Part shown: positions 1 through 32,877 of the stretch, piece by piece
Layout: each line of letters starts with the position of its first letter
Position numbering within the stretch: position 1 is the stretch's first letter
Source of the DNA: an uncultured Bacilli bacterium
GTDB taxonomy: Bacteria > Bacillota_I > Bacilli_A > RF39 > UBA660
Direction: 5' to 3'
Length of the DNA stretch: 32,877 nt
Assembly (NCBI GenBank): GCA_944363795.1
Contig: CALVVG010000009.1
Coordinates: 1 to 32,877, forward strand
Translations under genes and position numbers: made by a program
The notes under the pieces: generated by a model
Seen by the model: only the letters and a program-made list of their open reading frames with translations
The model's database searches: none
What the model was told of the DNA's origin: nothing

Positions 1-884
1 GGTGTAACGCTTCCTGGTTTAGCTAAAACTTGTCCACGTTCAACTTCATCACGAGCAATACCACGAAGTAAGCATCCTGCATTGTCTCCTGCTTGAGCAT
101 AGTCTAGAGATTTTCTAAACATTTCAATTCCAGTAACAACAGTTTTTTTAGTAGGTTTTAAACCAACTATTTCAACTTCATCATTAAGTTTAAGTGTTCC
201 ACGTTCAACACGACCAGTAACAACAGTACCACGTCCAGAAATTGTAAATACATCTTCAATACTCATTAAGAATGGTTTATCTGTATCACGAACTGGAGCA
301 TCAATATAAGAATCTACTGCAGCCATTAAGTCACGAATACTTTGAGCAGCCTTTTCATCACCTTCAAGAGCTTTTAAAGCACTACCACGAATAATTGGAC
401 ATTCTGAATCAAATCCATATTCTCCAAGTAATTCTCTTATTTCCATTTCTACTAAATCAAGTAGTTCTGGGTCATCAACTTGGTCACATTTATTCATATA
501 TACAACGATCTTAGGCACACCAACTTGACGAGATAATAAAATATGTTCTCTAGTTTGTGGCATTGGACCATCTGCAGCAGATACAACAAGAATAGCACCA
601 TCCATTTGAGCAGCACCAGTAATCATGTTTTTAACATAATCGGCGTGTCCTGGACAGTCAACATGTGCATAATGACGTTTTTCTGTTTCGTATTCAACAT
701 GTGCAGTGTTGATTGTTATACCTCTTTCTCTTTCTTCTGGAGCTTTGTCGATATCTGCATAATCAACAAATTTTCCAAAATATTTAGTGATCGCAGCAGT
801 TAATGTTGTTTTTCCATGGTCTACGTGACCAATTGTACCAATATTAACATGTTCTTTAGAACGATCAAATTTTTCTCTTGCCAT
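1..884 (-). CDS. tuf: Elongation factor Tu, N-terminal three quarters (3' end outside window)
   Basis: EF-Tu is the GTPase that delivers aminoacyl-tRNA to the ribosome. The reading frame starts with [16 protein letters not shown] and runs 294 complete codons off the left edge, ending in GSVTP, so domain 3 is missing from the window. The P-loop GHVDHGKT, switch motif RGITI, DCPGH and NKCD nucleotide-binding motifs are all present, followed by the domain 2 start near residue 205. A strong AGGAGG ribosome site lies 8 bases before the ATG. It follows fusA by about 70 bases and has its own likely promoter in that gap. Identity is essentially certain; only the C-terminus is unseen. Confidence 0.97.
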
Positions 885-915
885 ATAAAATTTCCTCCTT
901 TTTCTTTACTATTAT

Positions 916-944
916 ATTTTATCTAATGCTTGAATATTTTTCAA
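916..944 (-). promoter_or_regulatory. Probable tuf promoter
   Basis: On the minus strand TTGAAA is followed after exactly 17 bases by TAAAAT, between the fusA stop and the tuf ribosome site. A small inverted repeat, CTTGAA-N5-TTCAAG (929-945), overlaps the -35 region; it has no T-tract and is not a convincing terminator. tuf can therefore be made independently of the rpsL-rpsG-fusA transcript. Confidence 0.55.
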
Positions 945-953
945 GTATTATTC

Positions 954-3035
954 TTAATTAATGCTGTTTTTCTTTATTATTTCTTCAGCAATTCCTTTTG
1001 GCACTTCTTCATAATGATCAAGTGTCATTGTGAAATTACCACGACCTTGAGTATTTGAACGAAGTGTAGTGGCATAACCAAACATTTCTGCAAGTGGAAC
1101 CATAGCATTAATAGATAATGCGTTGCCACGAGATTCATTTCCCATTGGTTTACCACGACGGCTTGTTAAGTCTCCCATTACGTTACCCATGTATTCTTCT
1201 GGAATAACTACTTCAACTTTCATAATTGGTTCTAGTAAAACTGGTTTACATTTATTTTTTGCTTCTTTCAAAGCCATACTTGCAGCAATTTTAAATGCCA
1301 TTTCTGATGAGTCAACATCATGATATGAACCATCAAACAATGTTGCTTTAACATCTACCATTGGATAACCAGCAAGAATTCCACCAGCCATTGCTTCTTG
1401 CAATCCTTTGTCAGTTACTGGAATATATTCACGAGGAACTACTCCACCAACGATAGCATCAACAAATTCGTATCCTTTTTCAGGATTTGGTTCAAATTTA
1501 ACCCAAACATGTCCATATTGTCCACGTCCACCAGATTGTTTTATATACTTACCTTCACATTCAGCAGTTTGTGTAATTGTTTCACGATAAGCAACTTGTG
1601 GGCGACCAATGTTGGCTTCAACTCCAAATTCATCTTTCATACGACGAACTTGAACTTCTAAGTGTAATTCTCCCATACCGCTAATAACTGTTTGACCAGT
1701 TTCTGGATCAGTTTTATATTTAAATGTTGGGTCTTCTTCAGCAAGTTTTTGTAAAGCAATTCCCAATTTTTCTTGATCAGCTTTTGATTTTGGTTCAATT
1801 GCTTCATCAATAACTGGAAGTGGGAATTCCATTCCTTTCATGATACATGGATTTTTTTCATCACATAATGTATCAGCTGTTGTAGTTGATTTAAGGCCTA
1901 CAGCGGCAGCAATTTCACCACAATATACTTCACTAATTTCTTTACGGTTGTTTGCATGCATTTGAAGTATTCTTCCAACCCTTTCTTTTTCTTGTTTACC
2001 AGCAGCATTTGTACAAAGTACATATGAACCACTTTGTAAGTGTCCTGAATAAACTCGGAAAAATGCTAATCTACCTACATATGGATCAGTCATAATCTTA
2101 AAAGCCATTGCGGTGAATGGTTCAGAATCGCTTGGATGACGTAAAATATCATTTCCATTTTTATCTACACATTCAATAGCAGGAACATCTGTTGGAGCTG
2201 GCATGTAATCAAGTACGGCATCAAGAGCTAACTTAACCCCCATATTCGATAATGCACTACCACACATAACTGGGAAGAATTCGGCAGCTAAAACACCTTT
2301 ACGAATAGCAGCTTTAATATCTTCTACAGAAAGTTCTTCTCCTTCAAGATATTTTTCCATTAAAGCATCATCAAATTCAACAGCTTTTTCAATTAATTCA
2401 GTTCTTTTTTGTTCAACTAATTCTTTTAAATCCTCTGGTATTTCTATTTCTGTAGGATTTTCATGTTCTTCACCATTATAATGGTATGCTTTTCTTGTAA
2501 GCAAATCAATAATTCCATTAAATTCTGATTCAGCACCTATTGGCCATTGAATTGGAGCATAATTTACACCAAGTCTAGATTTAATTGTACCTAGAGTAAA
2601 TTCAAAATCAGCACCAATTTTATCCATTTTATTTGCAAAAATCATTCTCGGTACTTTATATTCTGTTGCTTGACGCCATACAGTTTCTGATTGTGGTTCA
2701 ACCCCAGCATTTGCATCAAGCAAACAAATGGCACCATCAAGAACTCTTAATGAACGTTGTACTTCAACAGTAAAATCTACGTGCCCTGGAGTATCAATAA
2801 TATTAAGACGATATCCCTTCCAGTGAGCAGTTGTAGCAGCACTAGTAATTGTAATACCTCTTTCTTTTTCTTGTTCCATCCAGTCCATTTGAGAAGCTCC
2901 ATCATGAGTTTCTCCAATCTTGTGAGTTATACCAGTATGAAATAATACTCTTTCAGTAAACGTTGTTTTTCCAGCATCAATATGAGCCATTATACCAATA
3001 TTTCTTAATTTATCTAACGATACGTCTCTTGCCAT
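954..3035 (-). CDS. fusA: Elongation factor G
   Basis: EF-G is the translocation GTPase of the ribosome and also acts in ribosome recycling. The protein has the P-loop AHIDAGKTT near residue 15, [13 protein letters not shown] and NKMD motifs, then domains II to V through the GRGQYGHV region to the C-terminal YEEVP. I start it at MARDVS (3035; 693 aa), the family start, with a GGTGA site 5 bases upstream. An in-frame ATG at 3047 would add MVIN and overlaps the rpsG stop, so a coupled longer form is possible. The start at 3035 lies 5 bases past the rpsG stop codon (TGA at 3041-3043), so translation is probably coupled. Confidence 0.97.
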
Positions 3036-3040
3036 ATTTA

Positions 3041-3508
3041 TCACCATCTATAATGAGCAAATGCTTTATTTGCTTCTGCCATTTTATGAGTATCTTCACG
3101 TTTTTTTACAGCGCCACCAGTACCATTTGATGCATCTATGATTTCATTTGCTAAATTAATAGCCATTCCCTTTCCATTTCTTAATTTGGCATAATTAACT
3201 AACCAACGTAGAGCTAAAGTTTGAGCACGATCACCTTTAACTTCAATTGGCACTTGATAGTTTGATCCACCAACACGACGTGATTTAACTTCTAATGCTG
3301 GCTTTATATTTTCTAACGCTGCATTATATACTTCCATTGCTGGTTTTCCAGTTTGTTTTTCTACAATTTCAAAAGCTTCATATAATATTTTTTGTGCTGT
3401 TCCTTTTTTTCCATCAAGCATAATTTGATTAACTAATTTAGTAACTACTTTTGACTTATAAATAGGATCTGGAAGCACATCTCTTTTGATTGCTCTTCTT
3501 TTACGCAT
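3041..3508 (-). CDS. rpsG: Small-subunit ribosomal protein S7 (uS7)
   Basis: S7 nucleates assembly of the 30S head by binding the 3' domain of 16S rRNA. The 155 aa length and the start [15 protein letters not shown] match the bacterial family exactly. It contains the conserved stretch [15 protein letters not shown] and the C-terminal [12 protein letters not shown]. An AGGAGG site precedes the ATG, and the gene sits 20 bases after rpsL. It ends in TGA, which helps show that this organism uses TGA as a stop. Confidence 0.98.
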
Positions 3509-3528
3509 TATAATTTCCTCCTTTTCCC

Positions 3529-3942
3529 TTATTTTTTGTCTTTTTTAGTTCCGTATTTACTACGTCCTTGTTTTCTATCTTGAACTCCATGAGTATCAAG
3601 TGTTCCACGGACAATATGATAACGAACACCAATTAAATCTTTAACACGTCCGCCTCTTACTAAGACAACGCTATGTTCTTGTAAGTTATGTCCTTCTCCT
3701 GGAATATATGCATCTATTTCTTTTCCATTAGAAAGTCTAACACGTGCATATTTTCTCAAAGCTGAGTTTGGTTTCTTTGGTGTTCTAGTAGCAACTTTAA
3801 CACAAACGCCTCTTTTTTGAGGTCCTTTAGCATCTGTTTGCTTTTTTTCCAAAGTATTATATCCAATATTTAATACTGGACTTTTACTCTTTACATTTTT
3901 TTTGCCACGTTTCTTTTTAACAAGTTGATTAATTGTAGGCAT
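3529..3942 (-). CDS. rpsL: Small-subunit ribosomal protein S12 (uS12)
   Basis: S12 lines the decoding centre and influences accuracy and streptomycin response. The protein starts [15 protein letters not shown], is 137 aa long as in Bacilli, and carries the invariant [11 protein letters not shown] loop (wild-type lysines) and the [10 protein letters not shown] segment. An upstream in-frame ATG at 3981 exists, but GGAGG sits just before the ATG at 3942 and the family begins there. It is first in an rpsL-rpsG-fusA operon with its own promoter about 95 bases upstream and a hairpin leader. Confidence 0.98.
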
Positions 3943-3990
3943 AAATCCTCCTTCCATTAACACACACCCTGGTGTATCCAATTTTATTTT

Positions 3991-4021
3991 AAACCAGGTT
4001 CTACCATAGGCAGAACCGTTT
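3991..4021 (-). promoter_or_regulatory. Hairpin leader of the rpsL operon
   Basis: Transcribed on the minus strand, GGTTCTGCC pairs with GGTAGAACC around a TAT loop (3997-4017; one G-U pair). Outer AAAC and GTTT can extend the stem past a 2-base bulge. The predicted transcription start lies a few bases upstream, so the hairpin caps the mRNA. No T-tract follows, so it is not a terminator. A second weak hairpin, ACAC-CAGG-GTGT, lies nearer the rpsL start. Role unknown: r-protein autoregulation or mRNA 5'-end protection are both possible. Confidence 0.5.
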
Positions 4022-4035
4022 TTAAATGCATCATT

Positions 4036-4064
4036 AATATATCATTGTATTATATGATTGTCAA
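4036..4064 (-). promoter_or_regulatory. Promoter of rpsL-rpsG-fusA
   Basis: On the minus strand TTGACA is followed by a 17-base spacer and TATATT. The predicted start point is near 4029, directly before the leader hairpin. The -35 lies just past the stop of the small membrane peptide gene. Confidence 0.75.
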
Positions 4065-4074
4065 GATTTTTTGA

Positions 4075-4185
4075 TTAAAAATTTTGATACAAAACATATA
4101 TAAAATATGCAGCTATCAAAAGTGCAATTAATAATATTGAACTTAAAATCAGCATTTCTGCTAAACCCCATCCTTTATTATTCAT
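4075..4185 (-). CDS. 36-aa membrane peptide with prepilin-like N-terminus
   Basis: This short frame codes for MNNKGWGLAEMLILSS and then a single hydrophobic helix ending LYQNF. Residues 4-12 (KG, then WGLAEMLI) match the shape of a type IV prepilin or ComGC processing site: Lys-Gly, hydrophobic residue, Leu at +3, Glu at +5, MLI at +6 to +8. Nothing follows the helix, so it cannot fold as a normal pilin. An AAGGAG site lies upstream, though its spacing (about 14 bases) is long, and an in-frame stop precedes the ATG. It occupies the place where rpoB and rpoC normally lie. It could equally be a general small membrane protein; function unknown. Confidence 0.6.
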   Translation of the reverse strand: MNNKGWGLAEMLILSSILLIALLIAAYFIYVLYQNF

Positions 4186-4268
4186 TATTTATTTACTGTC
4201 TCCTTTTCTAATCTCTAAATTTTTCAACGTTTTATCATATTTGATTTTTTCTAAATCAATAATATTAT

Positions 4269-4298
4269 ATATTAACACTGCAAAGAAAAAAATGTCAA
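4269..4298 (-). promoter_or_regulatory. Possible promoter for the 36-aa peptide, nested in the rplL terminator
   Basis: On the minus strand TTGACA, part of the 3' arm of the rplL terminator stem, is followed by 18 bases and TAATAT. The T-tract of the terminator forms part of the spacer, so one piece of DNA may both end rplJL transcripts and start the next one. Confidence 0.45.
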
Positions 4299-4320
4299 CA
4301 TTCAATTTCAGTTGACATTT
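4283..4320 (-). terminator. Terminator of the rplJ-rplL operon
   Basis: AAATGTCAAC pairs with GTTGACATTT across an 11-base loop, followed on the minus strand by a run of seven T. It begins 4 bases after the rplL stop codon. Confidence 0.85.
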
Positions 4321-4324
4321 TATT

Positions 4325-4690
4325 TTAAGCTAATTCTACTTCAGCACCAGCTTCAGTTAATTGATTTTTAATTGCTTCAGCTTCTTCTGCTGGAATATTT
4401 TCTTTAAGATTTCCACCATTATCAGCCAACGCTTTAGCTTCAACCAATCCTAAGCCAGTTATTTCCTTAATTATTTTTATAACTGCAATCTTGTTTCCTC
4501 CAGCTGATTTTAACACAACTGTTTTAGTAGATGGGCCTTCTTCAACAGCTGCTGCTGGAGCTGCAGCAACGGCAACTGCCATTGGATCAATTCCAAATTC
4601 TTCCTTCATAGCATCAACTAATTCTTTTACTTCAAGAATTGTCATTTCTTTTAATGCACTTATAAAATTTTCCTTATTTAATTTTGCCAT
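4325..4690 (-). CDS. rplL: Large-subunit ribosomal protein L7/L12 (bL12)
   Basis: L7/L12 forms the flexible stalk that recruits translation GTPases. At 121 aa it has the N-terminal dimerisation helix region, an Ala/Pro-rich hinge (AAAPAAAVEEG, near residues 42-52), and the C-terminal domain with the IKIIKEITGLGLVEAK factor-binding helix. It follows rplJ by 3 bases, as usual, and is closed by a strong terminator. In most Bacillota rpoB would follow; here it does not. Confidence 0.98.
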   Translation of the reverse strand: MAKLNKENFISALKEMTILEVKELVDAMKEEFGIDPMAVAVAAAPAAAVEEGPSTKTVVLKSAGGNKIAVIKIIKEITGLGLVEAKALADNGGNLKENIPAEEAEAIKNQLTEAGAEVELA

Positions 4691-4693
4691 AAT

Positions 4694-5191
4694 TTATTCC
4701 TTCCCTTCCATTTGTTCTGCATATAGGTTTAATCCTATTGCTAAATCTTTAACATATTGCATCATACCACCAGCAAGCATTGTAAGTAAGCCATCGCGAG
4801 ATGGAATAGATGCATATTCATTAATTACAGATAAATCTGCAACACTGCCACTAATTACTCCTACACGAATATCTAATTTATCATGTTTTTTAGCAAATTC
4901 AGATATTATTTTGATAGGTTCAAGCAAAGTTTTACCAAACAAAATTGCATTAGGTCCTTCTAAAAATTGATCTAAATTAATTTTTAATTCATCAGCGGCT
5001 CTTTTAAGCAAAGTGTTTTTATATACCTTTATTTCAGAATCAACATCTTTAAGTTCTCTTCTTAGATTACTTAATTCTTCAACAGTCATTCCTTGATATT
5101 GGAATATAATAACAGATTCACTTGATTTAAGTTTGTTAATAATTTCATCAACAACTTGTTTCTTTTGTTCAAGAATTTTTGTGCTTGCCAT
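4694..5191 (-). CDS. rplJ: Large-subunit ribosomal protein L10 (uL10)
   Basis: L10 anchors the L7/L12 dimers to the 50S stalk base and is known in bacteria to repress its own operon by binding the leader mRNA. The 165 aa protein has the family N-terminus with KKQVVDEI, the core YQGMTVEELSNLR and KNTLLKRA segments, and a C-terminal helix (about residues 140-165) for L12 binding. An AGGAGG site precedes the ATG. The upstream L10 leader and a consensus promoter fit this regulation. Confidence 0.97.
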   Translation of the reverse strand: MASTKILEQKKQVVDEIINKLKSSESVIIFQYQGMTVEELSNLRRELKDVDSEIKVYKNTLLKRAADELKINLDQFLEGPNAILFGKTLLEPIKIISEFAKKHDKLDIRVGVISGSVADLSVINEYASIPSRDGLLTMLAGGMMQYVKDLAIGLNLYAEQMEGKE

Positions 5192-5207
5192 TTTTCCTCC
5201 TTTTTAT

Positions 5208-5303
5208 ATTAGAAAAGCTTCCATTGGGAAGCTCAAAAAGTTTTAAGTTCCCCTCGGTAGGACTTATATTCTGCCTACTGTCTACGGATTTGCTTTTTCT
5301 AAA
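5208..5303 (-). ncRNA. L10 leader (ribosomal protein operon attenuator)
   Basis: The minus-strand transcript carries the hallmark GTAGACAGTAGG and CCTACCGAGG segments (about 5286-5251), the L10 binding fold. The 5' strand TTAGAAAAAGC (5302-5292) can pair with GCTTTTCTAA (5218-5209), which competes with the terminator AGCTTCC-CAAT-GGAAGCT (5233-5216) followed by TTTTC. L10 binding should favour the terminator. The predicted transcription start falls on the first base of the outer stem. Confidence 0.88.
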
Positions 5304-5307
5304 ACGT

Positions 5308-5336
5308 ATTATATTATAATATTAATTAAATGTCAA
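5308..5336 (-). promoter_or_regulatory. Consensus promoter of rplJ-rplL
   Basis: TTGACA, 17 bases, TATAAT: a perfect sigma-A type match. The -35 hexamer lies in the last codons of rplA. The start point near 5301 coincides with the 5' end of the L10 leader. Confidence 0.9.
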
Positions 5337-6024
5337 AGCTATTTTTATCTACTTTAATACCAGGACCCATTGTAGTTGAAATAGTAATATTTTGAATAAA
5401 TATTCCTTTAACAGTACTTGGTTTAGCTTTAGCAATAGTTGTAATAACATACTTTAAGTTTTCTGCTAAATTTTCTTCTGTAAAAGACACTTTACCAATT
5501 ATAGTATGAATATTACCAAATTTATCATTTTTATATGTTACCATACCTTTTTTGATATCTTCAACAATTGCTCCAACTTTGGTAGTTACTGTACCAGTTT
5601 TAGGATTAGGCATTAAATTTCTTGGTCCAAGAATATTACCTATTTTTCCTACTTCAGGCATCATATCCGGAGTAGCTACTACAACATCAAATCCAAACCA
5701 ATTTTCGTTTTTAATTTTATCGATCATATCTTGATCACCCACAAAATCAGCTCCGGCCTTTCTAGCTTCATCAGCAAAAGTACCTTTAGCTATAACTAAA
5801 ACTTTTTTGGTTTTACCAGACCCAAAAGGCAAAGATAATGAACCTTTCATTTGTTGATCTGATTTTTTTGCATCAATGTTTAATTTAATAGCTACTTCAA
5901 CACTACTATCAAATTTAGTAACAGAAGTTTCTTTAACTAACTTAATTGCATCTTCTAAACAATAAAGTTTGTTTTTATCAACATTTTTAGATGCTTCCAC
6001 ATATTTTTTTCCGTATTTTTTCAA
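5326..6024 (-). CDS. rplA: Large-subunit ribosomal protein L1 (uL1)
   Basis: L1 forms the mobile stalk at the E site and in many bacteria also represses the rplK-rplA mRNA. The 232 aa protein has family landmarks KFDSSVEVAIKLNID, LGPRNLMPNPKTGTV (near residue 130-147) and the C-terminal TMGPGIKVD. The start codon is TTG, chosen because AAGGAGG lies 8 bases upstream and MKKYGKKY is the family start. It follows rplK by about 50 bases; a small TTAAC-CACA-GTTAA hairpin precedes its ribosome site. Confidence 0.97.
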   Translation of the reverse strand: MKKYGKKYVEASKNVDKNKLYCLEDAIKLVKETSVTKFDSSVEVAIKLNIDAKKSDQQMKGSLSLPFGSGKTKKVLVIAKGTFADEARKAGADFVGDQDMIDKIKNENWFGFDVVVATPDMMPEVGKIGNILGPRNLMPNPKTGTVTTKVGAIVEDIKKGMVTYKNDKFGNIHTIIGKVSFTEENLAENLKYVITTIAKAKPSTVKGIFIQNITISTTMGPGIKVDKNSFDI

Positions 6025-6076
6025 ATTTTTACCTCCTTAACTGTGGTTAATTAAGCGGACATTTTATAAATTAATT

Positions 6077-6676
6077 TTAATTTTCTTCTTTTTCAGCTTC
6101 TTCATCATCGTGCGTAGGAACTTCAACACTTGAAGCTTCTGCCATTTCCTTAGCTTCTGCTTCTAACTCAGCAAGTTCTGCATCACGTTTTGCTTGTTCT
6201 TTTTCTTCTTCAGCTGCTTCTTTGGCTTGTTCAGCAAGTTCTGCATCATTAACACCTTCAATAGCAATACCCATGTTTCTAGCTGTACCTTCTATTTGTT
6301 TCATTGCTGATTCAACATCATAAGCATTCAAATCTGGCATTTTTTCTTCTGCAATGGCTTTTAAATCTTTTTTTGAAATAGTGGCAACAATTTCATTAGC
6401 GCCTTTTTTACTACCTTTATTAATTTTTGCAGCTTTCTTTAATAAAAATGCAGCTGGTGCTGTTTTTAAAACAAATTCAAAACTACGATCATCATAAATA
6501 GTAATTTCGCATGGTACTACATCACCCATTTTATCACGAGTTGCTTCATTAAATTTTGTACAAAATTCACCCAAATTAATTCCAGCAGGTCCTAATACAG
6601 TTCCAACTGGTGGAGCAGGTGTTGCTTTACCAGCTTCTATTTGTAACTTAATTTTCTTTACGACTTCTTTAGCCAC
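6077..6676 (-). CDS. rplK: Large-subunit ribosomal protein L11 (uL11) with acidic C-terminal extension
   Basis: L11 builds the GTPase-associated centre and is needed for RelA-type stringent signalling. Residues 1-142 are a normal L11: [17 protein letters not shown], the [13 protein letters not shown] linker and the rRNA-binding C-domain ending [12 protein letters not shown]. Residues 143-199 are an extra tail rich in Glu and Ala, probably helical then disordered, ending [10 protein letters not shown]; the family usually stops near 141 aa. The start is GTG at 6676, preceded by AGGAGG; the open frame continues upstream to 6745 but the family start and ribosome site fix it. secE and nusG, usual upstream neighbours, are absent. 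Confidence 0.95.
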
Positions 6677-6707
6677 GAAAACACCTCCTATAATTTTTTT
6701 TTCGCGT

Positions 6708-6747
6708 AAGTGGTAATGGGCAAGTCCGCAATATATCCCTGCCACTT
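6708..6747 (-). promoter_or_regulatory. Hairpin in the rplK leader
   Basis: In the roughly 100-base rplK leader, AAGTGG pairs with CCACTT and an inner GGG with CCC. Known bacterial L1 binds near rplK or rplA messages, so an autoregulatory site is plausible, but I do not recognise the exact L1 consensus. Confidence 0.4.
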
Positions 6748-6783
6748 AACAAATTATATTAAAAATATAAACTTGCAATTATG

Positions 6784-6812
6784 ATAGTAACATAAATTTA
6801 TTAAATTTACAA
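6784..6812 (-). promoter_or_regulatory. Promoter of rplK-rplA
   Basis: TTGTAA, 17 bases, TACTAT on the minus strand, placing the start near 6777 and giving a leader of about 100 bases before the GTG start. Confidence 0.6.
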
Positions 6813-6870
6813 TAATTTTACGAGTTTTTAAATATTTTTTTATGATTATATCACCTTTTATTAAAAATTA

Positions 6871-6899
6871 TTGGAACAAATTTTAAAATATGGTAATAT
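6871..6899 (+). promoter_or_regulatory. Promoter of the surface protein at 6924
   Basis: TTGGAA, 17 bases, TAATAT with a TGG extended -10 element. AAGGAGG follows at 6911, so the leader is under 20 bases. Confidence 0.65.
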
Positions 6900-6923
6900 T
6901 AAATAAAGGTAAGGAGGAATTAT

Positions 6924-7937
6924 ATGTCAAAATTTTTTAACCAAAGGGTTAAAGGTTCATCTAGTAATTTAATAAAAATGTTAATAATTGGTGGTGTTTT
7001 CGTTTTTATTTTGATTATAAGTTTGATTATCCTTTTAGTTGTTAATAAAGACGATTCTCCTGATCCAATAATATCTATGAGAGAAAAAGTAACAATTGAA
7101 ATAAACTCAGAACTACCTGATAAAGAATTATTTTTTGCAGAGCTACAAAATGTAAATTCTAATGATATTAAAATTTCTTTTGATAATGTGGATATATCTA
7201 AAATTGGTAGTTATCCAATTGAAATAACATTATATAACAAAAATTATTCATCTATGTTGGAAGTAATAGATTCTAAAAGCCCAAATTTAAAAACTAAAAA
7301 TTATCAAATTAACATTGGTGAAAAATATGACGCTGAAGATTTTGTAGATACATGTACTGATAATAGCAAAGAAGATTGTAACATCAAATTTTATAATCAA
7401 GCTAAAGACCAACAAGGTAATATTATAGATTATAGCTCATATACTGAAGAAGGAAGTTATAAGGTAGAAATTGTTGCTGAAGATTCATCTGGAAATCAAA
7501 CTACCCCAACTGAAGCAACATTAATAATTGGCTCTGGTTTAGGAAATTCAACAGTATGTAATTATGGTAATGGAGAATATGATACTAATTCATACATTTT
7601 AGGAGTTAATGTAACTCAAAATAATTGTGCATTAGACTTAAATTTATATCAAAATGCAGATATTTCTAAGCCAGCATATGATTTAGCTACCAATGACACA
7701 AAAAAATTAAATAAAGAAATTAATAAATTGAATTTAGATGGAAACATTTACGAAAAAGATGTTCATCAATTAGTTACACCAGTTTTAAATTCATCAGGAA
7801 CTGGTTTAGTTGGATATACTGTTCATATTGAATTAAATATGGTTTATAATGATGGTTCAAAAGAAACCGTAGCTAGTTATTATATTGATACTAATGGCAA
7901 AAGAATTTATAGTATTAATAAATATAATTTAGATTAA
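6924..7937 (+). CDS. Membrane-anchored surface protein with Ig-like (DUF5011-type) repeats
   Basis: This 337 aa protein has a short basic N-terminus, one transmembrane helix (about residues 18-42) and a long outside part. Two segments, about 52-111 and 117-202, have the look of bacterial Ig-like or DUF5011 domains: short beta strands with GSYPIEITLYN and GSYKVEIVAEDSSGNQT, the latter a hallmark of that group. The C-terminal third (205-337) has two cysteines (in TVCNYG and NNCALD) and ends YIDTNGKRIYSINKYN; I do not recognise it. It is transcribed away from the ribosomal block and ends at a shared terminator. Likely a cell-surface protein held by its N-terminal helix; specific role unknown. 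Confidence 0.75.
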   Translation: MSKFFNQRVKGSSSNLIKMLIIGGVFVFILIISLIILLVVNKDDSPDPIISMREKVTIEINSELPDKELFFAELQNVNSNDIKISFDNVDISKIGSYPIEITLYNKNYSSMLEVIDSKSPNLKTKNYQINIGEKYDAEDFVDTCTDNSKEDCNIKFYNQAKDQQGNIIDYSSYTEEGSYKVEIVAEDSSGNQTTPTEATLIIGSGLGNSTVCNYGNGEYDTNSYILGVNVTQNNCALDLNLYQNADISKPAYDLATNDTKKLNKEINKLNLDGNIYEKDVHQLVTPVLNSSGTGLVGYTVHIELNMVYNDGSKETVASYYIDTNGKRIYSINKYNLD

Positions 7938-8000
7938 AAAACATACAAAATTTTTAAACATTTATGTTTTGTTTGTTAAACATGGTTAACATTACAACAA

Positions 8001-8035
8001 AAAATGTTCATATCATACACTGATATGAACATTTT
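8001..8035. terminator. Bidirectional terminator between convergent genes
   Basis: AAAATGTTCATATCA and TGATATGAACATTTT form a 15-bp perfect stem with a 5-base loop; T-runs follow on both strands. It serves the surface protein gene and the hydrogenase operon. Confidence 0.92.
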
Positions 8036-8049
8036 TGTAATACTCTAAT

Positions 8050-8655
8050 TTATTTTTTACGAGAAAACACTACTAATAATGCAAAGCCTAAAATTATAGC
8101 GCCAAATATTATTCCAACTATAGCGCCATCACTTAATCCTGCTTTAGGAACCTCACCATCTAAACCAACTACTTCGAAATCCAATTCATCGCAAGCTTCT
8201 TTCAAAGTATTAGGATTAACATTTAAATTTTGGTCTGCAATAATATTTTTTACTATATCTTCATAATTTTCATCTTGATAAGCATTTAATGCTGCTTCTA
8301 TAACTTCAGTACCATCTTCACCGAAGCCTAGCTTTTCAAAACTATTTCCAACAACAATATATGGAACATGTCCAACATCATCATTGCCCATATATTCCTT
8401 AGCAGATTGCATTAATTCATAATTATCTTGGTCATTTACTTCATATGTAACAATTTCAAAATAATCTTTATATTTATAATAGTTTTCAGCAAAATACTCT
8501 AAGAAATCATGACAATGTGGGCAAGTATCAGCACGAAACAAATAAACTACAACCTTTTCATGGTCAGTTATTGCTGGTAGTTCAATTTCTGCTTTAACAT
8601 TGGCCATTATCATAATGCTGAAAGCCACAAAAATAGCTAATAATATTTTTTTCAT
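8050..8655 (-). CDS. Exported thioredoxin-like protein with C-terminal membrane anchor
   Basis: The 201 aa protein has a signal peptide (MKKILLAIFVAF..., cleavage probably near ANVKA-E), a thioredoxin-type active site C45-P-H-C48 in a YLFRADTCPHCHDF context, and a cis-proline region HVPYIVVG (about 96-103). It ends with a helix (about 175-196) followed by SRKK, so it faces outside and is tethered. This is the layout of an extracytoplasmic thiol-disulfide protein; the oxidising or reducing direction is not visible. Its ATG overlaps the TGA of the hydrogenase gene (ATGA), and its ribosome site lies inside the hydrogenase C-terminal codons, so the two are translationally coupled. Confidence 0.8.
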   Translation of the reverse strand: MKKILLAIFVAFSIMIMANVKAEIELPAITDHEKVVVYLFRADTCPHCHDFLEYFAENYYKYKDYFEIVTYEVNDQDNYELMQSAKEYMGNDDVGHVPYIVVGNSFEKLGFGEDGTEVIEAALNAYQDENYEDIVKNIIADQNLNVNPNTLKEACDELDFEVVGLDGEVPKAGLSDGAIVGIIFGAIILGFALLVVFSRKK

Positions 8656-9932
8656 TTTTCCTCCCTATCGTCCATTATACTTATTTTGTCATTATTTGTA
8701 AAGTTTTTTGTCACAATATATTTAGTATGTAATTCAACATTTTTTTTATTTATATAATAATCATAAGCATCTTGAATTTCTGGATTCATATAACTTTCTT
8801 TAATTAGTAATTTACTATCATCAACATACATATTTTCAATTCTTTTTTTTCTAAATTCTGGCAAATCTTTTATAGATACTAAAGGTTGACCACCACCACC
8901 AATACATCCACCAGGGCAGCTCATTACTTCTATAAAATCATAAGATTTAAGCTTAGCAAAATTCTTTTTCACATTAGTTAATTTACTTATAACAGCAATT
9001 TTTATTTTAAATTCCTTCAAGTCCACTTCGGCTTCCTTAAAATCATGTTCGCCACGTATTTCGTTAAAAGAATAAAATTTTGCAGGAGCTTTTTCTTTAT
9101 TAATCATATAATATGCTGTTCTCAAAATGGATTCCATAACTCCACCAGAAACTCCAAAAATTAGTCCTCCTCCACTACCTTTTCCTAATAATTTATCAAA
9201 CTTTTTATTTTCTAATTCATTAAAATTTATACCTAATTCTTTAATCATTAATATCAATTCATTAGTTGTTATAACAATATCAGTGTCTGGATATAATGTT
9301 CTTTCATATTTTTTAGAGATACACGGCGTTAAAGAAACGGCTTTTATTTTATCTTTATCAATGCTATACATATCAGCAAAATAAGTTTTAATCATAGCCC
9401 CTTGCATCGCAATTGGACTTTTACAAGTACTAATATTATTTAAAATATTAGGATAATATTTTTCCGCATATAAAACCCAAGAAGGGCAACAGCTAGTAAA
9501 CATAGGTACTTTATTTTGCCTTTTTCTTTCTATTAATTCATTTGCTTCTTCCATTATTGTTAAATCTGCTCCAAAAGTTGCATCAAAAACATAATCAAAG
9601 CCAATTTCTTTTAATGCACTTACAAGTTTTTCTTCCAAAAATGAACCAGGCTCAAATCCAAATGCATCGCCAATAGCAACTCTTACTGCGGGAGCAACAA
9701 AAACAACTACAGTATAATCGGTATCTTTTATGTAATTTAATACTTTATGATAATCATAGTTAGGAACTAAAGCACCAGTTGGACAAGTTAATATACATTG
9801 TCCACAGTTAATACAATCATTTTCAAAATCATTATTTTGCTTACATGTTTTTAAGCACATTCCACAATTAATACATTTTTCTTCTATTCTTTTTAAACAC
9901 ACATTTTCATTTTTTACTTCAACTCTATTCAT
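8652..9932 (-). CDS. [FeFe]-hydrogenase-like iron-sulfur protein
   Basis: These enzymes make or use H2 with an H-cluster; some relatives act as H2 sensors. The 426 aa protein has two 4Fe-4S motifs (C20, C23, C26, C30 and C40, C43, C46, C50) and the three H-cluster signatures: TSCCPSW (146-152), TPCISKKYE (202-210) and EVMSCPGGCIGGGGQP (335-350). All four cluster cysteines (149, 204, 339, 343) and the proton-relay cysteine (148) are present. In the second signature Thr replaces the common Met. No 2Fe-2S domain and no signal peptide are seen, so it is a short cytoplasmic form. HydE, HydF and HydG maturases are not in this window. It follows the TetR gene with a 1-base overlap. Confidence 0.88.
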   Translation of the reverse strand: MNRVEVKNENVCLKRIEEKCINCGMCLKTCKQNNDFENDCINCGQCILTCPTGALVPNYDYHKVLNYIKDTDYTVVVFVAPAVRVAIGDAFGFEPGSFLEEKLVSALKEIGFDYVFDATFGADLTIMEEANELIERKRQNKVPMFTSCCPSWVLYAEKYYPNILNNISTCKSPIAMQGAMIKTYFADMYSIDKDKIKAVSLTPCISKKYERTLYPDTDIVITTNELILMIKELGINFNELENKKFDKLLGKGSGGGLIFGVSGGVMESILRTAYYMINKEKAPAKFYSFNEIRGEHDFKEAEVDLKEFKIKIAVISKLTNVKKNFAKLKSYDFIEVMSCPGGCIGGGGQPLVSIKDLPEFRKKRIENMYVDDSKLLIKESYMNPEIQDAYDYYINKKNVELHTKYIVTKNFTNNDKISIMDDREEK

Positions 9933-10486
9933 TATTCTATTCTCGTAAGCATTTTATACATTTTTACTAATCTTACTAATATCTCCTTTTCATCTATTTT
10001 TATTTCATTTGTAGCAATTAATGTGGCTAATCCATTTGCATAAAGCCACATATTCATAAATAATATTTTTGCTTCTTCAAAAGTATATCCATGTTTATTA
10101 ACTAAATTAATAATTGTAGATTGATTCCATTTTTCATCTAAAACATTTTCAATACTTTTCCACTTTAAATTATTACTTAAAAACAAACTGATAAATAAAT
10201 TTTTATATTCCTGAGCAAATTCAACATAGGCTATACATAAAGTTATCAATGCCTTCTTACTATCAATTCTACTTGTTAAAAATGCATCATATTGTTTCGA
10301 TATTTCCTTATATATATCTTCTTTAATTTCTTCCATATTTTTATAAATCCTGTACAATGGTTTTGTTGAAACGCTTAATGCTTTAGCTAAACTTCTAGCA
10401 TTAATACTGTCCCAACCAAAATCATTAACCATTTTAACAGCAACTTTAACTATGTGATCTTTGGATATTTCTACTATTGCAGGCAT
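9932..10486 (-). CDS. TetR/AcrR family transcriptional regulator
   Basis: A 184 aa regulator with the TetR helix-turn-helix near residues 26-50 (INARSLAKALSVSTKPLYRIYKNMEEI); the C-terminal part is all-helical and presumably binds a ligand. It is the first gene of the operon with the hydrogenase-like and thioredoxin-like genes, so it probably controls its own operon. The ATG at 10486 has a good AAGGAGGGA site. The signal it senses cannot be read from the sequence. Confidence 0.9.
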   Translation of the reverse strand: MPAIVEISKDHIVKVAVKMVNDFGWDSINARSLAKALSVSTKPLYRIYKNMEEIKEDIYKEISKQYDAFLTSRIDSKKALITLCIAYVEFAQEYKNLFISLFLSNNLKWKSIENVLDEKWNQSTIINLVNKHGYTFEEAKILFMNMWLYANGLATLIATNEIKIDEKEILVRLVKMYKMLTRIE

Positions 10487-10510
10487 ATGAATATCCCTCC
10501 TTATCTATTG

Positions 10511-10519
10511 GTAACTTAC
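10511..10519. promoter_or_regulatory. Possible TetR operator half-palindrome
   Basis: GTAACTTAC is an odd palindrome (4+1+4) about 25 bases upstream of the tetR start. It is short, and no strong -35/-10 pair could be placed around it, so this is only a candidate. Confidence 0.25.
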
Positions 10520-10585
10520 GTTTCTATTTTATCATAAATTATCATCAAAAAGAAGTATTTGGATGTATTTTTTTTATATTATCCT

Positions 10586-10614
10586 TTGACTAATGAAAGA
10601 ATTTGATATATTAT
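10586..10614 (+). promoter_or_regulatory. Promoter of the NPSTGD surface protein
   Basis: TTGACT, 17 bases, TATTAT. The predicted start near 10621 rules out translation from the upstream in-frame ATG at 10603. Confidence 0.7.
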
Positions 10615-10635
10615 TATAATGGAAAGGAGAATAAA

Positions 10636-11892
10636 ATGGAAAAGAAATGCTTTAAAATTTTTATGTGTTGTATAACAAGTTTCTTAGTAGTAATTGCAAA
10701 TGTTTGTGCTAGTACTGATGCATCAGATTATGAGATAGCTTATGGTTATAGTAAAGGAACTACTTGTGGTATTGGTATAAATAATGGCGAAACTCAAAAA
10801 TTAACAAATTTTACTTGTGAAAGAAATCCTAGCGGAGCTGAAATACTACAAGCAACATATAGCAAAAATGCTGATGGCGATATTCTTACTTTTGAAAAAG
10901 ATGCCAAAATTTACAACTATGGCGGAGCTGAAAGTAGTAGTAAAATTATAGTAAATGGTAATAATGCTATTCAACTACTAGAAAATCAAAATTATACTAT
11001 AGCTGGCAATGGAACTTTAATGGTTAGTAAATATCAAGCATATGAACAATTAACTAACAATGAAGGAAATCCATTATTTGAAGTATTTTATGACAATGGT
11101 CTAACTGCTAGTGGAACACCTAATAGTATACATTTAAAAGATGAAGATGGTAATTATTTACTAGTTACATCAAAAGAAGAATTGGCTAGTATATTTGAAA
11201 ATATTAAAGCCTATAATCCCGAATTAAGTGATGCAACATATAATGAAGAAAATATTAGTTTTTTACAAAAACACATGGGTATGGTAGAACATAATATTAA
11301 TGAATCTTGGGTTAAAGAACATATTACTACAGATTTGAATGTATTTTATAATGAAGATGGCACAGTTACTTTTAGTAGTGTTGGTAGTACATTAGAATAT
11401 GAAAATGTAATATTTGAATCAAAATCTATACTTGATAAAAATTACAAATTAGATGTTATTGATACATTAAAAAATGCAACTGATGAATTAAAAGATGCAA
11501 TCAAAAAAGCAAGTAAAGATTTAATTGCTTTATACGATATTTCTGTAGTTGATGTAAATAATAATATTGTTCCTATGAAAGATGGTTCATTTACTATTAA
11601 AATTAAACTTACTGATACTATGAAAAAATATAACAATTTAACAGTAGCTTACATTTTAGATAGTAAAATAGTTGAAACATTTGATACTACCAACGATGGA
11701 GAATATGTAACATTTAATACAACCCACTTAAGTGAATATGCTATTTTAGGTTCATACGATAATAATAGCGAAACGATTGAAAATCCAAGTACTGGAGATA
11801 ATATAATTAGTAATATTACTATTTTAAGCTTGTCAATCGTTGGTATAGGATTCTTAATATATGCTTTAAAAAAAGGGAAATGTAACAACTAA
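10636..11892 (+). CDS. Secreted surface protein with NPSTGD sorting-type signal
   Basis: The 418 aa protein starts MEKKCFKIFMCCITSFL, an export signal with likely cleavage after CAS or nearby. The C-terminus has NPSTGD followed by a hydrophobic helix and KKGKCNN, the three-part layout of a sortase substrate, with Asn instead of the usual Leu. A conserved-looking domain before it ends TFNTTHLSEYAILGS, a segment common at the end of beta-rich modules in Bacillota surface proteins. The middle is unrecognised. I start at 10636 because AAGGAG precedes it and the promoter lies over the longer start at 10603. No sortase gene is visible here. Likely wall- or membrane-attached; function unknown. Confidence 0.78.
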   Translation: MEKKCFKIFMCCITSFLVVIANVCASTDASDYEIAYGYSKGTTCGIGINNGETQKLTNFTCERNPSGAEILQATYSKNADGDILTFEKDAKIYNYGGAESSSKIIVNGNNAIQLLENQNYTIAGNGTLMVSKYQAYEQLTNNEGNPLFEVFYDNGLTASGTPNSIHLKDEDGNYLLVTSKEELASIFENIKAYNPELSDATYNEENISFLQKHMGMVEHNINESWVKEHITTDLNVFYNEDGTVTFSSVGSTLEYENVIFESKSILDKNYKLDVIDTLKNATDELKDAIKKASKDLIALYDISVVDVNNNIVPMKDGSFTIKIKLTDTMKKYNNLTVAYILDSKIVETFDTTNDGEYVTFNTTHLSEYAILGSYDNNSETIENPSTGDNIISNITILSLSIVGIGFLIYALKKGKCNN

Positions 11893-11902
11893 TTTTCCAA
11901 TG

Positions 11903-11942
11903 AAAAACACAAATAAGTGCATATAGTCTTATTTGTGTTTTT
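11903..11942. terminator. Bidirectional terminator between convergent genes
   Basis: AAAAACACAAATAAG pairs with CTTATTTGTGTTTTT over a 10-base loop, with A and T runs on both sides; it serves the surface gene and the PP-loop gene. Confidence 0.9.
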
Positions 11943-11946
11943 TTTA

Positions 11947-12744
11947 TTAAAAATTATCATAGTAATTATGTCTTTTAGAATTATCTATATAACCCATTAT
12001 TTGATTAATATTAACATTTTCTACACTTTTAAAAATATTGTATTCCACAAATTTATTATTTTCCTTTAGTTTTTTTATTAGTTCTTTTATTTCTGCTCTT
12101 TTAGATTCATCTTTTTTTAATGGGCATGCACAATTAATAAATTCTAAATTATTATATTTAAGCCAATTAATAATTGCTGATTCACGAACTAAATATAAAG
12201 GTCTAATAAGTTCCATTCCATCAAAATTTGTACTTTTAATTTTAGGTAACATTGATACTATTTCGCCATTATATAAAATACTTAGCATAATTGTTTCAAT
12301 AACATCATTAAAATGGTGACCTAAAGCAATTTTATTACATCCTAATTTTTGAGCTAAGCTATATAAATTTCCTCGACGCATTCTCGCACACATATAACAA
12401 GGAGACTTTATATTCATAGATTCTAAAGAATTAAAAATATTACTTTCATAAATCCGTATTGGTATTTCTAATAATTCAGCATTTTTCTTAACTTTCTTTA
12501 AATTTTCTTTACTATATCCTGGATCCATTACTATAAATTCTAAATCAAATTTTATTTTTCCATGTTTTTTTATTTCTTGCATACATTTTGCAAGCAAAAA
12601 AGAATCTTTTCCTCCACTAATGCATACTGCAATTTTATCATCATTACTAATTAGATTATACTTTGTTACTGCTTTAGTAAATTGTCGCCATATATCTTTA
12701 CGATATGTTTTAATAATACTTCTTTCTACTTCTTTAGCTTTCAT
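11947..12744 (-). CDS. TtcA-like PP-loop tRNA sulfur-transfer protein
   Basis: Family members activate a tRNA base with ATP and insert sulfur; TtcA itself makes 2-thiocytidine at position 32 using an iron-sulfur cluster. This 265 aa protein has the PP-loop SGGKDS (43-48), C116-x-x-C119 (CYMC), the ALGHHFNDVIET segment (140-151) and a third cysteine group NCACP (204-208), which together fit the TtcA family. I start at the ATG at 12744, preceded by GGTGA; another ATG is at 12750, and a TTG further up lies at the predicted transcription start and is unlikely. Substrate could be another tRNA position, so the gene symbol is left open. Confidence 0.82.
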   Translation of the reverse strand: MKAKEVERSIIKTYRKDIWRQFTKAVTKYNLISNDDKIAVCISGGKDSFLLAKCMQEIKKHGKIKFDLEFIVMDPGYSKENLKKVKKNAELLEIPIRIYESNIFNSLESMNIKSPCYMCARMRRGNLYSLAQKLGCNKIALGHHFNDVIETIMLSILYNGEIVSMLPKIKSTNFDGMELIRPLYLVRESAIINWLKYNNLEFINCACPLKKDESKRAEIKELIKKLKENNKFVEYNIFKSVENVNINQIMGYIDNSKRHNYYDNF

Positions 12745-12763
12745 TGTCATCACCAACAAAGCT

Positions 12764-12792
12764 ATTATGCAAAAAAATTAATATTTTGTCAA
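12764..12792 (-). promoter_or_regulatory. Promoter of the TtcA-like gene
   Basis: TTGACA, 17 bases, CATAAT on the minus strand; the start near 12757 leaves a leader of only about 12 bases. Confidence 0.75.
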
Positions 12793-12807
12793 TTTATATT
12801 TAAGCAT

Positions 12808-12837
12808 ATAAAAAAGAACTAATATTTTTTAGTTCTT
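12808..12837 (-). terminator. Terminator of the pheS-pheT operon, lying inside the last gene
   Basis: AAGAACTAA and TTAGTTCTT form a 9-bp stem with a 6-base loop and a T-run on the minus strand. The last six codons and stop of the HExxH gene make up the stem. Confidence 0.85.
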
Positions 12838-13163
12838 AAATTAATATATTGTAGCTCTTTACTTTTAGCAAATCGTTCTCTTATATCTTTATTTTCTATA
12901 TAAACATTTCCTAATTCATTAAATAATTCAAATGCATGCGCATATTCATGAATATTAATATACATACATTGTTCATCCAAAAATTCCGGAACAAGTAGAT
13001 AAAAATCAATTAATACATTGTTTACATCAACCTGTGGAAAACAACCCCAACCAAAATCTTTAACTGGATATCTTTTTACTTTGCCTTTAATAAATTCCAA
13101 AAACTTTTTATTTCCAATATTTAATTCTATTAATAAATTATTAAATTGTTCTTCAGTAATCAT
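12819..13163 (-). CDS. Small HExxH (zincin-like) protein in the pheST operon
   Basis: A 114 aa protein with INIHEYAHAFELFNELG: H72-E-Y-A-H76 is a classic zinc-binding HExxH helix, with E79 or E83 available as a third ligand. The rest is unrecognised, and the size is far below usual metallopeptidases; there is no signal peptide. Its ATG overlaps the pheT stop by one base (TAATG), so it is translated with pheT and falls under T-box control. The C-terminal codons form the operon terminator. A peptidase role is inference from one motif; it may be only structural or inactive. Confidence 0.7.
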   Translation of the reverse strand: MITEEQFNNLLIELNIGNKKFLEFIKGKVKRYPVKDFGWGCFPQVDVNNVLIDFYLLVPEFLDEQCMYINIHEYAHAFELFNELGNVYIENKDIRERFAKSKELQYINLRTKKY

Positions 13164-15490
13164 TATTCTTCTATATCAAAGTTATTATTTTTTATGTGTT
13201 CGATAAATCTTTCTTTAAATGTTTGTAAGTCTTTTTGTTCAAGTGTTTTATTATCACTACCTAAAATATATCTAATTGTATATTTATTTTTATATATACC
13301 AATCAATGAAAATGACTTTATCAATTTACTTTTAAAATCAGAGACAACATTTTTTAAAATTTCATATTTAATATTTTCAGGCAAAATAATTGTATAATCT
13401 AAGGAAACAATAGGATATTTACTTACTTCAGTAGCTACTTTAGCTTTTACATCTAAGTTGACATATTTATCAAAATCTATATCAATGCAAACTACTACTT
13501 TCTTTTTACATAATTTATTAGTTGATTTTTTGTTTAAAACATTTAATTGTCCAATTCTTATATTATTTACACAAATTATTTTTCCTAAATCAACATCATA
13601 ATATTCTTTTTCATTAACACTATTTAAAAATTCTACACTTTGATTTTTTAAAACTTTAAAAATATATTTGACAATGTCTTTCGCTTTTAAATAAATAGTT
13701 TCAATTTTATTTTCATCATTTGCTAGAATTATGCTCAGCATTCTTTTATTCACATTATTTTCAATTATAGTTCCAATTTCAAATATTTCAAATTGTGAAT
13801 AATTTTTAAAATTAGTATCCACAATATTCATTAAAGAAAAACTTAAATCATCTCTAAGAATATTATTTTCACTTTTTCCAATTAATTTTACTCCATCTTT
13901 AAATACATTTAATTTTTTTAACATTTCTGTGTCATACCAAATATAGCTATTAACTTCGTGCATATCATATTTAGATGCCAACAAGTATTTAACTTCATAT
14001 TCTTGATTATAAACAGTTTCATGTTCTTTAATAGTTAAATCTAATTTTAATGGTTTTGGTTCAAAATTTTCAAGACCATACATTCTTACAATTTCTTCAA
14101 TTAAATCCTGTTCAATTTTAATATCTTTAGTAGCCCTATAAGTAGGAACTATTACTTCAAAATATTCTTTGTGTATTGTAATTTCAAAACCTAATTTTTC
14201 TAAAATATTTTTTACTTCATTGTCATCTAAATTTCTTCCCATATATGTATTTAATACATCTTTATGTAATTTAATAGACCCTTTTTGAAGTTTTTGTGGA
14301 TAAATATCAGTCATATTTGAACTTATAACCAAATTTGGATTTTCTCGTTTTAATAAATACACTAATCTTTTTATTGCAAGGTCAGTCATATTAGGATCTA
14401 ACGATTTTTCATATCTGGCACTAGCTTCTGTTCGCAATCCCAATGCAACTGCTGTTTTTCTAATTGAACCTGCATTAAAATTAGCACTTTCTAAAAAAAT
14501 CGAGTCAGTATCATTAAGAATTTCGCTATCTAAACCTCCCATAATACCTGCAATTCCAAAATATTTATCTTCATTTTTTATCATTAACATATTTTTTGTT
14601 AATTTACGTTCCACACCATCTAGTGTAATATATGTATCATTATCATTTGCTAAACCTACTTCAATTTTTTTGACAACTCGTGAATCAAAAGCATGCATCG
14701 GCTGACCTAGTTCTAACATTAAATAATTTGTTAAATCAACAAATAAAGAAATAGAACGCATTCCCACATAATATAAAAATACTTGCATATCTAAAGGTGT
14801 TTTATTATTTTTTAGATTATCAAGTTTTAATCCTGTATAACGATAACATAATTCGGGATTTTTAATAACAATTTGTAAATCTTCTTTATCATTTTTTATT
14901 TCTTCTATATCTAATGGTAATAATTCATGATTTGTAATAGCGGCAATTTCCCGGGCAATTCCATAATGTCCCCATAAATCTGGACGATTTGTTAGTGACT
15001 TATTATCAATTTCCACAATTATATCATTAATAGGCAAATATTCTTTAATATCCATTCCTACTACTGCATCATTCGGTAATTCTATTATTCCATCATGGTT
15101 ATCACTAATACCTAATTCTTTACCACTACAACACATACCATTAGATAATATGCCCCTTAAAGGTCGAGCTTTTATTTCCATACCATCTATATGGCCTCCA
15201 ACTTTAATATATGCGGTCTTTAACCCTACTCTAACATTTGGGGCTCCACAAACAACTTGAATTAATTCTTTTTCACCACAATCTACCATCAAAACATGCA
15301 TGTGATCACTATCAGGATGTTTTTTACATTCTTTGATTTCAGCAATAACTACGTTATCAATATTATTACCCATTTTTTTAACATTTTCAACTTCTGCTGT
15401 TCTAATTGTAAAAGTATTCCAAATATTTTCCCAGTCTATATCTGAGCTATTTTTTATATAACTTTTTAATTTATTACAAGATATTAACAT
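13163..15490 (-). CDS. pheT: Phenylalanine-tRNA ligase beta subunit
   Basis: The beta subunit of the alpha2-beta2 enzyme that charges tRNA-Phe; it carries tRNA-binding and editing functions. At 775 aa it has the N-terminal EMAP/OB-type tRNA-binding domain (about 40-150, with CGAPNVRVG and LRGILSNGMCCSGKELG), the B3/B4 editing domain with NRPDLWGHYGIAREI, the B5 domain, the catalytic-like core, and the C-terminal anticodon-binding FDX-ACB domain (about 680-775). It begins 16 bases after pheS, with its AAGGAAGTG ribosome site in that gap. Confidence 0.97.
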   Translation of the reverse strand: MLISCNKLKSYIKNSSDIDWENIWNTFTIRTAEVENVKKMGNNIDNVVIAEIKECKKHPDSDHMHVLMVDCGEKELIQVVCGAPNVRVGLKTAYIKVGGHIDGMEIKARPLRGILSNGMCCSGKELGISDNHDGIIELPNDAVVGMDIKEYLPINDIIVEIDNKSLTNRPDLWGHYGIAREIAAITNHELLPLDIEEIKNDKEDLQIVIKNPELCYRYTGLKLDNLKNNKTPLDMQVFLYYVGMRSISLFVDLTNYLMLELGQPMHAFDSRVVKKIEVGLANDNDTYITLDGVERKLTKNMLMIKNEDKYFGIAGIMGGLDSEILNDTDSIFLESANFNAGSIRKTAVALGLRTEASARYEKSLDPNMTDLAIKRLVYLLKRENPNLVISSNMTDIYPQKLQKGSIKLHKDVLNTYMGRNLDDNEVKNILEKLGFEITIHKEYFEVIVPTYRATKDIKIEQDLIEEIVRMYGLENFEPKPLKLDLTIKEHETVYNQEYEVKYLLASKYDMHEVNSYIWYDTEMLKKLNVFKDGVKLIGKSENNILRDDLSFSLMNIVDTNFKNYSQFEIFEIGTIIENNVNKRMLSIILANDENKIETIYLKAKDIVKYIFKVLKNQSVEFLNSVNEKEYYDVDLGKIICVNNIRIGQLNVLNKKSTNKLCKKKVVVCIDIDFDKYVNLDVKAKVATEVSKYPIVSLDYTIILPENIKYEILKNVVSDFKSKLIKSFSLIGIYKNKYTIRYILGSDNKTLEQKDLQTFKERFIEHIKNNNFDIEE

Positions 15491-15506
15491 TAAAACACTT
15501 CCTTTT

Positions 15507-16514
15507 CTATTTTATATCAAAATTTTTAAGATATCGTATATCACCAGAATTTAAAACGCGTATATCGTTTATCTTATATTTCATCATAGCTAATCTGGTT
15601 AATCCTATTCCAAAAGCAAAACCCGTATATTGTTCTGAATCAATTCCACCTGCTCGTAAAACATTTGGATGGACCATACCACAACCAATTAATTCTATCC
15701 AACCACTATTTTTACAAGTTGGGCATCCTTTTCCACCACAAATTACACAACTCATATCCATTTCATAACTTGGTTCAGTAAAAGGAAAGAATCCTGGACG
15801 CAATCTTACTTTTATATTAGTATGAAAAACCTCTTTTAATAATTCTTGCATAACATACATTAAATTTTCAATAGATATATTTTTATCAATTACCATACCT
15901 TCAATTTGAAAAAATGTGTTTTCATGATTAGCATCCAAATCTTCATTACGAAATGTTCTACCTGGTGCACAAATACGTAATGGAGCTCCATAATTTTCCA
16001 TTCCTCTAATTTGATTATCACTTGTTTGGGTTCTAAGTAACATTCCATTATCAAGATAATAAGTATCTTGCATATCACGTGCCGGATGATCTTTTGGAAC
16101 ATTTAAGGCCTCAAAATTATAATATTCGGATTCCATTTCTGGACCACTTACTACAGTAAATCCCATCTTCTTTAAACAATCAGTAACTTCTTTAGCAACT
16201 ATTGTTACCGGATGTAAAGATCCATTATTTACATCATAATCAATTGTATCATCAAAACTAATGTTAACTTTGCTATCTAAATTTTCTATTTTTTCATTTA
16301 CTTCTTGTTCCATTTGTTTTTTTGTATTATTAATTACACTTCCATATAATCTTTTATCTTCAACACTCATATTTTTTAATTCTGACAGTATTTCTGACAA
16401 ACGGCTTTTTTTCCCAAGATATTTTGATTTTAAATTCAATACATCAAATTCTTTAGTACATTTGTCTAATTCATTTTTTAAGCTAACTAATAAATTTTCT
16501 AATTCTTTTTCCAT
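15507..16514 (-). CDS. pheS: Phenylalanine-tRNA ligase alpha subunit
   Basis: The catalytic subunit forms Phe-AMP and transfers Phe to tRNA. The 335 aa protein has an N-terminal coiled-coil tRNA-binding arm (about 1-85), class II motif 2 (APGRTFRNEDLDANHENTFF) and motif 3 (GFAFGIGLTRLAMMKY). A CVICGGKGCPTCKNSGW cysteine cluster near residue 255 probably binds zinc, as in many Bacillota PheS. AGGAGG precedes the ATG, right after the T-box terminator. Product level should respond to uncharged tRNA-Phe. Confidence 0.97.
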   Translation of the reverse strand: MEKELENLLVSLKNELDKCTKEFDVLNLKSKYLGKKSRLSEILSELKNMSVEDKRLYGSVINNTKKQMEQEVNEKIENLDSKVNISFDDTIDYDVNNGSLHPVTIVAKEVTDCLKKMGFTVVSGPEMESEYYNFEALNVPKDHPARDMQDTYYLDNGMLLRTQTSDNQIRGMENYGAPLRICAPGRTFRNEDLDANHENTFFQIEGMVIDKNISIENLMYVMQELLKEVFHTNIKVRLRPGFFPFTEPSYEMDMSCVICGGKGCPTCKNSGWIELIGCGMVHPNVLRAGGIDSEQYTGFAFGIGLTRLAMMKYKINDIRVLNSGDIRYLKNFDIK

Positions 16515-16525
16515 AATCTCCTCCT

Positions 16526-16710
16526 AAAAAAATAAAATTCATAAACTAATTTAAGGACGAGTTTTACCCGCGGTACCACCTTAGTTTATGAACTTTAATT
16601 CATACTCTTTATAACGATAAGGGATTTCTCCCAAAAGCATTCATCAAGCGAAATTCATTTTATTATAATAATTAAAATATTCTCAGCTACATATTTTATC
16701 TCTGTAAAAA
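16526..16710 (-). ncRNA. T-box leader controlling pheST
   Basis: The minus-strand RNA has the T-box core GGTGGTACCGCGG (16580-16568). The terminator arms TTCATAAACTAA (16592-16581) and TTAGTTTATGAA (16549-16538), with AAGG and CCTT inside, are followed by TTTTATTTTTTT. Upstream are stem I hallmarks AGAGA (16703-16699) and GCTGAGAA (16687-16680) in a short TAAAATAT/ATATTTTA stem. A Phe TTC triplet lies at 16652-16650 (in GAATTTCGC) as candidate specifier; I have not proved it sits in the specifier loop. Uncharged tRNA-Phe should stabilise the antiterminator and let pheS-pheT-HExxH be read. Confidence 0.88.
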
Positions 16711-16740
16711 TTCATTAATAAAACTACTTAATTTGAATCA

Positions 16741-17994
16741 CTATGCTTTTTTAGAATTTACTTTTAACCAGTTTTTACCTTCAACTATTCTTGCAACTAG
16801 CATTGCACTTGCACTATCACCAGTAACATTTAGCAAAGTAGCCGGTGCATCTATTATTGTAGCAATAATTGTTAAAATTGGCAAGGCCTCAATTGGATAA
16901 TTTAACATTGAAATGATTAACATCTCAGATATTGTACCACCACCAATTGGTACTGCAGTAACCAAAAGTGTTGCAATCAAAGCCACCCCAATTATCAACA
17001 TAATATTACCAAAATTATTAACATTTGTTCCAAATAAACTAATTAAAAACATTATTTTAAATACACTTCCAATTGATGAACCATCTTTATGAAAACTAGT
17101 TCCTAAAGAAATTGTAGTTTCGGCAATATCTTTTGGTACCCCAATTTTTTTTGTACATTCAATATTCACAGGAACACTGGCTGCCGATGAACATGTACCT
17201 AATGCTGTTAGAGCTGATGGTATAATATTTTTCCAAAATAATTTAACTCCATTTTTTTTGGCTGCTACAAATGCATAAATAGTATAAAAAATTAACATAA
17301 ATAATAAACTAACTAATAAATAAACAATAAAAGTTTTTAAAAAACCTATTGCTATGACTCCACCAATGGATCCAATCAAAGCTGCAAAATAACAACCCAA
17401 CCCAATTGGAGCATAATACATAATTATTTCGATAAATTTATATATTATTTCACTAAGCGAATCAAATAATTCTGCTACTTTTTTTCCCTTTTCACCACTT
17501 TTATTTATAGCGATGCCAAATAGTATTGCTATCACAATTAAAGCAATTAAATTGTCTGTAGATAACAAGTTAATAAATTTATCTGTTGATAATACATTCA
17601 CTGTTCTTTCTAATAGATTTAATTCTATATCTTCAGTAACATTACCATCAAAAATTTCTTTAATTTGATTAGTATCTTTTGAATTAACTAAATTAATAGA
17701 TCTAGTTGATATAAAACCAACCATTACTGCAATAATAGATGTTATTAAAAATATTATAATTGTACTTATTAATATTTTACTTAATCTTTTTGGTTGCTTC
17801 ATTTTAGCAATAGATGAAGTAATTGTAAAAAATATCAAAGGAATAATTATAACTAATAATAAATTTAAAAATAAATCTCCCAATGGCTTTACTATTGTGG
17901 CTTTTTCCTTAAAAATCAAACCACAAACAGTTCCTACAATAACAAGTAAAATTAAAATTATTGTACTTTTATAATTTTTTAAAAATTTTTTCAT
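16741..17994 (-). CDS. SLC1/DAACS-family amino-acid:cation symporter
   Basis: A 417 aa transporter of the elevator-type glutamate/neutral amino-acid family. Hallmarks: HP1 hairpin TCSSAASVP (267-275), the TM7 region SFHKDGSS (300-307, the NMDGT position), HP2 PIGGGTIS (349-356), and TM8 IDAPATLLNVTGD (381-393). D382, T386, N389 and D393 are kept, but the arginine that holds acidic side chains (R397 of GltPh) is Ala385, so a neutral or other small amino acid is the likely substrate rather than aspartate or glutamate. Single gene with its own promoter. No terminator is visible before the pheS T-box, so read-through into that leader is possible. Confidence 0.88.
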   Translation of the reverse strand: MKKFLKNYKSTIILILLVIVGTVCGLIFKEKATIVKPLGDLFLNLLLVIIIPLIFFTITSSIAKMKQPKRLSKILISTIIIFLITSIIAVMVGFISTRSINLVNSKDTNQIKEIFDGNVTEDIELNLLERTVNVLSTDKFINLLSTDNLIALIVIAILFGIAINKSGEKGKKVAELFDSLSEIIYKFIEIIMYYAPIGLGCYFAALIGSIGGVIAIGFLKTFIVYLLVSLLFMLIFYTIYAFVAAKKNGVKLFWKNIIPSALTALGTCSSAASVPVNIECTKKIGVPKDIAETTISLGTSFHKDGSSIGSVFKIMFLISLFGTNVNNFGNIMLIIGVALIATLLVTAVPIGGGTISEMLIISMLNYPIEALPILTIIATIIDAPATLLNVTGDSASAMLVARIVEGKNWLKVNSKKA

Positions 17995-18016
17995 AAACGC
18001 TCCTTTATTTAAATAT

Positions 18017-18045
18017 ATTATAAACTAAAAATAAATTTTACACAA
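18017..18045 (-). promoter_or_regulatory. Promoter of the symporter gene
   Basis: TTGTGT, 17 bases, TATAAT on the minus strand; AAAGGAGCG precedes the ATG at 17994. Confidence 0.65.
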
Positions 18046-18097
18046 ATTAAAATTAAAAGTATTTACTTTATATTATAAATAAAAAAATTAGATGATT

Positions 18098-18946
<849 letters not shown>

Positions 18947-18968
18947 AGCAACATCCCTATTCTTTTTT

Positions 18969-18997
18969 ATTATAACCAAATATTCGACAAATAGCAA
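18969..18997 (-). promoter_or_regulatory. Promoter of the signal peptidase gene
   Basis: TTGCTA, 17 bases, TATAAT on the minus strand, about 20 bases before the chosen ATG. Confidence 0.65.
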
Positions 18998-19102
18998 CAT
19001 TTGATGACAATTAATAAGTAAAATAATAGACAATTATTGGCAATTTAAAAATTAAAGATTCATGAAATTATCATTTATTAAATATAATTTATGGAATAAG
19101 CC

Positions 19103-19131
19103 TTTACTTTTAGCTTATTTTATATTAAAAT
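19103..19131 (+). promoter_or_regulatory. Promoter of tRNA-Cys
   Basis: TTTACT, 17 bases, TAAAAT; the predicted start near 19138 lies just before the tRNA. Confidence 0.55.
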
Positions 19132-19141
19132 TAATACATAT

Positions 19142-19216
19142 GGAACCGTAGCCAAGTGGCTAAGGCATAGGTCTGCAACACCTTGATCGCCGGTTCAAAT
19201 CCGGCCGGTTCCTCCA
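19142..19216 (+). tRNA. tRNA-Cys (anticodon GCA)
   Basis: The 75-base cloverleaf folds cleanly: acceptor GGAACCG with CGGTTCC, D arm GCC/GGC, anticodon loop CTGCAAC with GCA, T arm GCCGG-TTCAAAT-CCGGC, discriminator T and an encoded CCA end. The outermost anticodon-stem pair is T-T, a small irregularity. It stands alone with its own promoter and terminator. Confidence 0.96.
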
Positions 19217-19223
19217 ATAAAAA

Positions 19224-19256
19224 AAAAAGAGTTAATTTTTGACTCTTTTTATTTTT
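19224..19256 (+). terminator. Terminator of tRNA-Cys
   Basis: AAAAAGAGT and ACTCTTTTT form a 9-bp stem with a 9-base loop, followed by ATTTTTT. The A-run on its left may let it also stop minus-strand transcripts from the gene at 19320. Confidence 0.85.
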
Positions 19257-19319
19257 TAAAACACCAATAATTCTTATAAAGTTATTAAAATAATTGCTAT
19301 AAACATAATAATATAAAAA

Positions 19320-19832
19320 CTAAAATTCTAATATATTTAATTTTTTACACATTAAATTATATCCAGTCATTATTTTTGAAAAATTAAATATTTTCTTTTT
19401 ACCAACATACACTTTAATTTCTCCGTTTAGTTTATCTAAAGTATTGGCAACTTTGGTTATATCAGAAAAATTATAAGATCTTTCTTTTTTCAAAAAGGCT
19501 TTTATTAAAATTGTATCATTACGAACAGTAACTTTATACTGACTATAAACAACGGCAATAGTTAAAAATATTAAAGCAATCCCAATAAAAATAGGATATA
19601 CTACAAAAGGATCACTATCTTTCACAATATAAGGATAAAGCCAAATCGAAAATCCTATAGTAAATACAGTAAAGAAAAGACACATACCAATTATATATGG
19701 TGGATATTTAATTTCAAAGTTATCTAATAGCATTTTTTTATTTTTTTTATTTGCACTCAATTGAGCCATTGTAAACAAAATCCCACAAACAATAAAAGTG
19801 ATAATCATAATAATAATATTTTCTAAATCCAT
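19320..19832 (-). CDS. Membrane protein with PH-like C-terminal domain
   Basis: A 170 aa protein with three predicted membrane helices (about 5-25, 46-68 and 78-98) and a cytoplasmic C-terminal part of about 70 residues. That part, with YKVTVRNDTILIKAFLKKE and then FSDITKV, has the strand pattern of bacterial PH-like domains fused to membrane helices. I do not recognise a specific family or function. AAGGAG precedes the ATG and it has its own promoter. Confidence 0.7.
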   Translation of the reverse strand: MDLENIIIMIITFIVCGILFTMAQLSANKKNKKMLLDNFEIKYPPYIIGMCLFFTVFTIGFSIWLYPYIVKDSDPFVVYPIFIGIALIFLTIAVVYSQYKVTVRNDTILIKAFLKKERSYNFSDITKVANTLDKLNGEIKVYVGKKKIFNFSKIMTGYNLMCKKLNILEF

Positions 19833-19863
19833 ATCTTTTAACTCCTTATAATATTACAAATTC

Positions 19864-19892
19864 ATTATAATAATTTTTTTGTATATAAGCAA
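19864..19892 (-). promoter_or_regulatory. Promoter of the gene at 19320-19832
   Basis: TTGCTT, 17 bases, TATAAT on the minus strand, about 30 bases before the ATG. Confidence 0.6.
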
Positions 19893-19989
19893 TAAAATTT
19901 GAGAATGATTGGCAAAGTAACTAAATATTTTTTTAATAATATAGTAAATGGAACAAATATTGAATTAAAATTAGTGATCTAAAAAACTT

Positions 19990-21597
19990 TTAACTAGATA
20001 TGTTAAATTTATAACATCTATTTCTGATTGTTATTAATAAGTTAACCTCATCAGCATTTAAAATATCATTAGTTGTTTGCAAAACTAGCTTATCTTTTAA
20101 GTTTGTTGTGGTAACATTTTTTAATGATGCTACATAAGTATTATTATCAATTGTATATTCTATAGAAGCAAAGGCATTAATAAAATCAGTTATATTTTTT
20201 ATATTTTTATAAGATCCTTTTTCACTATCAATATTTAAATCATAATCCAATATTATTAAAGTTTGTTTTAAGGCATTTAAATTATCTATTACTATTAAAT
20301 CTGTATAAGTTTTACATTCTTCTCTATAACATTTTTCATACTTATACTCATATCTTGAATCAAAAACTGAACTTTTTATATTTAACGTAGTATTTCCTAA
20401 AAATGTGCTTGAAAATGATACAGTTTCATTTAATTTAGAATTTCTAACTACACTAACATCATAATATTTATCTGGTCTTAATTTTACATTAATTGTTTTA
20501 GCCAAAAATTTTTCACTTTTTGTTGAAGATCCATTATATATTTTTAAGTTATAATTGTTCTTTACTTGACTTTTTTCTAACATATAAGGAATTATATAAA
20601 CTACTGTTTCACCAGGTGCAAATACATCATTCATAAAAGGATCTCCATAGTCAATAAAATAATTTCCAATATCAAGAGACGGATATATATATTTACTACC
20701 AATATAAATTTTTAAATTGTTATAATCTAATTTCTTATTATTATTGGAATTATTAGTTATTTCAAATTTTAAAACAAGATAATAATCATCTTGATATATT
20801 TTATTGCCAGATAAACTAACATTAGTTAACATGCTATCGACAACTTTAATTGTAAAAGAATTATAATTAAATGCTTCATTTTCATTATAAGTATATTTTA
20901 ATTTTTCATAGCTTTTAAAAATCAAAAAACCTGTAATAACTATTACAACACTACCAACTATATAAAATATGATTTTATTTTCTAAATAGTAATAATAAAA
21001 TTCTCTAATAAATCTGCGAATAATTCTTTCTGCCTTATATGTTTTAAAATTTAAATTTAATTCTATTTCTTCAGAATCAGATTCTGTTATTTCTAATTCT
21101 TTTAAATCATTTTTAAAATCAAATTGCTTAACATTAAATCCTAAAGCTCTAATACCTATCATAACAATATATATTATTTGAGGATAATAAACTATTCTGG
21201 CAATATCTCGATAAGTTCTTGCTTCTGCTGTTGACCACAAGCCATTGCTTAAATCATTAATTAAATAAGAAGAAACTATTACAAATATAAAAAGAATTAT
21301 ATAATAAATTATAGCAAATAAATACATTTTATTAGGCTTTTTTTTAACTTTTAATAATATATAAATTGCTAATATAATTATAAAAGCTAAAAATATCGAA
21401 ACATATGTTATCCAAGATATATAAGAAGAAGCCATATTATCGATAACAGTTACTGAATATCCATTGTTTATATAAGCCACAAAAAAATCCAATATGCTTT
21501 TTGTGTTAATGGCAATATAAATAGTTAGTATTGTCAAAATAACATGTATTAAGCGGAAATTTTTAATCAAAAAACCATATGGCTTTTTTAATATCAT
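19990..21597 (-). CDS. Large membrane protein with exported beta-sandwich (DUF4352-like) domain
   Basis: A 535 aa protein. The N-terminal part has four membrane helices (roughly 15-35, 58-82, 92-115 and 138-150), then a cytoplasmic stretch with acidic ESDSEEIE, another helix near 212-228, and an outside region of about 300 residues. Residues about 238-335 alternate strands and contain DDYYLVLKFEITNNSNNNKKLDY and APGETVVYII, the pattern of DUF4352-like immunoglobulin-type domains. The remainder (C-rich CYREECKTY near residue 418) is unknown. AAGGAG before the ATG. It may be a surface assembly or sensing protein; no catalytic motif is seen. Confidence 0.68.
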   Translation of the reverse strand: MILKKPYGFLIKNFRLIHVILTILTIYIAINTKSILDFFVAYINNGYSVTVIDNMASSYISWITYVSIFLAFIIILAIYILLKVKKKPNKMYLFAIIYYIILFIFVIVSSYLINDLSNGLWSTAEARTYRDIARIVYYPQIIYIVMIGIRALGFNVKQFDFKNDLKELEITESDSEEIELNLNFKTYKAERIIRRFIREFYYYYLENKIIFYIVGSVVIVITGFLIFKSYEKLKYTYNENEAFNYNSFTIKVVDSMLTNVSLSGNKIYQDDYYLVLKFEITNNSNNNKKLDYNNLKIYIGSKYIYPSLDIGNYFIDYGDPFMNDVFAPGETVVYIIPYMLEKSQVKNNYNLKIYNGSSTKSEKFLAKTINVKLRPDKYYDVSVVRNSKLNETVSFSSTFLGNTTLNIKSSVFDSRYEYKYEKCYREECKTYTDLIVIDNLNALKQTLIILDYDLNIDSEKGSYKNIKNITDFINAFASIEYTIDNNTYVASLKNVTTTNLKDKLVLQTTNDILNADEVNLLITIRNRCYKFNISS

Positions 21598-21628
21598 ATT
21601 ATCGCTCCTTTATATTTACTATATATAT

Positions 21629-21657
21629 ATTATAGACTATTAAATCAAATTTTTAAA
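21629..21657 (-). promoter_or_regulatory. Possible promoter of the 535-aa membrane protein gene
   Basis: TTTAAA, 17 bases, TATAAT on the minus strand; the -35 is weak. Confidence 0.45.
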
Positions 21658-21682
21658 GTATCATTTTACAATATGGATAGTA

Positions 21683-21709
21683 TAAAAAAATATGATCCTA
21701 AGACCATAT
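21683..21709 (-). terminator. Terminator after the LysM gene
   Basis: ATATGGTC and GATCATAT pair (one G-U) around TTAG, followed by seven T on the minus strand, 2 bases past the LysM stop codon. Confidence 0.8.
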
Positions 21710-21711
21710 CT

Positions 21712-22161
21712 TTATCTCTTAGTTACTAATATTTGATCTTTTAATAAATATATTGTATCGTTTTGATTTAATAGATCTTTTTTAGATATTTTAAACATAT
21801 TAGCAACTGTATCTAGAGTATCTCCTTCGGCAGTAATATAATAACTATAACCACTTTTAGGAATCAATATTTCTTGATTAGGATAAATATAATCATCCAT
21901 ATTAAGTCCATTTAAACTAGCTAATAGTGTTGGATTAATATTATATTTTTGAGCTATTTGATAAAGAGAATCACCTTTTTCGATTGTATAAGTATTAAAA
22001 TATTTTTCTTTACCTTTTGGTACAATTATATCCATACCTGCTCTTAATTCATCAGCAAAATATATATTATTGATATCCATTATAATTTCTGGCGTTGTAT
22101 TAAATTTATCCGCAATGCTTTTTAAATTATCATTCAATTGAATTTTATACTTATCATACAT
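21712..22161 (-). CDS. Three-LysM-domain protein
   Basis: LysM domains bind N-acetylglucosamine chains of peptidoglycan. The 149 aa protein is almost entirely three LysM repeats (about 4-48, 55-101 and 106-148); the second is the best, with YTIEKGDSLYQIAQKYNINP and LNGL...YPNQEILIP. There is no signal peptide and no catalytic domain, which is odd for a wall binder: it may leave the cell by another route, or act inside, as with spore-coat LysM proteins of Bacilli. It is the last gene of the run that begins with the M23-like gene. Confidence 0.85.
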   Translation of the reverse strand: MYDKYKIQLNDNLKSIADKFNTTPEIIMDINNIYFADELRAGMDIIVPKGKEKYFNTYTIEKGDSLYQIAQKYNINPTLLASLNGLNMDDYIYPNQEILIPKSGYSYYITAEGDTLDTVANMFKISKKDLLNQNDTIYLLKDQILVTKR

Positions 22162-22206
22162 TTATTATCACTCCTAATAATAAAGTATGTATTTTATGTT
22201 ATTTGG

Positions 22207-23277
22207 TTAATCAAATATAAAAATCATATTTTGATTATTAAAATTCCATTCTGAGTATTGCATTAAAGCTTGCAAATTATTGTATGGATCATATTTATAT
22301 AAAATATCATTTGCTATAAAATAAACTTCCAATTCTTTACTAGCAACTATTTGAGATACTACTAAATTAGTTACTTTAAATTTAAAATTATTGTATTCTA
22401 AATATAAATTACCAGTGTTTAAAACATATTCATAATATTTTTCTTCACTAAATTTTGGCTGATCATTTTTTAATGTTTGAATGGATACATCCTTCCATAT
22501 TCCATCTATTAATATTTTGTTTTGTGCTTTATAAATTTCTTTTTTTGGCAAATCAATATAATATAATTGTTCTTCTTTTTTATCAAAAATATAAATTTTA
22601 TCTTGATCATTTCCTAGAAAATAACTATCAAAATAAATTTCAAATCTTAAATCAATTTTTTCAATTTTACCATTATTTACATTAATTAAATAAAATTTAT
22701 CAAATTTATAATTTTGATCGTAATCAGGTATTAAAAAATAATTTTTGTATATATAAAATAAATTAATATTGTATATGTCTTTATCAAATAATTCTAATTT
22801 CTTATTTTGGGAATTAAGCAGTATAAATTCATTATAATTCCACAATAAATATTTTTTGCTATCCAAATTACCAATATTTATATTTTCAAATGAAGTCTTT
22901 TTGAAAAAACTAACATTTTTTAATTCACTAAAATATTCTTTATTATTATTACATATAGAATATAATTTTATTCCTTGAGTTTGAAAATCTAAACAAGTAG
23001 AATCTCCATCATGGATAATTTCAATATTCTTAATCAATTTTCTTTTATTAGTATATTTATCTAATGAAAGCAATTTAAATTCTATATCATCATAATTAAG
23101 AGTAAAATAATAAAGTTCTTTTTTTCGATTATATTCTTCTGATACATCAATATTATTTATTTTATACCTTAGTTGATAATCTGTTGGTTTATAATATATA
23201 TAAATAAATATTATAAATAAAGATATAAATATAATAATGAATAATACATGTTTTTGAAAATTGTTACTTCGTTTCAT
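22207..23277 (-). CDS. Membrane-anchored protein of unknown function
   Basis: A 356 aa protein with a basic start, one signal-anchor helix (about 10-29) and an outside part rich in Tyr, Asn, Lys and Asp. Short repeated strand patterns such as KFYLINVNNGKIEKIDL and QLYYIDLPKKEIYKA suggest a beta-propeller-like fold, but no family is recognised. Its ATG lies 14 bases inside the end of the PH-domain gene and has no clear ribosome site, so translation is probably coupled. Confidence 0.65.
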   Translation of the reverse strand: MKRSNNFQKHVLFIIIFISLFIIFIYIYYKPTDYQLRYKINNIDVSEEYNRKKELYYFTLNYDDIEFKLLSLDKYTNKRKLIKNIEIIHDGDSTCLDFQTQGIKLYSICNNNKEYFSELKNVSFFKKTSFENINIGNLDSKKYLLWNYNEFILLNSQNKKLELFDKDIYNINLFYIYKNYFLIPDYDQNYKFDKFYLINVNNGKIEKIDLRFEIYFDSYFLGNDQDKIYIFDKKEEQLYYIDLPKKEIYKAQNKILIDGIWKDVSIQTLKNDQPKFSEEKYYEYVLNTGNLYLEYNNFKFKVTNLVVSQIVASKELEVYFIANDILYKYDPYNNLQALMQYSEWNFNNQNMIFIFD

Positions 23278-23701
23278 GATTATATTTTTGCTTTGCTGCC
23301 ATCATCATTTCTGTAATATTAGTTTCTATTTCATCTAATCCTGATTTAGGAATATTAGCAATGACAACTTCTTCTTTTACCGTATCTATTGTAACTTTTC
23401 CCCATAAAAGACCTTGATAAACTAATAAATCATTATATAAATCCGGAGTAATAGAACTTAAAAAATATCCAAATACTACTCTTTTTTGACCAATCAAAAT
23501 TCTTTTATTTGTTATTGCTACAACACAGCTAAAAAATAATTCATAAAATTTACTATTTTTTTGACCACAAAATACAAATAATACTTCTTCACCAGGATTT
23601 AAATGCTTATCTATAACATCACAATGTTTTTTTATTCGCCATGCTACACCACCAGGATGTCTTCTTTTGAAATCCAAAGCCTTTGAATATACTGCATTCA
23701 T
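23264..23701 (-). CDS. Bacterial PH-domain protein
   Basis: A 145 aa soluble protein. Residues about 35-115 have the bacterial PH pattern: LNPGEEVLFVFCGQKN, VVAITNKRILIGQKR, then WGKVTIDTVKEEVVIANI. An amphipathic C-terminal helix follows. Such domains are usually membrane- or protein-associated modules with no enzymatic role. AGGTGA precedes the ATG. Placed between the M23-like and signal-anchor genes, it probably belongs to the same envelope unit. Confidence 0.72.
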   Translation of the reverse strand: MNAVYSKALDFKRRHPGGVAWRIKKHCDVIDKHLNPGEEVLFVFCGQKNSKFYELFFSCVVAITNKRILIGQKRVVFGYFLSSITPDLYNDLLVYQGLLWGKVTIDTVKEEVVIANIPKSGLDEIETNITEMMMAAKQKYNHETK

Positions 23702-23750
23702 TCTTAATCACCTATTATTATTTTATAAAATTTTTCATAGTTTAGCAATA

Positions 23751-24698
23751 TTAGTTTACATAGTCTTTATAAATCCAACGATTTTTATTAATCTTTATCC
23801 AGTTATTTTTGGTTTCCATTATTGCAACAGTAGTTCCTTTAGGTAATGGTGATTGTTCTTTTAAAATATTTCCTCCAGGAGACTTACGAACATTTAATAA
23901 ATTGGCAGTGGTCATTTTCGTTTCATAATAATTATTTGGTATACTTTTTGTTATATTGTTACTAGAAATATATTCTTTATCACTTATTTTAGCCCAATTA
24001 TTAACAATTTCTTTTATCTTAACTTTGCTATGTTTAGGTAACGTATTTATCGCATTAAATTTAGTACTAGGACCAAGGCGAACATTTAATGATTCTGCAG
24101 TTGTATAATAATAATTGTCTTCAATTATATCTGAATACAAATCTATAAACTTTAATCCACCACTATTTTTAATAGTTGTAAAGGTATTATCAATAAAAAA
24201 TGAATCTTCCGGTCTAACAGCACCACCAGTTGTACTTATAACCCAAATACCATTTGAATTTTTAACCCAGCCACCATCCGTCATTTTTCCTCGACCAACA
24301 ACAATATGAAAATGTTCTCCTGTAGCATAACCATCTTTTCCTTCTAAAGCAATTATCTCTTTACGACTAAATTTTTGACCTATTTTTAATTTATTTAACT
24401 CCTTATCTTCTATATGACCAATCATTATAGTTATATAATCAACAAACGTAGGAGTTATAACAGGAGATGTTGATTCTATCCACAGCACATTTGTTGAACT
24501 GGTTCCAACACCATATATTTTTTTTACTTCCATTTCATTACATGGACAATAAAAATATCCATTTGCTCCACTTTTCCCACAATTATCATCAATGGGGTAA
24601 TCTTTCGGAGTACCAATTGTATGTCTAGAATGAGAAAAATCATTTTTATATGTTTGAGTTATATTCATTATTTTGATTGGATAAATTAAATAATTCAT
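23751..24698 (-). CDS. Phage-endolysin-like M23-type protein with two SH3 domains
   Basis: The 315 aa protein resembles phage endolysins with an M23-type endopeptidase domain (about 1-170): SHSRHTIGTPKDYPIDD supplies a candidate first His and Asp, MIGH (95) a further His, and GEHFHIVVGRGK the H129-x-H131 pair, followed by a GVWVIS-like end as in phage proteins. Two bacterial SH3 domains follow (about 199-250 with SLNVRLGPSTKFN, and 258-315 with LLNVRKSPGG), which bind cell wall. There is no signal peptide and no holin nearby, so it may be a domesticated phage gene. Cleavage of peptidoglycan cross-links is inferred. Confidence 0.8.
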   Translation of the reverse strand: MNYLIYPIKIMNITQTYKNDFSHSRHTIGTPKDYPIDDNCGKSGANGYFYCPCNEMEVKKIYGVGTSSTNVLWIESTSPVITPTFVDYITIMIGHIEDKELNKLKIGQKFSRKEIIALEGKDGYATGEHFHIVVGRGKMTDGGWVKNSNGIWVISTTGGAVRPEDSFFIDNTFTTIKNSGGLKFIDLYSDIIEDNYYYTTAESLNVRLGPSTKFNAINTLPKHSKVKIKEIVNNWAKISDKEYISSNNITKSIPNNYYETKMTTANLLNVRKSPGGNILKEQSPLPKGTTVAIMETKNNWIKINKNRWIYKDYVN

Positions 24699-24733
24699 AC
24701 TACACTTCCTTTCATTATAAATTATTCTGGATA

Positions 24734-24766
24734 CAAAAAAAAAGAAGCCATGTTTGTCCAGCTTCT
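24734..24766 (-). terminator. Terminator of the ABC exporter operon
   Basis: AGAAGC and GCTTCT form the stem with a 12-base loop and a run of ten T on the minus strand. The stop codon of the second ABC gene is part of the stem. Confidence 0.82.
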
Positions 24767-26735
24767 AATTTATTTTTTCAAATTGAGAATTATAAAGATT
24801 TGCATAAAATCCATTTTGCTTCATTAATTCTTCATGATTTCCTTGTTCAATTATATTTCCTTCATTCATAACCAAAATAAGATCTGCATTTTTAATTGTC
24901 GAAAGGCGATGAGCAATTACAAATGAAGTTTTACCTTCCATTAATTTATCCATAGCTTTTTGAACTAATTCTTCTGTACGTGTATCAACATTACTTGTTG
25001 CTTCATCTAATATTAAGAATGGTGCATTATCTAACATACCTCTGGCTATTGTAATCAATTGTTTTTGTCCAGAAGATATTGATTCGTTATCTTCAATTAA
25101 TGTGTTATATGAATTAGGCAGTGATTTAATAAAATGATCTACACCAACAACTTCACAAACCTTTTTTACATCTTCATCAGTAATATTTTTTTGATTATAT
25201 ACTATATTTTCTTTAATAGTTCCAGCAAATAACCAAGTATCTTGTAATACCATTGTAAATAATTCATGAATATTTTCTCTTTTTAAATCATTAATTGAAA
25301 TATTATCTATTTTTATATCACCAGAATTTATTTCATAAAATTTCATTAATAAATTGACAAGTGTTGTTTTACCAGCTCCAGTAGGGCCAACTATAGCAAT
25401 CTTTTGACCAGGTTTTATTTTAGCGCTAAAATCCTTTATTATTAAACGATTATTATCATAACCAAATTTTACATGTTCAAAGGTAATATTTCCTTTAACT
25501 TCGTCTTTAACTAATTTTTTAGTTAAATTAGATTCATCACTCATTTCTGCTTCTTCAACAAATTCGAATATTCTTTCACTAGCTGCGGCAGCTGATTGTA
25601 GTGAAGTCATAGCTTGAGCAATTTGGGATAATGGATTTGTAAATAATCTGACATAAACAATAAATGCTACAATTACCCCAAAAGAAATAATATTATTCAT
25701 AGCTAAAACCGCTCCAACTATACATACTATAACATAACTAAAATTGCCTATAAACATCATTATCGGTTGCATTAATCCTGATAAAAATTGACTTTTTCTA
25801 ATAGCAGTAAATACTTTTTCATTTAATTTATTAAATTTTTCATCTGATTGTCTTTTTCCATTATATACCTTTACAACATTATGGCCAGAATATATTTCTT
25901 CAATATGACCATTCATATTTCCTAATTCTTCTTGTCTTGCTAAGAAATATTTTTGTGATTTTTTTAATATTATAGTCATAAGAGAAAAACCGATTAAACT
26001 AGATAAAATTGCTGAAATAGCCATAATCCAGTTAGTTATAAACATCATTAATACACTACCTATTACTAAGGTAATTGCTCCAACTAGAGAACCAATACTT
26101 TGACTCATAGCCTGAGAAACAGTATCAATATCATTAGTTACACGAGATAATATATCTCCTGTAGAATTACGATCAAAATATTTTAAAGGTAATTTATTAA
26201 TCTTACTAATAATTTTACTCCGTAATTCTTTTGCAAAATTATTTGATACTGTTGCCATTATAAAGTGTTGGAAAAAACTAAAAATTGCACTTGCAATATA
26301 TACTATTGCTAAAAATAGAGCTAAAGATTTTATAGCTGCAAAATTCATTTGAGGTTTAATTATTTTTTGAACACTAGCTGGCATATTATCTATGGCAGTA
26401 AATAATTCACTTGAACTACTTTCTTTATTGATATTTTGCATTATTTCCATAAATTCTGCTTTATCAACTGCTGATATTTCCGATGTATCCATAATATCAC
26501 TAATTGTTTGTTCGCTAATATTAGGAATTAATCCATCCGATATAACATCTGCCATATCACTAAGCTTATCAGGAGCAATAATTGATAAAATTGAACTTAC
26601 TGCCGCCAATACAAAAGCAATTGCTATTAATTTGTGAAATTTATTTAAATAATGAATTAATTTTTTCATGGTTCCACGAAAATCTTTTGCTTGTTCATAA
26701 CTTGAACCATGATTTCCCCCAACTGGTCTAGGCAT
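24765..26735 (-). CDS. Heterodimeric ABC exporter, subunit with catalytic glutamate
   Basis: A 656 aa half-transporter: six membrane helices, with an extra outside loop of about 75 residues between TM1 and TM2 (about 58-135), then an ATPase domain. Walker A is GPTGAGKT (450-457), Walker B FLILDE with E578, switch H609. Its signature is SISSGQ (552-557), lacking the usual second Gly. Paired with the upstream subunit, this makes one complete and one degenerate ATP site, as in LmrCD, BmrCD and TM287/288-type multidrug exporters. I start at MPRPVGG (26735), which has AGGAGG 9 bases upstream; that site itself is the GTG AGG AGG of a longer frame from 26753. It overlaps the upstream gene by 8 bases. 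Confidence 0.92.
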   Translation of the reverse strand: MPRPVGGNHGSSYEQAKDFRGTMKKLIHYLNKFHKLIAIAFVLAAVSSILSIIAPDKLSDMADVISDGLIPNISEQTISDIMDTSEISAVDKAEFMEIMQNINKESSSSELFTAIDNMPASVQKIIKPQMNFAAIKSLALFLAIVYIASAIFSFFQHFIMATVSNNFAKELRSKIISKINKLPLKYFDRNSTGDILSRVTNDIDTVSQAMSQSIGSLVGAITLVIGSVLMMFITNWIMAISAILSSLIGFSLMTIILKKSQKYFLARQEELGNMNGHIEEIYSGHNVVKVYNGKRQSDEKFNKLNEKVFTAIRKSQFLSGLMQPIMMFIGNFSYVIVCIVGAVLAMNNIISFGVIVAFIVYVRLFTNPLSQIAQAMTSLQSAAAASERIFEFVEEAEMSDESNLTKKLVKDEVKGNITFEHVKFGYDNNRLIIKDFSAKIKPGQKIAIVGPTGAGKTTLVNLLMKFYEINSGDIKIDNISINDLKRENIHELFTMVLQDTWLFAGTIKENIVYNQKNITDEDVKKVCEVVGVDHFIKSLPNSYNTLIEDNESISSGQKQLITIARGMLDNAPFLILDEATSNVDTRTEELVQKAMDKLMEGKTSFVIAHRLSTIKNADLILVMNEGNIIEQGNHEELMKQNGFYANLYNSQFEKIN

Positions 26736-28491
26736 TTGTAAGTTCCTCCTCACTTAGTTGTGATAAAGCTATTTCTTTATATACATCACAATTTTTTAAT
26801 AATTCTTGATGTGTTCCAATTCCAACACATGTTCCTTTATCCAATACTATTATTTTATCTGCATTCATAATTGTTCCAATTCTTTGAGCCACTATAAATG
26901 TCGTGGCATCCTTAGTATATTCCTTTAATTCTTTTCTTAAAGTAAAATCAGTTTTATAATCTAAGGCAGAAAAACTATCGTCAAAAATATATATTTCAGG
27001 TTTTCTAGCAATAGCCCTAGCAATAGAGATACGTTGCTTTTGCCCTCCTGAAATGTTGGTACCTCTTTGAGCTAAGTATGAATCATATTGTTCGGGCATT
27101 TTTTCAACAAAACCTTTACCTTGAGCAACTTCTATGGCTTTTTTAATTTCTTCTTTAGTTATTTTTTCTTTTCCATTATCTCCATATGCAACATTTTCAG
27201 CTACGGTTCCACTAAAAATAACGGCTTTTTGAGGTATGTAACCAATTTTATTATGTAAATATTCTAACCTATAATCTTTTACATTAACACCATCAATTAT
27301 AATCTCTCCGTCAGTTACATCATAAAATCTGGGGATTAAATTTATAAGAGTTGATTTCCCACTACCGGTAGATCCAATAAAAGCAATCGTTTCACCTTTA
27401 TTAGCTTTAAAATTAATATCTTTTAGTATATATTCATCAGCATCAGGATATTTAAATGAAACATTTTTAAATTCTACTATTCCCTTTAATTTTGGATCAC
27501 TTGATGTAACATTTCCATCTTTTATTGCATATTCTTCATCCAATACCTCATTGATACGTTCAGCGGATATTGCTGCACGCGGATACATTATAAAAATCAT
27601 AGCTAACATTAAAAATGACATTATAACTTGCATACCATAAGACGAAAACACTACCATATCACCAAAGATAGCTACTTTTCCACTCATCAAAGAAGCATCT
27701 ATCATATATGCACCAATAAAATATATTGCTAATGTTGAAAAATACATAATCAAATACATTACTGGTTGCATTATACCAAAAGTTCTTTGATTAAATAATT
27801 GAATTTTAGTTAAATCATTATTTACTTTTGCAAATTTTTCTTCTTGATATTTTTCTGCATTAAACGCTCTAACTACTCTAATTCCAGTTAAATTTTCACG
27901 TGTAATACCATTTATCTTATCAAGTAGTTTTTGAACCAATTTAAATTTTGGCAATACAACTAACATTAAAAAAATTAATGTTACTAAAAGAACTACTACT
28001 CCCCCACCAACAACAGCACTCCATTGCCAACTTTTATTTAAAATTTTGGATACAGCCCATATAGCAGTAATTGGGGATTTTATTAAAAGTTGTAATCCCA
28101 TTGCAACCAACATTTCAATTTGAGTAACATCATTGGTAGTTCTAGTTATTAAACTACTTGTGGAAAATTTTTTAACTTCTCCTTCACTAAAATTTTCTAC
28201 TTTTTCAAAAATATCCTTTCGAAGTGTTTTGGAAAAAGATGCCGCAATATACGAAGCAATATATCCTACTACTACTGCAGACGCTAAACTGCCCAATGCG
28301 CATAAAATCATTTTTGATCCAGTAATCCAAATTTGGGAAATTTCGTTTCCCTCAGTTTGAACCAATTGTGTAATTTGAGACATATAATCTGGCAATCTTA
28401 AGTCTAACCATACTTGTCCAATTATAAGAATAAAACAAATTACAATTAAAAATAAATCTTTTTTTCGCAACTTTTTTAATAATCTAAACAT
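26728..28491 (-). CDS. Heterodimeric ABC exporter, subunit with degenerate ATPase residues
   Basis: A 587 aa half-transporter with six membrane helices (about 15-310) and an ATPase domain. Walker A is GSTGSGKS (373-380) and the signature ISGGQ (480-484) is intact. Walker B reads YIFDD with D505 in place of the catalytic Glu, and the switch histidine is Q536 (VAQRIGT). These are the expected changes for the degenerate member of a heterodimer; its signature completes the active site of the partner. Drug, peptide or lipid export are possible; the MarR regulator upstream favours a toxic compound. Confidence 0.92.
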   Translation of the reverse strand: MFRLLKKLRKKDLFLIVICFILIIGQVWLDLRLPDYMSQITQLVQTEGNEISQIWITGSKMILCALGSLASAVVVGYIASYIAASFSKTLRKDIFEKVENFSEGEVKKFSTSSLITRTTNDVTQIEMLVAMGLQLLIKSPITAIWAVSKILNKSWQWSAVVGGGVVVLLVTLIFLMLVVLPKFKLVQKLLDKINGITRENLTGIRVVRAFNAEKYQEEKFAKVNNDLTKIQLFNQRTFGIMQPVMYLIMYFSTLAIYFIGAYMIDASLMSGKVAIFGDMVVFSSYGMQVIMSFLMLAMIFIMYPRAAISAERINEVLDEEYAIKDGNVTSSDPKLKGIVEFKNVSFKYPDADEYILKDINFKANKGETIAFIGSTGSGKSTLINLIPRFYDVTDGEIIIDGVNVKDYRLEYLHNKIGYIPQKAVIFSGTVAENVAYGDNGKEKITKEEIKKAIEVAQGKGFVEKMPEQYDSYLAQRGTNISGGQKQRISIARAIARKPEIYIFDDSFSALDYKTDFTLRKELKEYTKDATTFIVAQRIGTIMNADKIIVLDKGTCVGIGTHQELLKNCDVYKEIALSQLSEEELTNA

Positions 28492-28505
28492 AAGTATTTC
28501 CTTTC

Positions 28506-28928
28506 TTAAATATTTTTTATCATTTTTTCAATAACTAAATAAAATGTTTTTTTCTCATCTTCATTTATACCATGCCACAAATTTTTAAAAACTTTTTTTT
28601 CAACTTTATTAAGTTCGATAATTAATGGTTTGGATGAATCATTTAAAATTATATGTTGATATCTTCGATCATTTGCATCTTGTTTAAAAGAAATATAACC
28701 CTTATTGAGAAGTTTTCCAACAGCTTTAGAAACATAAGCCTTAGAAAACCCCCTAATTTCAACTATATCACATCCTCTATTATAATTTATATTATTTGAT
28801 AAAAACAATAATACATCTGCTTCCGATTTACTTATTCCTAACTTTGTAGCAGTAAGTTCTATCTCAGCATCAAAACTTATTTTTGTTTTTTTCATAAATA
28901 TCATTAATTTACTTATACTTTCTTTCAT
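28506..28928 (-). CDS. MarR-family transcriptional regulator
   Basis: A 140 aa winged-helix regulator: helices with LGISKSEADVLLFLS, the recognition region GFSKAYVSKAVGKLLNKGYI and the wing DANDRRYQHIIL. MarR proteins usually repress exporter genes and release DNA on ligand binding. It is first in the operon with the two ABC genes (14-base gap), and a palindrome overlaps its promoter. An in-frame TTG at 28943 would add five residues; I chose ATG at 28928 because a GGGATG site lies before it. Confidence 0.9.
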   Translation of the reverse strand: MKESISKLMIFMKKTKISFDAEIELTATKLGISKSEADVLLFLSNNINYNRGCDIVEIRGFSKAYVSKAVGKLLNKGYISFKQDANDRRYQHIILNDSSKPLIIELNKVEKKVFKNLWHGINEDEKKTFYLVIEKMIKNI

Positions 28929-28941
28929 ATTTTCACATCCC

Positions 28942-28978
28942 AATAGTTTTTGAAAAAACGGTTTCCACGTAAACTATT
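28942..28978. promoter_or_regulatory. Palindromic operator candidate for the MarR regulator
   Basis: AATAGTTT (28942-28949) and AAACTATT (28971-28978) are perfect inverted arms; an inner GTTTCCACGTAAAC (28961-28974) is itself near-palindromic (10 of 14). The right arm overlaps the -10 hexamer and the rest covers the start point, so bound protein would block transcription. Confidence 0.6.
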
Positions 28979-29004
28979 ATATGTATTTAGATATTAATTG
29001 TCAA
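28976..29004 (-). promoter_or_regulatory. Consensus promoter of the MarR-ABC operon
   Basis: TTGACA, 17 bases, TATAAT on the minus strand: a perfect match, as expected for a strong promoter kept off by a repressor. Confidence 0.88.
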
Positions 29005-29162
29005 TAATATGATTTAAATTCACTAAATGTTCACCTTTGTGTTAATAATTGCTTATTTATCCACAAAAGATTTAGTTACTTGATTGATAGTAATATTAAA
29101 AAATAGAAAATATAATGTTTATAAAAGCCTAATTTTAGTTTTTACTTTTTATGTTAATTAAT

Positions 29163-29193
29163 AAATGACGTTACATTTTATATAACGTCATTT
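29163..29193 (-). terminator. Terminator at the end of the DUF4186 gene
   Basis: AAATGACGTTA and TAACGTCATTT form an 11-bp perfect stem with a 9-base loop; the stop codon touches the stem. The following T-tract on the minus strand (ATTTATTAATT) is weak. Confidence 0.65.
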
Positions 29194-29549
29194 TATGTTG
29201 ATAACTCATTATTTATCCACTCCATTATTATATCAATAATATATTTTATTTCCTGATTATTTAATTTTTTATTTTTAGATATATTATGCCATTTATAAAG
29301 GCAAGATCTACAACAGGTCGCCGTCGCATGTTGAGCTACAAAAACTGGATGGCCTCGCATAGGAGTTTGATTACCATCGTTTTCAATTACTTGTGGTGCA
29401 ATTCTTTTATTTACAAAGTCATATGCATGTTTTTTAATAGTTTCTAATCCTTTTTCTTTAATATAATTTTTATCTTTATCTGTTAAATGAAAATTACTGC
29501 GAAATTTAGATTTATTTAATTGATGCAGTTTAATATAAATATTATTCAT
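29193..29549 (-). CDS. DUF4186 family protein
   Basis: A 118 aa protein recognised by the family core: KFRSNFHL near the start, HAYDFVNKRIAPQ, and GNQTPMRGHPVFVAQHATATCCRSCLYKWH. H74, C79, C80, C83 and H88 suggest a metal site, though this is inference; the family has no assigned function to my knowledge. The ATG lies 8 bases inside the end of the GH13 gene, so the two are coupled. Length is normal for the family. Confidence 0.88.
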   Translation of the reverse strand: MNNIYIKLHQLNKSKFRSNFHLTDKDKNYIKEKGLETIKKHAYDFVNKRIAPQVIENDGNQTPMRGHPVFVAQHATATCCRSCLYKWHNISKNKKLNNQEIKYIIDIIMEWINNELST

Positions 29550-30465
29550 AATTTTTTGCTCTTACTAAACTATTATTTTTTCTAAAAAAATTTGCTTCTC
29601 GAACTGCATTACATTGCCAAGAATTATCAAATGGTCTAGCATAAAATAAAGTATTTACGTAATTATAAGCAATCTTTTGATATTCTCGAACTATTTCTTC
29701 ACTAGATAAATATCTAGTATATCCTAAAGAATCATCACTTAAAAATGTATCATGACTTTCTATAAATTTTACCATTTTATCTTTGTCTGTTGCATCATAA
29801 TTACCCAAAATATTCATATAATTTGTATATTCATCCAATACTTTTATATCTTCTTCAAAAATAACTTCACCATATAAAAATAAACCATATTTTTTTAATC
29901 TATAAATAACATTGGGCCAAAATCGGTATCCTTCACTTGGCAAACCAATTGATTTAGCAGCATCAAACCTAAATCCAGTTATTCCACAATCTATCAATTC
30001 ATTCAAATACTTTACTATCATATCTTCAACATCTTGATGATAAACATTTAATCCAGGTAATCCCATACAATTGTGTATTACTTCTTGACGATCATGCCAA
30101 TTGTATACATTTTTTTGAGGACGCCAATAAAGTGGATTGGACCTTAGTTTATCTGCAACTTTACTGTGAGGAACTAAATTATTTTCAACAGATCCTCCCA
30201 TATGATTTATAACTACATCAGCAAATATACGTATATTATTTTTATTAGCATAACAACACAACTGAATTAAATCTTCCTTCGTACCATAAAAGTTTCCTAT
30301 GGCAAAATCTATCGGCTGATATGACATCCACCATTCTTTTAACCCATCTTCTTTTAAAGGCTGAATAGGATTTATTTGTATAGCATCAAAACCTTGTTCT
30401 TTCACTTTCAAAACATAATCCATTATATCTACTAAACGCCAATTAAAAAACTGTATTATTCTCAT
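29542..30465 (-). CDS. GH13 (alpha-amylase family) glycoside hydrolase, cytoplasmic
   Basis: The family acts on alpha-glucosidic bonds in starch, glycogen or maltodextrins. All four conserved regions are present: DVVINH (83-88), GFRFDAAKS with R166 and nucleophile D168, acid/base E200 in LYGEVIF, and IESHD with H238-D239. At 307 aa it is short: the barrel is present but the usual C-terminal beta domain is missing. There is no signal peptide, so it acts inside the cell, perhaps on stored glucan. AGAGGT precedes the ATG. Substrate is not determined by the sequence. Confidence 0.88.
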   Translation of the reverse strand: MRIIQFFNWRLVDIMDYVLKVKEQGFDAIQINPIQPLKEDGLKEWWMSYQPIDFAIGNFYGTKEDLIQLCCYANKNNIRIFADVVINHMGGSVENNLVPHSKVADKLRSNPLYWRPQKNVYNWHDRQEVIHNCMGLPGLNVYHQDVEDMIVKYLNELIDCGITGFRFDAAKSIGLPSEGYRFWPNVIYRLKKYGLFLYGEVIFEEDIKVLDEYTNYMNILGNYDATDKDKMVKFIESHDTFLSDDSLGYTRYLSSEEIVREYQKIAYNYVNTLFYARPFDNSWQCNAVREANFFRKNNSLVRAKNYE

Positions 30466-30483
30466 AAACTACCTCTATAATAA

Positions 30484-30492
30484 ATTATAACA
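30484..30492 (-). promoter_or_regulatory. Extended -10 promoter of the GH13 gene
   Basis: TGTTATAAT on the minus strand is an extended -10 element; no good -35 is visible. The start would leave a leader of about 12 bases. Confidence 0.4.
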
Positions 30493-30549
30493 TAATTTAT
30501 GTTTATTTAGACTTTAAACATAGTTTTATAATTAATTAAACATTTCATA

Positions 30550-31392
30550 TTACTCAATATTTAATATATTATAAATTATTTGTAAAGCCTCATTTTGATC
30601 AAGACCAATGTGCCCTTTGTCCTTTTCGTAGTGTAAAGTAATTTCAATATTATTATATTCGCCAATATTTTTACATTTTCAAATTTTTCTAGAAATGGTA
30701 CTAACTGCATAGAATTATCAACTTTGGAACATAAATTAACATGAAGATAAATTTTAGGAACATAATTGTATTTTATAAATGCATCTATTACATTAAAATC
30801 TTTCAGGATATTTTAAGGCAGTTCCAATATTATCAAAACAATAATTCATTACACAATCTACAGCGTCAATAAAAGCCCAATTTGAAACGTCTAACTGCGT
30901 ATTGTCTGCAACAACTTTAGCTCCCTTTAAATAAATATCCATTATAATTGAAAGAAAACCACCAGCAGAAGTTCCGTATATTACAGTGTCTTTTAATTCA
31001 ATATGCATTTTTTCAATTATTGTTCTTAAAATTAGACTACTATTTTCTAAATAATAATCTTCATTTTTGCCAATTCCCCAGCTAATGGCCAAATCATTTA
31101 CATATAAAGTCGGATCCATGCAAAATATTGCTGATGTCTTTAAAGAATTTATCCAACTATGTCTTTGAAAAATAGGATATTTAACATTACCGCCGGCAAT
31201 AGCTCCATTATTAAAAACTATAAGCTTATCATTTGTCGTATTTCGGTTTATTAAATACTCGTATTTTACATTATTTTTCTTTACTTCTAAAATATAATTC
31301 AAGTTTTCTTTAATCACATAATTTTCTAAATCATAATAATCTATTCTTTCAATAGGATATGGAAGTTTTTTAAATTTATTCTTTTCTTCAGG
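30550..31392 (-). pseudogene. Capsule-type (XcbB/CpsF-like) alpha/beta-hydrolase module, broken by frameshifts
   Basis: The main open piece (31392-30793; a GTG at 31317 is its only plausible start and has no ribosome site) contains LIVFNNGAI, YPIFQRHSW, FCMDPTLY and the nucleophile elbow GTSAGG, with ADNTQLDV after it. This resembles XcbB/CpsF capsule-biosynthesis proteins with an alpha/beta-hydrolase fold. It ends KYPERF at a premature stop. The protein plainly continues in a second frame (DFNVIDAFIKYNYVPKIY, from 30800) and then back in the first frame from 30669 (NIGEYNNIEITLHYEKDKG, with a GHIGLD segment holding the probable catalytic His) to a stop at 30550. One extra base near 30802 and one missing base in the T5 run at 30668-30672 (plus strand) explain this. 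Family assignment is moderate. Confidence 0.68.
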
Positions 31393-32496
31393 TTAATTCC
31401 ATTTTAACATCAAATTCATCACTTAAATCAAAACTTTTTTTCTCTAAATTATTATCTATTTTAAGCATATATTTCAACAAAGTATCTGCTAACATATTTT
31501 CATCATAATCAATTAATGTACCACATTGATACTTTTCAATTAATTCTCTTGCTATTCCAACATCGGTAGAAATTATTGGAGTATTTAATACGGCACTTTC
31601 AACTAATGCTAAACTAAATCCTTCACTTAATGATGTTAGCACTGTAGCATCACTTTTTTTTATATATGGATATGGATTATCTTTAAATCCTTCTATTACC
31701 ACGTAATCTTCTAAACTATTTTCTTTAATATAATTTTCTAATTTAACTTTCTCTTCTCCAGCACCAAGTAAATAAATTTTAAAATCCTTTCGATTTTTTT
31801 TTATTATTTTTGCAGCTTTTAATAATAAAATTTGATTTTTATTAGCGTCTAACCTTCCTAAAGAAGTGAATATGTGTTTTTTTGGTAGTATTATTTCTCA
31901 TTACTTAATTTCTTTATTTTTTCAACATCTACAGAGTTAGGAATTTTAAATATTTTTTCATCATCTATTGCAAAATATTCTTTTAAATTTTTTTGCACAA
32001 TATCGGATATAACTACAATATTATCAAATTTTTCTAATACATTTTTTTGCATAGTGTACTCTTGTTTTATTCCTTTATATTCAACTGTAGTTGGATTAAC
32101 ATCTTTATAATTTAATTCACTCATATCACCACGAATCCACACAACTTTAGGTGTACTATTCATATAAGAGGCAAAATAAGATGGAGCATTATGGTTACAA
32201 GCAATTACACAATCATATTTATCTTTAATTATTTTATTAAACTTTAAAGGATTAGCCAATAAAGAATAATAATATTCCAAATCTAATTTGTCATCACGAT
32301 TTTCTTTGGTATAGTCAATTAACGTATCTAATACTTTAATTTCACTATTTAAAATATTATTTTGAGAATTTTTAAATAAAGGTAAAACATCAATAGAATA
32401 TTTGTTATAATCTATTCTATTTAAAATATCTGCTAAAGATTTTTCAGTACCATACCCATAAGAAATACTCCAGGTTATAAATAATAATTTTTTCAT
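31388..32496 (-). pseudogene. GT4-type glycosyltransferase, broken by a frameshift
   Basis: The N-terminal half (32496-31891, 201 aa) starts MKKLLFITWSISYGYGTEKS, the GT-B donor/acceptor domain start, and stops after KLSNEK. The C-terminal half is open in another frame from 31897 to 31388 and gives EIILPKKHIFTSLGRLDANKNQ, then KIYLLGAGEE and the EGFSLALVE nucleotide-sugar motif. A single missing base near 31897 rejoins them into one protein of about 370 aa. The C-terminal piece runs up to the hydrolase module; one extra base at 31393 would fuse both into a protein near 650 aa. Such enzymes build surface polysaccharides. GGTGTGA lies about 10 bases before the ATG. Sequence error at low coverage is the alternative to real decay. 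Confidence 0.75.
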
Positions 32497-32765
32497 TTAT
32501 AAAATCACACCCATTTTTATAATATGAACACACAAAAAAATACGCAGTTTAAATGTTTAGCATTAAATTTGCAGTAACTAATATTTTATGCCATACTCCT
32601 TATTAAATTAAATATTATAAAATTATTTAATTCTTAACCTATTATTTAAATAAATTAATAATTAAGATGGTTATAAAATTTATTCTAAAACATTAATTTT
32701 TTTATTTTTTAGAATAGTCCTTATAAATAAAAAATGATATAATCCTGACTTTGACAGTTTTAAGA
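32497..32765. other. AT-rich intergenic stretch, no gene seen
   Basis: No reading frame with a ribosome site was found. A TATAAT at 32738-32743 on the plus strand could start a transcript of about 65 bases ending at the hairpin at 32771-32812, but no -35 fits (TAGTCC at the right distance). An imperfect inverted repeat TCTTAA...TTAAGA lies near 32632-32665. Confidence 0.4.
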
Positions 32766-32817
32766 AAGCAAAAACTCTCTAGCCCTTATTTTGTAAGGAT
32801 AAAGAGAGTTTTTAAAT
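32766..32817. terminator. Bidirectional terminator near the right edge
   Basis: AAAACTCTCT (32771-32780) pairs with AGAGAGTTTT (32803-32812), with an inner CCTTA/TAAGG stem (32784-32788, 32794-32798) and T-runs on both strands. On the minus strand it probably ends a gene that lies beyond the window: one frame from 32875 reads NKKDFE then TAA at 32857-32855, too short to call. Confidence 0.75.
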
Positions 32818-32877
32818 GCTTAAAAAATATGCGTAAGTTTTAACTTTCTATTTATTATTCAAAATCTTTTTTATTTT

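Follow-up and report, generated by a model that had tools for sequence, protein, structure and literature searches.

A short frame between rplL and rpsL starts like a prepilin

The window analyzed here is a stretch of 32,877 nucleotides from an uncultured Bacilli bacterium (contig CALVVG010000009.1). Between rplL and rpsL it contains an open frame of 36 codons on the minus strand. This locus raises the question of whether so short a frame is a gene and, if so, how its product is related to type IV pilins. The preliminary description had read the frame as a 36-residue peptide with a KG-WGLAEMLI start and a hydrophobic helix, and this was exact when the sequence was read again: the product is MNNKG followed by WGLAEMLILSSILLIALLIAAYFIYVLYQNF. 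The frame, here called the micro-gene, stands alone in the window, separated from rplL by 140 bp and from rpsL by about 100 bp (Table 1). It is not near other pilus genes in the window genome, and the Rfam search found no RNA family at the locus.

Table 1 Features of the micro-gene locus, with positions in the window.
Feature	Position	Strand	Details
36-aa headless prepilin-like CDS, stop included	4075..4185	minus	kept in 22/30 genus genomes; dN/dS 0.19
Leader MNNKG	4171..4185	minus	predicted cleavage after Gly5
Predicted mature 31-residue peptide	4078..4170	minus	Glu5 and a single hydrophobic helix, ending in a short aromatic tail, as read from the sequence
AAGGAGA ribosome-binding-like site	4199..4205	minus	upstream of the micro-gene ATG; rather long spacing; candidate by sequence
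Sigma-70-type promoter of the micro-gene, TTGACA-18-TAATAT	4269..4298	minus	10/12, TG before the second hexamer; overlaps rplL terminator
rplL terminator hairpin, then U run	~4289..4321	minus	-13.9 kcal/mol, z -3.1
Promoter-like site for rpsL, TTGACA-17-TATATT	4036..4064	minus	11/12; downstream of the micro-gene
rplL (context)	4325..4690	minus	TIGR00855
rpsL (context)	3529..3942	minus	ATG at 3942; TIGR00981

Type IV pilins carry a class III signal, a hydrophilic leader that ends in glycine and is cleaved by the prepilin peptidase, and docking into the filament usually depends on Glu5. The micro-peptide has a hydrophobic run of about 21 residues interrupted by Glu5 (WGLAEMLILSSILLIALLIAAYFIYVLY), as is expected of a pilin. 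The likeness to a ComGC-type prepilin start, proposed earlier, holds in part, but tryptophan stands in place of phenylalanine at +1. The leader has five residues, compared with 7-8 in most relatives (for example MKKLNNKG) and with the 6-26 residues given in a review (PMC4471445). Tryptophan at +1 is unusual, and both it and the short leader count against the pilin reading. The frame had also been described as lacking a pilin head, which is correct: it ends 31 residues after the glycine, the C-terminal half of helix 1 bears no globular head, and relatives that do carry a head occupy the same slot.

A candidate promoter is nested in the rplL terminator, as noted before, and its first hexamer sits in the 3' arm of the hairpin. 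Taken alone, this promoter is weak evidence and not significant, with an equal or better score in 26 of 200 shuffles. Most relatives in the genus have a separate promoter for the micro-gene, which lies just upstream of it and has the form TTGACW-N16-18-TATAAT (10-12 of 12).

The micro-gene is conserved and under purifying selection

A profile search of the 30 genus genomes found the micro-gene in 22, with identities of 50-78%, and a search of 99 relatives also placed it in most genomes of the genus. All genus copies end 31-34 residues after the glycine. When 11 independent pairs were pooled, pS was 0.48 and pN 0.13, giving a dN/dS of about 0.19; variation was greatest at codon position 3 and smallest at position 2. 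The preliminary description had named a lack of conservation in close relatives and substitution ratios like those of non-coding DNA as grounds for doubting the gene. Neither was found, since the frame is kept in these 22 genomes and the ratio indicates purifying selection. Because the frame recurs across the genus with a fixed end and a low dN/dS, it is far beyond chance, and the micro-gene is a real gene.

Loss of the micro-gene in the other eight members of the genus was considered and rejected. The locus is probably unassembled in these genomes because rpsL was not found there either, in a search that had no internal positive control, though the same protein query does find rpsL at many other loci. 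Unrelated insertions were observed around the micro-gene in some genus members (L065 6124-9125, L068 6293-7579, and L096 4239-10462), the one in the L068 gap including, for example, a transposase-like frame; the micro-gene stays in place.

The frame could also be a decaying pilin gene or one that is open by chance. Its head is gone, and one more stop would remove the remainder. However, the near-identical end in 22 genomes, the dN/dS, and the promoter that most copies have of their own already contradict this explanation, which we consider very improbable; on the same three grounds a chance frame or pseudogene was ruled out.

The slot upstream of rpsL holds headed relatives in other genera

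Elsewhere in the family, other genera have in this slot a protein of 100-180 residues with an NNxG-WGLxEM start and a two-cysteine head. The head comprises about 80 residues and ends in ...C-x-GYV...YI-x-C-x-NY-x-TEGY. At E 1e-6, the start profile matches 79 of the 243 genomes of the family. Gene order in these genera, where rplL and rpsL are not close, can be rpoB, rpoC, slot gene, and rpsL; at L150, for instance, rpoC (2349-5981) and the slot gene (6038-6211) are followed by rpsL. Judging from this order, the ancestral place of the slot gene is directly upstream of rpsL, after rpoC where rpoBC remains, and rpoBC has gone from it in the window lineage. The earlier placement of the micro-gene in the rpoBC slot is therefore right locally, where rpoB is absent from the slot, but the ancestral place is the one just upstream of rpsL. 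No rpoB was found anywhere in the assembly of the window genome, which is 82% complete.

The start of the slot proteins is strongly conserved, with glycine at -1 in 84 of 84 and tryptophan at +1 in 83 of 84. Sixteen further loci, all outside the genus, are headless as well and have 31-54 residues after the glycine. Glu5 is kept in 20 of the 22 genus copies and in 33 of 46 headed forms but in only 2 of the 16 headless forms outside the genus, which retain G-W-G though most (14/16) have lost the glutamate. Glu5 has been reported to be dispensable for processing and needed for homopolymers, and Glu5 mutants can enter mixed filaments (PMC4471445); a subunit without Glu5 caps minor-pilin tip complexes (PMC10191384).

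An unrooted tree of rpsL-rpsG-fusA requires at least six changes between headed and headless forms, and at least four remain forced when the two oddly placed rows, L089 and L086, are left out. A single headless origin was rejected (AU test, p ~1e-90), and the genus copies form one clade (96/90). Since the headed forms share a homologous head, the natural reading is loss rather than gain, with at least four independent losses, one of them at the base of the genus. At L089, the rpsL-fusA side groups with another genus and the pilin-like gene with the window genus, and this contig is possibly chimeric.

In many other genera the slot gene has a small neighbour on either side, making a set of three. 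The upstream gene encodes a membrane protein of about 90-105 residues, and the downstream gene encodes a protein of about 115-125 residues that starts with an ordinary membrane helix and carries the two-cysteine head as well (head match 43-47 bits). Both small membrane neighbours are without a class III signal. Neither they nor the KGWGL pilin-like protein matched a family above cut-off. This three-gene cassette was seen upstream of rpsL in sister genera at L073 (5706-6746), L168 (5629-6735), L140, and other loci, and its 90-105-residue membrane protein has the pattern DYFRxR...GLGYKxYxYxR...FGPFFIKER. In the window genus, neither cassette neighbour adjoins the micro-gene.

The head of the slot relatives appears to be pilin-related

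No Pfam or NCBIfam pilin model reached its cut-off for the micro-peptide or for the headed relatives. The only Pfam match of the micro-peptide was PF04021, at 11.6 bits against a cut-off of 23.7, and NCBIfam gave none. A PF07963 search of the window genome hit nine other places, the micro-gene not being among them. The headed relatives showed faint matches to ComGE, ComGD, and ComGF, below cut-off.

Searched through the whole window genome, the head profile matched best to the N-terminal region of a KGFTLTEL prepilin (E 0.002). Against a set of eight proteins, the profile matched three prepilins at E 2e-6 to 2e-4, with matches starting about 37-40 residues from the N-terminus. We also examined an AlphaFold model of one headed relative (pLDDT 82, pTM 0.54). 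The three best VIA-align rows for this model were PilJ, a pilin of C. difficile (Z 5.9), and the pseudopilin entries XcpGHIJK (4.8) and EpsI:EpsJ (4.6), all of them under 8 and so below the level of a secure fold match; Foldseek returned no significant PDB match for the model. The head of the slot relatives thus appears to be related to pilins by profile and, weakly, by predicted fold. The preliminary description had left the choice between a micro-pilin, a processed helix, and a look-alike. A chance look-alike is the least likely of the three because the head of the full-length slot relatives is akin to canonical KGFTLxEL prepilins of the window genome and, at modest Z, comes closest in predicted fold to pilins and pseudopilins.

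The same profile bears on whether the helix could be completed by a separately encoded head protein, as in Geobacter, where PilA-N and PilA-C provide a precedent (PMC5174107, PMC6201914). In six headless lineages outside the genus (L086, L140, L141, L143, L145, and L146), the next gene does encode a membrane-anchored two-cysteine head protein. However, the window micro-gene has no adjacent head gene, and the profile found only one strong head-like gene in the 30 genus genomes, a 324-residue protein in G006, where the locus is unassembled; a split head encoded elsewhere in the genus was rejected, no other convincing candidate having been found. The head gene of the cassette also sits beside full-length forms and is therefore not a fission product. 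We consider a two-part pilin improbable, and it is largely excluded for this genus.

Type IV pilus machinery is encoded in the window genome

The preliminary description had tied the pilin reading to a prepilin peptidase and a pilus ATPase in the same genome, and both are present, together with a platform protein. A 249-residue protein with A24_N and Peptidase_A24 domains (bifunctional prepilin peptidase, PilD) is encoded on contig C2 beside a GspF/PilC-type protein. A GspE/PilB-type ATPase is encoded elsewhere in the genome, which also contains several canonical KGFTLxEL prepilins. The pilus genes are scattered among housekeeping genes, with PilC and PilD following dnaG and a sigma factor (L043 4442-6787) and PilB lying near a ruvB-like gene (L045 8059-9351).

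Other pilus-related loci were observed. A Tad-like cluster at L046 (G000 C11 1-8000) comprises TadA/B/C-like proteins and two CpaB-like proteins, and its GC content is 0.30, compared with 0.23-0.28 in all but one of the other contigs looked at. At L044 (G000 C42 1-12000) there is another type IV pilus cluster, whose Clostridia-like KGITLVALVITIIVLLILAGVSI pilins occur as three near copies; it is possibly a contaminating contig or a transfer. An open frame of 667 residues at L049 (G000 C25, from about 1894 onward) combines a KGFTLTEL prepilin signal with a von Willebrand A-like stretch and a DESGSMSGS motif, and looks like a modular pilin adhesin.

Co-occurrence of PilD with the slot gene gives no support, in a test without power: PilD is missing in 7 of 79 slot-positive genomes compared with 12 of 164 other genomes (present in 91% vs 93%). 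Two fairly complete genomes, G241 (92%) and G290 (98%), contain the slot gene and show neither PilD nor any detectable T2SSF protein. PilD and PilC adjoin each other in the window genome, so their joint absence may reflect a single assembly gap.

These two genomes are among the observations that fit a different reading, in which the product descends from a pilin but has become a single-pass membrane microprotein with no part in a pilus. It would be uncleaved, or its cleavage irrelevant; it would have another membrane partner, and N-x-G-W-G would be a binding or helix-capping motif. The retention of G-W-G but not of Glu5 in most headless forms outside the genus, the failure of every pilin family model to reach its cut-off, and the two flanking small membrane genes without a class III signal in other genera are also in its favour. 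On the other hand, nearly all genus copies keep Glu5, a PilB/PilC/PilD set exists, and the missing PilD and PilC may be an assembly gap. We regard this as a serious alternative, though one that we think somewhat doubtful.

A possible role for a headless pilin helix

That the gene is real, that its position is orthologous, that the head has been lost, that the frame is under selection, that most relatives have a separate promoter for it, and that the genome encodes type IV pilus machinery are all observed. The account that we put forward to join them is that the product is a headless, pilin-derived peptide with a class III signal, a PilD substrate that acts as a minor subunit or assembly partner; we judge its chances to be even. 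The micro-gene would descend from a full-length pilin-like protein encoded upstream of rpsL in many genera of the family. After loss of the C-terminal head at the base of the genus, the start (leader glycine, W1, G2, L3, and E5) and the membrane helix would have been kept by purifying selection. The gene is probably expressed as a monocistronic message, and the peptide would be inserted N-in, with its short leader inside. PilD from contig C2 would then cut after Gly5 to release a helix of 31 residues. This bare helix may pack on the N-terminal helices of pilins that do have a head, either within the membrane or at one end of the pilus (base or tip). Its role could be that of a subunit, minor or priming, or of a partner in the membrane by which assembly is tuned. 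With Glu5, the peptide keeps the residue on which docking usually depends; without a head, it could not itself supply surface contacts.

A more far-reaching proposal, which we offer tentatively and think rather unlikely, is that the naked 31-residue helix serves PilD as a functional substrate and goes on to prime, plug, or tune a type IV pilus, that the repeated loss of the head at this conserved position before rpsL means that the helix alone carries the function, and that the cassette of the sister genera is a new small pilin-like system.

The repeated losses of the head are natural experiments on what a pilin cannot do without. Should the bare helix prove to be processed and used, a pilin could be as small as about 31 residues, less than the Flp pilins or Geobacter PilA-N. 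Otherwise, the micro-gene would be an example of a pilin start turned into a membrane microprotein. The slot genes also form a conserved family of uncultured gut Bacilli that curated models leave unnamed and whose short members are likely skipped by gene callers. The family is not described in the open-licence literature searched.

Comparison with known pilin systems

The ComG/GspG-type prepilins (GFxxxE start; TIGR02532, PF07963) share with the window peptide the glycine at -1, L3, E5, and the hydrophobic stretch. The window peptide differs in having tryptophan at +1 and glycine at +2, in falling below every cut-off, and in being headless throughout the genus. The minor pilins and pseudopilins PilJ, XcpGHIJK, and EpsI/EpsJ are the best structural neighbours of the headed relative, but the Z scores are low (4.6-5.9) and the comparison concerns a part that is missing from the window protein.

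Flp/Tad (type IVb/IVc) pilins are likewise very short, and type IVb prepilins of down to 44 residues are known, in Caulobacter (PMC4471445). The window prepilin would be shorter still, at 36 residues, and does not match an Flp model. The machinery beside PilD in the window genome is GspE/PilB- and GspF/PilC-like, whereas the Tad-like cluster is separate, on contig C11.

Geobacter PilA-N is a truncated type IVa pilin with an inferred origin from full-length pilins and a separate PilA-C (PMC5174107, PMC6201914, PMC10191384). It resembles the slot family in that a pilin is reduced to its helix and in that some lineages here have a head protein next door. In contrast to the window peptide, which has 31 residues, W1, no head partner in the genus, and a location outside any pilus cluster, mature PilA-N has 61 residues, F1, and E5 and is encoded in a pilus cluster. 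A conductive-nanowire reading by analogy with Geobacter was set aside, as nothing in the analysis supports it. Geobacter PilA-N and the Flp pilins appear to be the closest precedents, and the predicted window peptide would be shorter than any pilin that we found described.
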